Assembly: GCA_020073085.1 (NCBI GenBank)
Contig: JAIQFV010000011.1
Coordinates: 1-64,000, forward strand
Source: Terriglobia bacterium
Lineage (GTDB): Bacteria; Acidobacteriota; Terriglobia; JAIQFV01
Reading direction: 5' to 3'
DNA: 64,000 bases
Within the stretch, counting starts at the first letter, position 1, and every line of letters starts with the position of its first letter. Below the pieces are notes generated by a model, which saw nothing but the letters and a program-made list of their open reading frames with translations, did no database searches and was not told the origin of the DNA. Shown piece after piece: positions 1-64,000 of the stretch. A program made the translations under genes and the position numbers.

Positions 1-130
1 AAACAGTCCAGCCCTGGCGTGCTGGCGCAAAAAAGTAACCAGCAAACGCCCAAACCAGAGACGAGAGGATAATGTTCTTTAAACCCGACTAACGGTCAAT
101 GTAGTTGTCGTCCACAATCAATGTAGTTGA

Positions 131-217
131 CGTCGATCACAGGCCGTCAAGACGCCGAAACGCGAGATTGATCTGATTAGGGATCGTTTGAAGAGATTGA
201 AGGAGATGTTGCGATGA
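131..217 (+). pseudogene. Remnant of a Gp49/HigB-like toxin C-terminus
   Basis: The frame reads from just after an in-frame TGA (128-130) to a TGA at 215-217 and encodes about 28 residues containing KTPKREIDLIRDRLKRLKEM. This matches the Lys/Arg-rich C-terminal tail (KTP..EI..A..R) typical of phage-derived Gp49-like/HigB toxins. Its stop overlaps the ATG of the antitoxin gene as ATGA, the usual toxin-first arrangement. No start codon or catalytic core lies upstream, so the toxin is 5'-truncated. Identification rests on a short tail and is moderately sure. Confidence 0.5.
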
Positions 218-537
218 AAGACGAAAGGCTGGAAGTGACGCGGGGGAGCGGGAATATATTCCGCGATGTGGGTCACCAGAACGCGGACGCGGAGCAACTC
301 AAGGCCATCCTGGCTGCTGAAATCATCAAGGCGCTCGGTCGAGACGGCTTGAGCGTGCGGGAGGCGCACGATCGCACGGGGATTGCCGCGGCCGATTTCT
401 CGCGCATCCGCCATGCGGACCTGGGGCGGTTCACCATTGATCGCCTCATGTCGATCATCAACCGCCTGGGGTCACGCATCGAGATGAAAGTTCGGGTGCG
501 GAGGGCTGAGACGTGTGCACGCGAGGCGAGAGTTTAA
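214..537 (+). CDS. XRE/HTH antitoxin-like DNA-binding protein
   Basis: This 107-residue protein has a helix-turn-helix at about residues 40-85 (LSVREAHDRTGIAAADFSRI, then LGRFTIDRLMSIINRLG), the pattern of the HTH_37/HigA-2 antitoxins. Such proteins neutralise a Gp49-type toxin and repress their own operon. The start is supported by AGGAG at 201-205, eight bases before the ATG. The ATG overlaps the stop of the truncated toxin remnant, so this appears to be an orphan antitoxin left after toxin loss. Function beyond DNA binding is inferred from family and context. Confidence 0.75.
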   Translation: MKDERLEVTRGSGNIFRDVGHQNADAEQLKAILAAEIIKALGRDGLSVREAHDRTGIAAADFSRIRHADLGRFTIDRLMSIINRLGSRIEMKVRVRRAETCAREARV

Positions 538-560
538 ATAAAAAGAATTTTCGGGTCAGG

Positions 561-611
561 TCTAAATTTTCAATTGTTCTCCTCCGCAGGTATCAAAACT
601 GAAAACTTAGA
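561..611. repeat. REP-like palindromic repeat, copy 1
   Basis: TCTAAATTTTCAATTG (561-576) is mirrored by AAAACTGAAAACTTAGA (595-611), giving an imperfect hairpin. A cleaner copy of the same element is at 12601-12651, and a one-armed relative lies near 7150-7210. Nothing else is recognised in the gene-free stretch 538-929. Confidence 0.6.
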
Positions 612-929
612 CTTGATCCTATTTGGCGTTTTGCTGTTGCCATTTTCCCTCCGTGCATTCCCGACAAAAGCGTTCTCCGATCCAGAAAGTGATGTACAAT
701 ACCTCCTGTTTCCCCCCCACAGACCCATTGATCTCAGACACCCCCACGCTTGGAGTTCCCATTGACCCGAAAATCCTGGCACCCGGTTCCTAATCCCCGC
801 TCTATTCATATCGCAGGGTTGCCATCGGATCGAGGGGGCTGGCGCGGAGTGTCAGTAGGTGCCCTCTGCGACGCCGGCGACGAGTGCGAGTCCTGAAGTG
901 GCCAGCCTCCGGGCTGAAGGGTTATGTGG

Positions 930-1199
930 TTATTTCTCCCTCAGTCGCCGATAAACTTGTTTACGATCGTCAATGATGTAAACGAGGATTTCTTTCTTGT
1001 TGTCGTCGATTCCGTAAATGATGCGGAGGTTGCCAACCCGAAGTTTATATTCAGAGCGCCCTTGTAACTTTTGGCATCCAATGGGGCGGGCTGTCTCTTG
1101 AAGTGATTGAAGACGCTGAACTACTGCATCGTGTGTTTTGGAGGAGAGGCGTTCAAGTTCTCGGCGTGCGGAGGATTTGAGGAAAACTGAATACGCCAT
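930..1199 (-). CDS. RelE/ParE-family toxin
   Basis: This 89-residue basic protein has the RelE/ParE layout: MAYSVFLKSSARRELERL at the N-terminus, RPIGCQKLQGRSEYKLRVGNLRIIYGI in the middle and VYIIDDRKQVYRRL at the end. Family members are mRNA interferases or gyrase inhibitors; the sequence does not settle which. The ATG overlaps the stop of the upstream antitoxin by one base (TAATG), so the two are translationally coupled with the antitoxin first. Confidence 0.85.
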   Translation of the reverse strand: MAYSVFLKSSARRELERLSSKTHDAVVQRLQSLQETARPIGCQKLQGRSEYKLRVGNLRIIYGIDDNKKEILVYIIDDRKQVYRRLREK

Positions 1200-1408
1200 T
1201 ACTTTGGTCGTTTCGAGGATTGGGCCAAATAGTCTTTGAGGGAAATACGAGGCTCCCGTTTTCTGTTCTCGATGAGAACAGCGTATCGAAGGTCTTCGCC
1301 CAGCTCCCGGTCCAGAAGTAATTTGTGTGCAATAGCCAGGCGGTCTTCTTTTTTAAGCGCGCGGAACGCGGTCCAAAAGACCTCCGCAGGGGCTTGGTGG
1401 CTGGTCAT
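1199..1408 (-). CDS. Small antitoxin partner of the RelE-type toxin
   Basis: This protein of about 69 residues starts MTSHQAPAEVFWTAFRALKK and ends RISLKDYLAQSSKRPK. Its size, acidic/basic mix and position directly before the RelE toxin fit an antitoxin, with the C-terminal tail as the likely toxin-binding part. The ATG at 1408 is preferred because AAGGGAG lies upstream at suitable spacing. An in-frame ATG at 1429 and a longer frame to 1609 exist but run into repeat-like DNA. No clear DNA-binding fold is recognised. Confidence 0.7.
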   Translation of the reverse strand: MTSHQAPAEVFWTAFRALKKEDRLAIAHKLLLDRELGEDLRYAVLIENRKREPRISLKDYLAQSSKRPK

Positions 1409-1677
1409 CGTATTTGAGCTCCCTTCCATTTTATCCAGACTAAAGTTTACATGAGTTAATTTTGTTGCACCAGAAAAAGAACATAGAATATTTCGACCAC
1501 CGGATGGTGCCTCAAAAGGTATTGAGGATTTGCGGGTCTCTGGGGTCAGATCCGGACTTGTGGACAATTGGGTGTTTTCGACATTCGAAAAGGCACACAC
1601 CGTGATCATCTAAAAAGTACCCACCACCTGGTTGGTTTTAACAAATGCCATTGGGGTCGCATCTTTGAGGTTCCTGG

Positions 1678-1750
1678 AAAAAAGGGGACAGACACCTCTT
1701 TTCAAGCAATATTCAAATTTCTATGAGAACAGGTGTCTGTCCCCTTTTTT
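1678..1750. repeat. TGTCCCC-type REP hairpin
   Basis: Two perfect 20-bp inverted arms (AAAAAAGGGGACAGACACCT at 1678-1697 and its complement at 1731-1750) enclose a 33-bp loop. Elements with GGGGACAG/CTGTCCCC arms are typical of REPs mobilised by RAYT transposases. No such transposase is in this window. The gene-free stretch 1409-2146 consists mainly of this element, the twin hairpin after it and a MITE-like copy. Confidence 0.75.
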
Positions 1751-1804
1751 CCCGCCGGTAAACCAGCGGGCTGTACAAAGCCAAGCCCCGTGGAACGGGG
1801 CAAA
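1751..1804. repeat. Twin-hairpin palindromic repeat
   Basis: It joins a CCCGCCGGTAAACCAGCGGG hairpin, the linker CTGTACAAAGCCAAG and a CCCCGTGGAACGGGG hairpin. Near-identical copies are at 3831-3886, 7078-7130 and 15363-15419, and a partial relative is at 52595-52645. It is an abundant intergenic palindrome of this genome; function is unknown. Confidence 0.75.
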
Positions 1805-1819
1805 AGAATGAAGAGGGTC

Positions 1820-2067
1820 AGATCCGGACAACCGGACAATTGAAAAGAGCACGCTTCAGGTCGAATAAACCTTGCCCAGAACAACTCTGCATTCTTTAAT
1901 CAGGGACGCAGCATAGGCTCTCGAGTGTTTCGAGGTGGGAGCGAAATTCATCATTCAATGCGATCTTGGAATTGTTGATGCAGAACGGATCAAGAGATGG
2001 ATGGCGCAACGCGAAAATGGGGCTCCAAAATTCGAGCAACATCGCAATTGTCCGGTTGTCCGGATCT
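1820..2067. mobile_element. MITE-like element, copy A
   Basis: This 248-bp non-coding element is bounded by perfect 23-bp terminal inverted repeats; the left one begins AGATCCGGACAACCGGACAA at 1820. Its interior shares the same text with copies at 3324, 7314 and 14859 (for example CTCGAGTGTTTCGAGG). It contains no transposase, so a MITE mobilised in trans is the simplest reading. Target-site duplications could not be defined by eye. Confidence 0.75.
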
Positions 2068-2146
2068 GGCCCAAAACTGCGTTATCGCGTATCATACTTC
2101 GTGTTGTATCAGAAGATTCTCGGTCGTCCCGGAGGAGCCACTACGT

Positions 2147-3289
2147 ATGATCCGATACATATTTGCTTGTTACCTTTCGATCTTGTGTCTGTCCCATGGG
2201 ACGTTTGGGCAGGTTGCCAAAGGAGAGCAGCCGCTTGCCGCACTCTCAGCCATTGACTCGGAATATCGCAAGTTTGATGACCTGCTTTCCTTCCTGCGGA
2301 AGCGCAACGCACTACAATATGCGATTTCGTCTCCAAAGGGCATCGACGAGGCAAACTACGTCCCGGTAGGCGGCATCGAGCAATGGATCACAATCCGCGG
2401 CCAGGATCGTGACAATCCCGTGTTGCTCTTCCTTCACGGTGGGCCTGGTGATGTGACCAATCTCTGGACATTTGCATTATTCGCTCCATGGCAGAAGTAC
2501 TTCACGGTGGTGCAATGGGACCAGAGAGGCGCCGGCAGGACGTTGAGAAAAAGCGGCCCATCCATTGCGCCGACCATCACCGTCGATCGCATGGCGCAAG
2601 ACGGTATCGAGCTGACAGAATATCTGAGGAAACATCTGGGCAAGGAAAAGATCATCATTGTAGGCCATTCCTGGGGTTCAGTCCTCGGTCTCCGAATGGC
2701 GAAGGCGAGACCCGATCTCTTCTACGCGTACGTGGGCACCGGCCAGGTCGCCTACGGCAGCAGCAGAAGCTCTTACTCTTCTGCCGTCTATGATGCGCTA
2801 TTGAAGAAGGCAAAAGCCGTAGGTGATCACCGCGCCATCGAGGAATTGACCCACGCAGGTCCACCACCTTACAAGTCTGGCGATGGCCCCCGCGTGCTGC
2901 ACAAGTGGGCGAATGAATTTGAGGGCGCATGGGAGTTCCTGTATGGGACCCTCGGTCTCGCGCTCGTGGCTCCCGGCAATTCTGTGCAAGATATCTATGA
3001 CAACGAAGAGGGCCAGGTGTTGAGCGCCGATCGCCTCGTCCCGCAGACCCGGTCCATCGGACCGGCAGAGCTTGGCCTGGAATTCTCCATTCCGATATTT
3101 GTTTTTCAGGGTGAGGAGGATTTCACGAGTCCAACTGCGCTCGCTCGGCAGTACCTCGAATCCATCAAAGCGCCCCGCAAAGAGTTTGTGCCGATCAGCG
3201 GTGGCGGACATTTTGCAGTGTTCATGCACTCCGATCAATTTCTGCGGGAGCTCGTCAAGCGGGTGCGCCCGCTGCCTGTAGGGCCCTGA
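2147..3289 (+). CDS. Secreted alpha/beta hydrolase (proline iminopeptidase-like)
   Basis: This 380-residue protein has a hydrophobic signal peptide (MIRYIFACYLSILCLSHGTF) followed by an alpha/beta-hydrolase fold. The oxyanion-hole motif HGGPGD, the DQRGAG motif and the nucleophile elbow GHSWGS match the S33 proline iminopeptidase/epoxide-hydrolase group. The catalytic acid (GEEDFTS) and histidine (SGGGHFAVF) lie in the expected C-terminal positions. The start is fixed by GGAGGAG at 2131-2137, nine bases before the ATG; the frame is open further upstream but there it runs through MITE copy A. The substrate is unknown. It stands alone between two MITE-like copies. Confidence 0.85.
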   Translation: MIRYIFACYLSILCLSHGTFGQVAKGEQPLAALSAIDSEYRKFDDLLSFLRKRNALQYAISSPKGIDEANYVPVGGIEQWITIRGQDRDNPVLLFLHGGPGDVTNLWTFALFAPWQKYFTVVQWDQRGAGRTLRKSGPSIAPTITVDRMAQDGIELTEYLRKHLGKEKIIIVGHSWGSVLGLRMAKARPDLFYAYVGTGQVAYGSSRSSYSSAVYDALLKKAKAVGDHRAIEELTHAGPPPYKSGDGPRVLHKWANEFEGAWEFLYGTLGLALVAPGNSVQDIYDNEEGQVLSADRLVPQTRSIGPAELGLEFSIPIFVFQGEEDFTSPTALARQYLESIKAPRKEFVPISGGGHFAVFMHSDQFLRELVKRVRPLPVGP

Positions 3290-3323
3290 ATTTGAGGGTT
3301 GCGCGAGTAGAATGAGGAGGGTC

Positions 3324-4003
3324 AGATCCGGACAATCGGACAATTGAAGAGAGCCCGCTTCAGATCGAATGAACCGTGCCCAGAACAACTCTGCAATCTT
3401 CAATCAGGGAGGCAGGATAGGCTCTCGAGTGTTTCGAGGTAGGGGGGAAATTCATCATTCAAAACTCTCTTGGAATTGTTGGTGCAGAACGGATCAAGAG
3501 ATGGATGGCGAAACGCGACAATTTGACCTCAAAATTCAAGCAACGTCGCAATTGTCCGGTTGTCCGGAGGTGACCCGAAACTGTGTTTCGAAGGCGACAC
3601 CTACCGGCTGCATGAGATAAGAAGGGATCCTAAGTGAGGGTCTCTGAGGTATTGCATCACGATACATCAAATCATCATCGCCTTGGCAGCGGTTAGGTTT
3701 CTGGGGTCAGGTCCGGATTTTTGTACCCCCTGTCCCGCCGATGGGCGAGATCATTCTCTATCAGACCGAGGAATCAAGCCCAGTGAACCGGGCTAAGACT
3801 TTTGTTTTATTCGGGGGGGTAGAGCGCCTGCCCCGCCGGTAAACCAGCGGGCTGTACAAAGCCAAGCCCCATGGAACGGGGCAAAATGCGCTGGGGGCTC
3901 AATTTCCAATCCTGGTGCTTTGGACAATCGAGAATGCTCTGCCGCCCCTGGCGGGGCCTGGTTCATTTTTTATTCTTTGTACCCACGGCTCTCGCCGTGG
4001 GCT
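3324..4003. repeat. 680-bp composite repeat, copy 1 (contains MITE-like copy B)
   Basis: The first 248 bp (to 3571) are a MITE-like element with inverted ends. Another roughly 430 bp follow that are nearly identical to 15100-15535: a segment containing GCATCACGATACATCAAATC, the twin hairpin (3831-3886) and a terminal CCCACGGCTCTCGCCGTGGG hairpin. No gene is supported in 3290-4221. Confidence 0.8.
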
Positions 4004-4221
4004 AAAGGTCCGGCGCCGCGTTCGCGGCTGAGATCGCGGTGATCCGGCTTTGCAGCGTCTTTGGGGTCAGGCTTCCACAAGAGAGCGCTTGGGGCCAGGT
4101 CTATTTTATTTTCAATTGCACATCTTATAGGCTTCTTGAGGGCACAAACAGCGCGCAACGTCAGGCCGGAAGCCGACGTCATAAAAAAAATGAGAATGTC
4201 GGATCTGACCCTGGTTCATTC

Positions 4222-4773
4222 TTAGCATCTTCGGGACCTTTTATAGGTTGCATTCCGCTCTTTTGCGGCGAATCCAATTTTCCGCCTTGGTGGTGCTGGC
4301 GGTGTCATCAGTTTTCGGATTGCATCAAAGATGACACTGATTTCTTCGTCGTGTTCGTCGATCCTTCTTTCTTGCTGGGCCAATTGCAGGGCGAGCTCCT
4401 TGTGCGTCGAAAGGAATTCCCGCAGGTTCACGAAGGCCCGCATGATGGCAATGTTGACTTGGACAGCACGTTCACTGGTGAGAACGCTCGAAAGCATGGC
4501 CACTCCCTGCTCAGTAAACGCGTAAGGCAAGGATCCTCCGAAATACTTCCGGTGTGGTATCACACTTTGTGATACCAGGTGTTCCGCCTCGGCAGCCGTC
4601 AGTTGGAACATAAAGTCCTCTGGGAATCGACGGATATTCCTTTTGACCGCTTGATTCAACGCTCTCGTTTCAACTCGGTACAAGCCTGCCAAGTGCATGC
4701 CCAGTACGACCTTCTGTCCCCGAATAATGAGGATCTTGCTTTCAATCAAGACTCGCCGAACAATTTTTTTCAT
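4222..4773 (-). CDS. ORF6N domain protein
   Basis: This 183-residue protein has an N-terminal ORF6N domain (about residues 10-100: LIIRGQKVVLGMHLAGLY, then NIRRFPEDFMFQLTAAE and YAFTEQGVAMLSSVL). ORF6N is found in phage and phage-like regulators, often beside an anti-repressor or KilA-N module, and is thought to bind DNA. A predicted coiled coil follows (LALQLAQQERRIDEHDEEIS) and then a basic tail. It is a single gene in a repeat-rich area, consistent with acquisition from a mobile element. Molecular function is not established. Confidence 0.85.
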   Translation of the reverse strand: MKKIVRRVLIESKILIIRGQKVVLGMHLAGLYRVETRALNQAVKRNIRRFPEDFMFQLTAAEAEHLVSQSVIPHRKYFGGSLPYAFTEQGVAMLSSVLTSERAVQVNIAIMRAFVNLREFLSTHKELALQLAQQERRIDEHDEEISVIFDAIRKLMTPPAPPRRKIGFAAKERNATYKRSRRC

Positions 4774-5130
4774 TCAAGTCCTCCATGGAAGGAAATCCTA
4801 CCGGTTGACACAAGCTCGAATACTGGGTTGTCAGCTCGGTGTTTCCTTAAATGGGCGTTTGCGGGGGGATAAGTTTGTCGCTCAAATACAACGCTTTCGG
4901 GAGAAGTATACGCTTTTCAATGCCTCAAGAAAAACTGAATTTCAAGCATCATTTTCGGGTCGGATGCCGACGAGCCGTTGCTCAAAATCGGTTTCTTAGA
5001 TTCGCGGAATTGGTCAGAGGACAGAATTCCACAGGCCGATTCCCAAAGATACTCTGGAACCCAAAATGATCCACCGCAAAGGCGCAGGGACGCGGAGAGC
5101 AGGTCCCCGGGGTCAGATCCGGACTTGAAA

Positions 5131-5270
5131 AGCCATTGGGGTCGTATCTTTGCAATCTGCATTTCACCGGGAAGAATTGATATTGGCGGAGTTATCCCTC
5201 TGAGTACGATTTTCGGCGGCATCAGATGATGTTCACCGTAGGGACGCGGAGGGTTTAGGTGTTGGGGAAT
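5131..5270. repeat. Dispersed 140-bp intergenic repeat R3, copy 1
   Basis: The segment running from AGCCATTGGGGTCGTATCTT to GGTTTAGGTGTTGGGGAA is repeated at 10763-10910 with a few differences. It has no coding capacity and no clear terminal inverted repeat. The rest of 4774-5346 shows nothing recognisable. Confidence 0.75.
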
Positions 5271-5346
5271 GGGGAAAACAAGTTCAAAGTTCAAGACGCC
5301 ATGGCGGCCAGGAGGAAGACACCTCGGGTCAGAGCCTTTTAATTTG

Positions 5347-6297
5347 CTACAGACGTGCAAGATCTTGCCGGATTCGGACGAGGATTTTCTCCAGTGGAAT
5401 TTGGCCTCGATAATAAAGTGGAGCCGTCTTCGAATATTCGGCCTCGAATTGCCTGCGGATGCTCTCGTCCTCAATGGTGAAGGCTCCGCTCTTTGCGACG
5501 TCGTGATCCAAAGACTTGAAACGCTTCTTTTTGTGCTCCAAGTATTCCGAGGTTCCAATGAATTTCTGAACCCTTTCGACGTCGAGAAGCTGATGGATGT
5601 CGTAGTAATGTCTCAGGAAATTCGGTGGGACTTTCCCCGTGCCTTTGAACTGGCCGTATTTTCTGACGACCGCCTGGACTTTTTCGACAAACGTGTATTC
5701 GGGGTTATAGCAGGGGATGTCGAGAGCTCGGTTGTCCGCATATTGAAGTTTTTTGGAATCGGCGAATTGGACGACCCAAGAAGTGATTGGAACGGCGCGG
5801 TTCGGAGCCGTCTGATCAAAACCGACTTCCAGGAGAATTCCATCCTTAAGACCAGGAATCGAGCCGAAGCGGGTCTCGTAACTTAGCCTGAGGCCGGCAT
5901 TTCTCAGCGTCTCGTCGTCATAGGTCGTGTCCCTCTCGACCGCCGTGATTCCCGGGATCTTGATCTTATCGCGCAGCTTGGCAAAAAACTGTCGTCTCGA
6001 TTCAACGTGCTGGGGCTTTTCGTGATTTGGATTTGTATCGACTGGGAGTCCATCAAAAGGTTCGATGCGAATATCGATGTCTTCGGAAAAGCGATGAATG
6101 ACCCCAAAGCCCTTGGACAGTGAAGTGCCGCCTTTGAGCTCAAACGTCAGACCCACCTGTTTAAGCCCAAAGAGGGCATGCATGATCCAGTAGTCCTTTT
6201 CCACGAGAGCGGGATCATTGATTCTCTCGCTGTCGGCAACGGTCTCAACAAGCGCTTTGAAATCGTTCCTCTCATGAAGAAAAGACTCAGTCGGCAT
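5347..6297 (-). CDS. abiEii: AbiEii/AbiGii-type nucleotidyltransferase toxin
   Basis: This 316-residue protein of the DUF1814/AbiEii family carries the nucleotidyltransferase signature KGGTSLSKGFGVIHRFSEDI at about residues 53-75, where the Gly-Ser segment and the paired acidic residues bind NTP and metal. AbiEii toxins are type IV toxin-antitoxin or abortive-infection effectors; relatives transfer nucleotides onto tRNA. The gene overlaps the end of the upstream antitoxin by about 11 bases, a tightly coupled pair. Length and motif are normal, so it is probably intact. Confidence 0.88.
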   Translation of the reverse strand: MPTESFLHERNDFKALVETVADSERINDPALVEKDYWIMHALFGLKQVGLTFELKGGTSLSKGFGVIHRFSEDIDIRIEPFDGLPVDTNPNHEKPQHVESRRQFFAKLRDKIKIPGITAVERDTTYDDETLRNAGLRLSYETRFGSIPGLKDGILLEVGFDQTAPNRAVPITSWVVQFADSKKLQYADNRALDIPCYNPEYTFVEKVQAVVRKYGQFKGTGKVPPNFLRHYYDIHQLLDVERVQKFIGTSEYLEHKKKRFKSLDHDVAKSGAFTIEDESIRRQFEAEYSKTAPLYYRGQIPLEKILVRIRQDLARL

Positions 6298-6877
6298 GTT
6301 GCAGCATCTTCTGGAACTTCTTCTGCGTGGAGTACTTGCCGTAGAGAGAAACTGCCCGTGAAAGTTTTCTCGAGTCCATTTCTTTGGCTTTTTCGCGAAC
6401 GCGAGAAAGGACGGCGTCCTGATCCTCAGCGAGCTGGTCTAGTTCATTGACGAGATCGACCAGCAGAAACTCGGGAGAGATCTGCCTTGGAATGTTAAAT
6501 CGACGCTCAAAAGTGACCCTCCGATGGCCCAGGGAAAACGTTCCATGCCGTTTCTGATTGTAAACAACTCTTTTGTTGTAGAGCTGCGTTGTCCCGAGTC
6601 CCAACTGATTGTAGGCATTCAGTGAGGTGACGACAAAACGGTCTGTTTTCAAGAACGCCCTCACGAGCTCGTTCTCATCAGCGGGAGCTTCTCCAAACTC
6701 AAATTTTCGCGGACAGTAGTACAAACCAGTACGGAGCTTGCGGAGGGTCCCGTCAACAGTGAGTGCTTTGAGGTGTCGATCGACGCTCTGGGACCAAGGC
6801 AGAAGGTTCTCCCTGCGATACACCCGTCCAGGGCGAAGATGTCGTTTCAATTGGTCGACCGTTCTAGTCTGCGTCAT
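6287..6877 (-). CDS. AbiEi-like antitoxin (DUF6088 type)
   Basis: This 196-residue protein begins MTQTRTVDQLKRHLRPGRVY and contains a winged-helix N-terminal region (VDRHLKALTVDGTLRKLRTGLYY), followed by RFVVTSLNAYNQLGLGTTQL and YNKRVVYNQKRHGTFSLGHR. This is the DUF6088/AbiEi-like antitoxin layout. It should repress the operon through its wing-helix domain and counteract the downstream nucleotidyltransferase. The two reading frames overlap. The upstream stretch (6905-6990) is very AT-rich and probably holds the promoter. Confidence 0.8.
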   Translation of the reverse strand: MTQTRTVDQLKRHLRPGRVYRRENLLPWSQSVDRHLKALTVDGTLRKLRTGLYYCPRKFEFGEAPADENELVRAFLKTDRFVVTSLNAYNQLGLGTTQLYNKRVVYNQKRHGTFSLGHRRVTFERRFNIPRQISPEFLLVDLVNELDQLAEDQDAVLSRVREKAKEMDSRKLSRAVSLYGKYSTQKKFQKMLQHAD

Positions 6878-6904
6878 CCCTGATCCTCCACGTTCCCTAC
6901 GCTA

Positions 6905-6990
6905 CGCCAAGTACGGGCATTGTGTCAATAATATTATTAATATTTCATGCAAACTATTATGTAACACAATAAATGTAAATATCTTACATT
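6905..6990 (-). promoter_or_regulatory. AT-rich upstream region of the first AbiE locus
   Basis: This sharply AT-rich stretch, unlike its GC-rich surroundings, contains TATTATTAATATT-type palindromes. On the minus strand TTGACA occurs in TATTATTGACACAATG, but no convincing -10 sits 17 bases downstream. Promoter function is inferred from position. Confidence 0.3.
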
Positions 6991-7077
6991 AGGTGATACC
7001 TATTGTTGTATTATCCTTATTTTTTGACAATTGGGGATTTTCTCTTGCCAATATTCGGGGGCGGTCGAGCGCCTGTC

Positions 7078-7130
7078 CCACTGGTAAACCGGCGGGCTGT
7101 ACAAAGACAAGCCCCGTGGAACGGGGCAAA
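7078..7130. repeat. Twin-hairpin palindromic repeat
   Basis: This is another copy of the GGTAAACCGGCGGG plus CCCCGTGGAACGGGG twin hairpin seen at 1751 and 15363. It is followed by one arm of the TTTTCAATGG REP family. No gene is supported in 6878-7632. Confidence 0.65.
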
Positions 7131-7313
7131 ATGCGCCGGAAGCTAAAGCGCGTGGGGCCAGGTCAATTTTCAATGGTTCTCCTGCACAGATATCAAGACG
7201 AAATTCGGGTCATGCACACATTCGACATTGGTTTGATCCACAGATTTCGCGGATGACGCAGAATAAAACCAACTCAAAGTCCAACAAGAAGGATGGGAAC
7301 CGAATGAAGAGGG

Positions 7314-7553
7314 TCCGGACAACCGGACAATTGAAGAGAGCACGCTTCAGATCGAATGAACCTTGCCCAGAACAACTCTGCAATCTTCAATCAGGGACGC
7401 AGGATAGGCTCTCGAGTGTTACGAGGTAGGAGGGAATTCATCATTCAATGCGATCTTGGAATTGTTGATGCAGAACGGATCAAGAGATGGATGGCTCAAC
7501 GCGAACTGTGACTTCAAAATTTGAGCAACATCGCAATTTGTCCGGTTGTCCAG
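7314..7553. mobile_element. MITE-like element, copy C
   Basis: This roughly 240-bp copy of the inverted-repeat element begins TCCGGACAACCGGACAATTG and ends CAATTTGTCCGGTTGTCC. It lacks the outer GATC bases and has small internal deletions relative to copy A. It lies just before the higBA promoter. Confidence 0.7.
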
Positions 7554-7597
7554 ACCCGAAGCTGTTTTCTTCTGTGTGAGGCAAGCGTGAATAACGC

Positions 7598-7626
7598 TTG
7601 ACAATACTAACGCAGTTCGTTAGTAA
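7598..7626 (+). promoter_or_regulatory. higBA promoter with overlapping operator palindrome
   Basis: TTGACA (7598-7603), a 17-base spacer and TAGTAA (7621-7626) form a sigma-70-type promoter seven bases before the higB start. The palindrome ACTAACG-CAGTT-CGTTAGT (7606-7624) fills the spacer and overlaps the -10, an ideal site for autorepression by HigA. The promoter match is partial at -10; the palindrome is exact. Confidence 0.6.
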
Positions 7627-7632
7627 TCATTC

Positions 7633-7911
7633 GTGATCGTGACGTTCAAGTGCTCCGACACAGAAGCCCTGTTCAACGGGAAGCGGATGGCCCGTTTTGT
7701 GAATATCCAGGTTGTGGCCTTGCGCAAGCTGGCGATGCTCAACCGGGCGGAAACGCTGGCCGATCTGCGTATTCCGCCCAACAACAAGCTGGAGCGATTG
7801 AAGAGCAATCGGCGTAGGCAATGGAGCATCCGCATCAACGATCAATGGCGCCTCTGTTTCCGCTTCGAGGGCGGCCATGCCTGTGACGTTGAGATCGTCG
7901 ACTACCATTGA
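7633..7911 (+). CDS. higB: HigB-type mRNA interferase toxin
   Basis: This 92-residue protein of the plasmid maintenance killer/HigB family has FKCSDTEALFNGKRM at the start, ALRKLAMLNRAETLADLRIPPNNKLERLK in the middle and WSIRINDQWRLCFRF at the end; the last segment is the conserved RelE-fold core. HigB cuts mRNA on the ribosome. A GTG start is used and no strong ribosome-binding site is visible, so the transcript may be nearly leaderless from the promoter at 7598. It is followed 12 bases later by higA, the toxin-first order typical of hig loci. Confidence 0.9.
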   Translation: MIVTFKCSDTEALFNGKRMARFVNIQVVALRKLAMLNRAETLADLRIPPNNKLERLKSNRRRQWSIRINDQWRLCFRFEGGHACDVEIVDYH

Positions 7912-7923
7912 AGGAGAGTGACC

Positions 7924-8226
7924 ATGCGGCGTGAGATCCCTTACCCTACTCCCGGCGAAATCTTGCTGGAGGAATTTTTGAAACCGATGGGGATTACGCA
8001 ATACCGGCTCGCCAAGGAAATTGGAGTGTCGCAACGGCGCATTGGAGAAATCGTCGCGGGAAAGCGGGCTGTGACGGCCGATACCGGCTTACGCCTGTCT
8101 CGCTTTTTCGGCACCAGCGACAGTTTCTGGGTCGGTTTGCAAACCGATTACGATACAGCACAAGCCAAAGACGCCCTGTCTGATGTGTTGTCGCGCATTC
8201 ATCGTTTCGAGCCTGCTCATGTTTAG
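7924..8226 (+). CDS. higA: HigA-type antitoxin
   Basis: This 100-residue XRE-family protein has PTPGEILLEEFLKPMGITQY, then the helix-turn-helix LAKEIGVSQRRIGEIVAGKR and the LSRFFGTSDSFWVGLQTDYD segment characteristic of HigA/VapI antitoxins. It should bind HigB and the palindrome at 7606-7624. The ATG at 7924 is preferred over an in-frame GTG at 7918 because AGGAG at 7912-7916 is correctly spaced only for the ATG. Confidence 0.9.
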   Translation: MRREIPYPTPGEILLEEFLKPMGITQYRLAKEIGVSQRRIGEIVAGKRAVTADTGLRLSRFFGTSDSFWVGLQTDYDTAQAKDALSDVLSRIHRFEPAHV

Positions 8227-8414
8227 CAATTGCCAGTTGTGCCGAGACGTTTACCTTGTCCGAACTGGAACGTAGATGCCCGGGTGTCAGTCGCGATATG
8301 ATACGACGAGTTTTGCGAGATCTTCAGAAAGCGGGACGAGTCGAGTGCCTGGGACATGGTCCCGGAGCAGCTTGGTGGAGGAAAGAAGGGAATACCTTCA
8401 AAAGAGGGCAATAA
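8227..8414 (+). pseudogene. C-terminal winged-helix remnant of a Fic-family protein
   Basis: An open frame without a start codon reads FTLSELERRCPGVSRDMIRR then VLRDLQKAGRVECLGHGPGA and ends at TAA 8412. This closely resembles the C-terminal winged-helix tail found in many Fic/DOC-family proteins. The catalytic HPFxxGNGR core is absent; the upstream DNA is the higA coding end. It is therefore a 5'-truncated remnant, perhaps fused to the higBA locus by recombination. Confidence 0.5.
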
Positions 8415-8437
8415 AGAGGGTAAGGAAATACATGCGA

Positions 8438-8540
8438 GGGTCTATTTATTTTTCAATTGGCAGTCTCGCGGTCTGACGTTTCGCATTATCCATACGACCA
8501 CGAAGCGGATAAAATCTGCCAATGAAAATAAAATAGACCC
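8438..8540. repeat. REP-like element with 25-bp inverted arms
   Basis: GGGTCTATTTATTTTTCAAT begins the left arm (8438-8463) and CTGCCAATGAAAATAAAATA begins the right arm (8516-8540); they are near-perfect complements. A smaller GACGTTTCGC/GCGAAG stem lies in the loop region. A one-armed relative occurs near 4096-4125. Nothing else is recognised between 8415 and the peptidase start at 8761. Confidence 0.7.
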
Positions 8541-8760
8541 AGGTTTCCTCCTGACTTTTACTTATCATGGATGTCCCCAGGTTTCTCCATGGACTCAACT
8601 TCCGAGTTGGCCGACGATTCGCCCAGAACTGTTTCCGGGAGCCCCCGCTGCCGAGGCGGCATCTCGTGGGAATTGGAGTCAACCCCGGGGTGACTACGCG
8701 TACCCTGTTCGTACCTCGCAAAGTATTGCGCGTGCTGCATCATCTTTCGTAGAAATGGTT

Positions 8761-10728
8761 ATGGCGAAAGAATCCCAAAGTACTTTCGATTCCAGTCCCA
8801 ATCCGCCGCAGGCCCCTGAGAGAAGGCATCGAAAGGCAAAGCCTCCGGGCTTTCCAGTCCTTGTCCTACTGGTCATTGCTCTTGGCTTGCCTTCATACCT
8901 AACCGCTTCACAGCGACAGCCAATTTCGCTCTATGTGGACGCCAGCGACAGCGTGCGCAAGCTATTTCATTCCGAACTCGCCATCCCAGTCCATCCCGGT
9001 CCCCTTACTTTGGTCTATCCACGATGGGGCATTCCGACGTACGAGTTCCCCGCCGCACTGCTCAACAATATCGTTCGTCTGAAGATGAACGGTAACGGCC
9101 AGCCGCTTGAGTGGAAACGCGACCTCGTGGACAAGTTTTCCTTTCATGTCGTGGTTCCAGACCACGTGAAGATTCTGAATGTCACCATGGATGTCATCGC
9201 CCCGGCCAATCGCTCCGACCTCAATGCGGCGACCGCGCAACTGTTGGTACTGGACTGGTACACACTCGTTCTTTACCCCCAGGGAGCAGCGACGGATGGA
9301 ACAGCCATCGCAGCGCGGCTTAGACTTCCTGCCGGATGGAAACATGCTTGTGCAATCGCGCCAGTCCGAACCGTGGATGGTGTCATTGAATTCCCGCAAA
9401 CCTCACTCACCGTATTAGTGGATTCGCCGGTTCTCTCCGGAAGAAATTTCAAAACGGTAGAGCTGCGATTGCCTTCCGCGCCGCCGGTTTTCGTTGACAT
9501 TGCCGCAGAAACACCCGAGGCCGCGGACCTTCCCTGGGAGTGGCAAGACAGGCTTCGCCGGATGATAGCGGAGACGGGTGCGCTGTTCGGCGGATATCCT
9601 TATCAGCAGTACCACTTTCTGCTCGCACTCAGCGATGACGTGGGCAACGACGGGCTCGAACACCGCGAATCCAGCGACCTTCGCATGAGCCTTCTTTCTT
9701 TTTCAAACGAGGCAAACCGTCTCGCGTACGGCTATTTGTTGCCCCACGAGTATGTCCATTCCTGGAACGGCAAGTACAGGATTCCGGCTGGCATCGTCAG
9801 GCGCAACTTCGAGGAACCACAAACCACCGAAATGTTGTGGGTTTATGAAGGGCTCACGCGATATTTGAATTGGGTCTTGGCGGCTCGATCGAGGATCCTG
9901 AGTCCGCAGGAAGCACGCGATTATGTCGCCTTGCTCGCTGCCCAAACGGCTCACCGCTCGGGGCGTGAATGGCGATCTCTGCAGGACACCGCCGTCTCGA
10001 CGAACATGATGATCGAGTCCGCCGACCAGTGGCAGTCCTTGCGCCGCGGAGCGGATTACTACGACGAGTCGCTCTTCATCTGGCTGGAAGCGGACACGAT
10101 CATCCGGCGCGCGACGCAGGGAAAGCGTTCGCTGGACGAGTTTTGCCGTGTTTTTTTTGGCTCGTCGAAGAATCCTCCTGACATCAGGCCCTATACGTTC
10201 GAGGAACTTGTTCAGGCCATGAATGGCGTCGCTCCCTACGATTGGAAAGCATTTTTTGAGAGACGGTTGAACGCCACCGGTGTGGACCGCGCCCCGCTCG
10301 ACGGACTGCGTGCAAGCGGATGGAGCCTGGCATATCGGAACACCCCTGGCTCCGTTCAGGCGGCGAGAGACAAGATTCATCACACCGTCGAAGAGCGGTT
10401 TTCCCTGGGATTCCTCTTGCAAGAGGATGGCACGATTATTGATGTTGTCCGCGACTCCGCAGCGTGGAATGCCGGACTGGGGCCAGACATGAAAGTGCTG
10501 AGTGTAAACCGGCGTCCCTGGTCTCCGCAAGTATTGCGAGATGCCATCGCCGCGAATGGCACCTCGACGGCACCCGTAAATCTCTCTGTGCAAAACGGAT
10601 CGCAGAGATTCCAAGGGGATGTGGACGATCACCGAGGAGCGAGGTATCCACAATTGGAGCGAAACACAGAGCAGGACCTTATGGGAGATATTCTCAAGTC
10701 CAGGAGCTCGCTCGCGCAAACCCCGTAA
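8761..10728 (+). CDS. M61-family metallopeptidase with C-terminal PDZ domain, membrane-anchored
   Basis: This 655-residue protein has a single N-terminal membrane segment (about residues 29-48: PGFPVLVLLVIALGLPSY). The catalytic part carries the zinc motif HEYVH at about 329-333 and the downstream glutamate in WVYEGLTRY at about 363, as in M61 glycyl aminopeptidases. A PDZ domain lies at about 510-600 (SLGFLLQEDGTIIDVV, then WNAGLGPDMKVLSVN). It probably works in the periplasm on peptides. The start is uncertain: ATG codons at 8755 and 8761 both lack a good ribosome-binding site, and the frame stays open upstream through a repeat. It is the only gene in its neighbourhood. Confidence 0.85.
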   Translation: MAKESQSTFDSSPNPPQAPERRHRKAKPPGFPVLVLLVIALGLPSYLTASQRQPISLYVDASDSVRKLFHSELAIPVHPGPLTLVYPRWGIPTYEFPAALLNNIVRLKMNGNGQPLEWKRDLVDKFSFHVVVPDHVKILNVTMDVIAPANRSDLNAATAQLLVLDWYTLVLYPQGAATDGTAIAARLRLPAGWKHACAIAPVRTVDGVIEFPQTSLTVLVDSPVLSGRNFKTVELRLPSAPPVFVDIAAETPEAADLPWEWQDRLRRMIAETGALFGGYPYQQYHFLLALSDDVGNDGLEHRESSDLRMSLLSFSNEANRLAYGYLLPHEYVHSWNGKYRIPAGIVRRNFEEPQTTEMLWVYEGLTRYLNWVLAARSRILSPQEARDYVALLAAQTAHRSGREWRSLQDTAVSTNMMIESADQWQSLRRGADYYDESLFIWLEADTIIRRATQGKRSLDEFCRVFFGSSKNPPDIRPYTFEELVQAMNGVAPYDWKAFFERRLNATGVDRAPLDGLRASGWSLAYRNTPGSVQAARDKIHHTVEERFSLGFLLQEDGTIIDVVRDSAAWNAGLGPDMKVLSVNRRPWSPQVLRDAIAANGTSTAPVNLSVQNGSQRFQGDVDDHRGARYPQLERNTEQDLMGDILKSRSSLAQTP

Positions 10729-10762
10729 TCATGCTTCGAACCGAAAGCCATTGGGGTCGGAA

Positions 10763-10910
10763 AGCCATTGGGGTCGCATCTTTGCAATCCTGCATTTCAG
10801 CGGAATGAATTGATATTGGCGGAGTTATCCCTCTGAGTACGATTTTCGGTGGCATCAGATGATGTTCACCGCAGGGACGCAGGGACGCGGAGGGTTTAGG
10901 TGTTGGGGAA
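10763..10910. repeat. Dispersed intergenic repeat R3, copy 2
   Basis: This is the second copy of the 5131-5270 repeat, sharing TTGATATTGGCGGAGTTATC and GGTTTAGGTGTTGGGGAA. Its first 18 bases (AAGCCATTGGGGTCG) are duplicated in tandem just before it, and GCAGGGACGC is duplicated inside it. The rest of 10729-11033 shows nothing else. Confidence 0.75.
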
Positions 10911-11033
10911 CAATTTTCGCAATTTTGTAGGCGGTTCCACTCAGCGGGAGGGCAGGGGCCTGGAGGACGGCCCTTGGGGCTTCACAGTTAGGGATTTCTA
11001 AACACTCCGCCGATGCCATCAATTAGGTTCATA

Positions 11034-11492
11034 TTATTTTCCCCAGATAGTAACTTCGTTGCCGTCTGGATCATGAAAGTGCGCAAACTGGCCTTCCGTC
11101 GGATCCTTTTCGGTCGAATCGGGCAAGAGTCCTTTACTTTTCAGGGCCAACAAGCTCCGTTCGAAATTTTCAACGCGAAATACGACTGAGACACTCGCTG
11201 AACATTTCTTCGGAGCATCAGCTTTTTTAGGATGGATGGCAAAGAAAAACGGGCCAGCGGCGGTGTTGAGTTGGGCGTAATATCCCCCGTGGATTTCCTT
11301 GGTCTCGATTCCAAACCGCGAATACCAGTCGGCAAGAACTTTCGCATCCTGGCATGGATTGATCGCGATCGCGCCGACATACAGTATTTTCGCCGGAGGC
11401 GATTCGGCAAACGCCGACACCGAGAGAAAAATAAGCAGGATCACCAGATAGACTTTTCGAAGAGCCGTCGCTGAAATCATCATACATTTCAT
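11034..11492 (-). CDS. Secreted VOC-fold (glyoxalase-like) protein
   Basis: This 152-residue protein has a signal peptide (about residues 1-29, ending VSAFAES) and a vicinal-oxygen-chelate fold. The segment VGAIAINPCQDAKVLADWYS opens the first beta-alpha-beta module, and FAHFHDPDGNEVTIWGK is the classic VOC end motif with the metal-ligand Glu. Substrate is unknown. The ATG is supported by GAGGAG five bases upstream. It follows the AraC-type regulator with a one-base gap, so the two are co-transcribed and may respond to the same compound. Confidence 0.8.
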   Translation of the reverse strand: MKCMMISATALRKVYLVILLIFLSVSAFAESPPAKILYVGAIAINPCQDAKVLADWYSRFGIETKEIHGGYYAQLNTAAGPFFFAIHPKKADAPKKCSASVSVVFRVENFERSLLALKSKGLLPDSTEKDPTEGQFAHFHDPDGNEVTIWGK

Positions 11493-11493
11493 G

Positions 11494-12429
11494 TTAACTC
11501 CTCATCTCTGCCAGTTTCCGAACCGGTATGCAGAGTTCCAATTCAAAATGCGACCAATCCGTCGCGTTTTCTTTGTCTAAGCAAATCTCAAGTCCGGGCG
11601 CATGCTCGGGCTCGTAGTCACTATGGATCAGCCAACCCCGGAACAGGTAGTCCGTCGCCGTAGCGACCCTACGGATATCGCCGGAAACCCTGGTGGTGGC
11701 GTATCGCATGGCGGGCATTTTCAATTTCGACATTCCTTCCATGCACTCGAAGGGAAATGACGACGCAAAACAGACCTCATATCGATAAAGATGCTTTGGG
11801 GTCACGTGGGGATCGTCCACCGACATTCCGAAAAGAGTTCCTTGCGTAAAAATATCCTGGGATTTGGCCCACTCGATCATCGTCTTGAAGGCGGCAATGA
11901 CCCTGTCCATTTCGAAGGCATTCGTCACCCGAATATAGGCGACTTGCCTTTCGGGAAGGTCGATCAATTTCACTGGAAAGGCAGCTTTCTTTTCTTCCGC
12001 ACTCATGGGGAGATAATATTCCTGTCCCGAGAAGAGTTCTTTGCAAATCTTGCTTTTTTTGATCTCGCCGCTTTTTCGAAACTGACTGGGCGAAGTGTCG
12101 TAGCCGGCTCGGAAGGCACGTGAAAACGTGGCCGATGATGAAAAACCGCACTCTAAGGCGATATCGGTAAAACTTTGGTCGGAATAACGAAGAAGACGAG
12201 CAGCCTTTTCAAGACGAAGCCGGTTCGTAAAATTATTCAGGGTTTCGCCCGAAACCGCACCAAAGATCCGATGGAAATGAAATTCCGAGAAGCAGGCCAC
12301 TTTAGCCAGTTCCTCCAGTTTCACCTGGCGATCCAGATTCCCGCGAAGATAGTCGATGACCCGATTAATTCTTCGGGCATATTCGCTGTTGGCCTGGGTC
12401 TTTGCGCTTGGCACGGATTTTATTGACAT
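11494..12429 (-). CDS. AraC-family transcriptional regulator with GyrI-like effector domain
   Basis: This 311-residue protein has an N-terminal AraC DNA-binding domain with two helix-turn-helix units (about residues 25-70: LEELAKVACFSEFHFHRIFG; and 75-120: SFTDIALECGFSSSATFSRA). A GyrI/Rob-type small-molecule-binding domain follows (about 150-308: VKLIDLPERQVAYIRVTNAF to FELELCIPVRKL). This N-terminal-HTH order is typical of Rob/BmrR-like multidrug or stress sensors. It lies directly upstream of the VOC protein gene. The ligand cannot be told from sequence. Confidence 0.9.
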   Translation of the reverse strand: MSIKSVPSAKTQANSEYARRINRVIDYLRGNLDRQVKLEELAKVACFSEFHFHRIFGAVSGETLNNFTNRLRLEKAARLLRYSDQSFTDIALECGFSSSATFSRAFRAGYDTSPSQFRKSGEIKKSKICKELFSGQEYYLPMSAEEKKAAFPVKLIDLPERQVAYIRVTNAFEMDRVIAAFKTMIEWAKSQDIFTQGTLFGMSVDDPHVTPKHLYRYEVCFASSFPFECMEGMSKLKMPAMRYATTRVSGDIRRVATATDYLFRGWLIHSDYEPEHAPGLEICLDKENATDWSHFELELCIPVRKLAEMRS

Positions 12430-12600
12430 TGTGTCGTAGAGATACCCCCATCAAGGGAGCGGATTACCTACCGCGCTCTGGTCGATTTCTTGACGGGTCA
12501 AGGGCCTCCAGAAAACGGCAAATTTTAAATCGGCTCGACACGACCGGCAAGACCGACGCCCGTCAAGCGCCCTGGCGTTTCTAACCATACAATTTTCGGG

Positions 12601-12651
12601 TCTAAATTTTCAATTGTCCTCCTGCACGGGTATCAAAATTGAAAATTTAGA
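12601..12651. repeat. REP-like palindromic repeat, copy 2
   Basis: TCTAAATTTTCAATTG (12601-12616) pairs with AATTGAAAATTTAGA (12637-12651), leaving a 20-base loop that includes CCTCCTGCACGGGTATC. It is the better-preserved copy of the 561-611 element. No gene is seen in 12430-13028 apart from this and the operator region before the AbiE genes. Confidence 0.7.
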
Positions 12652-12907
12652 TCTGCTCACCCGCCCCACGCAATTATGGCAGCCAAAAACTCCTTGAGAA
12701 TTTGGATCGGCTCGGTGGGTTCGTTTGTAGATCAGTGTATTCATGAATGGTGTCACTCAAGCCCTGGTCCCAGGACTGCCCGGCAAAAGGTGATGTGATT
12801 TGCCTGATTATAACACGAGTGCCGCGAGGGAATGGCGGCAGGGCTCTATGGCAGGGGGGACGGCGGGTGTCCCTCGTGCCATTGGAGGAGCAGGTCTATA
12901 TATTGTG

Positions 12908-13013
12908 TGTAACGAAACCCCCTATCTGAGGGGGTTTTGTGCATCTAAATATTGACATGAAACGGCTAGACTGATATTCTCTGTAACAAAACCCCCTAAT
13001 CGGGGGGGGGGTT
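12908..13013 (+). promoter_or_regulatory. Promoter and twin inverted-repeat operators of the second AbiE locus
   Basis: TTGACA (12952-12957), a 17-base spacer and TATTCT (12975-12980) form a good sigma-70 promoter. It is bracketed by two direct copies of the box TGTAAC(G/A)AAACCCCCT (12908-12923 and 12982-12997). Each box is half of an inverted repeat, AAACCCCCT with AGGGGGTTT at 12915-12937 and a G-rich variant at 12989-13013. AbiEi antitoxins are known to repress their promoter by binding paired inverted repeats, so these are likely operators. The first copy could also act as a weak terminator. Confidence 0.65.
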
Positions 13014-13028
13014 GTGAGGTAAAATATC

Positions 13029-13892
13029 ATGGATTACAGCGTCCGGACCTTGTCACCGCAGGAGAGCCGGGTCGTGCTTGCGCTCGCCGAACAGAAACGG
13101 CGGGAGGTGGGCCGCCCGGAGATTATCAAACTGCTGGGCGTCAGCGCCAAGGCGGCGGACAACGTGATTGAATCCCTGCGCCGGAAAGGCTGGCTCGAAC
13201 GGGCGAGCTGGGGAGAATACCTCGTCATCCCCCCCGACGAGGGACCCGATGCGCTGGGCGAAACCAATCTGCTCGCGCTCGCGAGCCGTATCACCGATCC
13301 CTACTATATCGGGTACGGCAGCGCGGCCGCGCACTACGGGCTAACGACACAGCACCGCCGGGTGATCTTCGTGGTCACGCCGGTGCGGGTGCGGGAGCGG
13401 CAGGTGGGGGAGGGACGGGTGCGGGTCGTCAATCCCAGGCCCGGCAAGTTTTTCGGGTTCGTTACTGTCGATGTATTCGGTTTCAAAATCATGATGTCCG
13501 ACCGGGAAAAGACGGCCATCGACTGCATCGACCGCCCGGCGCTTGCTGGCGGCGTAGCGGAAGCCGCCTTGATTCTGGCGGCGGCGAGCCGCCGTTTGGA
13601 GTGGCCGAAGGCGGCGGAGTATCTCGAACGGATCGATTCGACCGCGCTGGTCCGGAGGTTCGGCTGGGTGATGGATCACGTCAAGGCGGAGATGCCCGCC
13701 GATGTCCGCGGACGGCTGCTCGGGCTTGCCGCACGCGGTCCCCGGACATGGATGGGGCCCAACCCCAAGAGCAAGGTGCGAGGGGCCATCGGCCATGACA
13801 AGACGTGGCGTCTGTTCGTCAACGTACCGCGCGAAGACCTGAACGAGAGCGCCGGGCTCGGCCTGCTAAAAGCGTTGAAGAAGGACGGGTAG
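13029..13892 (+). CDS. abiEi: AbiEi-type antitoxin/transcriptional repressor
   Basis: This 287-residue protein has an N-terminal winged helix (about residues 8-70: LSPQESRVVLALAEQKRREV, LLGVSAKAADNVIESLRRKG, then a wing WGEYLVIPP). The AbiEi core follows (YIGYGSAAAHYGLTTQHRRV; FGFKIMMSDREKTAIDCIDR). AbiEi proteins autorepress their operon and neutralise AbiEii. GAGGT at 13015-13019 precedes the ATG. The stop lies two bases before the toxin start. The paired operator boxes just upstream fit autoregulation. Confidence 0.9.
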   Translation: MDYSVRTLSPQESRVVLALAEQKRREVGRPEIIKLLGVSAKAADNVIESLRRKGWLERASWGEYLVIPPDEGPDALGETNLLALASRITDPYYIGYGSAAAHYGLTTQHRRVIFVVTPVRVRERQVGEGRVRVVNPRPGKFFGFVTVDVFGFKIMMSDREKTAIDCIDRPALAGGVAEAALILAAASRRLEWPKAAEYLERIDSTALVRRFGWVMDHVKAEMPADVRGRLLGLAARGPRTWMGPNPKSKVRGAIGHDKTWRLFVNVPREDLNESAGLGLLKALKKDG

Positions 13893-13894
13893 GG

Positions 13895-14788
13895 ATGCTC
13901 ACACTGCCCCAGGTGCGGCGCTACTCCACGCAATCCGGCCTTCGCGACATGATGATTGCCGAGAAGGAAGTCGTGCTGACCTTTCTGCTCCAGCTTCTCT
14001 CGGAGCGAGGAATTCTGGACCGGCTGGCCTTCAAGGGCGGAACCTGCCTGCGGAAAATGTTTATCGGAAGCCAGGGGCGGTTTTCGACCGATCTGGATTT
14101 CACGGCTCTTGAGGAGGACGATCACGAGGATGTCATCCTTGCGATGATGGAGGCGTTCGAACAGGAATTTCACGGGATCATGTTCCAGATTCCCGAAAAC
14201 AGCTACTACGAAACACAGGACGGTCTGTCGTGGGGCGTGAATCCGACCTATTCGCATGGATGGAACGGTGCCGGTGACAGCGAAATAAAACTGCAAATCA
14301 GCCGCCGCGAGACACCGACGCTGCCGCCGGAGCGCAAACCTCAATGCGACCAGAGTTATTTCGGGCTGTTGCCGTTCGCTCCTGCTGAAATCACATGCCT
14401 TGCACTGCCCGAAATTCTCGCCGAAAAAATTCGCGCCTGCTATCAGCGGAACAAGGCACGTGACATTTACGATCTCGGGATATACGCGAGACGGCCGCTT
14501 GATCAGGCGCTCATCCGTCACCTTGTCGTGCTAAAGCTCTGGCAGGCGGGCGACACATTTGATCCCGCGCGCCTGATGAGGAAATTCGAGGAGGGCAGGG
14601 ACTTCGACTGGGATGACCTGCGCGACCTTGTGCGTCGCACCGAAGAGATTGACCGTGAGAAAATCTGCGGTGCTTGCGTTAGAGGTTTTGGATTTCTCGC
14701 AGAGCTGACACCGGAAGAACGGACGCTGGCCAATGACCCTCATCACCGTGAGCAGGCCTTGGCGGAAAGACTGCGCGGGGGTTTGTGA
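13895..14788 (+). CDS. abiEii: AbiEii/AbiGii-type nucleotidyltransferase toxin
   Basis: This 297-residue toxin has the nucleotidyltransferase motif FKGGTCLRKMFIGSQGRFST then DLDF at about residues 45-70. The central segment EITCLALPEILAEKIRACYQ and ARDIYDLGIYA are conserved helices of the family. The ATG at 13895 is chosen because MLTLPQVRRYSTQSGLRDMM is the conserved N-terminus; the frame is open further upstream inside the antitoxin gene. It is unrelated in close sequence to the AbiEii at 5347, so the two loci arrived separately rather than by local duplication. Confidence 0.9.
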   Translation: MLTLPQVRRYSTQSGLRDMMIAEKEVVLTFLLQLLSERGILDRLAFKGGTCLRKMFIGSQGRFSTDLDFTALEEDDHEDVILAMMEAFEQEFHGIMFQIPENSYYETQDGLSWGVNPTYSHGWNGAGDSEIKLQISRRETPTLPPERKPQCDQSYFGLLPFAPAEITCLALPEILAEKIRACYQRNKARDIYDLGIYARRPLDQALIRHLVVLKLWQAGDTFDPARLMRKFEEGRDFDWDDLRDLVRRTEEIDREKICGACVRGFGFLAELTPEERTLANDPHHREQALAERLRGGL

Positions 14789-14858
14789 GAGGATATCAGC
14801 GGAAAGATGAAAATCTCGGAAAGAACCATCAAGCGGTTGGTGCAACAGGTATCTGGGG

Positions 14859-15535
14859 TCCGGACAACCGGACAATTGAAGAGAGCACGCTTCAGATCGA
14901 ATAAACCTTGCCCGTAACAACTCTGCAATCTTCAATCAGGGGCGCAGGATAGGCTCTCGAGTGTTTCGAGGTAGGAGGGAAATTCATCATTCAATGCTCT
15001 CTTGGAATTGTTGGTGCAGAACGGATCAAGAGATGGATGGCTCAAGGCGACAATGTGACCTCAAAATTCAAGCAACATCGCAATTGTCCGCTTGTCAAGA
15101 TGTGACCCGAAACTGTGTTTCGAAGGCGACACCTCCGGCTGCATGAGATAATAAGGCATCCTAAGTGAGGGTCTCTGAGGTATTGCATCACGATACATCA
15201 AATCACCATCGCCTTGGCAGCGGTTAGGTTTCTGGGGTCGGGTCCGGGTTTTTGTACCCCCTGCCCCGCCGATGGGCGAGATCATTCTCTATCAGACCGA
15301 GGAATCAAGCCCAGTGAACCGGGCTAAGACTTTTGTTTTATTCGGGGGGGGTAGAGCGGCTGCCCCGCCGGTAAACCAGCGGGCTGTACAAAGCCAGGCC
15401 CCGTGGAACGGGGCAAAATGGGCCGGAGGCTCAATTTCCAATTCTGGTGCTTTGGACAATCGAAAATACTCTACGGCCCCTGGCGGGGCTTTTTTCATCT
15501 TTTATTCCTTGTACCCACGGTTCTCGCCGTGGGCT
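14859..15535. repeat. 680-bp composite repeat, copy 2 (contains MITE-like copy D)
   Basis: The first part (14859-15099) is the MITE-like element, with a decayed right end. The rest matches 3572-4003 closely, including the twin hairpin (15363-15419), GCCCCTGGCGGGGC and the terminal CCCACGGTTCTCGCCGTGGG. The match continues well past the inverted repeats, so the duplicated unit is larger than the MITE. The repeat supplies the last codons and stop of the neighbouring transglycosylase gene. Confidence 0.8.
15476..15495 (+). terminator. Candidate Rho-independent terminator inside the composite repeat
   Basis: GCCCC-TGGC-GGGGC is followed directly by TTTTTT. It would end plus-strand transcription from the AbiE locus upstream. 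The matching place in the other repeat copy lost the T run (GGGGCCTGGTTC), so any function is copy-specific. Confidence 0.45.
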
Positions 15536-16563
15536 TTCAGCTTTGAATCCGGGGCGCCTCGCGGCGAGGGGTTCAAGAAGCCGAATTCTCGGGGATTGCG
15601 GGAGATGCTGATGGTGGCCAAAACGGCCGGTACGTAATTGGCCGTTTCCCGGGGCAGCAATCCCAACCTCCTTAATGTCCAAAAATCCCTGATCCCCGTG
15701 CGGGCCATTGCAGACCGGATACGGTTTTCTCCGGCATTGTAAGCTGCCAAGGCGAGATACCAGTCGCCAAATGATCCGTAGAGGTCCTTCAGATATTCCG
15801 CTGCCGCCATCGTTGATTTGATGGGATCGATCCGTTCATCGGTGCCTGGAGTCTGGACCAAACCGTACCGAGCGGCCGTTGTAGGAATAAATTGCCAGAT
15901 CCCGCGGGCCTGCCTGGGGGAAAGTGCCCATCGATTGAACCCACTCTCAGTGATCCCGAGATAAACCAGTTCAGAAGGGAGATTTCTTTCCCGCAGGATC
16001 GACTCGAGGGCCGGCTGGTAAGCACCCATTCGCTTCCAGCCCAGCTCCAGGGTGGAACGTCCCTTGCCCTGGTAGTAAGCAAGGTATTGCCTTATGGCAC
16101 GTTGGGAATCGTCCTGGAGAATAGAGTCGGACATCAGGCCACCTGCTGCAGGCCGCCCGGGGGAGAGAGAGGAGATGATTCGGTCGAGATCCGTTGAGAC
16201 CGATCGAAGCAAGGGGGCGGTCATGGCTGAGGGGGGAGTACTCTCGAGCAACAACCGCGCCTCTTGATACGAGGCCATGGCCTCCCTGCGCTCCCCTCGG
16301 GAGATTTCCGATTGTGCCCGCTCCAGCAGCGGTGCCGCCTTCTGGAGGGCCCCCGCCGCAGAGGCCGCTCGATTGATATGGTTCTGAACGTCTGAGAGGG
16401 CTTCACCCATCGGCATGCGCTTCGATGTTGTACCCCCAGCCTGAGCCAGCATGAGGGTCGAAAAAATCACCAGGCACACGACGACTTCTGGCACCCTACA
16501 GATCAACTTTCTCCCTACCTCGTTCGCGGTATCCATCAAGGAGCACGCTTTTCGTTCACTCAA
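15502..16563 (-). CDS. Secreted lytic murein transglycosylase (SLT/MltD-type)
   Basis: This 353-residue protein has a signal anchor (about residues 24-41), a predicted helical region with alanine-rich repeats (60-130), and a C-terminal lysozyme-like SLT domain (about 190-330). The domain contains the catalytic glutamate in YLGITESGFN (about 206), then QARGIWQFIPTTAARYGL and YLALAAYNAGENR. It cleaves peptidoglycan glycan strands in the periplasm. A TTG start with GAGGTG seven bases upstream is preferred; an ATG at 16536 is possible. No LysM domain follows. The final residues (AHGENRGYKE) are encoded by the palindrome at the end of the adjoining composite repeat. Confidence 0.85.
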   Translation of the reverse strand: MSERKACSLMDTANEVGRKLICRVPEVVVCLVIFSTLMLAQAGGTTSKRMPMGEALSDVQNHINRAASAAGALQKAAPLLERAQSEISRGERREAMASYQEARLLLESTPPSAMTAPLLRSVSTDLDRIISSLSPGRPAAGGLMSDSILQDDSQRAIRQYLAYYQGKGRSTLELGWKRMGAYQPALESILRERNLPSELVYLGITESGFNRWALSPRQARGIWQFIPTTAARYGLVQTPGTDERIDPIKSTMAAAEYLKDLYGSFGDWYLALAAYNAGENRIRSAMARTGIRDFWTLRRLGLLPRETANYVPAVLATISISRNPREFGFLNPSPRGAPDSKLKAHGENRGYKE

Positions 16564-16611
16564 TATTTGGCACCTCGCCTACTTTTGTACTGTTACACTA
16601 CCCAGCCATAA

Positions 16612-16709
16612 AACTGGCAACTAAGAACCGGCAACTGACAACTGACAACTGAGAACTGAGAACTGAGAACTGAGAACCGGCAACTGACAACTGAGAACTG
16701 GCAACTGAA
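16612..16709. repeat. Solo heptad tandem array (AACTGAG/AACTGAC type)
   Basis: Fourteen consecutive 7-nt units, mostly AACTGAG, AACTGAC, AACTGGC and AACCGGC, fill the space between a hypothetical gene and the transglycosylase start. It has the same 7-nt period as the arrays flanking the four-helix-bundle genes, but there is no inverted partner and no such gene here. It may be the leftover of an excised or decayed element. Confidence 0.85.
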
Positions 16710-16721
16710 AACTGCTCGCCC

Positions 16722-17447
16722 TCACTTCCCACTCACCCCCGGTCTCCACTGGGGAAGCTGATTGATTTTTCCCCAGGCAAACCGGTATGCGGCCTCCTCG
16801 AGAGGGGACTTCAAGCGAAACCGGAATTCTTTGGTATCGCCGTACTGCAGCGGCCCGTGTTCAAAGCTGCCCAATCGCAGATCAAAGCGCCCTGACGAAG
16901 CGATGCTTTGAAGATCACTGTAGCGCCAGGTTCGCGATTCACCCGGCGTGTCGCTGCGGAAGGAGATCCCGCTCTCCGTGAAAATGAGTCTTCCCTGGCA
17001 TCCACTGACACGATGCAGGTGTTTGACCGCGACTTCGAATCTCCCCGTGAGGTTCTCGACGGGGAAACGATTGGTGACCGGTCTTTCGAACTTCGATTCG
17101 ACGAGTTGAACCACGCCTGCAGGGATCGTGTCTCCAGGCAGTTCGAATTTAAATATCTTGTCCCCTCCCAGGCGTTGGCGAGAGTCCTCATAAGTGATGA
17201 TATTCAGTTTGTGTTCGCTGATGAACTGGACTTCCTGAATGTCAGTGAAGGTCCACTGGCGCTGGTCGCGAGCATGAAGGGTCTGATAGCGGATCCCATG
17301 GTCATCAATGGTGAGTTCTCCCGTACAGCCCCCTCTAAGGTGGGAATGTTTCACTTTGAGGACATGTGTTTCCGCCAATGAAATCGAGTTGAAGGTGACA
17401 AGACAAAGAGCCATCGAGGGGACGGTCGAAACGAGGAGCCTCAGCAT
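16722..17447 (-). CDS. Secreted protein with two internally repeated PH-like beta domains
   Basis: This 241-residue protein has a signal peptide (MLRLLVSTVPSMALCLVTFN, cleaved near LAETHV). Two similar modules follow: VKHSHLRGGCTGELTIDDHG with WTFTDIQEVQFIS, and VKHLHRVSGCQGRLIFTESG with WRYSDLQSIASSG. Each has H-x3-GC-G-L-x4-G-I, then a W-(T/R)-(F/Y)-(T/S)-D-(I/L)-Q strand, resembling GRAM/PH-like beta folds. Function is unknown. AGGAG eight bases before the ATG fixes the start; a longer frame begins at 17486. It follows the NosL-like gene on the same strand. Confidence 0.7.
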   Translation of the reverse strand: MLRLLVSTVPSMALCLVTFNSISLAETHVLKVKHSHLRGGCTGELTIDDHGIRYQTLHARDQRQWTFTDIQEVQFISEHKLNIITYEDSRQRLGGDKIFKFELPGDTIPAGVVQLVESKFERPVTNRFPVENLTGRFEVAVKHLHRVSGCQGRLIFTESGISFRSDTPGESRTWRYSDLQSIASSGRFDLRLGSFEHGPLQYGDTKEFRFRLKSPLEEAAYRFAWGKINQLPQWRPGVSGK

Positions 17448-17503
17448 CCTGTTCACTCCTAAGACCTCAAAATATCCAGAACGCATAATTCATTCTCCCG
17501 CGA

Positions 17504-18016
17504 TCAATGATGGGAACCGGTAGAGGGCTGAGCCAGCCGGATCGCTTCCGCATAATCCACGACGGTTCCGCCATTCTCATGCTGGAACTGAACGGCTTCC
17601 TCCCGGGTTTCAAAGGGAATCAGGCTGGGGATACAACGGTCCCACACCAGTTGCATGGGTCGGCGGTCGGTCCAGTCCCTTTTTTCGGGCATCATGCAAT
17701 GGTCCACGCTGGAATCCCAGACGTACACCGCCTTCTGGGAAGCGATGGCCTTGCGGGTATAGAATTCCGTCGCGGTCGCGGAGATCAGCTCGGACTTGTG
17801 CTGCGCCGCCTCCAGGAGTCCGCACTTGGCGCAGCACAGGCTGACCTTCTTTCCATTCTTAAACGTCAGGGTGAATGTCCACCCTTCATGCATTTCTCTA
17901 TCACACGCAGGGCAAACGGAGGCGGAGGTCTTCCGTTTTTCGAGGAAGAAAACGGACGAAGCCACGGCAATGATTAGAATCATTACCGCAATTGGAATAA
18001 TTTTTCTCGTCGTCAT
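17504..18016 (-). CDS. NosL-like membrane-anchored metal-binding protein
   Basis: This 170-residue protein has one N-terminal membrane segment (about residues 8-27). A periplasmic domain follows with CPACDREMHEGWTFTLTFKN and VSLCCAKCGL, then DHCMMPEKRDW and IPFETREEAVQFQHENGGTV. The C-x2-C and CCxxC pairs and the final FxTREEAVxFxxxxGG resemble NosL-type copper accessory proteins. It follows the copper P-type ATPase by 48 bases on the same strand and may deliver or scavenge copper. GGGAG precedes the ATG at 18016. Assignment is by motif and context. Confidence 0.6.
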   Translation of the reverse strand: MTTRKIIPIAVMILIIAVASSVFFLEKRKTSASVCPACDREMHEGWTFTLTFKNGKKVSLCCAKCGLLEAAQHKSELISATATEFYTRKAIASQKAVYVWDSSVDHCMMPEKRDWTDRRPMQLVWDRCIPSLIPFETREEAVQFQHENGGTVVDYAEAIRLAQPSTGSHH

Positions 18017-18064
18017 AACCACTCCCTACACCCTCTGGCGGTTTATTCCGCCGACGAATCGTTG

Positions 18065-20554
18065 TTACAAAGTCAACCGGCGCAGCCGCAGCGCGTTACT
18101 GATGACCGAAACCGAGCTGAAGGTCATGGCGGCGCTGGCCAGCATGGGGCTGAGCAGGAGGCCGAACACCGGGTAAAGAATCCCTGCCGCCACAGGGACG
18201 CCAATCGAGTTATAAATGAATGCGAAAAAAAGGTTCTGTCGGATATTGCGCATGGTGGCACGGCTCAACCGCCGCGCCCTGGCGATGCCGCGCAGGTCCC
18301 CTTTCACGAGGGTAATTCCTGCGCTCTCCATCGCCACGTCGGTGCCTGTTCCCATGGCGATTCCGACTTGAGCCTGGGCCAGCGCGGGGGCGTCATTGAT
18401 TCCATCGCCCGCCATCGCAACAATTCTTCCTTCCCTTTGAAGGCGCTTCACCACTTCGCCCTTCTGTTCGGGGAGGACTTCGGCCTCCATGCGGTCAATC
18501 CCCAGTTGTCGAGCGACGGCCTCGGCGGTCGTGCGGCTGTCGCCAGTCAGCATGACGATCCGGACCCCTTCTTCATGCAGCATTTGAATCGCTTCCGGTG
18601 TGGACTTCTTGATGGGATCGGCCACGCCCAGCATCCCGGCAGGGTGGCCATCGATCGCGACAAACAGGACTGTCTGTCCCTCCCGCCGCAGCGCTTCGGC
18701 CTGTTCCGCCAAAGAGCTGGATGGAATATTCGATTCCTCGAAGAGTTTAAGAGTGCCAAGCACCACTTCATGCGCCATCACCCGCCCCTTCACGCCTTTT
18801 CCGGTCACCGAGGTAAAGTCACTCACATCGGAGAGATCCAGCTGTTTCTCCTGGGCAGAGGCCACGATGGCTGCAGCCAGCGGATGCTCGCTTCCCCGTT
18901 CGAGGCTTGCCGCCAGCCGGAGCAACTCGGTTTCCCCCCAGGGCGGCAGGGCCAGGAGAGAGAGGAGCCGGGGCCTTCCTTCAGTGAGGGTGCCAGTCTT
19001 ATCGACCACCAGGGTGTCGACCTTCTCAAGCACTTCGAGGGCTTCTGCGTTTCTGATCAGGACCCCAGCCATGGCGCCGCGTCCCGTCCCCACCATAATG
19101 GACATGGGGGTAGCCAGTCCCAGCGCACAGGGACAAGCGATAATCAACACGGCCACGGCGTTGACCAGCGCGTAAGCCATGCGGGGTTCCGGTCCCAATC
19201 TGCTCCAGATAATGAATGTGGCCACCGCGATCAAGACAACGGCGGGGACAAAATACGAGGATACGACATCGGCCAGACGCTGAATGGGGGCGCGGCTTCG
19301 CTGGGCTTCACTCACCATGCGCACGATTTGCGCCAGCAGCGTTTCACTGCCCACGCGTTCCGCTCGCATGATCAGGGTCCCTGTCCCGTTGACCGTTCCG
19401 CCCGTGACACGACTTCCCAGGATTTTTTCCACAGGAATGGACTCCCCTGTCACCATGGATTCGTCGAGGGAGCTCGAGCCTTCGAGAATAATGCCATCCA
19501 CCGGCACCCTTTCCCCCGGCCGGATCCTCAGCCGGTCACCCGGCTTGACCTGATCTAAGGGGAGATCGCGCTCAGAACCATCTTCAGCAAGAAAGCGCGC
19601 GGTTTTCGGTGCGAGGCCCAGGAGCGCCTTGATGGCACTGCTGGTCTTACTGCGGGCCTTCAGTTCTAGCACCTGTCCCAGCAAGACCAGCGTGGTGATA
19701 GCCGCCGCCGCTTCAAAGTAAACCGCCACCTCGCCTGCGTGACCTCGAAAGGAAGCAGGAAAGATTCCGGGCGCCAGGGTCGCCACAACACTGTAAACAT
19801 AAGCGGTGCCGGTACCCACGGAGATCAAAGTGAACATGTTCAGGCTGCGATTCACAACAGAAGCCCAGCCGCGCTGGAAGAATGGCCACCCGCCCCACAC
19901 AACGACGGGCGTGGCCAGCACCAGTTGGATCCAAATCGTCGCGCGCGACCCGAAGGCATGTTTCAAAGGTTGTCCCGGGATCATGTCCGACATCGCCAGA
20001 AGGAGCGTGGGAACGGTGAGCGCGAGGCTGATCCAGAACCTGCGCCTCATCGCCACAAGCTCCGGATTGATCTCCTCGCCCGCAGATACCGTTCGAGGTT
20101 CCAGGGCCATTCCACAAATCGGGCATGCACCCGGTCCTGTCCGAACAATTTCCGGATGCATGGGACACACATATTCCGTTTTGACCTTCGGCGCGGAAAT
20201 CATCCGGGGCTCCAACGCCATGCCGCACTTGGGACAGGCGCCAGGGCCTTTCTGTCCTACCTCCGGATCCATGGGGCACGTGTACTCACTTTCAGCATCC
20301 AGGGGTTGTGCCAACACGACGCGGGGAGGGACACTCATGGAACGGTTTTCAACATGGGCCTTCAAAAACTTCAAAGGGTCGGTCCGGAATCGTTCGAGAC
20401 ACCGCGGGTTGCAGAAGAAGTACGTTTGCCCCTCGTACTCGTATGTCCCGGCCGAATTTTCGGGATCTACGTCCATTCCACAAACGGGGTCCTTCACGGT
20501 ACGGCCGGTGGGTGCATTGTTCACGACATTAAACAGATTTTCTCTTTGGTTCAC
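18065..20554 (-). CDS. copA: Copper-type P1B ATPase with YHS and two heavy-metal-binding domains
   Basis: This 829-residue exporter has, in order, a YHS domain (about 18-65: [13 protein letters not shown]), two heavy-metal-binding repeats with the pattern Y-C-PM(D/H)PE...GACP(K/I)CGMALEPR (about 90-165), and then the P-type core. The core has the CPC metal site in [13 protein letters not shown] (about 474), the phosphorylation site DKTGTLTEG (about 518) and [10 protein letters not shown] (about 718). It pumps Cu(I) or Ag(I) out of the cytoplasm at ATP cost. It lacks classical GMTCxxC HMA domains, as in SilP-like and CopA variants with N-terminal YHS. The start is GTG with AGAGGA upstream. Confidence 0.93.
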
Positions 20555-20664
20555 AATTCATCCTCTTGTCCAACAGGAGGCTGTAAAGCCATGCATATTG
20601 AACTGCGCTGATAGGATCGCCGAACTCAGCTGAATTATCGCTCATCTTCAATTTCTTTTCTCTT

Positions 20665-20880
20665 CTAAAAGCGCCGATGCCGGGCGAAATCCAATCCTGG
20701 CCGGCCCTGAAGCCAAGGACCAGACAACTCTCCTCTCACCAAAAGCGCGGCATCGGGCGCGAATGCAACAACTCCGGTACAAGACGAGCTGTTGCTCTCC
20801 CATCGCTCCACATTCCTCAGGGCGGGGTGCCAATCCGACTTCATGCAATTTGAAATAGTTAAGAGTTCGTCTTTCTTCAT
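20665..20880 (-). CDS. Uncertain small protein between antiporter and copper ATPase genes
   Basis: A 71-residue frame (MKKDELLTISNCMKSDWHPA at the start, LDFARHRRF at the end) begins 38 bases after the antiporter stop. It has no recognised domain, and another frame overlaps it. It could be real, since it sits within a co-directional operon, but the 20555-20917 stretch may equally be untranslated. Confidence 0.25.
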   Translation of the reverse strand: MKKDELLTISNCMKSDWHPALRNVERWESNSSSCTGVVAFAPDAALLVRGELSGPWLQGRPGLDFARHRRF

Positions 20881-20917
20881 TGTTTGCTCTCAAGTTGTTT
20901 CGCTGTTTCCACACGGT

Positions 20918-22126
20918 TCATGAGCTCGTCAGCATAGGCTTCTCCCGATCTATGAAGTGGAGAAGAACGGGGCCGAGCAGGGTCGAGAGCAATGCGAAAG
21001 CGAGTACGGCAAAGTACGTGGGGCCGTCGATGAGCCATTTTGCGATGCCAAACCCCAAAAACATGATTGCGGTCTCTCCGGAGGCCACCGTCGCAGAAGC
21101 GATGAAATTTGCGTCGCTTGGAGAAGCGCCTCCCCACAGCGCGGCTGATCTCATGAGGCCGAATTTGATCAGAAGTGCAATGCCCACGACGACCAGAATT
21201 ATCCCTACACCGGAAATTCTCCTCCCATGAGATTGCAGGAACATCGGCAGGAAGACAAAGCACACGAGGAGCGCATTGCTTAAAGGACGCCGCCTGTCGC
21301 TGAGTTCTGTTCCTGTCTTGGTTCGGTTAAAGAGAGCACCTGCCAGGTAAGCCCACACAAACGCTCCGAGCTGGCCAAGCGCAATCAAAGCAAAACCAAA
21401 GGCCAAAAACGCAAAAAGCAGGAAACGGATGGAAATCGGCCATTCCTTTGCCCGAACTGCTGTGCGACCGAGCAACTGGCTGCCTATCCAATACGCCGCA
21501 GAAAAGAAGAGCACCCACTTCAACAGCTCATAGCTTCCAACCACGATGTATGCGGATCGGGACGCTTGTCTGGCAGCGAGTTCTTGGAAGATCGAGAAGA
21601 AACAAACAACCAGGACCCAGAAAAAAATCATCGAAGCGGACGCGATTCTGGCGGACGCGATGGGCTTGGCGGCTGACTTCGAAAGATGGAATGACAGCTC
21701 GCCGACGATCCACCCGCTCGGGCCGAGGGTTGCCGCGGCCGTCAACACGGCCGGCCCGGCTTCTGCACTTGCCAGTCGCGTCAACAACAGAACCATCACC
21801 ACTCCCCCCAACGCATTGAGGGCCACCGCCAAGAAGGAGATTCGCCATACCCGGGGAAGGTCTTCCGGATGGAATCGCGTTCCCGCAAGGAAAATTAATC
21901 CGGTTAATCCCACTCCGCGGAAGAATGTCAGGAGGGGATCGCCGGCTCCGTGGCCCCCCAGCCAGATACGCCATTCGTGCGGAATCAGCGCCACGGCCAG
22001 TGCGATCGCACACAAGCCGAAGCTCAGCCCGGCCGCCTGACTCATGCCTATCTTCAGAGCCGGGCGCCCGCTCACCAGCAAGGCGATGGTACCAACTGCG
22101 ATGGCTGCTATGGGGACGAATGGCAA
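20918..22126 (-). CDS. Cation/proton antiporter-like membrane protein
   Basis: This 402-residue integral membrane protein has about 11-13 predicted hydrophobic segments. The arrangement resembles the CPA2/Kef sodium-proton exchanger family (GVGLTGLIFLAGTRFHPEDL, a half-helix region TAAATLGPSGWIVGELSFHL, and ASATVASGETAIMFLGFGIA near the C-terminus). It should exchange Na+ or K+ for protons. It starts 15 bases after the cusA stop, so it belongs to the metal-efflux operon. No regulatory RCK/TrkA domain is attached. The ion is unknown. Confidence 0.7.
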   Translation of the reverse strand: MPFVPIAAIAVGTIALLVSGRPALKIGMSQAAGLSFGLCAIALAVALIPHEWRIWLGGHGAGDPLLTFFRGVGLTGLIFLAGTRFHPEDLPRVWRISFLAVALNALGGVVMVLLLTRLASAEAGPAVLTAAATLGPSGWIVGELSFHLSKSAAKPIASARIASASMIFFWVLVVCFFSIFQELAARQASRSAYIVVGSYELLKWVLFFSAAYWIGSQLLGRTAVRAKEWPISIRFLLFAFLAFGFALIALGQLGAFVWAYLAGALFNRTKTGTELSDRRRPLSNALLVCFVFLPMFLQSHGRRISGVGIILVVVGIALLIKFGLMRSAALWGGASPSDANFIASATVASGETAIMFLGFGIAKWLIDGPTYFAVLAFALLSTLLGPVLLHFIDREKPMLTSS

Positions 22127-22141
22127 AATCGTGATCCTCCC

Positions 22142-25100
22142 TTAACTTGCGACCACCGGGGGTTCTGCGCCGGCGATGGAATTCTTTCTGACCTCGGAGT
22201 ACCACTTCCAAATTTCGTATATCGCGGGATAAACCGCCAATTCCAGGATGAACGAGGTGAAGATTCCTCCAATCATCGGAGCGGCAATACGCTTCATGAC
22301 GTCGGCGCCACTGCCGGTTGACCACATGATGGGGACGAGCCCCATGAACATCACGCCGACCGTCATGACCTTGGGCCGGAGGCGTTTCACCGCGCCATGC
22401 AGGATGGCCTCCTTCAGGTCTTCCTTGTTCCTCATCAGCCCTTTCGCTTGCGCTTCGTGGTAGGCGATCTCCAGGTACAGGAGCATGAACATGCCTGTCT
22501 CTGCGTCCACGCCCATCAGCGCAATGAGTCCGACCCACACCGCGATACTCATGTTGTATCCCAGGAAATACAGGAACCAGATCGCGCCGACGGCGGAGAA
22601 GGGAACCGCCACAAAAATGATCAGGGTTTTTGTCACCGACCGGGTGTTAAAGTAGAGCAGTAGGAAGATCAGGAGGATGGTGATGGGCACCACGACATAA
22701 AGGCGCTGTTTGGCGAGCTCCATGTATTCGAACTGTCCGCTCCAGATCAATTGATAACCGGGCGGAAGAGGCACTTCGGCACGGATCACCTTCTTGGCAT
22801 CAGCGACGTAACCCCCGATGTCCCGCTTCGTGGTGTCGAGATCGACGTAAACATAGCCGGACAACCGTCCGTTTTCATCGCGAATCATTCCCGGACCGGT
22901 CACCATTTTGATGTCTGCGATCTGGGCGATAGGAATCTGAGTCCCGTTCGGCGCCACGACCAGGGTACGTCCCAGGAGATTTAAGTCACTGCGATAATCC
23001 CGCATATATCGGACGTTGACGGGATAACGCTCGCGGCCTTCAACCGTGGTCGTTACATTTTCCCCCCCGATGGCCGACATCACGACATCGTTGGCCTGAT
23101 CAATGGTCATCCCGTAACGGGCCAGTTGATCCCGCTTGAGATCGAAATCCAGGAAGTAACCTCCTGCGGTACGCTCTGCGAAGACGCTTTTCGTACCTCC
23201 CACCTTTTGCAGAACCATCTCAATGTGCTCGCCGATCTCCTGCACCTTTGCCAAATCGGAGCCCATAATCTTTATGCCGATGGGCGTACGCACACCGGTC
23301 GTGAGCATGTCCACGCGGGCCTTGATGGGCATCGTCCACGCGTTGACGACGCCCGGAAATTGCATGGCTTCATTCAACCCCATGGGTCCATAGATGAGAT
23401 CTTCCACCCGCTTATGGTCGGGCCAGGCTTTCCGAAGTATCTTTTGCAGCCAGGTCGGCGCCCAGGACGAATACCACTGCGGCACCTTCGGCCACTCTGA
23501 TTCCGGCTTGAGCACAACGACGGTCTCCATCATTGAAAAGGGAGCCGGATCCGTAGCGGTCTCAGCCCGTCCCGATTTACCAAACACACGCTCCACTTCG
23601 GGAAAGCTCTTGAGCACCTTGTCCTGAACCTGGAGCACTTGCGCGCTTTGAGTGACCGACATGCCGGGCAAGGTCGTGGGCATGTAGAGGAGCACCCCTT
23701 CGTTCAACGGGGGCATGAACTCTGAGCCGAGTTTCTCGAACACCGGTATCGTCAAAACGACCGTGAGCACGGCTGCCACCACCACAAACCACTTGAACCT
23801 CAGCACAAATTCACAGACCGGATGGTAGAGTTTCATTAACGGCCGGCTGATGGGATGCGTCTCTTCACTGTGGATCTTGCCGACCAGCACCGCATTGACG
23901 ATGCGGGCCAGGAACCGGGGCCTAAACTTGTAAGGATCCATGTGGGTGAACAGTAATCGAATCGCCGGGTCGAGCGTGATGGCAAGAAAAGCCGCGATGG
24001 CCATGGAGAAGTTCTTGGTGTAGGCCAGTGGTTTGAACAGCCGACCTTCCTGTCCTTGAAGCGTGAAGACGGGAATGAAGGCGACCGCGATAACCAACAG
24101 GGCAAAGAAACTCGGTCCGCCGACTTCTTTGACGGCGCCGATGACGACGTCTTTGTAGCTGCCATGGCGGCCTTCCGCATCCCAGTGTTCCAGTTTCTTG
24201 TGGGTCTGCTCGACGACCACAATGGCCGCATCGACCATGGCGCCAATCGCGATCGCGATGCCCCCAAGACTCATAATGTTTGCGGTCAGTCCCATTCCAT
24301 ACATCGGTACAAACGAAATGATGATGGTGATCGGAATCGTGACGATGGGGACCAAGGCGGAGGGGATGTGCCAGAGAAAGATCATAATGACGATGCTGAC
24401 GATCGTCAGTTCTTCAAACAGCGTTCCTCTGAGGGTTTCGATAGCGCGTTGAATCAGCTCCGCCCGATCATAGGTGGTCACGATCTCGACGCCCGGCGGC
24501 AGTGAAGGCTTCATCTCTTCGAGCTTGGCTCGCACCTTCTCGATGACCTTCAAGGCATTTTCGCCGTAGCGCATGATGACTACACCGCCGACGGTCTCTC
24601 CCTCGCCATCCAGTTCAGCGATGCCGCGCCGGATGTCAGGACCAAGTGTCACGGTCCCCAGATTTTTGATCAGGATGGGAGTTCCGCCTTGCTTGCTCGT
24701 CCCGACCACAATGTTTCCGACATCCGAGAGCTGCTTGATGTACCCCCGTCCCCGCACCATGTATTCACGACCGGAGAACTCGACCAGTCGGCCACCGACA
24801 TCGTTGTTTCCTTGGCGCACCGCCTGCACCACGCGGTCGATGGGAATGTCATAAGCCAGCAGGGCGTTGGGGTCGATGTTGACCTGGTATTGCTTGACAA
24901 ATCCGCCGATCGGAGCGACTTCCGCAACACCGGGAACCGCCTGCAGTGCGTAGCGCAGATACCAATCCTGGAAGCTTCGCAATTGCGCCAGGTTGTTCTT
25001 TCCGGTCTTGTCCACCAGCGCGTATTCGAACACCCAGCCGACCGCCGTCTCATCGCGCGCCAATTCCACGGTCACCCCCTGGGGCAGGCGAGGCAGGATG

Positions 25101-25444
25101 TTGCTCAAGTATTCGAGGGTGCGCGATCGCGCCCAGTAAATGTCGGTGCCGTCTTCGAAGATGATGTAGACGTAGGAATAGCCGAAGTCCGAAAAACCAC
25201 GAATATCTTTGACCCTGGGAACCCCCAGCAACGCCGATATGATCGGGTAGGTGACTTGATCTTCCATGATGTCGGGGCTTCGGTCCCAGCGTGAGTAAAT
25301 AATGACTTGTGTATCCGAAAGATCCGGGATGGCATCCAGCGTGATGTTCTTCATCGAATAAAGGCCTGCCAGGACGGCCATGCCGATCAGGAGGAACACG
25401 ATGAATTTGTTGTGGGCGCAGGCTTCAATGACCTTGTTTATCAT
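22142..25444 (-). CDS. cusA: CusA/CzcA-type heavy-metal RND efflux pump
   Basis: This 1100-residue inner-membrane RND transporter of the HME class begins MINKVIEACAHNKFIVFLLI. It has two large periplasmic loops and 12 membrane segments; the proton-relay helix GGIAIAIGAMVDAAIVVVEQ lies at about 391-410. The second half has LIALMGVDAETGMFMLLYLE. It drives Cu(I)/Ag(I) (or divalent metal) out through CusB and CusC using proton flow. Its ATG is about 20 bases downstream of a heptad array that, with the four-helix-bundle gene, separates it from cusB. Confidence 0.92.
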   Translation of the reverse strand: MINKVIEACAHNKFIVFLLIGMAVLAGLYSMKNITLDAIPDLSDTQVIIYSRWDRSPDIMEDQVTYPIISALLGVPRVKDIRGFSDFGYSYVYIIFEDGTDIYWARSRTLEYLSNILPRLPQGVTVELARDETAVGWVFEYALVDKTGKNNLAQLRSFQDWYLRYALQAVPGVAEVAPIGGFVKQYQVNIDPNALLAYDIPIDRVVQAVRQGNNDVGGRLVEFSGREYMVRGRGYIKQLSDVGNIVVGTSKQGGTPILIKNLGTVTLGPDIRRGIAELDGEGETVGGVVIMRYGENALKVIEKVRAKLEEMKPSLPPGVEIVTTYDRAELIQRAIETLRGTLFEELTIVSIVIMIFLWHIPSALVPIVTIPITIIISFVPMYGMGLTANIMSLGGIAIAIGAMVDAAIVVVEQTHKKLEHWDAEGRHGSYKDVVIGAVKEVGGPSFFALLVIAVAFIPVFTLQGQEGRLFKPLAYTKNFSMAIAAFLAITLDPAIRLLFTHMDPYKFRPRFLARIVNAVLVGKIHSEETHPISRPLMKLYHPVCEFVLRFKWFVVVAAVLTVVLTIPVFEKLGSEFMPPLNEGVLLYMPTTLPGMSVTQSAQVLQVQDKVLKSFPEVERVFGKSGRAETATDPAPFSMMETVVVLKPESEWPKVPQWYSSWAPTWLQKILRKAWPDHKRVEDLIYGPMGLNEAMQFPGVVNAWTMPIKARVDMLTTGVRTPIGIKIMGSDLAKVQEIGEHIEMVLQKVGGTKSVFAERTAGGYFLDFDLKRDQLARYGMTIDQANDVVMSAIGGENVTTTVEGRERYPVNVRYMRDYRSDLNLLGRTLVVAPNGTQIPIAQIADIKMVTGPGMIRDENGRLSGYVYVDLDTTKRDIGGYVADAKKVIRAEVPLPPGYQLIWSGQFEYMELAKQRLYVVVPITILLIFLLLYFNTRSVTKTLIIFVAVPFSAVGAIWFLYFLGYNMSIAVWVGLIALMGVDAETGMFMLLYLEIAYHEAQAKGLMRNKEDLKEAILHGAVKRLRPKVMTVGVMFMGLVPIMWSTGSGADVMKRIAAPMIGGIFTSFILELAVYPAIYEIWKWYSEVRKNSIAGAEPPVVAS

Positions 25445-25464
25445 GACTTCAAACCTCGGGAATT

Positions 25465-26072
25465 AAGACCCCAGACCCAAGACGCAAGACCCAAAACGCA
25501 AGACCCAAAACGCGAAGATTGGGACAATTCAATTGAATAACAGTATACAAACATAAGCACGCCCCTCAGCTCAGAGCACCAATCGCTTCACAGGTAATCC
25601 GGACTCTTTATGGCTGTCGTCGACTCACTGTGGACGGCCCGCATTAATTCATTGAGTACTGATGCAGCCTCCTTGCGCCCCTCATCGATCTTGTTGTAGT
25701 CGGACACCGACAGGTAGCTCAACCTCTTTGATAGGTGAAAAAAGTATTCGGCCCCAGCAAGGGAGCCACGTGCCATGCTGAGGAAATGAAGATATTCTTT
25801 CTGAGTGGATCGATTTGCGCCTTCTGCAATATTTGCCGCCACGGAACTGGTGGCTCCGCGGAGTTGTGAAATCAGACCGTACATTTCGTCATGAGGAAAT
25901 TGTGTGGTCATTGAATAGGTCATTACCGTGAGTTCATCGGCTAATTGCCAGGCCTTTATTTTTCTAAAATCTCTCGACATCGTCCGCCCCTATCCGACCT
26001 TTAGGTCCTGTGCCTAAGGTCTTTGGTCACGATTCATGGGTCTTGCGTCTTGTGACTTGTGTCTTGCGTCTG
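25465..26072 (-). mobile_element. IVS-like element 1: inverted heptad arrays around a four-helix-bundle gene
   Basis: The left array (25465-25513) has seven 7-nt units on the plus strand: AAGACCC, CAGACCC, AAGACGC, AAGACCC, AAAACGC, AAGACCC, AAAACGC. The right array (26038-26072) has five units of the same family in inverse orientation (GGGTCTT, GCGTCTT, GTGACTT, GTGTCTT, GCGTCTG), with weaker units continuing inward. The enclosed gene is on the operon strand. In RNA the arrays would pair into an imperfect stem. The element fills the cusB/cusA junction. Confidence 0.7.
25588..25980 (-). CDS. Four-helix-bundle protein (S23/IVP type), element 1
   Basis: This 130-residue all-helical protein of the S23/TIGR02436 family has FRKIKAWQLADELTVMTYSM, FPHDEMYGLISQLRGATSSV, AANIAEGANRSTQKEYLHFL and SMARGSLAGAEYFFHLS. 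The conserved core SVxANIxEG and the Q-x-R-x2-x-S segment mark the family, first known from proteins encoded in 23S rRNA intervening sequences and related to Avd of diversity-generating retroelements. Biochemical function is not established; nucleic-acid binding is suspected. It is unrelated to metal transport and sits between cusB and cusA within inverted heptad arrays. Confidence 0.88.
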   Translation of the reverse strand: MSRDFRKIKAWQLADELTVMTYSMTTQFPHDEMYGLISQLRGATSSVAANIAEGANRSTQKEYLHFLSMARGSLAGAEYFFHLSKRLSYLSVSDYNKIDEGRKEAASVLNELMRAVHSESTTAIKSPDYL

Positions 26073-27506
26073 ATTCCCCGGCATCCCCGCCATGGCTGCC
26101 ACTGCCGATTTCAGCTGGCTTTCGGAATCAATCAGAAAATTGCCGGACGTGACGACCTTTTCCTGCGGCCTCAGTCCCCCGAGAACAATGTACCGATCGT
26201 CGACCTTGGCGCCCAATTGGACCTTGCGGGGCTCAAAATAACCGTTTCCCAGGGCGACAAAAACGGTCTGCTCAGCGCCTGAATCCAGGACTGCTTCTTG
26301 AGGCACGGAAAGCTGCCTGCCATAGTTTATTTGCAGCTCGACGCTGGCGTACATGTCGGGTTTCAGCTTGAAATCCCCGTTGGGCAGATCAATCCGCACC
26401 TTCGCGGTGCGGGTGGTGTTGTCGACTTCTGGATAAATGTAGGAGACTTTGCCGGCGAAGGTCTTTCCCGGGAAGTAAGTGAGATTGACTCTGGCCGTCT
26501 GTCCGAGTTTGACTTCAGGAAGCTCGTATTCATAAACGTCTGCGAGCACCCAAATGGTGGAAAGATCCGCGATCTCATAAACCTCCGTGTCGGGGTTGAC
26601 TTGTTGTTGAGGGAAGGCATTCCGCTTGGTCACGAAGCCGTCATCAGGTGCGTAGAGGGTCAGATCCCGCGTTGGTTTTTGGGTTCTTTCGAGTTCTTCA
26701 ATTTGTGCCTCACTGATGTCCCAGAGTTGTAGGCGCCGGCGAGAGGCGTTGTACAGGCTTTGCGCTCCCGTCGAAACATCCTTGAACTGGCTGTCGCCCA
26801 GATATTGTTTCGCTTTGAGACCGATCAGGAACTCTTCCTGGGTGGAGAGGAGATCGGGGGAGTACACGGTGAACAACGGCTGGCCTTTCTTCACCAGTTG
26901 TCCGGTGTAGTCCACGAAAACCTTGTCGATCCAGCCTGAGATTTTTGTGTGAACACGGATTATTTTTGTCTCGTCATAGGCCAGATGTCCGACCGCGCGA
27001 AGGGTCTTCTCCACGGGACCCGATAGAACCTCACCGAACTGTACGCCGATCAACTGTTGTTTGGTCGCTGAGATCTTAATGGCGCCCGGGGGCAGATTGT
27101 CCCCGACCGATTCTCCACCGCCGTCCGCATACACCGGAACCAAAGTCATACCGCAATCGGGGGCGGTGCCGGGCTTGTCGGACTTGTAAGCAGGATGCAT
27201 CGGATCCATCCAGTAAAGAATCTTTCGTTCCCCCGGAGCCGTCGCACTGTATCCTTCAGCATAAACCGGGACGAGATCCATGCCGTCGGGCGCCTTTCCG
27301 GGCCGGTCGGATCTGTATGCCGGATTCATCGAATCCACCCAATAGAGAATTTTTCGTTCACCCGGCGCCTTGGAGACCGGCTGCTGTGGAGCCGAGCTTT
27401 TACTTACGCCAACAACGGAGAAGCCGCGGGAGTAAAGCCAGTAGCCGCCTGCCAGCACGACGACAGCGATCAGAATGAAAAGACCCTTTGATTTATTAAA
27501 GAACAT
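26034..27506 (-). CDS. cusB: CusB-type periplasmic adaptor of the RND metal pump
   Basis: This 490-residue membrane-fusion protein has a signal/anchor helix (about 8-28) and two successive heavy-metal-binding repeats (ERKILYWVDSMNPAYRSDRP and ERKILYWMDPMHPAYKSDKP). The adaptor body follows, with the lipoyl/hairpin and beta-barrel parts (KISGWIDKVFVDYTGQLVKK; YAPDDGFVTKRNAFPQQQVN). It links CusA to the outer-membrane channel and hands over metal. The normal end appears to be near AAMAGMPG; the last residues (QTQDTSHKTQDP) are encoded by the heptad array of the inserted element, so its C-terminus has been rewritten. Confidence 0.92.
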   Translation of the reverse strand: MFFNKSKGLFILIAVVVLAGGYWLYSRGFSVVGVSKSSAPQQPVSKAPGERKILYWVDSMNPAYRSDRPGKAPDGMDLVPVYAEGYSATAPGERKILYWMDPMHPAYKSDKPGTAPDCGMTLVPVYADGGGESVGDNLPPGAIKISATKQQLIGVQFGEVLSGPVEKTLRAVGHLAYDETKIIRVHTKISGWIDKVFVDYTGQLVKKGQPLFTVYSPDLLSTQEEFLIGLKAKQYLGDSQFKDVSTGAQSLYNASRRRLQLWDISEAQIEELERTQKPTRDLTLYAPDDGFVTKRNAFPQQQVNPDTEVYEIADLSTIWVLADVYEYELPEVKLGQTARVNLTYFPGKTFAGKVSYIYPEVDNTTRTAKVRIDLPNGDFKLKPDMYASVELQINYGRQLSVPQEAVLDSGAEQTVFVALGNGYFEPRKVQLGAKVDDRYIVLGGLRPQEKVVTSGNFLIDSESQLKSAVAAMAGMPGNQTQDTSHKTQDP

Positions 27507-27524
27507 GTCTGTCTCCTTGCTATG

Positions 27525-28946
27525 CTACTTTGAGAGGCTGGCGCCCAGGACTTCCTCGAGCCGGGCGACCGCTTTCTGATAATTGGTCAGGGAATCGTAG
27601 TAATTCAGTTCGTAATCGAGCACAGTCAGAAAATTGCTCAGCATGCTGAGAAAGTCGATATTCCCGACCTGGTAGCCGGAGAGCGATGAATCGAGCGCCA
27701 GGGTGGATTGAGGCACAATGGCTTTTGAGTACAAATCCATCAACCGTTCCGAGGCCTTCATGGCCAGGTATTGATCTTTCACCCTGAAAAACAGGTTCGC
27801 TCTAACAGCTTCTGCTTTCTTCTTCTCGCTCATCACTCCAGAGGCCGCTTCCTCCACGCCATACCGTTGTTTCTTCCAGAAATAAAGAGGAACCTTTGCG
27901 GTGAAATTGACCCCATACATTTCCGGCAATTGAGGCCGGTTGAAATAGGTGAACCCAACGCCGAAATCCGGGTAGTACTCCTTCTTGGCGAGGTTCAAAG
28001 CCAGCTGGCTCTTGTCGATTTCCCGTTCCTGAGATTTCAAATCGGGCGCATGGGCCTCCGCGATGCCTTCGAGTTCGCTAAGGGAGTAGGAGACTTCAGT
28101 TTTTGTGACCTCGGCAGGAATACCCAGGGGTCCGTCAGGAGGGCGATTGAGAAGGCTGCAGAGCATCGATTGAGCCACACCCCTGCGTTGTTCCAGAAGC
28201 GTCAATCGCTCCAGGAGTCTGGAGATTTCCACCTGGGCCCGGATGACATCCTGTTGCATCCCTTTGCCGACGGAATAGCGTGCCTCAGCGATCTTGGCGA
28301 GCTTTTCGAGAAGGTCTTTGTCTTTCTCTACCGTCTGGATGGATTTCTCGATGAACGCCAGCTCGTAATAGGTCTGCTTGAGATTGGAAATGACCGCATG
28401 TTTCGACCGCTCATAGCTCCATCGTTCGGCATCAGCCTCGGTGTCCGCGATCCGGCCCCGCAGCGCCAGTTTTCCCGGGAAAGGAATTTCCTGTGAAAGG
28501 CTCAGCACCCGGGCGCTGGATGGGTCGCCCGTCTGAATAGAGAAAGGCGGCACAATATTGCCCATCCATCCGCCCGAAATCACAGGGTCGGGCAGCGTCC
28601 GTTGTTGGGGCGAGATTGCCCGTTTCGCGTCCACCATTCGCTCCGCGGCCTGGATCTCCGGGTTGTTGGTGAGAGCTTCTGCAATGAGATCCTCGAGAAG
28701 GAGGATGGGCTCCGGCGTTGGCGGGAGGCCTCCTTGGGGGACGTCCTGTCGTGGGGATGCGTTCGAAGAGGTGACACTCGCGCTCTTCCGGACCGATGGA
28801 GTGAGATCCGGGAGACGCGGCGTCAGAAGGTTCCTTGATACGGGTAGATCCCCATGGCCCGGCGGTTGGGCGGTCAGGGTCCGAGTACTCAAACTCGATG
28901 TCAAAAGAGTCAGAGTGAGGATGATCCAATGGATTTGTTTTGACAT
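27525..28946 (-). CDS. cusC: TolC-family outer-membrane efflux channel (CusC-like)
   Basis: This protein of about 473 residues has a signal peptide (MSKQIHWIILTLTLLTSSLS) and two outer-membrane-efflux-protein repeats. Examples are LIAEALTNNPEIQAAERMVD, LKQTYYELAFIEKSIQTVEK and RANLFFRVKDQYLAMKASER, which build the trimeric alpha-barrel. It lies 18 bases before cusB, so the three pump parts are co-transcribed. The ATG at 28946 is preferred because GGAG lies ten bases upstream; the frame extends to 29015 with an in-frame ATG at 28961. Confidence 0.9.
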   Translation of the reverse strand: MSKQIHWIILTLTLLTSSLSTRTLTAQPPGHGDLPVSRNLLTPRLPDLTPSVRKSASVTSSNASPRQDVPQGGLPPTPEPILLLEDLIAEALTNNPEIQAAERMVDAKRAISPQQRTLPDPVISGGWMGNIVPPFSIQTGDPSSARVLSLSQEIPFPGKLALRGRIADTEADAERWSYERSKHAVISNLKQTYYELAFIEKSIQTVEKDKDLLEKLAKIAEARYSVGKGMQQDVIRAQVEISRLLERLTLLEQRRGVAQSMLCSLLNRPPDGPLGIPAEVTKTEVSYSLSELEGIAEAHAPDLKSQEREIDKSQLALNLAKKEYYPDFGVGFTYFNRPQLPEMYGVNFTAKVPLYFWKKQRYGVEEAASGVMSEKKKAEAVRANLFFRVKDQYLAMKASERLMDLYSKAIVPQSTLALDSSLSGYQVGNIDFLSMLSNFLTVLDYELNYYDSLTNYQKAVARLEEVLGASLSK

Positions 28947-29076
28947 TGTTCTGAACTCCATACGGCAATCTCGGGATTTCTTTTTCAGCGAGAAACCTGC
29001 GAAAGAATAAATCATCCCAGGGCTCTATCTTGTGGCGTTCCCAATCCCCTCCCTGAACGCCCGGCAGAAGAACATT

Positions 29077-29508
29077 TCACTTTTCATCCTCGGCGCGGGT
29101 CACGGATTTGATAGCGATGGCGTGATAGCCGTATTTGTTCATCGCAACGCCCTTCACGGTGACGCGCTCGCCGGCAAAGGGAAGAAGCTTCTCGTTGGGG
29201 TTTTTCCCATGTTCAGGCGAGATCGGAATATAGAGAATGTTCGTTTTCTCGTCGAGGACGGTCAGGGTGGTGCCACCCTTGGCGCACATTTCGGCACAGG
29301 CCTTGTGCTCCGCGCCCCGTGCCCCGTGGATCAGGAAGCAACCCGGTTCGATGACTTCACCGGTGATCGTCATCTCCCCGGCGGTCTTTTTGGTCTCAGC
29401 GTGCAGTTTCGGATCGTGGGCCGCGGCCGGTGTGTTCATAAACAAGCTCAGAACCATGGCCGTCAGGATGAGCAGGGCAGGTTTCTTTGAAATAGAATCT
29501 AATCGCAT
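29077..29508 (-). CDS. Small secreted protein of the metal-efflux operon
   Basis: This 143-residue protein has a clear signal peptide (LLILTAMVLSLFMNTPAAAH). The mature part is beta-rich (MTITGEVIEPGCFLIHGARG; HKACAEMCAKGGTTLTVLDE; RVTVKGVAMNKYGYHAIAIK), resembling an OB-like fold with Cys and His residues that could bind metal. The start is fixed by GAGGAG seven bases upstream of the ATG. It lies 130 bases upstream of the TolC gene on the same strand. Function is unknown; a periplasmic copper or nickel binding role is an inference from context. Confidence 0.7.
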   Translation of the reverse strand: MRLDSISKKPALLILTAMVLSLFMNTPAAAHDPKLHAETKKTAGEMTITGEVIEPGCFLIHGARGAEHKACAEMCAKGGTTLTVLDEKTNILYIPISPEHGKNPNEKLLPFAGERVTVKGVAMNKYGYHAIAIKSVTRAEDEK

Positions 29509-29665
29509 TGGAGCTCCTCGTCGTTTGGTTTGATCGTCGTTCCTTCCCAAAGAATTCCTTTGACACCGGAGGGGAAGGAGCGAATAGAGAATACTCAAAG
29601 CCTGAGGGGTGATTCAGATCGCGAAACACACGACGGCTTTAAGGAAAAATTAGACGGGGGCTAAA

Positions 29666-30037
29666 TCAGATGCGGAAAATGGAGAGTTTTTCGGGGCTAT
29701 CGTAGAGACATTGCGAGGAATGCCAAGAAACGATCTCAGCAGGGTGTGGAATGACCGGAGAGGGTTTGAGATTCTCGGTTCGATTGGGAACGGTCCTGAG
29801 ATCTGACAAGTCCGAACCCACATTGGGAGCCACGGTGAACTGGCTTGCGGGCTCAGGGGCGGAAATCATGCAACAGTCCGTGCCCGTCGCCGGCGCCGTC
29901 GGCATTGAAGGATCCTGACTGGACGGGCAGCAAGGCATGGAGGTCTGCAGGTCGCAAAGGACCTGGCCAAACAAAACCTGCGTCCCCAGTATCAATGTGA
30001 AGGCTGAAATCAGGATTCGGACGGACAATCTATTCAT
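29666..30037 (-). CDS. Small secreted Cys-containing protein
   Basis: This 123-residue protein has a signal peptide (MNRLSVRILISAFTLILGTQ). The mature chain is low in structure and rich in Pro, with Cys pairs (VLCDLQTSMPCCPSSQ and GTDCCMISAP). It is first in the metal-efflux run on this strand and may be a periplasmic metal-binding or sensing peptide of the kind often found upstream of cus operons. No domain is recognised. A longer frame from 30100 lacks a signal-like start. Confidence 0.55.
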   Translation of the reverse strand: MNRLSVRILISAFTLILGTQVLFGQVLCDLQTSMPCCPSSQDPSMPTAPATGTDCCMISAPEPASQFTVAPNVGSDLSDLRTVPNRTENLKPSPVIPHPAEIVSWHSSQCLYDSPEKLSIFRI

Positions 30038-30250
30038 CACTAACGCACCCACGCGTTCAAAAGCGGGCCAAGCTATATCACTTCGACCGGTTGAGCGCAA
30101 GTCAATTCTTGCAAAATCATCGGCCCCTCATCCGCAGAAGGTTCGAGATGTGCAGGCTATGTTAAGGCAACGGGAGGGGGTTGAATGAGATTCTCCAGCG
30201 CGGTCTTTCGACGGAAGAAGGCCGCAAGGAGGCAGGGGAGATGTTCCGGA

Positions 30251-31048
30251 TCAATCGGGGAAATGGTTCAAAGGAGACCTCCCTCGACCAATCGGATAAG
30301 ACCGCTGGAGAGCCCGGGTGACATAATTCTTTGCATTGGAGGTAGCAATTTTTAATGAGCATCCCCGGGCAAGGAATGAAGCCAGGGCAGAGGAGAAGGT
30401 ACATCCGGTTCCGTGGGAATGCGGAGGACCGACCCGATCAGCAGTAAAGATCTCAAACGCCTCGCCGTCAAATAGAACGTCGGTCGGCTGGATCAAATGG
30501 CCGCCGGTGATGACGACCGCCTTACTTCCTAGGGCGACGATCTGTTCTGCCGCCTTCTTCATCTCTTCAACATTTCGCACCTTCAGACCTGTGAGAATCT
30601 CGGCCTCGTCGATGTTCGGGGTGAGACAATCAGCTAACGGCAATATTGCAGACCTGAATGCATCAATGGCTCCGTCTGCAAGAAGCGCAGCGCCTGAGGA
30701 GGAACACATGACAGGATCGATCACAAAGTGGGGAAGCCGGGTCGAATGAAAATACCTTTCTAATGCTTCTACGTTTCCCTTTGTTGCCAACATTCCGATC
30801 TTGATGGCGGCAGGTCGAATGTCCTCCATCAGGCATTCAATCTGCTGAATCAAGATCAGGGGCTCAACGGGGATGACCCGGTTGACTCCTACAGTGTTTT
30901 GAATCGTAATCGCCGTAATAGAGGCAATACCATAGCAGCCACATGCAGCGATGGCCTTCAAATCGGCTGTGATTCCCGCACCGCAGCTCGGGTCAAACCC
31001 TGCGACCGTAAGCACTACAGGTCTTTTTGTTTCAATAGATTGAGACAT
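30251..31048 (-). CDS. thiD: Hydroxymethylpyrimidine (phosphate) kinase
   Basis: This 265-residue ribokinase-fold enzyme phosphorylates HMP and HMP-P for thiamin synthesis in the cytoplasm. Diagnostic parts are VLTVAGFDPSCGAGITADLK near the N-terminus, FVIDPVMCSSSG (with Cys where many enzymes have VATSG), LTPNIDEAEILTG, and the anion hole/catalytic segment SHGTGCTFSSALAS with the catalytic Asp replaced by Cys as is usual in ThiD. No TPP riboswitch is seen upstream. No other thiamin gene is in the window, so it is an isolated gene here. Confidence 0.9.
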   Translation of the reverse strand: MSQSIETKRPVVLTVAGFDPSCGAGITADLKAIAACGCYGIASITAITIQNTVGVNRVIPVEPLILIQQIECLMEDIRPAAIKIGMLATKGNVEALERYFHSTRLPHFVIDPVMCSSSGAALLADGAIDAFRSAILPLADCLTPNIDEAEILTGLKVRNVEEMKKAAEQIVALGSKAVVITGGHLIQPTDVLFDGEAFEIFTADRVGPPHSHGTGCTFSSALASFLARGCSLKIATSNAKNYVTRALQRSYPIGRGRSPLNHFPD

Positions 31049-31519
31049 TCTCCGTGGCTTTAAGACGTGATGTAATCCTGGGAACGACCATGGCCATCAT
31101 ACTCGGCCCGCAAGCCACGTCAAGGGGGAGAGAGGGTTTACTGGCCCTGGAGGTGTGAGGATCGTCGCTTCAGACCCGCACCATGGACCGTGCAGACCAT
31201 CAATGCGGCCGACGGTTCGCTGGAAGTTGTTCAGGCCAATGACTCTTCTGGACTATTTAGGGCCCAAAAGGGAGGGATACAAAAATTTACGTTGAATGTA
31301 ACTTTTCGTACTTGCATTTGGATTTCTTTTGGTATAATAACATCAATACATAACATAAAGCCTCCTTTGGATACTCAGCGTATAGGGCAACCGAGTTGGG
31401 TATCCTTTTTGTTTTTGAGCCAACGGAAGCCCGTGTTCCCTCGCCAATTTTTATGAGCAATATTGAACAGTAGGGTGGGCGGATCTGCATTTTCGTTTTC
31501 ACCATTCCCATCGATACTC

Positions 31520-31753
31520 TCACGCGACCTGTCCTCGCTCCAGTTTCATAACGTCTGCAATGTACCTTCGGCTGTCGAATTTTCGTGAAGACCTTTCATA
31601 GGACATGTACAGGATCTTTCCATAGACAGGTCGCTCGGGTCCCCCGGCGCGGTCATGTTTTCCTCCGATTGCCCAGGCAATGCCGGTATAGCCGTTGGGA
31701 TCTCGATCATCGAGTTCAGAGCGGTCATTCATTCAAACGGCCAGTTCGAAGGC
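31520..31753 (-). pseudogene. C-terminal remnant of a class II-type DNA photolyase
   Basis: The frame reads AFELAV, an in-frame TGA (31733-31735), then [20 protein letters not shown] and [20 protein letters not shown] ending [20 protein letters not shown]. The pattern NDRxELDxRDPNGYxGIAW...ERPxxGKIxYMSxExxxRKFD is the conserved C-terminus of class II CPD photolyases, where the TGA replaces an aromatic codon. Further upstream, homologous-looking residues (ETPEQ) continue only in another frame. It is a decayed fragment of a light-dependent DNA repair gene. The rest of 31049-31809 holds nothing recognisable. Confidence 0.65.
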
Positions 31754-31809
31754 TGTTCCGGGGTCTCATGGTTCGGGCTGCGTACTGCCTTCATCCTTCG
31801 CGTTGGAAG

Positions 31810-32898
31810 TCAACAAATCCTCGGCAGCTGCTCTCCGCTCAACATGTCAATAATGCGAATCGCGCCAATCTTGCTTTGCATGGTGACCAGGCCCGGATGG
31901 GAACGCTCGCTCACCCCAGCCACCTTGCCGATGGCGCAGGCTCCGGTGCCGAGAGGATGGGCGCGAAGAAGGGCCAGCGCTCGGTCGGCATCCGCGGGCG
32001 CAATGAAGGCAACGAATCTTCCTTCATTGGCGACATAGAGGGGATCGAAGCCGAGGATCTCGCAGGCCCCCTGCACGTCTTCGCGGACGGGGATGGCATT
32101 CTCTTCGATCTGGATGTCGAGACGGGCGGCCTCTGAGATTTCTACCAGGGCGGTGGCAAGACCGCCGCGCGTCAAATCCCGCAGGCAGCGCACCTCGATT
32201 CCGGCCTCAAGAAGCGCTAGAATCAGGCTGGCGAGCGGAGCACAATCGCTTTCGATCGTCGACTCAAATTCGAGTCCTTCCCGGACCGCCATGATCGCAA
32301 TCCCATGTCGACCGATGTCCCCGCTGAGGAGAAGCACATCTCCGGGCTGAACACTGGCCGGGTTGATCCCCAGTTCGTGTTCAACTATTCCGATCCCGGC
32401 TGTGTTGATAAAAATGCCATCGCCTTTGCCTCGATCGACCACCTTCGTGTCCCCCGTTACCACTTGAACCCCGGCGGCATCGGCTGCTTGGCGCATTGAC
32501 TGGACGACCCGCCAGAGTGTCTCCATGGGGAGCCCCTCTTCAAGGATGAACCCCGCACTGAGATACAACGGACGGGCGCCACACATGGCAAGATCATTGA
32601 CGGTGCCATTGACGGCGAGCGTCGCAATGTCGCCGCCGGGAAAGAAAAGGGGATGCACGACGTAAGAATCGGTCGTAAAGGCCAGGCGCAAAGGTCTCTG
32701 TTCGTTCTTGCCCAACAAGTTGATGACAGCCCCATCATGGCGCGTTTCCAGAAGGGGATTCGCGAAGGCGGCGACAAACATTTTTTCGATCAGTTGGTGC
32801 ATCAATTTTCCGCCGCCCCCATGCGCCAGAAGCACCGTGGGGTAGTCGGAAAGGGGGATGGGACAGGAGAGTGCGAAGGAATGATCGTCAGAGTTCAT
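31810..32898 (-). CDS. hypE: Hydrogenase maturation factor HypE
   Basis: This 362-residue protein of the PurM/AIR synthase-like fold uses ATP to dehydrate the carbamoylated C-terminal cysteine to a thiocyanate, the source of the CN ligands of the NiFe site. The required C-terminal motif is present (GEQLPRIC, ending in Cys). Other family parts are [38 protein letters not shown] and [16 protein letters not shown]. The ATG at 32898 is used; the open frame upstream runs through a heptad array ([13 protein letters not shown]) and is not real coding. It is last in the hyp run. Confidence 0.94.
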
Positions 32899-32908
32899 AT
32901 CTTGTGAT

Positions 32909-33586
32909 CCAGAAGCCAGAGGCCGGAGGCCAGAAGCCAGAGGCCGGAAGCCAGAGGCCGGAGGCCGGAAGATGGAAGCCAGAGGCCAAAAAAGGAGAAC
33001 CAATCTGAAATGAGTTCTTATTCATGTGGCCCTTCCTCAAAAGACTTCCAGTGCTCATAAAGTCGATTCAGTTTTTTGCTTAAGTCTTCGAGCTGATCCT
33101 TCATTGACGTATGGTCTTCCTGGCTGATGTACCTGCATTCATAAGCAAAATCAATCCAGAGCTTGGTCTCGTCACAGGATCCGATCGCATCGAGAAGATG
33201 ACGCTTAAAAACGCTTTCATAATGTCTCTTTGCCCAACCTTCCACAATGTTCGCGGTTACGGAACGTGAAGACCTGCGAACCTGATCGGTCAGCGAGTAG
33301 AGTTCTTCCTTTGGAAATTGTTTAGTTGCCTTGAAAACGCGCATTGCGATCGCATAGGAAAGCTCATAGACTTTGAGATCTTTATATGACCTTATCACCC
33401 CTTCCACTCTTTCCCACCCTGGTGAGAATTCTAACTTGGTTTGTGATTTCTGGCTTCTGGTTTCCGGCTTCTGACTTCTATCTTCTGGCTTCCGGTTTCT
33501 GGCTTCTGGTCTCCGGCTTCCGGCTTCTGGTTTCCGGCTTCTGGTTTCTGGTCTCCGGCCTCTGGCTTCCGGCTTCCGGCTTCCGG
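32909..33586 (-). mobile_element. IVS-like element 2: inverted heptad arrays around a four-helix-bundle gene
   Basis: The left array (32909-32985) has eleven 7-nt units of the type CC(A/G)GA(A/G)G. The right array (33447-33586) has about twenty units of the inverse type (C/T)(T/C)TC(T/C)GG, such as CTTCTGG and CTTCCGG. The arrays are complementary over tens of bases. The right end stops eight bases from the hypD stop codon and the left end is 11 bases from the hypE start. The element exactly fills the hypD/hypE junction. Confidence 0.75.
33018..33398 (-). CDS. Four-helix-bundle protein (S23/IVP type), element 2
   Basis: This 126-residue S23-family protein starts at GTG (33398) with GGAAGGG upstream: [20 protein letters not shown], then [40 protein letters not shown] and [20 protein letters not shown]. 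The core SVTANIVEG and E-x-Y-x-L-x2-QVRRSS are family hallmarks. It is only distantly similar to the copies at 25588 and 36057. It is on the operon strand between hypD and hypE but has no known part in hydrogenase maturation. The frame is open to 33953 through the array and hypD; that part is not coding. Confidence 0.88.
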
Positions 33587-33594
33587 CTTCGTTC

Positions 33595-34713
33595 TCAGTC
33601 CCTGCACGACAGCCGGCGATATCGATAATACGCCGCGCAGGCGCCCTCTGAAGAGACCATGGGGGCTCCCAGGGGGCGTTCCGGCGTGCAATGGGCCCCA
33701 AAGGCCAGGCATTCGTGAGGTTTTCTGATGCCCTGCAAAACGAGACCGGCAATACATTCAGAAGATTCTTCCGTCGTGTGCTGGGCGACCCCAAAGCGAA
33801 GCTCGGCGTCATACTCGGCGTATTTTTCCTGGAGGCCCAGGCCGCTCTGGGGGATTTCACCGACGCCGCGCCACTTGCGAGGGATGACCCGAAACACCTC
33901 GTGAATAATTTGTTGCGCCGCCTGATTGCCCGCGCGGCGAACCGACCGCGCATACTGGTTTTCCACTGAGGCCCGCCCCTCCTCCAGCTGCTTCACGCAG
34001 AGATAAATCCCCTGCAGAATATCCACAGGCTCAAAGCCCGTCACCACGATCGGGACATGGTACTTCTCGGCAATGGGTTCGTATTCGGTATACCCCATCA
34101 CCGTACAGACATGTCCGGCCGCCAGAAACCCCTGCACGCGATTTTCCGGAGAAGACAGGATGGCCTCCATCGCCGGTGGAACCAGGACGTGTGAAACAAG
34201 GAGTGAGAAGTTCGAGAGGCCCTGCTGGGACGCCTGGAAGACGGCCATGGCATTCGCAGGGGCTGTGGTTTCGAACCCTACCGCAAAGAATACGACCTGC
34301 CTTGTGGGATTCCTGCGGGCAATCTGGACAGCATCCAGCGGCGAGTAGACGATTCGGACATCGCCTCCGTGGGCTTTGACGGAGAGAAGATCCATGGGAG
34401 TTTCGTGGCCCTCCCCCACATGGGCCGGAACTCGCAACATGTCTCCGAAAGAGCAAAAGATCACTTCCGGCCGGGAGGCGATCTCGATTGCTTTTTCGAT
34501 GAGCTCGATCGGGGTGACACAGACCGGGCATCCGGGTCCATGCACGAGCGTGATTTCTTTCGGGAGCAATTCATCCACGCCGAATTTCACGATGGAATGG
34601 GTCTGCCCCCCGCAGACCTCCATCAATGTCCATGGTTTTGTCGCGGTGCCGGCAATGGCCCTGGAGAATTGCTCCGCTGCCTTGCGATCTCGATACTCAT
34701 CAATAAATTTCAT
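33595..34713 (-). CDS. hypD: Hydrogenase maturation factor HypD
   Basis: This 372-residue Fe-S protein forms, with HypC, the scaffold on which the Fe(CN)2CO unit is built. The conserved segments are present: [53 protein letters not shown] and [13 protein letters not shown], plus a C-terminal cysteine set ([20 protein letters not shown]). Length is normal. It lies in the hyp run after the DHOD-like gene and is followed by the inserted element 2, which begins eight bases after its stop. Confidence 0.95.
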
Positions 34714-34975
34714 TCCTTTGCCTCAAAGCAGCCTTCTCCTGTTGGCCGGGGATATGAAGGCTCTTCCCGTCTCGACTCGGCCGAACCACTTCGTCCGAAG
34801 GTCCGCTATTCAGGAGAGACCCACATGATGTAATACAAAGCTTGGAATTAGAATTAAATGGGTAATTGTGGAATCTTCGCAGTAGGGGCGCATAGCTATG
34901 CGCCCCTATGTTGAATCACCCACGATTTTGTAACATTTTCAATGATGTTCGTATTAGGCGTCCGAGGACGGCCCC

Positions 34976-35971
34976 TCACGCCGGCACATAACTCTTGATA
35001 GCGCGCATGTACTGGGCACGCTCAAAGGCAGCCGGGTCGGCACAATTCTTCTGGCTCATGCTTCCTTGCATCTGTCGCACCGATTCATATTGATGGTCTT
35101 CCATCCATTGGACCATGTCTCGTTCCAGGGTGCGGATCTGGTCGATTCCGCAACGGAATAGGACGGAGCAAAGCATGGTGACGTGAGCGCCGACCATGAG
35201 CATTTTCAGGACATCCGGGGCCCCGTGAATGCCGCTGGTCGCGGCTAAGCTCAATTGAATCCTTCCGGACAAAATGGCAATCCATCGCATGGGCAGTCGC
35301 AGGGCCTGGGGCGTGCTCAAGAGGACATTCGGTCGGACCTCGAGCTCTTCAAGATCAATGTCGGGCTGATAAAATCGGTTGAACAAAACCAGACCGTTCG
35401 CGCCGGCTTGCTCCAGGCGGCGGGCCATGTTGGCCATGTTACTGAAGAAGGGACCCAGCTTAAAGGCCACCGGAATCTTCACCACCTGTTTGACGGCCCT
35501 CAGGATATCAATGTAGGTCTGTTCGACCTGGGCAGAGCTCACGTCCATATCGGTCGGGATATAATAGACGTTCAATTCCAGGGCATCGGCGCCTGCCTCC
35601 TCAATGCTTCGCGCATAGTCGGTCCATCCGCTGACCGAGGTTCCGTTCAGGCTGGCAATGATAGGAATCCGCGTGGCTTCCTTCGCCTTCCGGATATGCT
35701 CCAGATAGGCATCGGGGCCGAGATGGAATTCCGCCGGCTCGGGAAAGTAAGTCAAGGACTCCGCAAAGCTCTCCGTCCCCTGCGTGAGATGATGATGCAG
35801 TTCATAGCGCTCCAGTCTCAACTGTTCCTCAAAGAGCGAATGGAGCACTACTGCCGAAGCCCCCGCGTCTTCCATGCGTTTGATATTGTCAATTTCCTGG
35901 GAGAGCGGTGAGGCGGAAGGGACGAGCGGGGTGCGGAGTTTTAGGCCGAGATAAGTGGTGGATATGTCCAT
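34976..35971 (-). CDS. Dihydroorotate dehydrogenase-like flavoprotein
   Basis: This 331-residue TIM-barrel protein resembles class 1 DHODs (MDISTTYLGLKLRTPLVPSA; PIIASLNGTSVSGWTDYARS; ADALELNVYYIPTDMDVSSA; IPVAFKLGPFFSNMANMARR; LSLAATSGIHGAPDVLKMLM). It probably binds FMN. DHOD-like proteins of this group are often found beside pyruvate:ferredoxin oxidoreductase genes, as here with nifJ, and are unlikely to be the housekeeping PyrD. The substrate is unknown. It lies between element 3 and hypD. No gene is seen in 34714-34975. Confidence 0.85.
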   Translation of the reverse strand: MDISTTYLGLKLRTPLVPSASPLSQEIDNIKRMEDAGASAVVLHSLFEEQLRLERYELHHHLTQGTESFAESLTYFPEPAEFHLGPDAYLEHIRKAKEATRIPIIASLNGTSVSGWTDYARSIEEAGADALELNVYYIPTDMDVSSAQVEQTYIDILRAVKQVVKIPVAFKLGPFFSNMANMARRLEQAGANGLVLFNRFYQPDIDLEELEVRPNVLLSTPQALRLPMRWIAILSGRIQLSLAATSGIHGAPDVLKMLMVGAHVTMLCSVLFRCGIDQIRTLERDMVQWMEDHQYESVRQMQGSMSQKNCADPAAFERAQYMRAIKSYVPA

Positions 35972-35992
35972 ATTCTTTCCTCTCTGGATCAG

Positions 35993-36572
35993 ATGTCCAA
36001 AGTCCCAAGTCCAAGGTCCAAAGTCAAAAAACCAAGACCATTTGATAACGAGAAATTTATTTGTACTTGCTTCCGCGCATGGCGGCTCCTCGAAGGTACC
36101 TTATCAGGCCAGCGAGCATTTTGCTTACTTCCTCTGACTTCAATCGTGTTTCTGCGAATTGCTCCTCACTGACGTACTGTTGATCTAGCGCAATGTACAG
36201 TTGGGATCTCAGCTCTCCACAGGATCCTTTTGCGAGGGCGAGAAACTGTTGAAACTCTTTGTCGCCCGATCGCTCAAAACCCTCTGCAATATTTGACAGG
36301 ATTGAGACAGAGGCGCGTCGCATTTGATCGCGAAGGCAAAAATCCCGACCAAACTTCGCATTGGAAGTTATCCTGTATGTATCCTTTGCCAATTCCCGGG
36401 CCACCCTCCATGCTTCGATATCCTCAAACCGTTCTATTCTTGCCATTCACCCTGCCCCTATGAAAGTTACGACACACGCGCCAAAGTTTAACCTTCGGAC
36501 CTCGGTTTTGGACTTGGGACCTTGGACTTGGGACTTTGGACTTGGGACTTTGGACTTGGGACTCTAGACTTT
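35993..36572 (-). mobile_element. IVS-like element 3: inverted heptad arrays around a four-helix-bundle gene
   Basis: The left array (35993-36034) contains units ATGTCCA, AAGTCCC, AAGTCCA, AGGTCCA, AAGTCAA, AAAACCA. The right array (36496-36572) contains GGACTTG, GGACCTT, GGACTTT and similar units, about eleven in all. GTCCAAAGTCCCAAGTCCAA on the left is the exact reverse complement of TTGGACTTGGGACTTTGGAC on the right. The right array overlaps the nifJ stop codon; the left ends 22 bases before the DHOD-like start. Confidence 0.75.
36057..36446 (-). CDS. Four-helix-bundle protein (S23/IVP type), element 3
   Basis: This 129-residue S23-family protein has FEDIEAWRVARELAKDTYRI, FCLRDQMRRASVSILSNIAE, GFERSGDKEFQQFLALAKGS and CGELRSQLYIALDQQYVSEE. 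The core RRASVSxxSNIAEGFER is the most canonical of the three copies. It is on the operon strand between nifJ and the DHOD-like gene. Function is unknown. Sequence divergence from the other two suggests independent arrivals rather than local copying. Confidence 0.9.
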   Translation of the reverse strand: MARIERFEDIEAWRVARELAKDTYRITSNAKFGRDFCLRDQMRRASVSILSNIAEGFERSGDKEFQQFLALAKGSCGELRSQLYIALDQQYVSEEQFAETRLKSEEVSKMLAGLIRYLRGAAMRGSKYK

Positions 36573-39500
36573 ATTCTCTCCCTTCCTCGCCGCCATGTAC
36601 TCATACAAGCGCCAGCGGGTTTGGACGTCTTCCTGGGCCCGCTTGAGCAGGCGGTTGGCTTCCTCCGGTTTTATCTTGGTCAACATCTTGAACCGGTTTT
36701 CCATGTAAAGATAATCCTGCAAGGGAATCTTGGGAGGCCGGGAGTCCAGGGTCATCGGGTTTTCGCCTTGTTTGGCACGATCGGGGTGATAGCGATACAA
36801 CAACCACTGTCCGGAATCGACCGCGGCCTTCTGGTCATGCATGGCCGTCGTCATGTTGATGCCGTGGGCGATGCAGTGGCTGTAGGCGATAATCAACGAG
36901 GGGCCGTCGTATGCCTCAGCCTCCAGAAACGCACGCAGCGTGTGTTCATCCTTGGCGCCCATGGCTACACTGGCGACATAAACGCTCCCATAGGTCATCG
37001 CAATCAGCCCGAGGTCCTTCTTGGCGACCGGCTTTCCGCCGGCGGCAAACTTGGCCACGGCCGCCCGCGGAGTGGATTTGGACATTTGTCCGCCGGTATT
37101 GGAATACACCTCGGTGTCGAGCACGAGAATGTTGACGTTTCGACCGCTGGCGAAGACATGGTCCAGCCCGCCAAATCCGATGTCATACGCCCATCCATCG
37201 CCTCCCACAATCCACACGCTCTTCCGGACGAGCAGGTCGGCCAGCGACAACAACCGCCGGGCCTCGTCCGACTCGAGACGCTCGAGTTTTTGCTTCAGAA
37301 GCGCCACCCGACCCCGCTGTTCGTAGATATCCGCTTCATCTTTTTGAGTAGCCGTCAGGATGGAGGTCGCGAGGTCTTCGCCAACTTCACTCGCCAGTCT
37401 CTTCAGCAACTCGGAGGCGAATTCTTTCTGCTTGTCGAGGGAGACCCGGAAACCAAGGCCGAACTCAGCATTGTCTTCAAACAGGGAATTCGACCAGGCA
37501 GGACCGCGGCCCTCCGCATTCTTGGTCCAGGGAGTCGTGGGGAGGTTTCCGCCATAGATGGAGGAACACCCCGTGGCGTTGGCCACCAGGGCGCGGTCTC
37601 CAAACAGCTGCGTCAACAATTTAAGGTAAGGCGTCTCCCCGCAACCGGCACAGGCGCTCGAGAACTCAAACAGGGGCTCCTGGACCTGCTGCTGCCGGAT
37701 GCTCGATACCTTGATCTGGCGCCGGTCGACTTCCGGAATGGTCAAGAAAAATTCCCAGTTCTCCCGTTCGGGTAGCCGCAGAGGGGGCTGGGGAGCCATG
37801 TTGATGGCCTTGAGCCGAGTCTCCGATTTGTTCTTGGCCGGGCATACATCCACGCAGATGGCGCATCCGGTGCAATCTTCCGGAGCGACCTGGATGGTGT
37901 ATTTCAGTTCTTTCCATTCGCGGTCCCCGGCGTTGAAAGACTTGAAGGTCGGCGGGGCGGTTTCAAGGATCTTCGGATCGTAGACTTTGATGCGAATGAC
38001 ACTGTGCGGACAGACCATCGCGCACTTGCCGCATTGAATGCACACGGCGGGATCCCAAACGGGGATTTCGAGCGCGATGTTCCGCTTCTCCCATTTTGAA
38101 GTTCCCGTGGGGTACGTCCCATCGGCGGGAAGAGCGCTGACGGGCAGATCATCTCCATGACCGGCAATCATCTCTCCCAGGACTTGTTGGACAAATTCCG
38201 GCGCTTCATGGGACACGGGAGGCGGCAGCTCGATCGCGCCCTCGGTCTGGAGGGGAACCTTGACCTCGAACAAGTGAGCCAGGGTGCGGTCGACGGCCCT
38301 GAGGTTCATCTGGACAATCTCTTCGCCTTTCTTGCCGTAAGTTTTCTGGATGGCTTCCATGATGGCGGTGATGGCTTCGTCCCGGGGAAGGACCTTTGAA
38401 ATGGCGAAGAAACACACCTGCATGACGGTATTGATCCGGCCGCCCATTCCGCTTTCATGGGCCACCTTGACGGCATCAATCACGTAGAACTTCAAGTTCT
38501 TCCGGATGATCTGTTCCTGCGCAGCGCGGGGAAGCTCCCTCCAAACGTCTTCGGGCCCATAAGGGGTGTTTAATAGGAAGGTTCCGCCCTCGACGAGGTG
38601 CTTGAGCATGTCGTAGCGTTCGAGGAAAACCGGTTGATGACAACCGACAAAGTTGGCCCGGGTCACGAGGTAGGTCGAGCGGATCGGTTTGGGGCCGAAG
38701 CGGAGGTGGGACACCGTCACGGCTCCGGCCTTCTTGGAGTCATACACAAAATAACCCTGGGCGTAATTCTCCGTATTTTCGCCGATGATCTTGATGGAGT
38801 TTTTATTAGCTCCTACCGTGCCGTCAGATCCAAGACCATAGAAGAGGGCGCGGACCACCTCGTCCGGCTCGATGGAGAAGTCGGGATCAAAAGGAAGGCT
38901 CGTATGCGAAAGATCGTCCTGAATGCCGATGGTGAAGTGGTTCTTGGGTTGGGCCTGCGCCAGATTATCGAACACCGCTTTGACCATCGCAGGTGTGAAT
39001 TCCTTGGAAGACAAGCCGTAGCGGCCGCCCACAATTTTCGGGAACGTCTTCAGGCGACCGAACCCCTCGGAGATCCCCTCATGGAGGGCATTGACGCCAT
39101 CCAGGTAGAGGGGTTCGCCGATGCTGCCCGGCTCCTTCGTCCGGTCGAGCACGGCGAGGCGCGCGGTGGTGGCGGGCAATGATTCGATGAAGCGCTTCAG
39201 ATCAAAGGGCCGGTACAGCCGGACCTTGAGGACACCGACATTCTCTCCGTGAGAATTGAGATAGTCCACGGTCTCATGCACCGCCTCGGCGCCGGAACCC
39301 ATCAACACAATGACCCGGTCTGCGTTCGCTGACCCGTGATACTCGTAGAGACGATAGGCGCGTCCCACGATCTCCGCAAAATGGTCCATGGCCTGTTGGA
39401 CGATTTCGGGACACGCGGTGTAATAGGGATTGACGGTCTCGCGGGCTTGAAAATAGACGTCCGGATTTTGAGCGGTGCCCCGCATGACCGGATGGTCCGG

Positions 39501-40178
39501 TGAGAGCGCGCGGGCCCGGTGTTCCAACACCCGGTCCTCGTTGATCATGGCCCGCAGGTCCTCTTCCGTGAGCAATTCAATCTTCGAAACTTCGTGCGAG
39601 GTCCGGAAGCCATCGAAAAAGTGCAGAAACGGAACCCGCGCCTTGAGGGAAGCGGCTTGTGCGATGACCGCAAAGTCCATGGCCTCCTGGACGGAGGCTG
39701 AACATAACAGGGCAAAACCGGTGCCTCGGGTGGCCATAACATCACTGTGGTCTCCGAAGATGGAGAGTCCCTGGGCGGCCAGCGATCGCGCCGCGACGTG
39801 GAAGACCGTGGGGGTCAACTCACCCGCGATCTTGTACATGTTGGGGATCATCAACAACAAGCCTTGCGAGGAAGTAAAAGTCGTGGCCAGCGAACCGGCT
39901 TGCAGCGCCCCGTGTATGGCCCCTGCCGCGCCTCCTTCACTTTGCATTTCAACGACCTGGGGGATGGTCCCCCAGATATTCGGATTTCCCCCGGAGGCCC
40001 ACTCGTCGGACCACTCGCCCATGGGGGAAGACGGCGTAATCGGATAAATGGCAATCACCTCATTTAGACGGAAGGCCACATAGGCGACGGCCTCGTTCCC
40101 ATCCATCGTAATGAACGCTCTTTTATTTTTGACGGCCCCTTCGGCGGGTTCGACCTCGGTGCTTAGAATGGAATTCAT
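36564..40178 (-). CDS. nifJ: Pyruvate:ferredoxin (flavodoxin) oxidoreductase
   Basis: This 1204-residue single-chain PFOR interconverts pyruvate plus CoA and acetyl-CoA plus CO2 with reduced ferredoxin. The chain runs from the pyruvate-binding domain (FITMDGNEAVAYVAFRLNEV), through domain II, to two 4Fe-4S motifs (CIQCGKCAMVCPHSV at about 700 and CTGCAICVDVCPAKN at about 755). The TPP domain follows (CAGCGETPYLKLLTQLFGDR; VWIVGGDGWAYDIGFGGLDH) and holds the third cluster cysteines. Length is full. It sits among hyp genes, linking pyruvate oxidation and H2 metabolism through ferredoxin. Its stop codon lies within a heptad array. Confidence 0.95.
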   Translation of the reverse strand: MNSILSTEVEPAEGAVKNKRAFITMDGNEAVAYVAFRLNEVIAIYPITPSSPMGEWSDEWASGGNPNIWGTIPQVVEMQSEGGAAGAIHGALQAGSLATTFTSSQGLLLMIPNMYKIAGELTPTVFHVAARSLAAQGLSIFGDHSDVMATRGTGFALLCSASVQEAMDFAVIAQAASLKARVPFLHFFDGFRTSHEVSKIELLTEEDLRAMINEDRVLEHRARALSPDHPVMRGTAQNPDVYFQARETVNPYYTACPEIVQQAMDHFAEIVGRAYRLYEYHGSANADRVIVLMGSGAEAVHETVDYLNSHGENVGVLKVRLYRPFDLKRFIESLPATTARLAVLDRTKEPGSIGEPLYLDGVNALHEGISEGFGRLKTFPKIVGGRYGLSSKEFTPAMVKAVFDNLAQAQPKNHFTIGIQDDLSHTSLPFDPDFSIEPDEVVRALFYGLGSDGTVGANKNSIKIIGENTENYAQGYFVYDSKKAGAVTVSHLRFGPKPIRSTYLVTRANFVGCHQPVFLERYDMLKHLVEGGTFLLNTPYGPEDVWRELPRAAQEQIIRKNLKFYVIDAVKVAHESGMGGRINTVMQVCFFAISKVLPRDEAITAIMEAIQKTYGKKGEEIVQMNLRAVDRTLAHLFEVKVPLQTEGAIELPPPVSHEAPEFVQQVLGEMIAGHGDDLPVSALPADGTYPTGTSKWEKRNIALEIPVWDPAVCIQCGKCAMVCPHSVIRIKVYDPKILETAPPTFKSFNAGDREWKELKYTIQVAPEDCTGCAICVDVCPAKNKSETRLKAINMAPQPPLRLPERENWEFFLTIPEVDRRQIKVSSIRQQQVQEPLFEFSSACAGCGETPYLKLLTQLFGDRALVANATGCSSIYGGNLPTTPWTKNAEGRGPAWSNSLFEDNAEFGLGFRVSLDKQKEFASELLKRLASEVGEDLATSILTATQKDEADIYEQRGRVALLKQKLERLESDEARRLLSLADLLVRKSVWIVGGDGWAYDIGFGGLDHVFASGRNVNILVLDTEVYSNTGGQMSKSTPRAAVAKFAAGGKPVAKKDLGLIAMTYGSVYVASVAMGAKDEHTLRAFLEAEAYDGPSLIIAYSHCIAHGINMTTAMHDQKAAVDSGQWLLYRYHPDRAKQGENPMTLDSRPPKIPLQDYLYMENRFKMLTKIKPEEANRLLKRAQEDVQTRWRLYEYMAARKGENKV

Positions 40179-40220
40179 TGATTCTTCCTCTGCTCTCTTG
40201 TCTTTCGTATGAAGACAGTA

Positions 40221-40469
40221 TTATCGGTCCTTCAAATCTTCCAGCTCATCCATCTCCTTCAAATACGCGAATACCTGCCGCGCTTCCTCTTCGTCCACGA
40301 TGCTGATAGCAAATCCGACGTGGACGATGACGTAATCGCCGATCTTAGCTTCGGGGACATAAGCGAGGTTGACCGTCTTGAGAATGCCTCCGAAATTCAC
40401 CTTGCCACTGCGCAGAACCGGATCAATCCCCTCGATGGACTCGATCTTCCCGGGAATGGCCAGGCACAT
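40221..40469 (-). CDS. hypC: Hydrogenase maturation chaperone HypC
   Basis: This 82-residue HypC/HupF protein starts MCLAIPGKIESIEG; the N-terminal Cys2 binds the iron unit and HypD. The central GKVNFGGILKTVNLAYVPEA and GDYVIVHVGFAISIVDEEEA complete the OB fold. The ATG at 40469 is chosen because GGAG lies eight bases upstream and the family always begins MCL(A/G)(I/V)P. It starts two bases after the hypF stop. Confidence 0.95.
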   Translation of the reverse strand: MCLAIPGKIESIEGIDPVLRSGKVNFGGILKTVNLAYVPEAKIGDYVIVHVGFAISIVDEEEARQVFAYLKEMDELEDLKDR

Positions 40470-40471
40470 CT

Positions 40472-42820
40472 TCAAATCTCCTTTCGAAGGAGTCGTGTTG
40501 CCGCGACGATCTGTCCCAGCGAGATGCCCCCATCATTGGGGGGAATCCGCTGGTGCCAGTAAGGGCGCAGCCCGCTGGCCTCAAGCCTGCGAACCGTCCG
40601 CTCCGTGAGATACTTGTTTTGGAAACAGCCCCCCGTCAGGAGAATGCGGCCCTCTCCACTCCGCCTGGCAATTTCCACAATCATTTCAGCCAGACTATTG
40701 TGGAACTTTAGGGCGATCGTGGCGGCTCCAACATGCGCCAAGTCCCCGAGGACGCCTTCGACCAGGGGGGACCAGTCAATCACAAACTGCGGTTGGGTCT
40801 GCTGTGCAGTCGGGTCAGGAGGAGGTCCGCCTTGATCAGATTCGAGGATGTGAAACGGGTAACGCTCCTCGGTGCTCTCATCTCCGATCGTAAATTCCAA
40901 CTCCATCGCCGCCTGACCTTCGAATCGCACCTTTTGACGAATTCCAACAATGGACGCAACCGCATCGAACAGCCGGCCGGCGCTGGAAGTCAAAGGGGAG
41001 TTTACACCTTGCAGGAGCATCTGGCGAAGCAAAGATCGTTCCGACTCGGTGAACGATTTTACAGGATGTAACTCGGTCTGCTGGAAAACCTCCGGGCCAT
41101 ACACCTCGTGCAACAAGCCGATGGCCGCACGGCGGGGCTCCCTGATGGCGACCGCGCTCCCCGGGAGGCGGAACTGGCGGAAGGAGGCGAAGCGTCGAAA
41201 CGAAGAGGCGTCCGTCAGAAGGAACTCGCCTCCCCAAATGGTCCCATCGGAACCGAACCCCGTTCCATCCCACGACACACCGAGAAGGGAGCCCTCGAGT
41301 TCGTTTTCCGCCATGCAGGCGGCCACATGGGCGTAATGATGTTGAACGGAGAGGGTGGGGATGGCGCCGGCCTGCGCGTATTTCGTGGAAAGATAATCTG
41401 GATGCAAGTCACAGACGAGATGCTTGGGACTGATCTTGTAGATTCCCCGAAAATCGTCAATCACCTTCCGAAAAGCCTCAAAGGATTCGTTCGTTTCCAG
41501 ATCGCCAATGTGTTGACTCACGAAAACGTTTCCATCCCCGGCCGTTATTGCCACCGTGTTTTTCAAATGGGCCCCCACAGCCAGCAGTGGCTCTCCGGCC
41601 GGACCTCCGACCGAGACCGGAAGCGGGGCATATCCGCGGGCGCGCCGCACCACCAGTTCGCGTCCCAGAATGAGGCGAACGACGGAGTCATCAACATGCC
41701 GGACGATGGGACGATTATGAACCAGAAACAGGTCTGCAATGCCCGCCAGACGCCGGGCTGCCTCCACCTCGTCCGTGCAGATGGGTTCATCCGAAAGGTT
41801 GCCGCTCGTCGCGACCGCCGGGAATTGAATCCCCCGCATCAGGAGGTGGTGCAGCGGGGTATACGGCAGCATGATCCCGAGAAAAGGGTTATGGGGCGCT
41901 ACCGAGGGGGCAACCGCGGAGTTCGGAGTGCGGAGTTCGGAGTGCGGAGGGAGGACTTTGCGGCGAAGCAGGACAATGGGTGACTCCGGGGAGAGCAGAA
42001 GTCTTTCTTCCAGAGCAGAAACCTCGCACACTGATTTGGCCGATTCCAGCGACGGAAACATGAGCGCCAACGGCTTCTCATCGCGATGCTTTCTATCCCG
42101 GAGACGCAAGACCGCCGCTTCATCTCGTGCATCGACCATCAGATGAAAACCGCCAAGACCTTTGATGGCCACAATCCCCCCACTGTGCAGGGCTTCGACG
42201 GCACGGGAGAGCGCTTCGTGGTTCCGGGATATGGGAGCGCCTGTTTCGTCCCAAAGCTCCAGGTGGGGGCCGCATTGAGGACAGGCATTGGGCTGAGCAT
42301 GGAACCGGCGATCCATCGGATCTTCGTACTCCCGCCGGCAGGCACCACACATGACGAATTGCTTCATGGCGGTGTTGGCCCGGTCATAGGGGAGGGATTC
42401 GATGATGGTGAAGCGAGGGCCGCAGTTCGTGCAGTTGGTGAACGGGTAGAGGTATCGGCGGTTTGCCGGATCAAAGATATCCTGGAGGCACTCGGGGCAA
42501 GTGGCGATGTCGGGGAGGACCAGCGCGCTCAGCTTGCCGGCCAGTCCGCTTTCCCGGATCTCGAAATCCTCAAAACCCACGGGATCAAGGAGAGAATATT
42601 CGAGGCTTTGAATGGATGCGCGCAAGGGCCGTTCTCTCTCAAGCCGCAGCAGAAATTCATCCAGGACTTGCTTTTCACCTTCCACTTCAATAAACACACC
42701 CTGGGGTGAGTTCGATACCCAGCCGGACAGGCGCAGGGCCCTCGATAGCCGGTAAACGAAAGGCCGGAACCCGACGCCTTGAACCGCGCCGCGGATGACA
42801 ATCTGGATACGCTGGATCAC
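40472..42820 (-). CDS. hypF: Carbamoyltransferase HypF
   Basis: This 782-residue enzyme makes carbamoyl-AMP and transfers the carbamoyl group to HypE. Domains in order are acylphosphatase (1-90: IVIRGAVQGVGFRPFVYRLS), two zinc-finger pairs (about 109-185: CPECLQDIF, CTNCGPRF, CGACRREY, CPQCGPHL), YrdC-like (about 200-390), and Kae1-like (VQHHYAHVAACMAENELEGS; GVSWDGTGFGSDGTIWGGEF). A run LPPHSELRTPNSAVAPS near residue 293 is encoded partly by a heptad array and is longer than the usual loop before APxxxPxLGVMLPYTPLHHLL. It overlaps hypB by four bases. Confidence 0.95.
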   Translation of the reverse strand: MIQRIQIVIRGAVQGVGFRPFVYRLSRALRLSGWVSNSPQGVFIEVEGEKQVLDEFLLRLERERPLRASIQSLEYSLLDPVGFEDFEIRESGLAGKLSALVLPDIATCPECLQDIFDPANRRYLYPFTNCTNCGPRFTIIESLPYDRANTAMKQFVMCGACRREYEDPMDRRFHAQPNACPQCGPHLELWDETGAPISRNHEALSRAVEALHSGGIVAIKGLGGFHLMVDARDEAAVLRLRDRKHRDEKPLALMFPSLESAKSVCEVSALEERLLLSPESPIVLLRRKVLPPHSELRTPNSAVAPSVAPHNPFLGIMLPYTPLHHLLMRGIQFPAVATSGNLSDEPICTDEVEAARRLAGIADLFLVHNRPIVRHVDDSVVRLILGRELVVRRARGYAPLPVSVGGPAGEPLLAVGAHLKNTVAITAGDGNVFVSQHIGDLETNESFEAFRKVIDDFRGIYKISPKHLVCDLHPDYLSTKYAQAGAIPTLSVQHHYAHVAACMAENELEGSLLGVSWDGTGFGSDGTIWGGEFLLTDASSFRRFASFRQFRLPGSAVAIREPRRAAIGLLHEVYGPEVFQQTELHPVKSFTESERSLLRQMLLQGVNSPLTSSAGRLFDAVASIVGIRQKVRFEGQAAMELEFTIGDESTEERYPFHILESDQGGPPPDPTAQQTQPQFVIDWSPLVEGVLGDLAHVGAATIALKFHNSLAEMIVEIARRSGEGRILLTGGCFQNKYLTERTVRRLEASGLRPYWHQRIPPNDGGISLGQIVAATRLLRKEI
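41920..41947. repeat. Heptad tandem array inside hypF
   Basis: Four perfect 7-nt units alternate AGTTCGG, AGTGCGG, AGTTCGG, AGTGCGG within the hypF coding region. On the coding strand they encode SELRTPNSA. The array keeps the frame only with its flanking bases and lies in the YrdC-domain loop. Confidence 0.85.
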
Positions 42821-43473
42821 TCGGCTGCAGGCACTTTCTTAACCAGCCAATCACACCATTCGGGGATTCCCGCCCGGGTGGTGCACGAGGTTTCAAAGAT
42901 GATCAGGGATGGGTTGATTTGGAAGGCGTTTTGTCGAAGCTTCCCCAGGTTGCAGTTCACATAGGGCAGCAGATCAATCTTGTTGATCAGCAGGACGGTC
43001 GAGTTCCGGAACATTCCGGGATACTTCAACGGCTTGTCTTCACCTTCAGTAGTGCTCATGACCACGACCTTCATCGCCTCGCCGAGATCGTAGTTGGCGG
43101 GGCAAACGAGGTTTCCTACATTCTCAATCACGAATAGATCGATGTTCTCGAGGCTGATCCGGGTCAAGGCATCGTAAACCAGTTTGGCTTCCAAATGGCA
43201 CCCGCCATGCGTGACAATCTGAACGACCGGGACATTGTACTTGGCCACGCGCTGGGCATCCAAATCCGTTTGCACATCGCCCTCGATCACCGCGATCCGG
43301 ACGCGCCCGCCCAGGTGCTCCAGGGTACGCTCCAGGATACTGGTCTTGCCGGAGCCCGGCGAACTGACAAGATTCAAGGCGAAGATGCCGTGTTGGACAA
43401 AAAGGGCCCGATTCAAGCGGGCAATCTCGTCGTTTTTTTCCAGGACCTTTCGTTCAATGGTAATGACACTCAT
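42817..43473 (-). CDS. hypB: Hydrogenase nickel-insertion GTPase HypB
   Basis: This 218-residue GTPase has the P-loop SSPGSGKTS (about 37-45), IEGDVQTDLDAQRV, the metal-binding THGGCHLEAKL segment, ENVGNLVCPA and NKIDLLPY (NKxD). It lacks the His-rich N-terminus that stores nickel in some HypB proteins, so it is the minimal form. With HypA it delivers Ni to the large subunit. It overlaps both hypA and hypF by four bases (ATGA), giving coupled translation. Confidence 0.95.
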   Translation of the reverse strand: MSVITIERKVLEKNDEIARLNRALFVQHGIFALNLVSSPGSGKTSILERTLEHLGGRVRIAVIEGDVQTDLDAQRVAKYNVPVVQIVTHGGCHLEAKLVYDALTRISLENIDLFVIENVGNLVCPANYDLGEAMKVVVMSTTEGEDKPLKYPGMFRNSTVLLINKIDLLPYVNCNLGKLRQNAFQINPSLIIFETSCTTRAGIPEWCDWLVKKVPAAE

Positions 43474-43832
43474 ATCGCTTCCACCTTCTCATCCAGAAGC
43501 TCGACTTCGACCACCTGCAGCTCTCGTCCCGAAATGACTTCAATTTCGATATTTTCACACGAAGGGCAGATAAACGCATATTGTTCCACTTCGAAGTGAA
43601 GCTCGCACCTTCGGCAATGCGCCACGACCGGGACGCGCTCTACTTCGAGGCGCGCCCCTTCGAGGGGAGTATCCGATATGATGGCACTGAAACAGAACTC
43701 CAATGAGTCGATCACGACCCCCGCCATTTCGCCCACCCTCATCTTGACCGCTCTCACCGGAGGGTGGGGAGCAGGAGGCAGATTTTGTTGAACGATTTCG
43801 ATGACGTTCTGTGCGATTGAAAGCTCATGCAT
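43470..43832 (-). CDS. hypA: Hydrogenase nickel metallochaperone HypA
   Basis: This 120-residue HypA begins MHELSIAQNVIEIV; the N-terminal Met-His-Glu binds nickel. The zinc domain has C-x2-C pairs in AHCRRCELHF and FICPSCENIE. It is the first gene of the hypABFC run. No sigma-54 or other promoter could be recognised with confidence upstream. Confidence 0.93.
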   Translation of the reverse strand: MHELSIAQNVIEIVQQNLPPAPHPPVRAVKMRVGEMAGVVIDSLEFCFSAIISDTPLEGARLEVERVPVVAHCRRCELHFEVEQYAFICPSCENIEIEVISGRELQVVEVELLDEKVEAI

Positions 43833-44217
43833 AGTAATGATCGGAGTCTGGAGTCGCGTGGTCAGAATGCCGTCCTTCAGAAGCGGCCGATGATTCCCTG
43901 AAAGCCCCCGCTCTTCAATCTACGGAAGAGAACCAGGGAGTCATCGTAGTGCCAAATTCTTGAACTGAGAGAGTGCGCGATTCTTGATTGACGGGCCTCC
44001 TTTGAGCTTGGCAACCTCCCTAATGACGCGCGGTAGATTATAGTCCAGTTTCTCCAACTCCTGAACCCCATTCTTTGGGCCGAGATTATTCTGACTGTGG
44101 GTTGGATCGAGTTTGAGCCTCCCGCTGGGACAGGGAAGCTGCTGAGTCCGCGAAATGAGGGGACCTTCCTTTCAACACTGATTTCTGTCCCTTTATTCCC
44201 CCTATCCTCGGGCAGGT
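43833..44217. other. Gene-free spacer between hypA and the amylase gene
   Basis: These 385 bases carry no supported gene. One minus-strand frame starts inside the amylase gene and another has no start codon. The hypA promoter should lie here, but no convincing -35/-10 or -24/-12 pair was found. Confidence 0.5.
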
Positions 44218-45636
44218 TCAGCGGCGGGAAGAGTTTTGAAAAATACGGAATCCCCAAGCCTCCAGCCTCAGCCCCGGTAAAGTGACGTGGGGCGACCCGG
44301 CATCTCCATGGGAGGGTCTGTAAACCTGAGGAGTCACATCGAGGAATGATGAGCCGCCCTTGACTTCGAGGGTGCCTTCGAACGGGCGATTCGAGAGGTT
44401 GATGGCAACAAGAAACGCTTCGGGTCCGTTCCTGCGGAAGTAGGTGACAACGCGCGCCTCATCGGAGTTGCGCACCCACCCGGTTTCACCCTGCCGCAGG
44501 GCCGGATGCGCGCGACGCAGGGCAATCATCTCATGATAAAAACGGGGAAACTCGGCCCTCCGTTCAGCGATTTTCCAAAAAATCGGCAATCGCTCGAAGA
44601 GTGCTGGGGCTGCAGACTCCGCCGTGTCGCCCGCCTCCATGCCGTTGTAAATCAGCGGCACCCCATCCATGGTAAGTATCAATGCAGAAGCGGCAAGGGC
44701 TCCGCGTTCGCCGAAGCGTACGATGGCGCGAAGCTCGTCGTGATTGTCTGAAAAGCGCATGTGCATGGCGCCCCGGGGGAATGCAGCCCGTTCCTGCTGC
44801 CACTCCTGGCGCAGCGCGGTGGCAGGGGCGTCTCCGGTAATGATCTTCGTGAGCGCGGCATGCATAGGCCATGCATAGTCCAGGTCGAAGGCCTTTACCA
44901 GCAGGTCGGGCTTGTCTGCCTCGGCAAGCATCAGGAGATCCGGCTTAATGGTTTGGAGTTCTTGTCTTGCGTGCTCCCAGAAGTCCGTCGGAATCATTCC
45001 GGCCACATCGCACCGGAAGCCGTCCAGATCAAACTCGCGCAGCCAGTATTTCAGCATGTTCACCATGTATTCTCGCAGGCGAGGATTGTCGTAGTTCAAC
45101 GCGGCCACGTCGGACCAGTCCGGGACGGGGGAAATGATTTTGCCGCCGGCATCATGCCGGTAAAAGTCCGGGTTCTTCATCAGCACGCTGTCCCAGGCCG
45201 TGTGATTCGCAACCATATCCAGGATGACTTTGAGCCCGCGGCGGTGGGCTTCAGCGATCAGCCGGAGAAGATCTTCTTTGGTCCCGTAATCAGGATTGAT
45301 GGAGTAGTAATCCCTCACTGCATAGGGGCTTCCCAGAGTGCCTTTCTTGCCCTCTTGCCCGACCTGATGGACCGGCATCAGCCAGACGATGGTCACTCCG
45401 AGATCCTTCAGGTCATCCAACCGTGCTGTGATGCCATTGAAGTTGCCTTCCGGCGAGAAGTCGCGCGGAAAGACCTCGTAGATGACTCCATCACGCACCC
45501 ATACGGGAACGGGTCGCCCCATCTCTGAAGCAACACCGGGTACGGTTTGTTGCGCGGCGCTAAATGTCCATAAGGGGAGGGATAAGCAAGCTGCCAGGAA
45601 GACAATTCGGGCGCATAAGAATTTTAACTTTGACAC
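44218..45636 (-). CDS. Secreted GH13-family alpha-amylase-like glycosidase
   Basis: This 472-residue protein has a signal peptide (MSKLKFLCARIVFLAACLSL, cut near FSAAQQ) and a (beta/alpha)8 GH13 barrel. The four conserved regions are visible: LDMVANHT; DGFRCDVAG with the nucleophile Asp at about 210; MLAEADKP with the acid Glu at about 239; and FSDNHDE with Asp at about 300. It cleaves alpha-glucans outside the cytoplasm. GGAGG eight bases before the GTG at 45636 decides the start; in-frame ATGs at 45651 and 45672 are less likely. It has no clear link to the hydrogenase genes around it. Confidence 0.9.
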   Translation of the reverse strand: MSKLKFLCARIVFLAACLSLPLWTFSAAQQTVPGVASEMGRPVPVWVRDGVIYEVFPRDFSPEGNFNGITARLDDLKDLGVTIVWLMPVHQVGQEGKKGTLGSPYAVRDYYSINPDYGTKEDLLRLIAEAHRRGLKVILDMVANHTAWDSVLMKNPDFYRHDAGGKIISPVPDWSDVAALNYDNPRLREYMVNMLKYWLREFDLDGFRCDVAGMIPTDFWEHARQELQTIKPDLLMLAEADKPDLLVKAFDLDYAWPMHAALTKIITGDAPATALRQEWQQERAAFPRGAMHMRFSDNHDELRAIVRFGERGALAASALILTMDGVPLIYNGMEAGDTAESAAPALFERLPIFWKIAERRAEFPRFYHEMIALRRAHPALRQGETGWVRNSDEARVVTYFRRNGPEAFLVAINLSNRPFEGTLEVKGGSSFLDVTPQVYRPSHGDAGSPHVTLPGLRLEAWGFRIFQNSSRR

Positions 45637-45883
45637 CGCGTGAACCTCCATTCGATCAGAGAAGCAACTCAATCATGCAGGCCAGTGGCGCTTATGTAAT
45701 AACTTTATTCTTTTGACAGATTGTAATCAACCGGGATCTTGTCTTTGCAGGGCAACGGCCAACGGAAGAAGACATCACTGTGGTTGGGAGCTGAGGGTAG
45801 GGTGCCGATCCCCACAAATCATCAGAGCCCAACCTGGGGGCGCGACAGGGCGCTCAAGAGATAATTCCGCAATTCAGGTCGAA

Positions 45884-46354
45884 CTACTGGCCTTGCCTTG
45901 CATTAAGAATTTCCAGAACGGTATCTGTGATTTGGGGGAGAGATTTCTGGAGCGACGAAGAAAGTTCCGTGGACATCGATTGGATCTCTTCAATGGACAC
46001 GGTGATGAGAGTGATTCGAGGGAATCGGCCGAGCAGGGCCATGGATTCCACCAGGTCGCGCAGTCCGATGTCATGCGCGGTGAGGGACCTTGGAAAGTCG
46101 CTGGCAAAGCGCGGTTTGATGACCCGAAGGGTGCCCGGAGGATTTCCATCCATCGTCGCATCGATCATGATGATGAATGGATAGCTCTCAAGGTGGGAGA
46201 TCAAATGAAACCCGCCCGTGCCGCCGTCCAACAGGTGGACGTGTGCTGGGAAGCTCCGTTTTTCAAGGTGACGGATGGCATGCACGCCGACGCCTTCGTC
46301 ACCCATCAAATAGTTGCCAATGCCCAGGATGAGAATGGGATCCGGATCACTCAT
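45884..46354 (-). CDS. hyaD: NiFe-hydrogenase maturation endopeptidase (HyaD-like)
   Basis: This 156-residue protease of the HyaD/HybD fold has ILGIGNYLMGDEGVGVHAIR with the nickel-sensing Glu, IIMIDATMDG with the Asp, and SLTAHDIGL with the His. It checks nickel loading and removes the C-terminal peptide of a large subunit. It follows the group 1 hydrogenase operon on the same strand but after a terminator-like hairpin, so it may have its own promoter. The best partner is the HyaB-type subunit. The ATG at 46354 is used; GTG/ATG codons upstream are possible. Confidence 0.9.
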   Translation of the reverse strand: MSDPDPILILGIGNYLMGDEGVGVHAIRHLEKRSFPAHVHLLDGGTGGFHLISHLESYPFIIMIDATMDGNPPGTLRVIKPRFASDFPRSLTAHDIGLRDLVESMALLGRFPRITLITVSIEEIQSMSTELSSSLQKSLPQITDTVLEILNARQGQ

Positions 46355-46653
46355 CACGCGCTCGTTCCCCCCAGTCGGATTTAGCAATTGAAAAATAATA
46401 GTAGCTTATCAACACAACTTGTCCTGACAAAGGTAAAAAATCAATCGTAGGAGACCAGGAAGAGAGGAGGTCAAGAGACATCAATCTGAAGAGCGTATGA
46501 TGATCCCGCGGCGGTGGACTTTACATCGATGACCGATCCTCCGGTTTCCTGGCCTCCTCATAAGATCTGGTTTTGGTTTTCGCTCGTTGGGATTAGGTAC
46601 GAAAGTGAGGGGGTCAACTGAGGAAGGGATATCTCTAGGATTGAGAAAGGGAA

Positions 46654-46692
46654 AAGCCCGGGACTCTCCAGTTTTCGAAGGGTCCCGGGCTT
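46654..46692 (-). terminator. Terminator hairpin after the group 1 hydrogenase operon
   Basis: On the minus strand AAGCCCGGGACCC pairs with GGGTCCCGGGCTT-type sequence (46654-46666 with 46680-46692) and is followed by TTTCCCTTTC. It lies about 95 bases after the cytochrome b stop. The gene-free stretch 46388-46785 holds nothing else recognised. Confidence 0.65.
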
Positions 46693-46785
46693 CTCCGCTC
46701 CTACCTCCAACAGTCCCTTGATTCTGTCGGCCATTGGGTGCAAGGCGACCGGCCGAGTCGGAAGATCACGCAACGATGCTTCGAG

Positions 46786-47472
46786 CTACTCCGCCTTGGG
46801 TTGCACTTCCTTTTCGATGAATTTCCATCCCCCTGCCATGGACGACAGGATTCCCCGGCCTTCCACGTAGTCGTGATAAAAAACCAGGTAGACATGCACC
46901 ATTGAGAAGATGATGAAAAACCACATCATCATATGGTGCCATTGGCGGACGGCAAAGTCACCGCCCATCAGGGGCACGATCCAGGCGAACAAGCGGGGCA
47001 ACCAGGCGTTGCTCATCGCGGCGTACATCCCGAACCCGGTGACGGACTGGAATAGAAAGGCCAGGAACGTGAGGAAATAGGTGAGGCCGGCCAGGCTGTT
47101 GTGCCCGATCGATTCAATGGGCTTTCCTTCAGCCTGCAGCACATCGACTTTCAGGACCTGCCCCACTTCCTTCCACTGTTTTCTTCGGGTCGGAATGAAA
47201 TTCTTCCACCCCGCGTACCGGTTGCCGGCAAACCCCCAGTAGATGCGGAAAAGGAAGTTGAAGAAGAACACGAACGCGGCCAGGAAATGAATGAACCGCA
47301 CGGTTCCGAACCAATAGCCAAAGGAAGCTTCTCGTCCCAGCTGAATGGCCAACGGTTTTCCAATCAGGTAGCCCGTGATGACCGAGGTGGTGACCGTCAG
47401 GGCATTCAGCCAGTGGTAGAACCTCACCGGAAGCTGCCACACATAAACTCGTCGGATGGAGTTTCTTTCCAT
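46786..47472 (-). CDS. hyaC: NiFe-hydrogenase b-type cytochrome subunit
   Basis: This 228-residue HyaC/HupC-type membrane protein has four membrane helices with haem-ligating histidines (RFYHWLNALTVTTSVITGYL; VRFIHFLAAFVFFFNFLFRI; WHHMMMWFFIIFSMVHVYLV). It anchors the hydrogenase dimer and passes electrons to the quinone pool. The N-terminal VYVWQLPVRFYHWLNA is typical. It starts nine bases after the large-subunit stop and is the last gene of the operon. Confidence 0.93.
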   Translation of the reverse strand: MERNSIRRVYVWQLPVRFYHWLNALTVTTSVITGYLIGKPLAIQLGREASFGYWFGTVRFIHFLAAFVFFFNFLFRIYWGFAGNRYAGWKNFIPTRRKQWKEVGQVLKVDVLQAEGKPIESIGHNSLAGLTYFLTFLAFLFQSVTGFGMYAAMSNAWLPRLFAWIVPLMGGDFAVRQWHHMMMWFFIIFSMVHVYLVFYHDYVEGRGILSSMAGGWKFIEKEVQPKAE

Positions 47473-47481
47473 GGGCGCCTC

Positions 47482-49200
47482 CTAGTAAGTGTTAATGGTG
47501 TGAACGTACGTCCCTTTTTCATCGTACAGGTGAACGGCACAGGCAATGCAGGGATCGAAGGAATGAATCGTCCGGATCACTTCCAACGGTTGCTCCGGGT
47601 TCAAGACCGGAGTGCCGATCAAGGCTGCTTCGTAGGCCGACATCTGGCCCTTGCTGTCGCGCGGTGAGGCGTTCCAGGTGCTGGGCACGACCAACTGGTA
47701 GTTTTCGATCTTCTTGTTCTTGATAACAATCCAGTGTGCCAGCGCCCCGCGAGGCGCCTCGCTGAGCCCGACCCCCTTGGCTTCGCTGGGCCAGGTGTCG
47801 GGATCCCATTTCTCATTGTTGAACATGCGCGAATCGCCGTTCTTAATGTTAGTGAGCAACTGCTGGTAGAACTCCTTCGCCCAGCCTGCAATCAACATCG
47901 TTTCGAGGCCTCGGGCCGCGGTGCGTCCCAGGGTCGAGAACAGGGCTGTCACGGGTACATCCAGCTTCTTGAGAGTCGTATTGACGATCTCTTTGACCTC
48001 TTCGCGGCCGGAAGCGTAAGCCACCAGCAACCGCGCCAGCGGGCCCACCTCCATCGCGTTTCCTTTCCATCGAGGAGTCTTCAACCAGCTGTATTTCTGT
48101 TTCACATCGAGGTACTCGTAAGGCGGTTTTGGTCCGGTGTACTTCAGCTTGGTTTCACCTACCCAGGGGTGCTTGGCCGCGTTGTCCCCATCGGAATATT
48201 CGTACCAGGAATGAGCGATGGATTCCTGAACCTGTTCCGCATTCTTCCCGTCCACCTCATGGACTTCATTCAGATTGCGGTTGAGAATGGCCCCGCGTGG
48301 GAACTTGAACTTGGAAAGATCCGCGTAGCCGTTGGTGGGAAGGTCGCCGTACACCAGGTAATTCGGCAACCCGCCTCCAATGGCCCCCCAGTCCTTATAG
48401 AAAGAAGCGACCGCCAACAAATCGGGAATGTAAACCTGCTCGATGAAGTCTTTCGCCTGATTGAGAAGCGTTCCCACATAAGCGAGCCGTTCTGCATTCA
48501 AGGCGTTGGAGTCATCCAGGTTGACAGCACAGGGCGCGCCACCCACCAGATAATTCGGATGCGGATTTTTTCCCCCAAAAATGGTATGAATCTTGACAAT
48601 TTCCTTCTGCCATTCAAGAGCTTCCAGATAATGCGCCGTCCCGATGAGATTCACTTCCGGTGGAAGCTTGTAGGCGCCATGTCCCCAGTAGCCGTTCGCG
48701 AAAATGCCCAGCTGTCCGCTGTTCACGAAGGCGGTCAGGCGCTTCTGGAGGTCCGAAAAATAGGCCGGAGAGCTCTTGGGCCAGTTCGAGATGCTCTGAG
48801 CGAGTTCAGAAGTCTTCTTGGGATCGGCCTTGAGCGCGCTTACGATGTCCACCCAATCGAGCGCATGGAGATGGTAAAAATGGACGACGTGGTCCTGCAT
48901 ATACTGGGTGCAGAACATGAGATTGCGCACCAGCTCCGCATTCGGCGGGACCGTAATCCCCAGGGCATCTTCGACGGTGCGAACTGATGCCAGGGCGTGA
49001 ACCGTTGTGCACACGCCGCAGGCGCGTTCGGTAAAGGCCCAGGCGTCACGGGGGTCGCGGCCTTTCAAGATGATTTCGAAACCGCGGACCATCGTGCCGG
49101 AGCTGTAAGCATCCACCACCTTACCATTCTGGACTTCCACTTCCACCCGGAGGTGGCCTTCAATGCGGGTGATGGGATCGATAACGATTCGGCTGGCCAT
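47482..49200 (-). CDS. hyaB: Group 1 NiFe-hydrogenase large subunit
   Basis: This 572-residue catalytic subunit carries the Ni-binding pairs CGVC (C61, C64; in FTERACGVCTTVHALASV) and DPCIACAVH (C551, C554). The C-terminal peptide after His557 (LYDEKGTYVHTINTY) is the part removed by the maturation protease. The N-terminal ITRIEGHLRVEVEVQNGKV is typical of periplasmic-facing uptake enzymes. It is exported folded with the small subunit via Tat. It overlaps the small-subunit gene by one base. Confidence 0.96.
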   Translation of the reverse strand: MASRIVIDPITRIEGHLRVEVEVQNGKVVDAYSSGTMVRGFEIILKGRDPRDAWAFTERACGVCTTVHALASVRTVEDALGITVPPNAELVRNLMFCTQYMQDHVVHFYHLHALDWVDIVSALKADPKKTSELAQSISNWPKSSPAYFSDLQKRLTAFVNSGQLGIFANGYWGHGAYKLPPEVNLIGTAHYLEALEWQKEIVKIHTIFGGKNPHPNYLVGGAPCAVNLDDSNALNAERLAYVGTLLNQAKDFIEQVYIPDLLAVASFYKDWGAIGGGLPNYLVYGDLPTNGYADLSKFKFPRGAILNRNLNEVHEVDGKNAEQVQESIAHSWYEYSDGDNAAKHPWVGETKLKYTGPKPPYEYLDVKQKYSWLKTPRWKGNAMEVGPLARLLVAYASGREEVKEIVNTTLKKLDVPVTALFSTLGRTAARGLETMLIAGWAKEFYQQLLTNIKNGDSRMFNNEKWDPDTWPSEAKGVGLSEAPRGALAHWIVIKNKKIENYQLVVPSTWNASPRDSKGQMSAYEAALIGTPVLNPEQPLEVIRTIHSFDPCIACAVHLYDEKGTYVHTINTY

Positions 49201-50324
49201 TATTCACCGCCTTTCTTTTCTTCAGCAGAGGAATCGCTTTTCTTAATTTCCTGGCTGAGCTGGCGACGCTTTTTGATGTTTGTCGTGATGGCATGGGCAG
49301 CGATGCCGACGGCGGTGATCGCCCCCACTGTCACCCCGACGGTGTCGGCGGTGGATTCAATCCCAAAGCCCGGGAACGAAGCGAGGTGCTGGTAGAACGG
49401 GCCGTTGTCCCAGAAATTGGCCTCGGTGCATCCGATGCATCCGTGTCCGGACTGAATGGGGTAGCTGACGCCATTGTTCCAACGCATCACGCCGCAGGAG
49501 TTGTAGGTGACCGGGCCGCGGCACCCGACCTTGTAGAGGCAGTACCCGCGGCGGGCATTCTCGTCGTCAAAGGTTTCGACAAACAAGCCGGCATCGTAGT
49601 TGGGGCGACGATAGCAGGTGTCATGAATGCGCCGGGAGTAGAAGGCCTTGGGACGCCCCAGGCCATCGAGCTGCGGGATACGGTCGAAGGCGAGCAGATG
49701 CACAATCGTTCCGGCCATGACTTCGGCGATGGGCGGGCATCCGGGCACGTTGATGATCGGTTTGCCCGAAATGAGTTTGTGAATGGGCGTGGCGCCGGTG
49801 GGGTTTGGCTTGGCGGCCTGGATGCAACCGTTCGAAGCGCAGCTGCCCCAGCAGACGATCGCCTTGGCATTGGCCGCGGCCTCTTTCACGATGTCGAGCG
49901 CCGTGCGCCCGCCGATACAGCAATAAACCCCGTCCTCCTCGGTGGGCACCGAGCCTTCCACCAGCATCAGGTATTCACCTTTGTACTTGGTCATGGTCTG
50001 GTGAAGCGCTTCTTCGGCTTGCTTGCCCGCGGCTGCTTGAAGGGTTTCGGTGTAATCCAGCGAGAGTTTGTCTAAGACGATGTCTGAGACGATGGGGTGG
50101 GAGGAACGAATGAAGGATTCACTGCAGCAGGTGCATTCCTGGAAATGGAACCAAACAACGGGGAGCCGCGGCTTGGTGTCGAGTGCCTCGATCACGCGCG
50201 GCACTCCCGTGGCTTCAATCCCGGCGGCCGCGGCGATCCAGCCGCAAAATTGGATGAAATCCCGCCGGGAATAGCCCTGTAGCCGGGCCTGTTCCCAAAT
50301 GGTGAGACGCTTGTCGGTCATCAC
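49200..50324 (-). CDS. hyaA: Group 1d-like O2-tolerant NiFe-hydrogenase small subunit
   Basis: This 374-residue electron-transfer subunit has a Tat signal (YSRRDFIQFCGW, RR at 20-21) and a C-terminal membrane helix (about 322-346). The proximal-cluster region has six cysteines: C64, C66, C67 (QECTCCSESF), C162 and C167 (SCASNGCIQAA), and C196 (VPGCPPI). The two extra cysteines (C66 and C167), relative to standard ECTGCSE enzymes, are those that build the [4Fe-3S] cluster of O2-tolerant hydrogenases such as E. coli Hyd-1. The C-terminal medial and distal cluster ligands are also present (HDTCYRR; CLYKVGCRGP; CIGCTE). Confidence 0.95.
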   Translation of the reverse strand: MMTDKRLTIWEQARLQGYSRRDFIQFCGWIAAAAGIEATGVPRVIEALDTKPRLPVVWFHFQECTCCSESFIRSSHPIVSDIVLDKLSLDYTETLQAAAGKQAEEALHQTMTKYKGEYLMLVEGSVPTEEDGVYCCIGGRTALDIVKEAAANAKAIVCWGSCASNGCIQAAKPNPTGATPIHKLISGKPIINVPGCPPIAEVMAGTIVHLLAFDRIPQLDGLGRPKAFYSRRIHDTCYRRPNYDAGLFVETFDDENARRGYCLYKVGCRGPVTYNSCGVMRWNNGVSYPIQSGHGCIGCTEANFWDNGPFYQHLASFPGFGIESTADTVGVTVGAITAVGIAAHAITTNIKKRRQLSQEIKKSDSSAEEKKGGE

Positions 50325-50387
50325 ATCCTCCTTAACGAGTTGAACCTCAAATGGTGAAAGAAAGCAGATGCGAAATGAGTGGAAAGC

Positions 50388-50621
50388 TTATGACTTGAAA
50401 GATGGCGAAGGATTACTGAATGTAATTTCCATGCCTTCAATCACCATGTTGGCGCTGAGGACCACGGTGTCCCCCAGCTGCATCTCGGGGGAACCTTCCA
50501 AAGTCAACTCGATCAAGCAGGGATTCAATGAGACCTTCACAAAGCGCTGTCCGTTCTTGTCAAATATCTCGGCGATTTCCCCTTTCAATTTGAGGTCCTG
50601 CGGTTTTGAGATTTCCATCAT
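50388..50621 (-). CDS. Small conserved-looking leader gene of the hydrogenase operon
   Basis: This protein of about 77 residues (MMEISKPQDLKLKGEIAEIF; then NGQRFVKVSLNPCLIELTLE and LGDTVVLSANMVIEGMEITF) is predicted to be a small all-beta, OB-like fold. It resembles HypC-type proteins in size and shape but lacks the MCLAIP start. It is the first gene behind the sigma-54 promoter and 63 bases before the small subunit. A role in hydrogenase assembly is only inferred. The start at 50621 is chosen because the promoter would leave only about 11 bases before an alternative ATG at 50645. Confidence 0.65.
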   Translation of the reverse strand: MMEISKPQDLKLKGEIAEIFDKNGQRFVKVSLNPCLIELTLEGSPEMQLGDTVVLSANMVIEGMEITFSNPSPSFKS

Positions 50622-50667
50622 GATGGAGAATCCTGATACACCCATGGAATGACTCAGCGATTAGGGT

Positions 50668-50683
50668 AGCAAGACGGGTGCCA
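50668..50683 (-). promoter_or_regulatory. Sigma-54 (-24/-12) promoter of the hydrogenase operon
   Basis: On the minus strand the sequence is TGGCAC-CCGTC-TTGCT, a full match to the TGGCAC-N5-TTGC(A/T) consensus, preceded by TT. Transcription would start near 50656, about 35 bases before the small leader gene. It predicts dependence on an enhancer-binding activator; a candidate lies 2 kb away. Confidence 0.8.
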
Positions 50684-50854
50684 AATGAGACGGGGGTCTA
50701 AGCGCAAGAAAATGAATGGAAGGATCGCTTTATGGAGAGAGGGGGAAGCGGATTTCCGCTTGATCACTGGCGGAATTCCGCTAGGAGTGGGTGAGGGACA
50801 GCGATTCTGGGTGACGGCCTCCTTTAATGGGCAATTGTTTTCGCTTTCCGGGAG

Positions 50855-51090
50855 CACCCCGATTCATCGGGGTGAAGAGGGGACCACTAAATTCAATTTA
50901 GATTTGAGCAACACCCGGATTTATCCGGGTGGCAGGGCATCATCTAAAATCGATGGAAACCGTTTCAACGGTTTCATCTCCAGAGAAGCAACGCTTCGCC
51001 AAATTAGTTGGATTTTTTTCCTACGGAAACCGTTGAAACGGTTCCAGTCCATTCTTGAGGATCGCTTGACCACCCCGATGAATCGGGGTG
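50855..51090. repeat. Cluster of five different perfect palindromes
   Basis: Perfect or near-perfect hairpins occur at 50855-50874 (CACCCCGATTCATCGGGGTG), 50912-50931 (CACCCGGATTTATCCGGGTG), 50956-50975 (GAAACCGTTTCAACGGTTTC), 51025-51045 and 51071-51090 (CACCCCGATGAATCGGGGTG). The first and last differ only by inversion of the loop. They abut the broken end of an epimerase-like gene. No gene is supported in 50684-51144. Confidence 0.8.
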
Positions 51091-51144
51091 CTTTCACAAG
51101 CAAGTCAAAGACCACCTGGATTCCTCCGCGGGAAGAGGGGATTC

Positions 51145-51535
51145 CTAATTCCTGGAGCGCCTTGCCACGGTAGTAGGGCAGAGGGGAGTCAATCGAAGCC
51201 TGAGTAACGCCGATGTGGACGATTCGCTTTACACTCGCTTTTTTCGCGCATTGAAAGAGGGTTCGGGTGTTTGCCAGGGCTGATTCGTAAGTCTGGCCGT
51301 CGAAGGGGAAACGAATCCAATAGGTGTTATATAAGGTGTCCGCCCCTTCGAGCGTCTGAGTCAATCGGTGCGGGTCATCGAAACTGTAAGAGAACGCTTG
51401 AACGGACTGGCCGAATGGATTGGGCTTGTTGGGATGCGTGGTGATGGTGCGGACTTCTCTTCCGCGTTCCAGAAGGGCTCTCGCGATGTATCTCCCGATG
51501 TACCCGAACGCGCCAGTCACCACGTCCACGATCTT
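51145..51535 (-). pseudogene. Truncated NAD(P)-binding epimerase/reductase-like gene
   Basis: The frame encodes a Rossmann N-terminal half: KIVDVVTGAFGYIGRYIARA, ADTLYNTYWIRFPFDGQTYE, RIVHIGVTQASIDSPLPYYR and GKALQE. This is the extended SDR/NmrA-like pattern with the GxxGxIG nucleotide motif. Full proteins continue for about 150 more residues after the YYRGK active-site segment; here the homology stops at GKALQE and the frame runs into the palindrome cluster. The gene is therefore 3'-truncated, apparently by repeat-associated rearrangement. Confidence 0.7.
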
Positions 51536-51660
51536 CAGACTCCTAACGGAATGGCGTTCCTGCGTGGCCCGTCTTGTGCGATTCAGCCTGTAAGGCTGCA
51601 CCGCCGAGGCGCTAAGGGACCCAACGGCGAGTCTGTCGGGAAGTCCGGTTCAGCGCGGAA

Positions 51661-52101
51661 TTAGGTTGCATAGCGGCTGAGATACGACGCCAGACGCCAG
51701 ACGAGAACCCCCAACACCACCGACGCAACGCCGCAGGCGAGCGCGAGTCCTTTGAGCAAACGCCCTCGAAATACTGCTCGCTCGCCCGTGATGACCGGGG
51801 TGTCGCGAATAAGCCGAACTCCCGGGGCTGGAAACTCTCGTGCCCGGAGAATCCTTCCACCGAGCAACCAAAGATAAACCGCGAGCGCCAGCAGGGGCGC
51901 TATGATGAACGAGGCGAGAAGCAAAAAAACCAACTTGACCCGCTCGGCCGATGTTGCAGGCTCGGACAGTATCCAGTCGCGTAATGGGTCGTGATACTGC
52001 CGCAATCCCACGATCAAGAGAGCCTCGACACACACACCGACGACGAGGATGAGTACAACTCGCCGTCGGAGAGCGGGATCAGCTTTACGGACGTCGGTCA
52101 T
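51661..52101 (-). CDS. Small membrane protein of unknown function
   Basis: This 146-residue protein has three predicted membrane helices (VVLILVVGVCVEALLIVGL; VKLVFLLLASFIIAPLLALA; GLALACGVASVVLGVLVWRL) joined by polar loops. No family is recognised. It lies between two palindrome clusters, with a truncated gene on one side. Coding is supported by the sensible helix pattern and GC-rich codon use only. Confidence 0.5.
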   Translation of the reverse strand: MTDVRKADPALRRRVVLILVVGVCVEALLIVGLRQYHDPLRDWILSEPATSAERVKLVFLLLASFIIAPLLALAVYLWLLGGRILRAREFPAPGVRLIRDTPVITGERAVFRGRLLKGLALACGVASVVLGVLVWRLASYLSRYAT

Positions 52102-52442
52102 TTGTGCTGCAGCCTAGCGATCCGGTTCAGCCGCGGTGCGGAGCGGCGTCCGCTACAGCCGGCTGTTGGGAAGCGGCTCCCACGTTCTTTTAGCGCACCT
52201 ACACTTGAATCTGACCGGCTAACTCTTGAGTAAGCTAACCAGCCTATTTCACTTCTGAATCTGTCGATAACTGCGGGCATTCTCTTGCCTGTGGGAGGGA
52301 TTGTCAAGGTTGTGTGCAACACCTCGTCATGTCCGGGTTTGAGTGGTTTGACCCTTTTTGGCTTCGGCTTGCTCTTGTACAGGAATTGAGAGTCGCCGCC
52401 GGTGTAGCCGAGTCCCCTTTGAGGGGACTTGTCCTTATACAA

Positions 52443-52645
52443 CCCGCCGCTTTAGCGGCGGGAGCAGGTGAGCGAAAAGCCTTACCCCGATTCATCGGGG
52501 TTGGTGGGGGACATGTCGGTCGTTAACGGCCGACCCGGGTCGACGGTCAACCCCGATGAATCGGGGTGAAACCCGATGGGGGGGTATCGTTTCCCCCGCC
52601 GGTAAACCGGCGGGCTGTACGCATCCAAGCCCGCCGAGGCGGGCT
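52443..52645. repeat. Second palindrome cluster
   Basis: Perfect hairpins occur at 52443-52462 (CCCGCCGCTTTAGCGGCGGG), 52484-52501 (ACCCCGATTCATCGGGGT), 52515-52534 (GTCGG(T/C)CGTTAACGG-type), 52550-52567 (ACCCCGATGAATCGGGGT) and 52595-52614 (CCCGCCGGTAAACCGGCGGG), plus a CCCGCC/GGCGGG pair near 52630. The 52102-52724 gap contains no gene. Confidence 0.8.
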
Positions 52646-52724
52646 GCGATCCTGTCGCGGCGCTCCATTACTCGGAAATTGAGAGCGGCCGCTGGCGGAA
52701 AACCCAGGAGAGAATTAGAGCCGC

Positions 52725-53738
52725 CTAAGTTTTCTCCGTGTCGTCTAAATGATATTTCTTTAATTTATCTCGAAATGTTGACAGGCTCATCCCCAGCGTC
52801 TTGGCGGCCTGGGCGCGGTTCCCACCGGCGTTTTCGAGCGCTTGACGGAGAAGATTCGTTTCCAGGCAGGCAATTACCTGATCGTACGACATGTGGTCAT
52901 CCACGAGGCATTGGCGACAGCTCTTGACCAGGAGTTGGAGGGGGTCATCGGTTCGAATCTCCGGCGGGAGATCTTTCAGCTGGATTGCATCCGAGGCGAA
53001 GAGTGCCATTCGTTGGACCACGTTCCTCAACTCGCGGACGTTCCCCGGCCAGGAGTAACTCACCATCGCCCGTAACGCATCCTCCGCGGGCACCAGCTGT
53101 TTGTCGGGGGCGAACCGCCGGAGGAAATGTTCGATCAGCAAGGGAATGTCATCACGGCGTTCCCGCAGCGGGGGAATGGAGATGGGCACCACATTGATGC
53201 GGTAGTAAAGATCGGCGCGGAAGATCCCCCGGTTGACCAGTTCCTTCAAATCCACTTTGGTTGCCGTGATCAGCCGGATGTCGACGGGGATGGGAGTAGT
53301 GCCTCCGACGCGCATGACTTCGTGGGACTCGAGCACGCGTAACAGCTTGGACTGCAGTGCCAGCGGGAAGTCGTCAATGTCGTCGAGGAAGATGGTTCCG
53401 CGGTCCGAGAGTTCAAACAGCCCCTTCTTTTCATTGAGCGCACTGGTGAAGGCCCCTTTTTCGTGCCCGAATAGTTCGGTCTCGAGCAGCTCGTGTGGAA
53501 GTGCTGCCAGCCCGACCTTGACCAGGGGGCGCTCGGCGCGACTGCTGGTGCGGTGAATGTATTCCGCGAAAAGTTCTTTTCCCACCCCGGTTTCCCCGAT
53601 CAGCAGGACCGAACTGTCGGAGGCGGCAATGGTGTCGACGCGCGCGAGAATCGAGCGCAGGGTCTCGTTGCGGGTGATCAATGAAAGTGAGTGCACCATG
53701 AGGCTTGCGTCGGCGCGCAAGGGTTCGGCGTGCGTCAT
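52725..53738 (-). CDS. Orphan sigma-54-dependent activator (AAA+ plus Fis HTH), atypical motifs
   Basis: This 337-residue enhancer-binding protein has an AAA+ core (about 20-245) and a C-terminal Fis-type helix-turn-helix (NRAQAAKTLGMSLSTFRDKL, about 310-330). Walker A is GETGVGKE (48-55) and the arginine-finger region is FRADLYYR. The sigma-54 contact loop reads GAFTSA (95-100) instead of GAFTGA. Walker B reads IFLDDID instead of LFLDEI(G/D), so the usual Glu is Asp. There is no receiver or sensor domain, so its activity would be set by level or a partner. The nearby sigma-54 promoter of the hydrogenase operon is its likely target. Confidence 0.9.
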   Translation of the reverse strand: MTHAEPLRADASLMVHSLSLITRNETLRSILARVDTIAASDSSVLLIGETGVGKELFAEYIHRTSSRAERPLVKVGLAALPHELLETELFGHEKGAFTSALNEKKGLFELSDRGTIFLDDIDDFPLALQSKLLRVLESHEVMRVGGTTPIPVDIRLITATKVDLKELVNRGIFRADLYYRINVVPISIPPLRERRDDIPLLIEHFLRRFAPDKQLVPAEDALRAMVSYSWPGNVRELRNVVQRMALFASDAIQLKDLPPEIRTDDPLQLLVKSCRQCLVDDHMSYDQVIACLETNLLRQALENAGGNRAQAAKTLGMSLSTFRDKLKKYHLDDTEKT

Positions 53739-53791
53739 GAATCGGCAATATACCTTTTCAGCCTGTGGGAGTCAAACCAGCAGACGAGGCC

Positions 53792-54694
53792 TTACAAGAA
53801 TCCCCGATGCAACCCTATTTGACGGGCATATTCCACGACTTCGTTGAATTCTCTCGTGCTGATCCCACGATCCAACTCGCGATGTTTCGCGGCCTTAAAC
53901 TCCGGATGGTACTGATCCATGATGTTGATATAAGTATCGGAAGAGATTTCGCGGGCGACAAAATCGAGAATGGCTCGCGAGCCGGCGAGGCCATTCGGCA
54001 GAACGAGATGCCGAACTAAAAGGCCGCGCTGCGCCACGCCGCGGCGGTCCAGGATCAAGTCCCCGACCTGTCGGTGCATTTCCCGGATCGCGGGCTGGGC
54101 CATGTCCCAATAATCCTTGATCCCGGAATATCTGCGGGCATGCTCGTTGCTTGAATACTTGAGATCGGGCATGTAGATGTCGACGATTCCGTCCAGCAGG
54201 CGCAGGGTCGTAACCGATTCGTACCCGCTGCAGTTATACACCAGGGGAACCTGAAGCCCGCGCTCGACCGCAATCACAAGGGATTCGATGATTTGAGGGC
54301 TGAAATGAGTGGGCGTGACAAGATTGATATTGTGGCAGCCGCGGCGCTCCAGGGAAAGCATGGCGTCCGCCAGGTCCGGCGCGGAAATGGGTCGTCCGAT
54401 GTCCAAGTGGCTGATGTCATAATTCTGGCAGAAGAGACACCACAGGTTGCAACGCGTGAAGAAGATGGTTCCGGAACCCCCCCAGCCCACCAGCGGAGGC
54501 TCCTCTCCGTAATGGGCGCCGATCTGAGAAACGAAGACCTCATCGGTGGACCGGCAGACCCCCACTCCTCCTTCCGTGCGCGCTGCCCCGCATTCCCGAG
54601 GACAAACCGTGCATTCCCGGAGCATCTCGCGGAGTTCAACAGCGCGCTGCCTTAGATCAGGGAGTGAAAGCCGTTCAAGGTATGCGGGAGACAT
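53792..54694 (-). CDS. Radical SAM protein, PflA-like
   Basis: This 300-residue radical SAM enzyme has the CX3CX2C cluster motif in CNLWCLFCQNYDIS (about 88-94), preceded by an extra cysteine set CTVCPRECGAARTEGGVGVC (about 28-50). It resembles the pyruvate-formate-lyase-activase-like group and the radical SAM partner of AmmeMemoRadiSam systems. It would cleave S-adenosylmethionine to start a radical reaction; the substrate is unknown. It is downstream of two hydrogenase proteases on the same strand, separated by a short heptad array. Part of a maturation or activation step is possible but unproven. Confidence 0.85.
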   Translation of the reverse strand: MSPAYLERLSLPDLRQRAVELREMLRECTVCPRECGAARTEGGVGVCRSTDEVFVSQIGAHYGEEPPLVGWGGSGTIFFTRCNLWCLFCQNYDISHLDIGRPISAPDLADAMLSLERRGCHNINLVTPTHFSPQIIESLVIAVERGLQVPLVYNCSGYESVTTLRLLDGIVDIYMPDLKYSSNEHARRYSGIKDYWDMAQPAIREMHRQVGDLILDRRGVAQRGLLVRHLVLPNGLAGSRAILDFVAREISSDTYINIMDQYHPEFKAAKHRELDRGISTREFNEVVEYARQIGLHRGFL

Positions 54695-54697
54695 GGC

Positions 54698-54732
54698 GAT
54701 TTCGGATTTCGGATTTTAGATTTCGGATTGTC
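54698..54732. repeat. Solo heptad array (GATTTCG type)
   Basis: Five 7-nt units (GATTTCG, GATTTCG, GATTTTA, GATTTCG, GATTGTC) begin four bases before the radical SAM start codon. There is no inverted partner and no four-helix-bundle gene beside it. The remaining spacer to 54825 shows nothing else. Confidence 0.75.
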
Positions 54733-54825
54733 CGGTTATTTCTGATTCCTGTCTTTAAAATTACGATCCTCAATCGATATTCTCTCCTCTTATCGTCGGG
54801 GTGATCACTCCTGTTCACTTGAATT

Positions 54826-55299
54826 TCATTTCGCTCCACCTCCTCGTGTCTTTCCGATAGCCCGAATTTCCTTTGAAATCCGGCCCACGACTTCAGGAAT
54901 GGCTTTTTCGACGGCTGCCGAGGGTGCAGAGCCGGCGGCGAAGTTCTGTCCGACAATTCCAAGTACCCCGAGTCGCGGAGGAAGCCGGTTCAGGGTTCGT
55001 GCGAGATCGACCGCGACGGCCAGTCCCAGGGCATGCGTTGAGCCGGAAGAAAGGTTCTGGGGGAGCGGAGTGGCCTTTCCCTCGAAACAAAGGATCGTGC
55101 CTGCGGGATTGCCGGAGCAGATGGCGTCGATCACGAAAACCGTGCGATAGCGCTGGAAGAGTTCAAGGAGTTGTGAGACGTCCCCCTGACTCTCCACGAC
55201 TTCGACTCCGGCCAGGCCCAGTTGTGCGACCTCGCGCGCGACGAGCAGGCCCACCGCATCGTCGCCACGGTCGTCGTTGCCGACACCGATGATGAGCAT
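54826..55299 (-). CDS. NiFe-hydrogenase maturation endopeptidase
   Basis: This 157-residue HybD-fold protease has MLIIGVGNDDRGDDAVGLLV with the acidic metal ligand, VFVIDAICSGNPAGTILCFE with the conserved Asp and SSGSTHALGLAVAVDLARTL with the His. All three predicted nickel-contacting positions are kept. It lies downstream of the HdrA gene cluster and probably serves the cytoplasmic or another hydrogenase. The start at 55299 gives the canonical N-terminus; the frame is open to 55359. Confidence 0.88.
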   Translation of the reverse strand: MLIIGVGNDDRGDDAVGLLVAREVAQLGLAGVEVVESQGDVSQLLELFQRYRTVFVIDAICSGNPAGTILCFEGKATPLPQNLSSGSTHALGLAVAVDLARTLNRLPPRLGVLGIVGQNFAAGSAPSAAVEKAIPEVVGRISKEIRAIGKTRGGGAK

Positions 55300-55392
55300 C
55301 GATTCTGTCGGTTCTGATGAATGACAGGATTCGAGGGTGCGATTCAATCCCGCCCCCATTTCTTTAGAATAAATATTATGGGAGGTCCCGGA

Positions 55393-55872
55393 TTACACGG
55401 GAAGATAGCAGCTCTCTTCGATCAGATGATTGAGGCGTTCGAGCGCAACCCCGATCCCGTGTTCGGCCTCGGGTGAGAGATTCTGGCCGAAATCAAAGTT
55501 TACCGCAGGAATGGTCATCCACCAAGCATAAGGATAGCGCCCGTAGGTGGCCTGGGTGATGGAGAGAAGCGCGCAGGGGTCTTCGATATGGGCTACGGTG
55601 ACCCTGGAAGCACAGGGTTCCAGTTCGCGCAACTGGACATCCTCCCCCCGGGAAGGGGGGGCCGCATGAATGAATACGGCGAGATGCGCCCGACTCAACG
55701 CCTCAGAAAGTTCAGGGGTCAAACGAGGGGTTGCAATGACCCGGACTTCCGGCAGATTCCACTGAGATACCTTTTGGGCGATCTTATGCCCGACCGCGTC
55801 GTCCCCGCGCATGGCATCGCCGTAGCCGATGATTACGATATCACCACTGGCCGGTGCATCTTTTGACGTCAT
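55393..55872 (-). CDS. NiFe-hydrogenase maturation endopeptidase, variant metal site
   Basis: This 159-residue HycI/FrhD-like protease has VIIGYGDAMRGDDAVGHKIA at the start and WWMTIPAVNFDFGQNLSPEA near the end, typical of proteases for cytoplasmic group 3 enzymes. Two positions are unusual: the first motif is GYGDxMRGDD rather than GxGNxLxGDD, and the conserved Asp of V(F/L)(I/V)DA is His (LAVFIHAAPPS). The His of VAHIEDPCAL is kept. AGGGAG precedes the ATG at 55872; a GTG start at 55911 is possible. Confidence 0.82.
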   Translation of the reverse strand: MTSKDAPASGDIVIIGYGDAMRGDDAVGHKIAQKVSQWNLPEVRVIATPRLTPELSEALSRAHLAVFIHAAPPSRGEDVQLRELEPCASRVTVAHIEDPCALLSITQATYGRYPYAWWMTIPAVNFDFGQNLSPEAEHGIGVALERLNHLIEESCYLPV

Positions 55873-56085
55873 AGCATCCGTCTCCCTGGTCTCCTGCAAC
55901 GACAGATCCACGCCCTCGCGGATAAGGTCGAAATCGGCTTGAAATAGGGAAAAATATCTCGGGGGAGTCTCATCGTGGACCTGCGGAAGGTCAAAGCGGC
56001 GTTGGATTTTGCGATGGATTGCTCCGTCACCCGTTTCGGGGATCAGCCATTCACTGTTTCCAGAAGCAATCCTGGGAATACTTAC
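55873..56085 (-). other. Open, coding-like extension upstream of the variant protease without a start codon
   Basis: In frame with the protease, sense codons continue upstream to a TGA at 56086-56088 and read SGNSEWLIPETGDGAIHRKI then QRRFDLPQVHDETPPRYFSL and ADFDLIREGV. There is no ATG, GTG or TTG before 55911. It may be a longer protease made from a rare ATT/CTG start, a remnant of a fused gene, or chance. A TATACT-like -10 lies just upstream near 56090-56095. The rest of the spacer to 56265 shows no gene. Confidence 0.4.
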
Positions 56086-56265
56086 TCAGTATACAACATT
56101 TCCAGGTAGAAAGCGAAAAATTTCACAAAGTCGATCAAATGGGAAAAAACATCTGGAAAATACGCCGCGGGGGCTGGCGCAGGAGAGCGGGAAATCGCAG
56201 CTCCTTGGATTCGTAAGGGCCCCCTGTGCCGCCTGCTTGGTCTTGCCCACATCCATGAAGCGCTA

Positions 56266-58314
56266 TCACTTTCCAACGGACGCATGGGTGGGCGACTCGT
56301 CCAGGATTGTCCCGAATTCTGTCCCGAGCAATCCATCAATCTCGCTGTAGATTTGCTCATCCTCAAAGAGGTTTTGCCGGATCGAGCCGGACGGGCACGC
56401 CGCAACACAGGTACCACATCCCTTGCACAAGGCTTCGTTGAGGAAGGCCTTCTTCGTCTCCTCGACAAAAGAAAGGGCGCTGTAAGGGCAGAGCGGGATG
56501 CACGACTTGCATCCGGAACAGAGTTCCTCCACGATGTAAGCCGTGTTCGGCTCCAGCTCGTAGGACTGGGCATCCACCAGGCGCATGGCCTGAGCGGCCG
56601 CCGCACCAGCCTGGGCCACCGTATCGGGGATGTCTTTGGGTCCCTGGCAGGCGCCGGCAATAAAAATCCCCTCCGTGAAGGTATCCACCGGGGCCAATTT
56701 CGGATGGCGCTCCATGAAAAACCCTTCGGTCGAACAACTGATGTTGAAAAGACGGCGGACCTCCGCGGCATCGGACCGCGGCTCGAGTCCGATCGACAGG
56801 ACCAAAAGGTCCACCGGAATCTTCAGGACCCTCGAGAGAAGCGTGTCTTCGGCCTGAAGGACCAACCGTCCCTTGCCTTCTTCGGTGGGGTCCGGATATA
56901 CGTCGCCGACCTTTCCGCGAATCAGATGCACGCCTTCTTCGGCCACGCGGTTATAAAATTCCTCCATGCTCTTTCCCGCGGATCGAATGTCGATATAGAA
57001 CTCATAGATTTCCGCCTGCGTCCGCTCCTTGATCAGGTGAGCCAACTTGAGGGAGTACATGCAGCACACCCGCGAGCACCACCGGTTGGTGGCGGCGTCC
57101 CGCGAACCGACGCAGTGAATGATTCCCACCGATTTGGGCTTGCGGCCGTCCTTGAGGATCAACTCCCCCCCGGTAGGCCCTGCGGCATTTACCAGGCGCT
57201 CAATCTCGAGGGCGGTGTAAACATTCGGATAAGTGCCATAGCCATAGTAGGGCACCCGGCGTGCATCAAACGGCTGGAACCCGGTGGCCAACACAATGGT
57301 CCCGACTTCAATCTCCCGAATCTCCTCCTTCTGCTCCAGATCGATCGCGTTGCGGTCACAACTCTCGATGCACGTCTTCTTGCATTTGCCCGATTTAAAC
57401 TGGATACAAGTCTCCGGATCAATAAGGACCACCTGCGGCGTCGCTTGGGGAAAGGGCAAATACACTGGCTTACGTTTGCTCAGCCCCTGATTGAACTCGT
57501 CCGCAAAGCGCCCGTCCTTGTACACACAGGCCTCAATACATTCCAGGCATCCCACGCAGAGGTCTTCTCTCACGTAGCGGGGTTTGCGCTTGACCTGCAC
57601 CGTGTAGTTGCCCACAAATCCGCTGACGCGGGTGACCTCGGAATAAGTCCACAAGGTGATATTCGGATGGTTTTTCACTGCCGACATCTTCGGGGTGAGG
57701 ATGCAGGCGGCACAATCCAGCGTCGGAAAGGTTTTGTCGAACATGGCCATGTGCCCGCCGATGGTGGGTTCTCGCTCGATCAGGTAAACCCTCTTGCCCG
57801 AATCCGCCAAGGTCAGGGCAGCATGAATTCCGGCGATGCCGCCCCCGACCACCAGCACCTCGGGGCGGATGGCGACCTTTTTCGGTTCCAGGGCCTTATG
57901 CAGCGCTACCCTCCGAACCGCCGCGCGGACAAGGTCCATGGACTTCTGCGTCGCAGCGACCCGGTCCTCGTGAACCCAAGAGACATCCTCCCGGATATTT
58001 ACCATTTGGAAAAAGAAGGGATTGAGGCCTCCCTTGGCGGTGGCGGTCCTGAAGGTGTGTTCGTGCAGGAGGGGAGAGCAGGAGGCCACCACGATGCGGT
58101 TCAAACGATGGTCACGGATATCCTGTTGAATCAGCGCCTGCCCCGGGTCCGAGCACATGTACTTATAGTCTCGAGACACGACAACGCCCGGCAGCGAAGT
58201 GGCGAAAATGGCAACCGCCTTCACATCGACGACACTGGCGATATTGTGTCCGCAATGACAGATGTAAAACCCGATTCGGATTTGATCCTCTTTGTGTCCG
58301 TTGCCGCCCTGCAT
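56266..58314 (-). CDS. hdrA: HdrA-like FAD and Fe-S electron-bifurcating subunit
   Basis: This 682-residue heterodisulfide reductase A-type protein has an N-terminal IGFYICHCGHNIASVVDVKA region and a FAD Rossmann motif VVGGGIAGIHAALTLA (about 152-167). The HdrA Cys segment PTLDCAACILTPKM follows (about 200-212), then ferredoxin-like motifs CVGCLECIEACVY (about 260), CSGCKSCIPLCPYSA (about 597) and CKGCGTCVAACPSGS (about 633). HdrA proteins hold the bifurcating flavin that splits electrons between ferredoxin and a higher-potential acceptor. GGGAGG eight bases before the ATG at 58314 sets the start; a GTG at 58323 overlaps the upstream stop. Confidence 0.92.
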   Translation of the reverse strand: MQGGNGHKEDQIRIGFYICHCGHNIASVVDVKAVAIFATSLPGVVVSRDYKYMCSDPGQALIQQDIRDHRLNRIVVASCSPLLHEHTFRTATAKGGLNPFFFQMVNIREDVSWVHEDRVAATQKSMDLVRAAVRRVALHKALEPKKVAIRPEVLVVGGGIAGIHAALTLADSGKRVYLIEREPTIGGHMAMFDKTFPTLDCAACILTPKMSAVKNHPNITLWTYSEVTRVSGFVGNYTVQVKRKPRYVREDLCVGCLECIEACVYKDGRFADEFNQGLSKRKPVYLPFPQATPQVVLIDPETCIQFKSGKCKKTCIESCDRNAIDLEQKEEIREIEVGTIVLATGFQPFDARRVPYYGYGTYPNVYTALEIERLVNAAGPTGGELILKDGRKPKSVGIIHCVGSRDAATNRWCSRVCCMYSLKLAHLIKERTQAEIYEFYIDIRSAGKSMEEFYNRVAEEGVHLIRGKVGDVYPDPTEEGKGRLVLQAEDTLLSRVLKIPVDLLVLSIGLEPRSDAAEVRRLFNISCSTEGFFMERHPKLAPVDTFTEGIFIAGACQGPKDIPDTVAQAGAAAAQAMRLVDAQSYELEPNTAYIVEELCSGCKSCIPLCPYSALSFVEETKKAFLNEALCKGCGTCVAACPSGSIRQNLFEDEQIYSEIDGLLGTEFGTILDESPTHASVGK

Positions 58315-58315
58315 A

Positions 58316-59524
58316 TCAGTCACCTCCCAACGCTTCGGCTAGCAGCTCGACCACATCTCTTACAACCATCTTATTCTCATAGCCCATGACCTTGACCGCG
58401 TCCTCAAACCGAGAAACCTCAAGGGGACAAGCCACCGCGAGGACATCGGCTCCCGTCTTGATCGCTTCTTTGACCCTCCGCTCCGACAATCGCTCCATGC
58501 CTTTGCTCTTGAAGTAAGTATCCAGCCACATCCCGCCCCCGCCGCCCCCGCAGCAGAGGGAGTTAATATGATGGTGGTCCATTTCCACGAGCTTGATTCC
58601 GGGGATGGCTCTTAAGAGGTTCCGGGGTTCCTCGTAAAAGCCGTTGTGCCGTCCCAGGCAGCAGGGATCGTGGAAGGCGACAAGGTGATTCATCTTTCGG
58701 GTCAATCGTGGTTTCAATGCTTCGAGGCGGCCGGCAAAAAAAGTGGCGGTGTGTTCGAGCGGGTAATTGAAGCCGTAAGCAGGATAGAGATACTTAAAGG
58801 CGTCATAGGCGTGGGCCCCGCCCGTCAAGAACGTCTTGAACTGGTACTTCCGAAACACCCCTACGTTCCGCTCCCGGAGGGTGTCAAACAAGCCGGCTTC
58901 CCCCACAAGCCGGGCACACTCTCCCGCGCATCGCTCCTCATTCCCGAGGATGGCGAACTCCACCCCCAGGGCGTGCAGCAGCTTCGCCACGGCGCGGCTG
59001 TTGTCCTGACCCCGGGGATGATAGGAGGTATAGCACTCCACGAACCACAGAACATCGGTGGGTCGAGGATCATCCGTGAGAATGCGGATAGGGAAATCAA
59101 GGGTCTTGACCCAGTCCGCTCTTTTTCGCGGTGAGAGGCCCTGCGGATTTCCGTAGCGCAGAGTATTCTGCAAGGCAGCCTGCAGCTCCGTGGGAACCTC
59201 GGGGAGGTTGGCGAACATCTCCTGTTTGATCAGAGGAAGAAGGACCTCAGTCAAATGGATCCCCCTCGGGCATTTTGACATACAGGCATAACAGGCGACA
59301 CAGTTCAGAAGACTTTCAGAATGAAAGACCTCCTCAATCAGGCCGTCACGGAGCATGGCGATAATCCGCCGGGGGGGATACTCCATGAATTCCCCATAAG
59401 GGCAAGTCCCGGCGCACATTCCGCATTGAATACAGGACAGAACCTGCCGTCCTTCAGGGATCTCGTAGAGGGAATCCAAGGTGAGATCAGACAGAGCCTT
59501 CGCTGCCTCTTGGGTTGTAAGCAT
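58316..59524 (-). CDS. Soluble HdrD/HdrBC-like Fe-S protein with CCG domains
   Basis: This protein of about 402 residues has two N-terminal 4Fe-4S motifs (CIQCGMCAGTCPYGEFMEYP; CVACYACMSKCPRGI), like HdrC. Two CCG-type cysteine domains follow, like HdrB: one around NEERCAGECARLVGE and one around FHDPCCLGRHN with SLCCGGGGGGMW. The CCG domains bind the non-cubane 4Fe-4S clusters that reduce disulfides in Hdr. The first CCG motif is degenerate. It sits directly upstream of HdrA and downstream of the membrane HdrD-like gene. GGAGG five bases before the ATG at 59524 sets the start. Confidence 0.88.
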   Translation of the reverse strand: MLTTQEAAKALSDLTLDSLYEIPEGRQVLSCIQCGMCAGTCPYGEFMEYPPRRIIAMLRDGLIEEVFHSESLLNCVACYACMSKCPRGIHLTEVLLPLIKQEMFANLPEVPTELQAALQNTLRYGNPQGLSPRKRADWVKTLDFPIRILTDDPRPTDVLWFVECYTSYHPRGQDNSRAVAKLLHALGVEFAILGNEERCAGECARLVGEAGLFDTLRERNVGVFRKYQFKTFLTGGAHAYDAFKYLYPAYGFNYPLEHTATFFAGRLEALKPRLTRKMNHLVAFHDPCCLGRHNGFYEEPRNLLRAIPGIKLVEMDHHHINSLCCGGGGGGMWLDTYFKSKGMERLSERRVKEAIKTGADVLAVACPLEVSRFEDAVKVMGYENKMVVRDVVELLAEALGGD

Positions 59525-59538
59525 CGGTTCCTCCATTC

Positions 59539-61578
59539 CTACGGTTGTGCGGCTTGCCACACGAGTTCCGACAGGTCTCTCACCTCGATTTCCGCCTCCG
59601 TCCCGGTGGTCTTGGCGGCATCACGAAACATGGCGATGTCCTTGGGGCAGGTGATGACCAGGGCTTGAACCCCGGGAAGAGCAGCAGCTTCCCGGATGCG
59701 GTTCTCGGCCGGCCTTTCCTGAATGCCCGGGGTGTCCTCCATCCAAATCCGCCCACCTCCGGCGCCACAGCAAAAACTGTGGGAGCCATTGCGGGGCATC
59801 TCGACCAGCCGGTTGCCCAGGGAGCGAATGACGCTGCGGGGCGCGTCATAGATGTCGTTGTATCTCCCCAGATAACAGGGATCCTGGTAGGTGACACCAT
59901 AATGCAGTCGTCTCTTGAGGGGAAGTTGACCCGTTTGAATCAACTCTGCAATGACCTCCGTGTAATGACGTACTTCAGGCACGCCGTTCGAGTGATTGCC
60001 CTTGTGCTTCCCCGACGCGCCATTGCCGAAGTACTCGTTCTTCAGGGTGTTGTAAGTGTGGGGATCGGTGGTCACCATTCTTCGAAACTTGGCCTTGGAG
60101 AGTGCCTGCAGGTTCTTATCCTTGAGGGAATCAAACAGGCCCTCCTCCCCGATGCGGCGCACATCGTTTCCTGCATTGCGCTCGCCTTCATAGAGAATCC
60201 CGAAGTCGAGGCCGGACTCATGAAAGATCCGAGCGGTCGTTCGAGTGATCTCCTGTACCCGGGGATCGAAGGAAGCGTAGTCTCCCACGAACCAAAGGTA
60301 ATCGACCGGCTCCTTGCGGGCGTCTTTGATCTTGAAATCGAGGCCTTGAGTCCATTTGGCTCGCATTCGGTCCGACTTTCCAAATGAGTTTCCATAGCGG
60401 CTGAGACTGGTCAACGCCTCCTGCAAGGACCGGCCCACTGAGCCCTGAGTGACAAGATGCCGGCGCATTTCGAGGATCAATGGAAAATGCTCGTTCATGA
60501 CCGGACATCGCTCCATGCAGGAATGGCAACTGGTGCACGCCCACAGCTCCTCTTCGGAAATGAGGTCTCCCACGAGGGCCCGACCTGCAGTGCCGGGAGA
60601 CGCGCCGTTGGTTCGCACTCCCAGCCCTGCTTCCAGGACGTGCTCCTTCAGGTGATGCACGAGCATCCTGGGGGAGAGGGTTGAGCCCGAGGCCACAGCA
60701 GGGCAGGCCCGATCGCATCGGCCACACTCAGCGCACGCCATGCCGTTGAGCAGCTGTTTCCAGGTGAACTCGTCCCATCGGGAAGCTCCTTCCATCGTCT
60801 TTTCACTCGATTCCCTCGAACTCAAATCACCCTTCGGATTCAGCGCGCTGAAGAACACATTGAAAGGCGAAGCCAGTAGATGGAGGTGTTTCGAGTAAGG
60901 CAGGTAGGCAACGAAGAAAAGGACAACAGCCTGGTGTACCCAAAACATCGCAAAAAAGAGTGGCCAACCCAATGCGGGGGAAGTTGTCAACCGGGCGCCA
61001 TTGGTCCCGAGCCACCGGTCGATGAAAGTCAAGGAGGCCGAGTCGTATCCACCAATCGCGGTCCGGATCTCCGCCCCGAGAAGGAGGGTGCCCATCAAAA
61101 TTGTGATCAGGCTCAGGATCAGATTGGCGTCCCCTGTTCTTTGAAGGTGAGGGGGAGCGAAAAAGAAGCGGCGGACGGCTGCGACAGTGATAGCCACCAG
61201 CGTCAGAATGCCAAGCGTCTCCATCAGCATTCTGACAACCGTCACTTCATCAGGATATGGAATCGGCAGGAAGGGAAGCAAACCTCGAGCCAGGCTCCAC
61301 GCAAATGCGCCGGCGTAGAGGAGAAAGGTCCAGAAAATGACAAGGTGAGCGAGTCCGATCAGAGGCTCTTCGAGGAGACGCTTCTGTCCCAGCACGTGGA
61401 CAATTACATTTCGAATGCGGGTTGGAACATGATCAAATCGGTAGTCCGGACGAGCTCGACGCAGGAGTCGAACCAGGCCGATCACCCGCCGGCCAAAGAT
61501 CCCAAAGCAAACCACCGCCGCGACCCAGAAGAGAATGTAGGCGGGTATGCCAAGAACCTTCATCGTCGCGGGATCCAT
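59539..61578 (-). CDS. Membrane HdrD-like oxidoreductase (NarI-like plus Fe-S plus CCG domains)
   Basis: This 679-residue fusion has five or six membrane helices with likely haem histidines in the first 250 residues (LIGLAHLVIFWTFLLYAGAF; FFAMFWVHQAVVLFFVAYLP), as in nitrate-reductase gamma. Two 4Fe-4S motifs follow (CAECGRCDRACPAV; CTSCHSCMERCPVM), then a CCG domain (YQDPCYLGRYND; HSFCCGAGGGRIWME). Such proteins are thought to pass electrons between EtfAB or Hdr modules and the quinone pool. It follows etfA with a five-base gap, supporting an ETF:menaquinone link. GGGGG eight bases before the ATG at 61578 favours that start. Confidence 0.9.
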   Translation of the reverse strand: MDPATMKVLGIPAYILFWVAAVVCFGIFGRRVIGLVRLLRRARPDYRFDHVPTRIRNVIVHVLGQKRLLEEPLIGLAHLVIFWTFLLYAGAFAWSLARGLLPFLPIPYPDEVTVVRMLMETLGILTLVAITVAAVRRFFFAPPHLQRTGDANLILSLITILMGTLLLGAEIRTAIGGYDSASLTFIDRWLGTNGARLTTSPALGWPLFFAMFWVHQAVVLFFVAYLPYSKHLHLLASPFNVFFSALNPKGDLSSRESSEKTMEGASRWDEFTWKQLLNGMACAECGRCDRACPAVASGSTLSPRMLVHHLKEHVLEAGLGVRTNGASPGTAGRALVGDLISEEELWACTSCHSCMERCPVMNEHFPLILEMRRHLVTQGSVGRSLQEALTSLSRYGNSFGKSDRMRAKWTQGLDFKIKDARKEPVDYLWFVGDYASFDPRVQEITRTTARIFHESGLDFGILYEGERNAGNDVRRIGEEGLFDSLKDKNLQALSKAKFRRMVTTDPHTYNTLKNEYFGNGASGKHKGNHSNGVPEVRHYTEVIAELIQTGQLPLKRRLHYGVTYQDPCYLGRYNDIYDAPRSVIRSLGNRLVEMPRNGSHSFCCGAGGGRIWMEDTPGIQERPAENRIREAAALPGVQALVITCPKDIAMFRDAAKTTGTEAEIEVRDLSELVWQAAQP

Positions 61579-61583
61579 GATGA

Positions 61584-62561
61584 TCACCCCCTTACTTTTT
61601 GAGTTTTCAGTTCCTCCGTCAGCAGCGGCAGGAGTTCGAGAACATCCTGGCAGACCCCGTAATGGGAAACGTTAAAGATAGGCGCTTTGGGATCCGTATT
61701 AATCGAGATGATGAGCTGGGCGCCCTTCATCCCCTCGGTGTGCTCCGGAGCCCCGCTGATTCCCAGTGCAAGATAGAGCTTGGGTTTCACGATCATTCCC
61801 GACTTGCCGACCTGCCGGCTCAGCGGTAACCATCCCTGGTCAATCACCGGCCGAGAGGCGCACACGGCCCCTCCCAGGGCCGCTGCCAGTTCCTCAGCCA
61901 ACTGGAGGTTGTCCTGGCTTTGAATGCCGCGTCCCACCGCCACCAGAACGTCCTGCTGTGTGATGTCCACATCCCCGGCATCCGGCTCGATAAATCGCTT
62001 AAAGGTGACCTTCGTCTCCTCTCTTCCGACCTCGATGATCTCTACCGGAGGGACGCGGTCACTCCTGCCGGCCTCGGGCGTGAAAGAGCCCGGATAAATG
62101 CTGACGATGCCGCGGTTCTCCGGCAGGCGGATGTCCGCGAAGATCTTTCCCCCGAAGAGTTGACAGGTCAGAATGACGGCTTGATCTTTGATCTGCAAAT
62201 CTTTGCAGAAATTGACAAAAGGGATTTCCGTCCGGGCGGAAAGAACAGGTCCGACTCCAATGAAAATATTGGTCCCGGGGATAAGCACAAGCGCCGCCGG
62301 CTTTTTACTCATCAGGTTCGATATCGCAGCGGCAACCACATCCGGGGTCGGCATTTCGAGGAAGGCGCCGTCGAGAACAATCACAGAGTCGGCCGTGCCC
62401 AACTTCGAAGAGAGGGAAGCGGAGCCCTTTCCCAGCAAGACTGCATGAAGCGGGATCTCCAGAGTCGCGGCGATTTCTCTGCCAAGCCCCAACATTTCGA
62501 ACGTGGTGTCGGTGAGTTCACCTCTCAATTGCTCGGCGATGACAAATATTCCATTTTTCAT
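61584..62561 (-). CDS. etfA: Electron transfer flavoprotein alpha subunit
   Basis: This 325-residue EtfA has an N-terminal ETF domain (IFVIAEQLRGELTDTTFEML) and a C-terminal FAD-binding domain (VGRGIQSQDNLQLAEELAAA; QVGKSGMIVKPKLYLALGIS; GAQLIISINTDPKAPIFNVS). It carries the transferring FAD. It lies 13 bases after etfB and directly before the membrane HdrD-like gene, so the three should form one electron route. No ferredoxin domain is fused. Confidence 0.94.
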   Translation of the reverse strand: MKNGIFVIAEQLRGELTDTTFEMLGLGREIAATLEIPLHAVLLGKGSASLSSKLGTADSVIVLDGAFLEMPTPDVVAAAISNLMSKKPAALVLIPGTNIFIGVGPVLSARTEIPFVNFCKDLQIKDQAVILTCQLFGGKIFADIRLPENRGIVSIYPGSFTPEAGRSDRVPPVEIIEVGREETKVTFKRFIEPDAGDVDITQQDVLVAVGRGIQSQDNLQLAEELAAALGGAVCASRPVIDQGWLPLSRQVGKSGMIVKPKLYLALGISGAPEHTEGMKGAQLIISINTDPKAPIFNVSHYGVCQDVLELLPLLTEELKTQKVRG

Positions 62562-62574
62562 TTTTGATTACCTC

Positions 62575-63357
62575 CTAAGCGAGCGCTCGCTTGGACAAAA
62601 TTTCAACGAGTCTCTCGGCGATTTCATTGGGTGAGCCTTCGATCATCTCCGCCATGCCTGCCACCTCGGGCTTGTAGAGCTGTTCCACCGGCAATCGGCC
62701 AAGGGAGTCGGGGCAGGGGACTTCTCGAGGTTCGATCTTCATGGTTTTCATGACAGAGCGGACTTTAGCAACAGGAACGTAGCGGGGAGGTTTTTCCGCC
62801 GCCTGAATCCCCAGCACAGCGGGAATAGGCACTTCGAATTCACCCCGCAACCCGCCTGCAAATTCCTTCATGACGAGAGCTTTCTTTCCCTCAGGCTCGA
62901 GTTCGATCCCCGTGACCACTCCGATATAGGGGAAGCCCAGTCCTTCAGCCAGGCACGGGCTGAGTTCACCTTCGAGATCATCAATCGCCTGGGAGCCGGT
63001 CAAAATCAAGGTGTCGGAGGTCAGCAGTTGCGGATCGCTCCGCAGGAAGGTGGAAAGAATCTGAGCCGCGACGGGGCCGCTGAGACCTGAAAAATCGCCG
63101 ATGATTTTGATGGCGCGATCAGCCCCTTTAGCCAGGGCCGTGAACAGCGCTTCCTCCAGCTCGGGGGCTTCGAAGGCCACCGCGGTGACTTTGCCCCCGT
63201 GTCTTTCCTTCAAGAGCAGACTCTGTTCCAACGCGTGCTCATCGGGCTCGCTCAGTTTCAGCCGCAGCCATCCGGTGTCCAGAGACTTTCCGTCTGACCC
63301 TACTTCCAATTCCTCCACAACATCAGGAACCATCTTCAGACAGGTAATAATGTTCAT
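62575..63357 (-). CDS. etfB: Electron transfer flavoprotein beta subunit
   Basis: This 260-residue EtfB begins MNIITCLKMVPDVVEELEVG and has the nucleotide-binding segments LSEPDEHALEQSLLLKERHG, LILTGSQAIDDLEGELSPCL and FPYIGVVTGIELEPEGKKAL. Bifurcating ETFs bind a second FAD in EtfB; whether this one does cannot be told by eye. It follows the protease gene by six bases. Confidence 0.93.
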   Translation of the reverse strand: MNIITCLKMVPDVVEELEVGSDGKSLDTGWLRLKLSEPDEHALEQSLLLKERHGGKVTAVAFEAPELEEALFTALAKGADRAIKIIGDFSGLSGPVAAQILSTFLRSDPQLLTSDTLILTGSQAIDDLEGELSPCLAEGLGFPYIGVVTGIELEPEGKKALVMKEFAGGLRGEFEVPIPAVLGIQAAEKPPRYVPVAKVRSVMKTMKIEPREVPCPDSLGRLPVEQLYKPEVAGMAEMIEGSPNEIAERLVEILSKRALA

Positions 63358-63363
63358 TGATGT

Positions 63364-63870
63364 TTACCTCCCGTTCTTTTTTATCAGGCTGTACTCCTCC
63401 TGCGTCCAACTCTCCAGAACCTGTTTCGCCCGCTCAACAAAGAGGGGGAGGGCCTCGGTTGCGGCCAGGGTCAGTCCCTCTCCCAGGCGGTAAGGATTTT
63501 CGACTTCAAGGGCCAGCACTCGAATCTCTGAAGCAATGGGGATGCCCAGGCATCGGGCGACCCTGACCGCATCAGCCAAGCCGGAGTAGTGAGGAGACGG
63601 TGCCACAGCCTTCTCGAAGTCTTGGCCGGTAAACTCCAGGATCGTACCCGGGGCATAACGGCCGGTGAATGCGGCATCCAGAAATAGAACATGGGCTCGA
63701 TTCTCCAGGAACTCCAGCAAGTCCACTCCGGACCCGGCCGATTCAACGATCTCCAAATCACCGTAGGCTCCTTTCCGAAGCTCTCGCGCGGCAAGGAGAC
63801 CGATGGCATCGTCGCCCAGGAGTTCATTGCCGAGGGCGACCACAAGGTTCGAAGACTGTGTCGCGCTCAT
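63364..63870 (-). CDS. NiFe-hydrogenase maturation endopeptidase for the adjacent large subunit
   Basis: This 168-residue HybD-fold protease has LVVALGNELLGDDAIGLLAA, VLFLDAAFTGRYAPGTILEF and SPHYSGLADAVRVARCLGI, keeping the Asp, Asp and His metal positions. Its ATG overlaps the stop of the preceding large-subunit gene (ATGA) and GGAGG precedes it, so it almost surely processes that subunit. The N-terminal extension open to 63966 is the other gene read in a different frame. Confidence 0.92.
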   Translation of the reverse strand: MSATQSSNLVVALGNELLGDDAIGLLAARELRKGAYGDLEIVESAGSGVDLLEFLENRAHVLFLDAAFTGRYAPGTILEFTGQDFEKAVAPSPHYSGLADAVRVARCLGIPIASEIRVLALEVENPYRLGEGLTLAATEALPLFVERAKQVLESWTQEEYSLIKKNGR

Positions 63871-64000
63871 CTTGCTACCTCCTTCAAAACGCGGCCATCG
63901 CGGTCGCGGATTCGTGCGATCAAGGGCATTTGACCGGGAAAGGAATGGGTTGCACAACCATGACACGGATCATAGGCTCGGAACGCCATTTCTATCTGGT
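63867..64000 (-). CDS. C-terminus of a group 3-type (cytoplasmic) NiFe-hydrogenase large subunit, cut by window edge
   Basis: The last 43 codons read QIEMAFRAYDPCHGCATHSF then PGQMPLIARIRDRDGRVLKE and end at a TGA overlapping the protease start. The DPCxxCATH motif holds the second Ni-binding cysteine pair; the Thr in ATH and the preceding (M/I)xxRAYDPC are typical of cytoplasmic group 3 enzymes such as MvhA or HoxH rather than the CAVH of HyaB. The segment after His is the removable peptide. The start lies outside the window. Confidence 0.85.
   Translation of the reverse strand, partial: QIEMAFRAYDPCHGCATHSFPGQMPLIARIRDRDGRVLKEVAR

Follow-up and report, generated by a model that had tools for sequence, protein, structure and literature searches.

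An IVP gene between inverted heptamer arrays at a hypD/hypE junction, a probable copy of a dispersed element

Two long arrays of complementary 7-bp units lie between hypD and hypE in the window (the whole 64,000-nucleotide stretch of Terriglobia DNA analysed here). An earlier note, made from the same DNA, read them as arms of unequal length selected for their capacity to pair. The arrays are present as it described, with 11 units on the left and 20–22 on the right (20 in frame, with the start at 33437/33448 and the end at 33590, and about 22 by run length) and with Tandem Repeats Finder scores of 76–162, and chance is excluded by the period counts and the shuffle given below. The spacer between them is not bare and holds an overlooked 126-aa IVP gene (Table 1).

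Table 1. Coordinates of the hypD/hypE element, the other IVP elements and the lone array in the window.
Feature	Position	Strand	Description
Lone gene-less array	16612..16714	+	AACTGAC units; unit family as IVP element G000:C11:110437
Second IVP element, left arm	25466..25516	+	AAGACCC units
Second IVP element, IVP gene	25588..25980	-	130 aa; PF05635 E=1.6e-28
Second IVP element, right arm	26027..26071	+	GTCTTGC units
hypE	31810..32899	-	AIRS domains; likely ATG 32897-32899, 9 bases from left arm
hypD/hypE element, left arm	32909..32988	+	11 tandem 7-bp GAAGCCR units, AG polarity inward
hypD/hypE element, IVP gene (23S_rRNA_IVP, four-helix-bundle protein)	33018..33398	-	126 aa, GTG start; PF05635 E=3.9e-32, TIGR02436 E=7.4e-30
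hypD/hypE element, right arm	33437..33590	+	20-22 tandem 7-bp units, reverse complement of left-arm unit
hypD	33595..34713	-	PF01924 E=6e-153; TGA stop 4 bases from right arm
Third IVP element, left arm	35995..36029	+	GTCCAAA units
Third IVP element, IVP gene	36057..36446	-	129 aa; PF05635 E=5.2e-36
Third IVP element, right arm	36507..36573	+	TTTGGAC units

The IVP gene and its relatives in the window genome

The product of the hypD/hypE IVP gene passes the curated cut-offs of both families to which it was compared (111.1 bits against 33.8 for Pfam PF05635 and 103.4 against 24 for NCBIfam TIGR02436), and the closest solved structures are Xcc0516 of Xanthomonas campestris (PDB 2gsc, the best sequence match) and 2rld. 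We know of no catalytic domain for IVP. In profile searches of the window elements, PF05635 was the only match enclosed by the arms, with no transposase domain and no Y1 tyrosine transposase, and no match to IVP was found among the phages of INPHARED at the sensitivity used. Matches to Avd, the accessory protein of DGRs (PF22296 with an E-value of about 1e-4, below the curated cut-off, and NF033474 with E=8e-6), suggest weakly that IVP is a distant relative of that protein, and IVP has been treated as an Avd relative (PMC10053308). At the hypD/hypE locus itself the neighbours are hypD and hypE, with no adjacent reverse transcriptase and no TR/VR. In three measurable ortholog pairs between the window genome and a sister species, dN/dS ranged from 0.06 to 0.13 and, judging by these ratios, IVP is under purifying selection where dS can be measured. 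The exception is the pair L008/L020 (dN/dS 0.72), whose dS of 0.048 is far below that of the other pairs and for which recent transfer and relaxed selection are possible readings.

The window genome contains 13 PF05635 matches, about nine of them with inverted arrays that each have their own unit, one of period 9 rather than 7. The hypD/hypE feature is probably one copy of a dispersed element, in which an IVP gene lies between inverted arrays of 7-bp units.

Other repeats are also present in the window. The AACTGAC array (Table 1) has neither a partner nor an IVP gene, and occupies the same site in the sister species with 8 units against 12 here. Two pairs of CCGGACAA / TTGTCCGG doublets, spaced by about 224 bp, lie at 1824–2063 and 3329–3567; single copies of doublets of this type lie at 7315 and 14860, and together they look like another small inverted-repeat family.

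Pairing and turnover of the arms

Unit variants were described in the earlier note as limited to A/G (or T/C) at two positions. Their transitional character is borne out by 32 of the 34 deviations from GAAGCCA in the hypD/hypE units, but the restriction to two positions is not: position 4 also varies (G/A, in 6 of 20 right-arm units), and besides this G/A variation C>A occurs twice and C>T three times. The further statement that every unit is able to pair with most of those in the opposite arm does not hold on the strand from which hypD, IVP and hypE are read: full pairing, with G-U allowed, is reached by only 26% of unit pairs there, against 54% on the opposite strand. That unit number is free to change was correct, with 8 and 27 units at the hypD/hypE site in the sister species and 22/45 against 5/9 units between the sister species at another site.

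The broader idea, that the arms are selected to base-pair as RNA in a G-U-tolerant stem between hypD and hypE that is cut by RNase III like the 23S IVS, draws on several observations. The sense RNA has a better fold than its shuffles (z = -5.95), the two genes on either side of the element are read in the same direction, IVP has co-directional neighbours on both sides in 91 of 150 loci, and RNase III is known to cleave the stems of 23S IVS (PMC4990558). However, a good fold is expected of any inverted repeat, whatever its purpose, no match to 23S rRNA was obtained in any IVP locus checked, and three tests of selection for G-U-tolerant pairing gave no support. On the IVP strand of 77 elements, G-U combinations were not in excess over A-C (0.050 vs 0.062; Wilcoxon p = 0.07, the difference running against the hypothesis), and wobble asymmetry was rejected on this ground as a sign of selection on RNA. 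Sense-strand pairing at hypD/hypE was no better than permuted, the proportion of fully paired unit pairs being 0.264 against 0.389 ± 0.092 when variants were dealt randomly between the arms. Complementarity at 16 syntenic sites was 0.649 within species and 0.630 across species (p = 0.12), in a comparison whose power is limited by the few sites and by array phase shifts, and concerted evolution of the arms was rejected as not significant. Together these null results come close to refuting the pairing claim while leaving the free unit number standing, and we regard selection of the arms as an RNA stem as unlikely.

Comparison with the sister species gives a picture of stable sites with changing contents. 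Eight array-flanked IVP elements of the window genome have the same location in the sister species, and the sharing of most sites indicates that the elements are stable and not visibly active. One site is near-empty in the sister species, where it retains a single 9-mer unit; beyond this, the comparison revealed no clean empty site and no clean target-site duplication. The hypD-hypE junction of another genome (G002) was considered as an empty site and rejected, as the sequence there, some 300 bp long and with a short palindrome rich in G, is a different one and not an IVP element. At the hypD/hypE site itself, position 5 of the unit has changed from C to T in both arms. Elsewhere both arms carry different unit families between the sister species (C9:73056 and C1:38637), and some sites have period-9 arms in one species and period-7 arms in the other; joint change of the arms at some sites is wholesale replacement, not gradual compensation.

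Such replacements also bear on another explanation, that the host keeps the arrays at operon junctions for a function in regulation or in the protection of mRNA; proposals of this sort exist for cyanobacterial STRRs and for the G-quadruplex heptamers of Xanthomonas. Arrays do border directly on stop codons and finish a short distance ahead of starts, the heptamer loci of Xanthomonas are stable between species (PMC4692102), and STRR hairpins have been reported between hupS and hupL (PMC2670836). Host sites would nevertheless hardly be expected to differ in unit family, or even in period, at one and the same place in sister species; intergenic positions may simply be where copies are tolerated, and most units here are not G-quadruplex formers. 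A host function of this kind is accordingly quite improbable as the reason for the arrays.

Arrays at IVP loci and away from them

Arrays are a recurrent feature of IVP loci. The comparison covered 176 loci for which both flanks were available. They were taken from the family of the window genome, from further genomes of its phylum (of 60 sampled, 31 have IVP) and from 80 named contigs belonging to many groups besides. A significant tandem array was found in 270 of 352 flanks (77%), most often with period 7 (181 flanks, with period 14 in 37, 8 in 24 and 9 in 8), and 109 elements have a period common to both arms. When one flank was matched to the reverse complement of its partner, the best match had a median of 22, against 11 for swapped flanks; where both arms have period 7 (96 elements), the median arm-to-arm complementarity was 0.77, against 0.45 for swaps. 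Units share a core AG(T), and the 5' arm shows AG over CT in 88 of 93 informative elements (88:5). This polarity is inward, not tied to the coding strand, because an inverted repeat is identical when read on either strand; a coding-strand polarity of units, suggested by a 69:8 count, was rejected for the same reason. IVP-like genes without flanking inverted arrays also exist (L009 and L021/L022), with two IVP domains in one 444-codon frame in the sister species, and are possibly a domesticated form.

Across phyla, unit similarity climbs with IVP identity, from about 0.46 below 40% identity to 0.74 above 70%, whereas a reverse-complement control is nearly flat (0.41–0.46), so that the arms appear to travel or co-diverge with the gene rather than being copied from the insertion site. 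Copying had been considered on account of a GAAGCCC following the hypD stop in G009, and was rejected because units go with the type of IVP from phylum to phylum. Simple co-inheritance, with no recognition involved, could account for this link.

Away from IVP genes, 832 kb of the window genome contains 65 period-7 runs, 12 period-9 runs and 58 runs at the double period of 14, against 0–1 at most other periods, and a 400-kb shuffle yielded no runs at the periods tried with the same threshold. Only periods 7 and 9 are enriched among short repeats, and most of these arrays are gene-less, largely as inverted pairs. Simple slippage, a microsatellite-like expansion with no element behind the arrays, would agree with the free variation of unit number and with the 32 of 34 variants that are transitions, but it does not predict enrichment at two periods only or arrays that track IVP, and it is already disfavoured by inverted pairs with a fixed inward polarity; we consider it scarcely credible.

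The gene-less arrays resemble the arms of the IVP elements in the same genome. Matched to their own IVP units, 62 gene-less arrays (G000) gave a mean of 0.735, above all 120 control sets from other genomes (0.637 ± 0.024, maximum 0.689), two of the IVP units (L004 and L010) having been set by hand. Period-9 gene-less pairs in the window genome co-occur with, and match, its period-9 IVP element; a few period-9 arrays in G002, where no period-9 IVP element was found, count against the explanation that we prefer. Eight IVP-free genomes of the phylum had a single period-7 array in 346 kb, against the 65 in 832 kb of the window genome (p = 5e-9). Some 55 places in the sister genome resemble the AACTGAC array of the window, and many of them are inverted pairs 60–250 bp apart, too close for an IVP gene to fit. 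In a Gallionella and in a planctomycete, the arm of an IVP element has 50–60 matches across the genome, often as inverted pairs. Terminal inverted repeats are thus common to gene-bearing and gene-less copies, as in MITEs, and IVP genes, their arms and the gene-less pairs very likely form one family. The sister genome also contains dozens of copies of a 120-bp sequence (L001:76-194, G000:C28), often as inverted pairs about 250–330 bp apart, which is unrelated to the heptamer arrays.

The composition of individual elements is less regular. Some arms are mosaic, arms mix between families, and near-identical arms of the AGGTGTC family can enclose unrelated cores. The core of one site is inverted within the same outer AGTCCAA arms (G000:C1:53119-53336 vs G001:C15:53050-53369), with a second array, of GAAGTC, nested within. 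At C1:153853 the two arms are non-complementary, which again counts against the preferred explanation. Unrelated cores and mixed arms, together with the many array pairs that have no IVP, would be understandable if host processes had spread the arrays as intergenic repeats in their own right, with IVP as a chance passenger between two arms. We doubt this, as a passenger would not be expected to predict unit sequence across phyla, to be flanked by arrays in 77% of cases or to share its units with gene-less arrays of its own genome, nor would the sampled IVP-free genomes be expected to lack period-7 arrays (1 in 346 kb).

The association extends to cyanobacteria. In 10 cyanobacterial plasmid loci, a set separate from the window's organism, 7-bp arrays lie alongside the IVP gene in 10 of 10, most as clear inverted pairs, and plasmid-borne IVP is almost confined to this group. 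One plasmid element lies between two ribonucleotide reductase genes, and the cas6-cas4 interval houses an IVP element in Anabaena 90 (L307) and Pseudanabaena (L313), which may explain the earlier listing of IVP among cas-associated genes (PMC3936711). Positions 1–50000 of Trichormus plasmid C have almost no further 7-bp arrays, which also counts against the preferred explanation. The cyanobacterial seven-letter repeats (STRRs) seem to belong to the same kind as the IVP elements.

A candidate class of mobile element and its counterparts

The explanation that we prefer is that IVP would recognise its cognate array in trans, and that this recognition would spread or maintain both gene-bearing and gene-less copies, perhaps through an RNA or single-stranded DNA hairpin by analogy with Avd and reverse transcriptase. 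Unit number would drift by slippage and recombination, recombination between arms would invert cores, and copies would survive at the least harmful sites, after the stop of one gene and before the start of the next, where transcribed copies could form a long hairpin. The complementarity of the arms would follow from the presence of one recognition array at both ends, in opposite orientations, and not from continuous selection for pairing. Further points that weigh against this explanation are the absence of a known catalytic domain in IVP, the stability of most sites between the sister species, the failure to find a clean target-site duplication, the IVP loci that have no arrays and the dN/dS of 0.72 in the pair L008/L020. 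Whether IVP acts on the arms is, from sequence comparison, an evenly balanced matter. As a tentative proposal, to which we give somewhat less than an even chance, the elements may constitute a new class of mobile element, in which an Avd-like IVP recognises an AG/AGT core in units of 7–9 bp in a type-specific manner and propagates inverted array pairs, with or without its own gene, between operon genes, the cyanobacterial STRRs, Xanthomonas GGGAATC and Beggiatoaceae TAACTGA repeats being its products.

Such a class would join several loose ends, namely IVP/S23, which is widespread and of known structure but without a function, its kinship with Avd, and heptamers of cyanobacteria, xanthomonads and sulfur bacteria that have so far been given unrelated explanations. 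It would offer a simple reason for IVP genes in odd places such as cas operons, and the purpose of 7-bp repeats would become a question of binding, of one protein to its cognate or a non-cognate array. IVP, STRRs, GGGAATC and TAACTGA are treated separately in the literature searched, which included few subscription papers and in which no paper linking IVP to dispersed heptamer arrays was found.

Among systems with known machinery, DGRs resemble the window elements through the distant relationship of IVP to Avd suggested by weak profile matches, but the array variants here are transitions of both kinds and not the outcome of adenine mutagenesis. MITEs and REP/RAYT systems likewise consist of many gene-less inverted-repeat copies and few gene-bearing relatives with the same ends, while the window elements have no transposase domain and their ends are tandem arrays of variable length. 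The 23S IVS of Leptospira and Coxiella (S23p/IVP gene) carry, as here, a PF05635 open reading frame within complementary stem-forming ends, and that of Coxiella has heptameric GACAGAT repeats before the open reading frame in strain-variable copy number (PMC4990558); the window element differs in lying between protein genes, not inside 23S rRNA, and in having tandem arrays as arms, with gene-less relatives genome-wide.

Among dispersed heptamers, cyanobacterial STRRs share with the window arrays 7-bp tandem units, a mainly intergenic position and a capacity to form hairpins (PMC2670836), but published accounts give them no known function, and no link to IVP was found in the literature searched. 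The TAACTGA repeats of marine Beggiatoaceae, which are intergenic and change by insertions and deletions in 7-nt steps (PMC4679880), resemble the AACTGAC array of the window, although they are mostly direct repeats before start codons and have been proposed as translation signals. The GGGAATC repeats of Xanthomonas form about 70 convergent inverted pairs per genome with variable unit number, on the sense strand after stops and the antisense strand before starts (PMC4692102). These and the GGGGA(C/T)T repeats of Nostoc have been explained as G-quadruplexes, which most units of the window genome would not form, but their units are of 7 bp as here, and X. campestris has an IVP protein of its own, Xcc0516.
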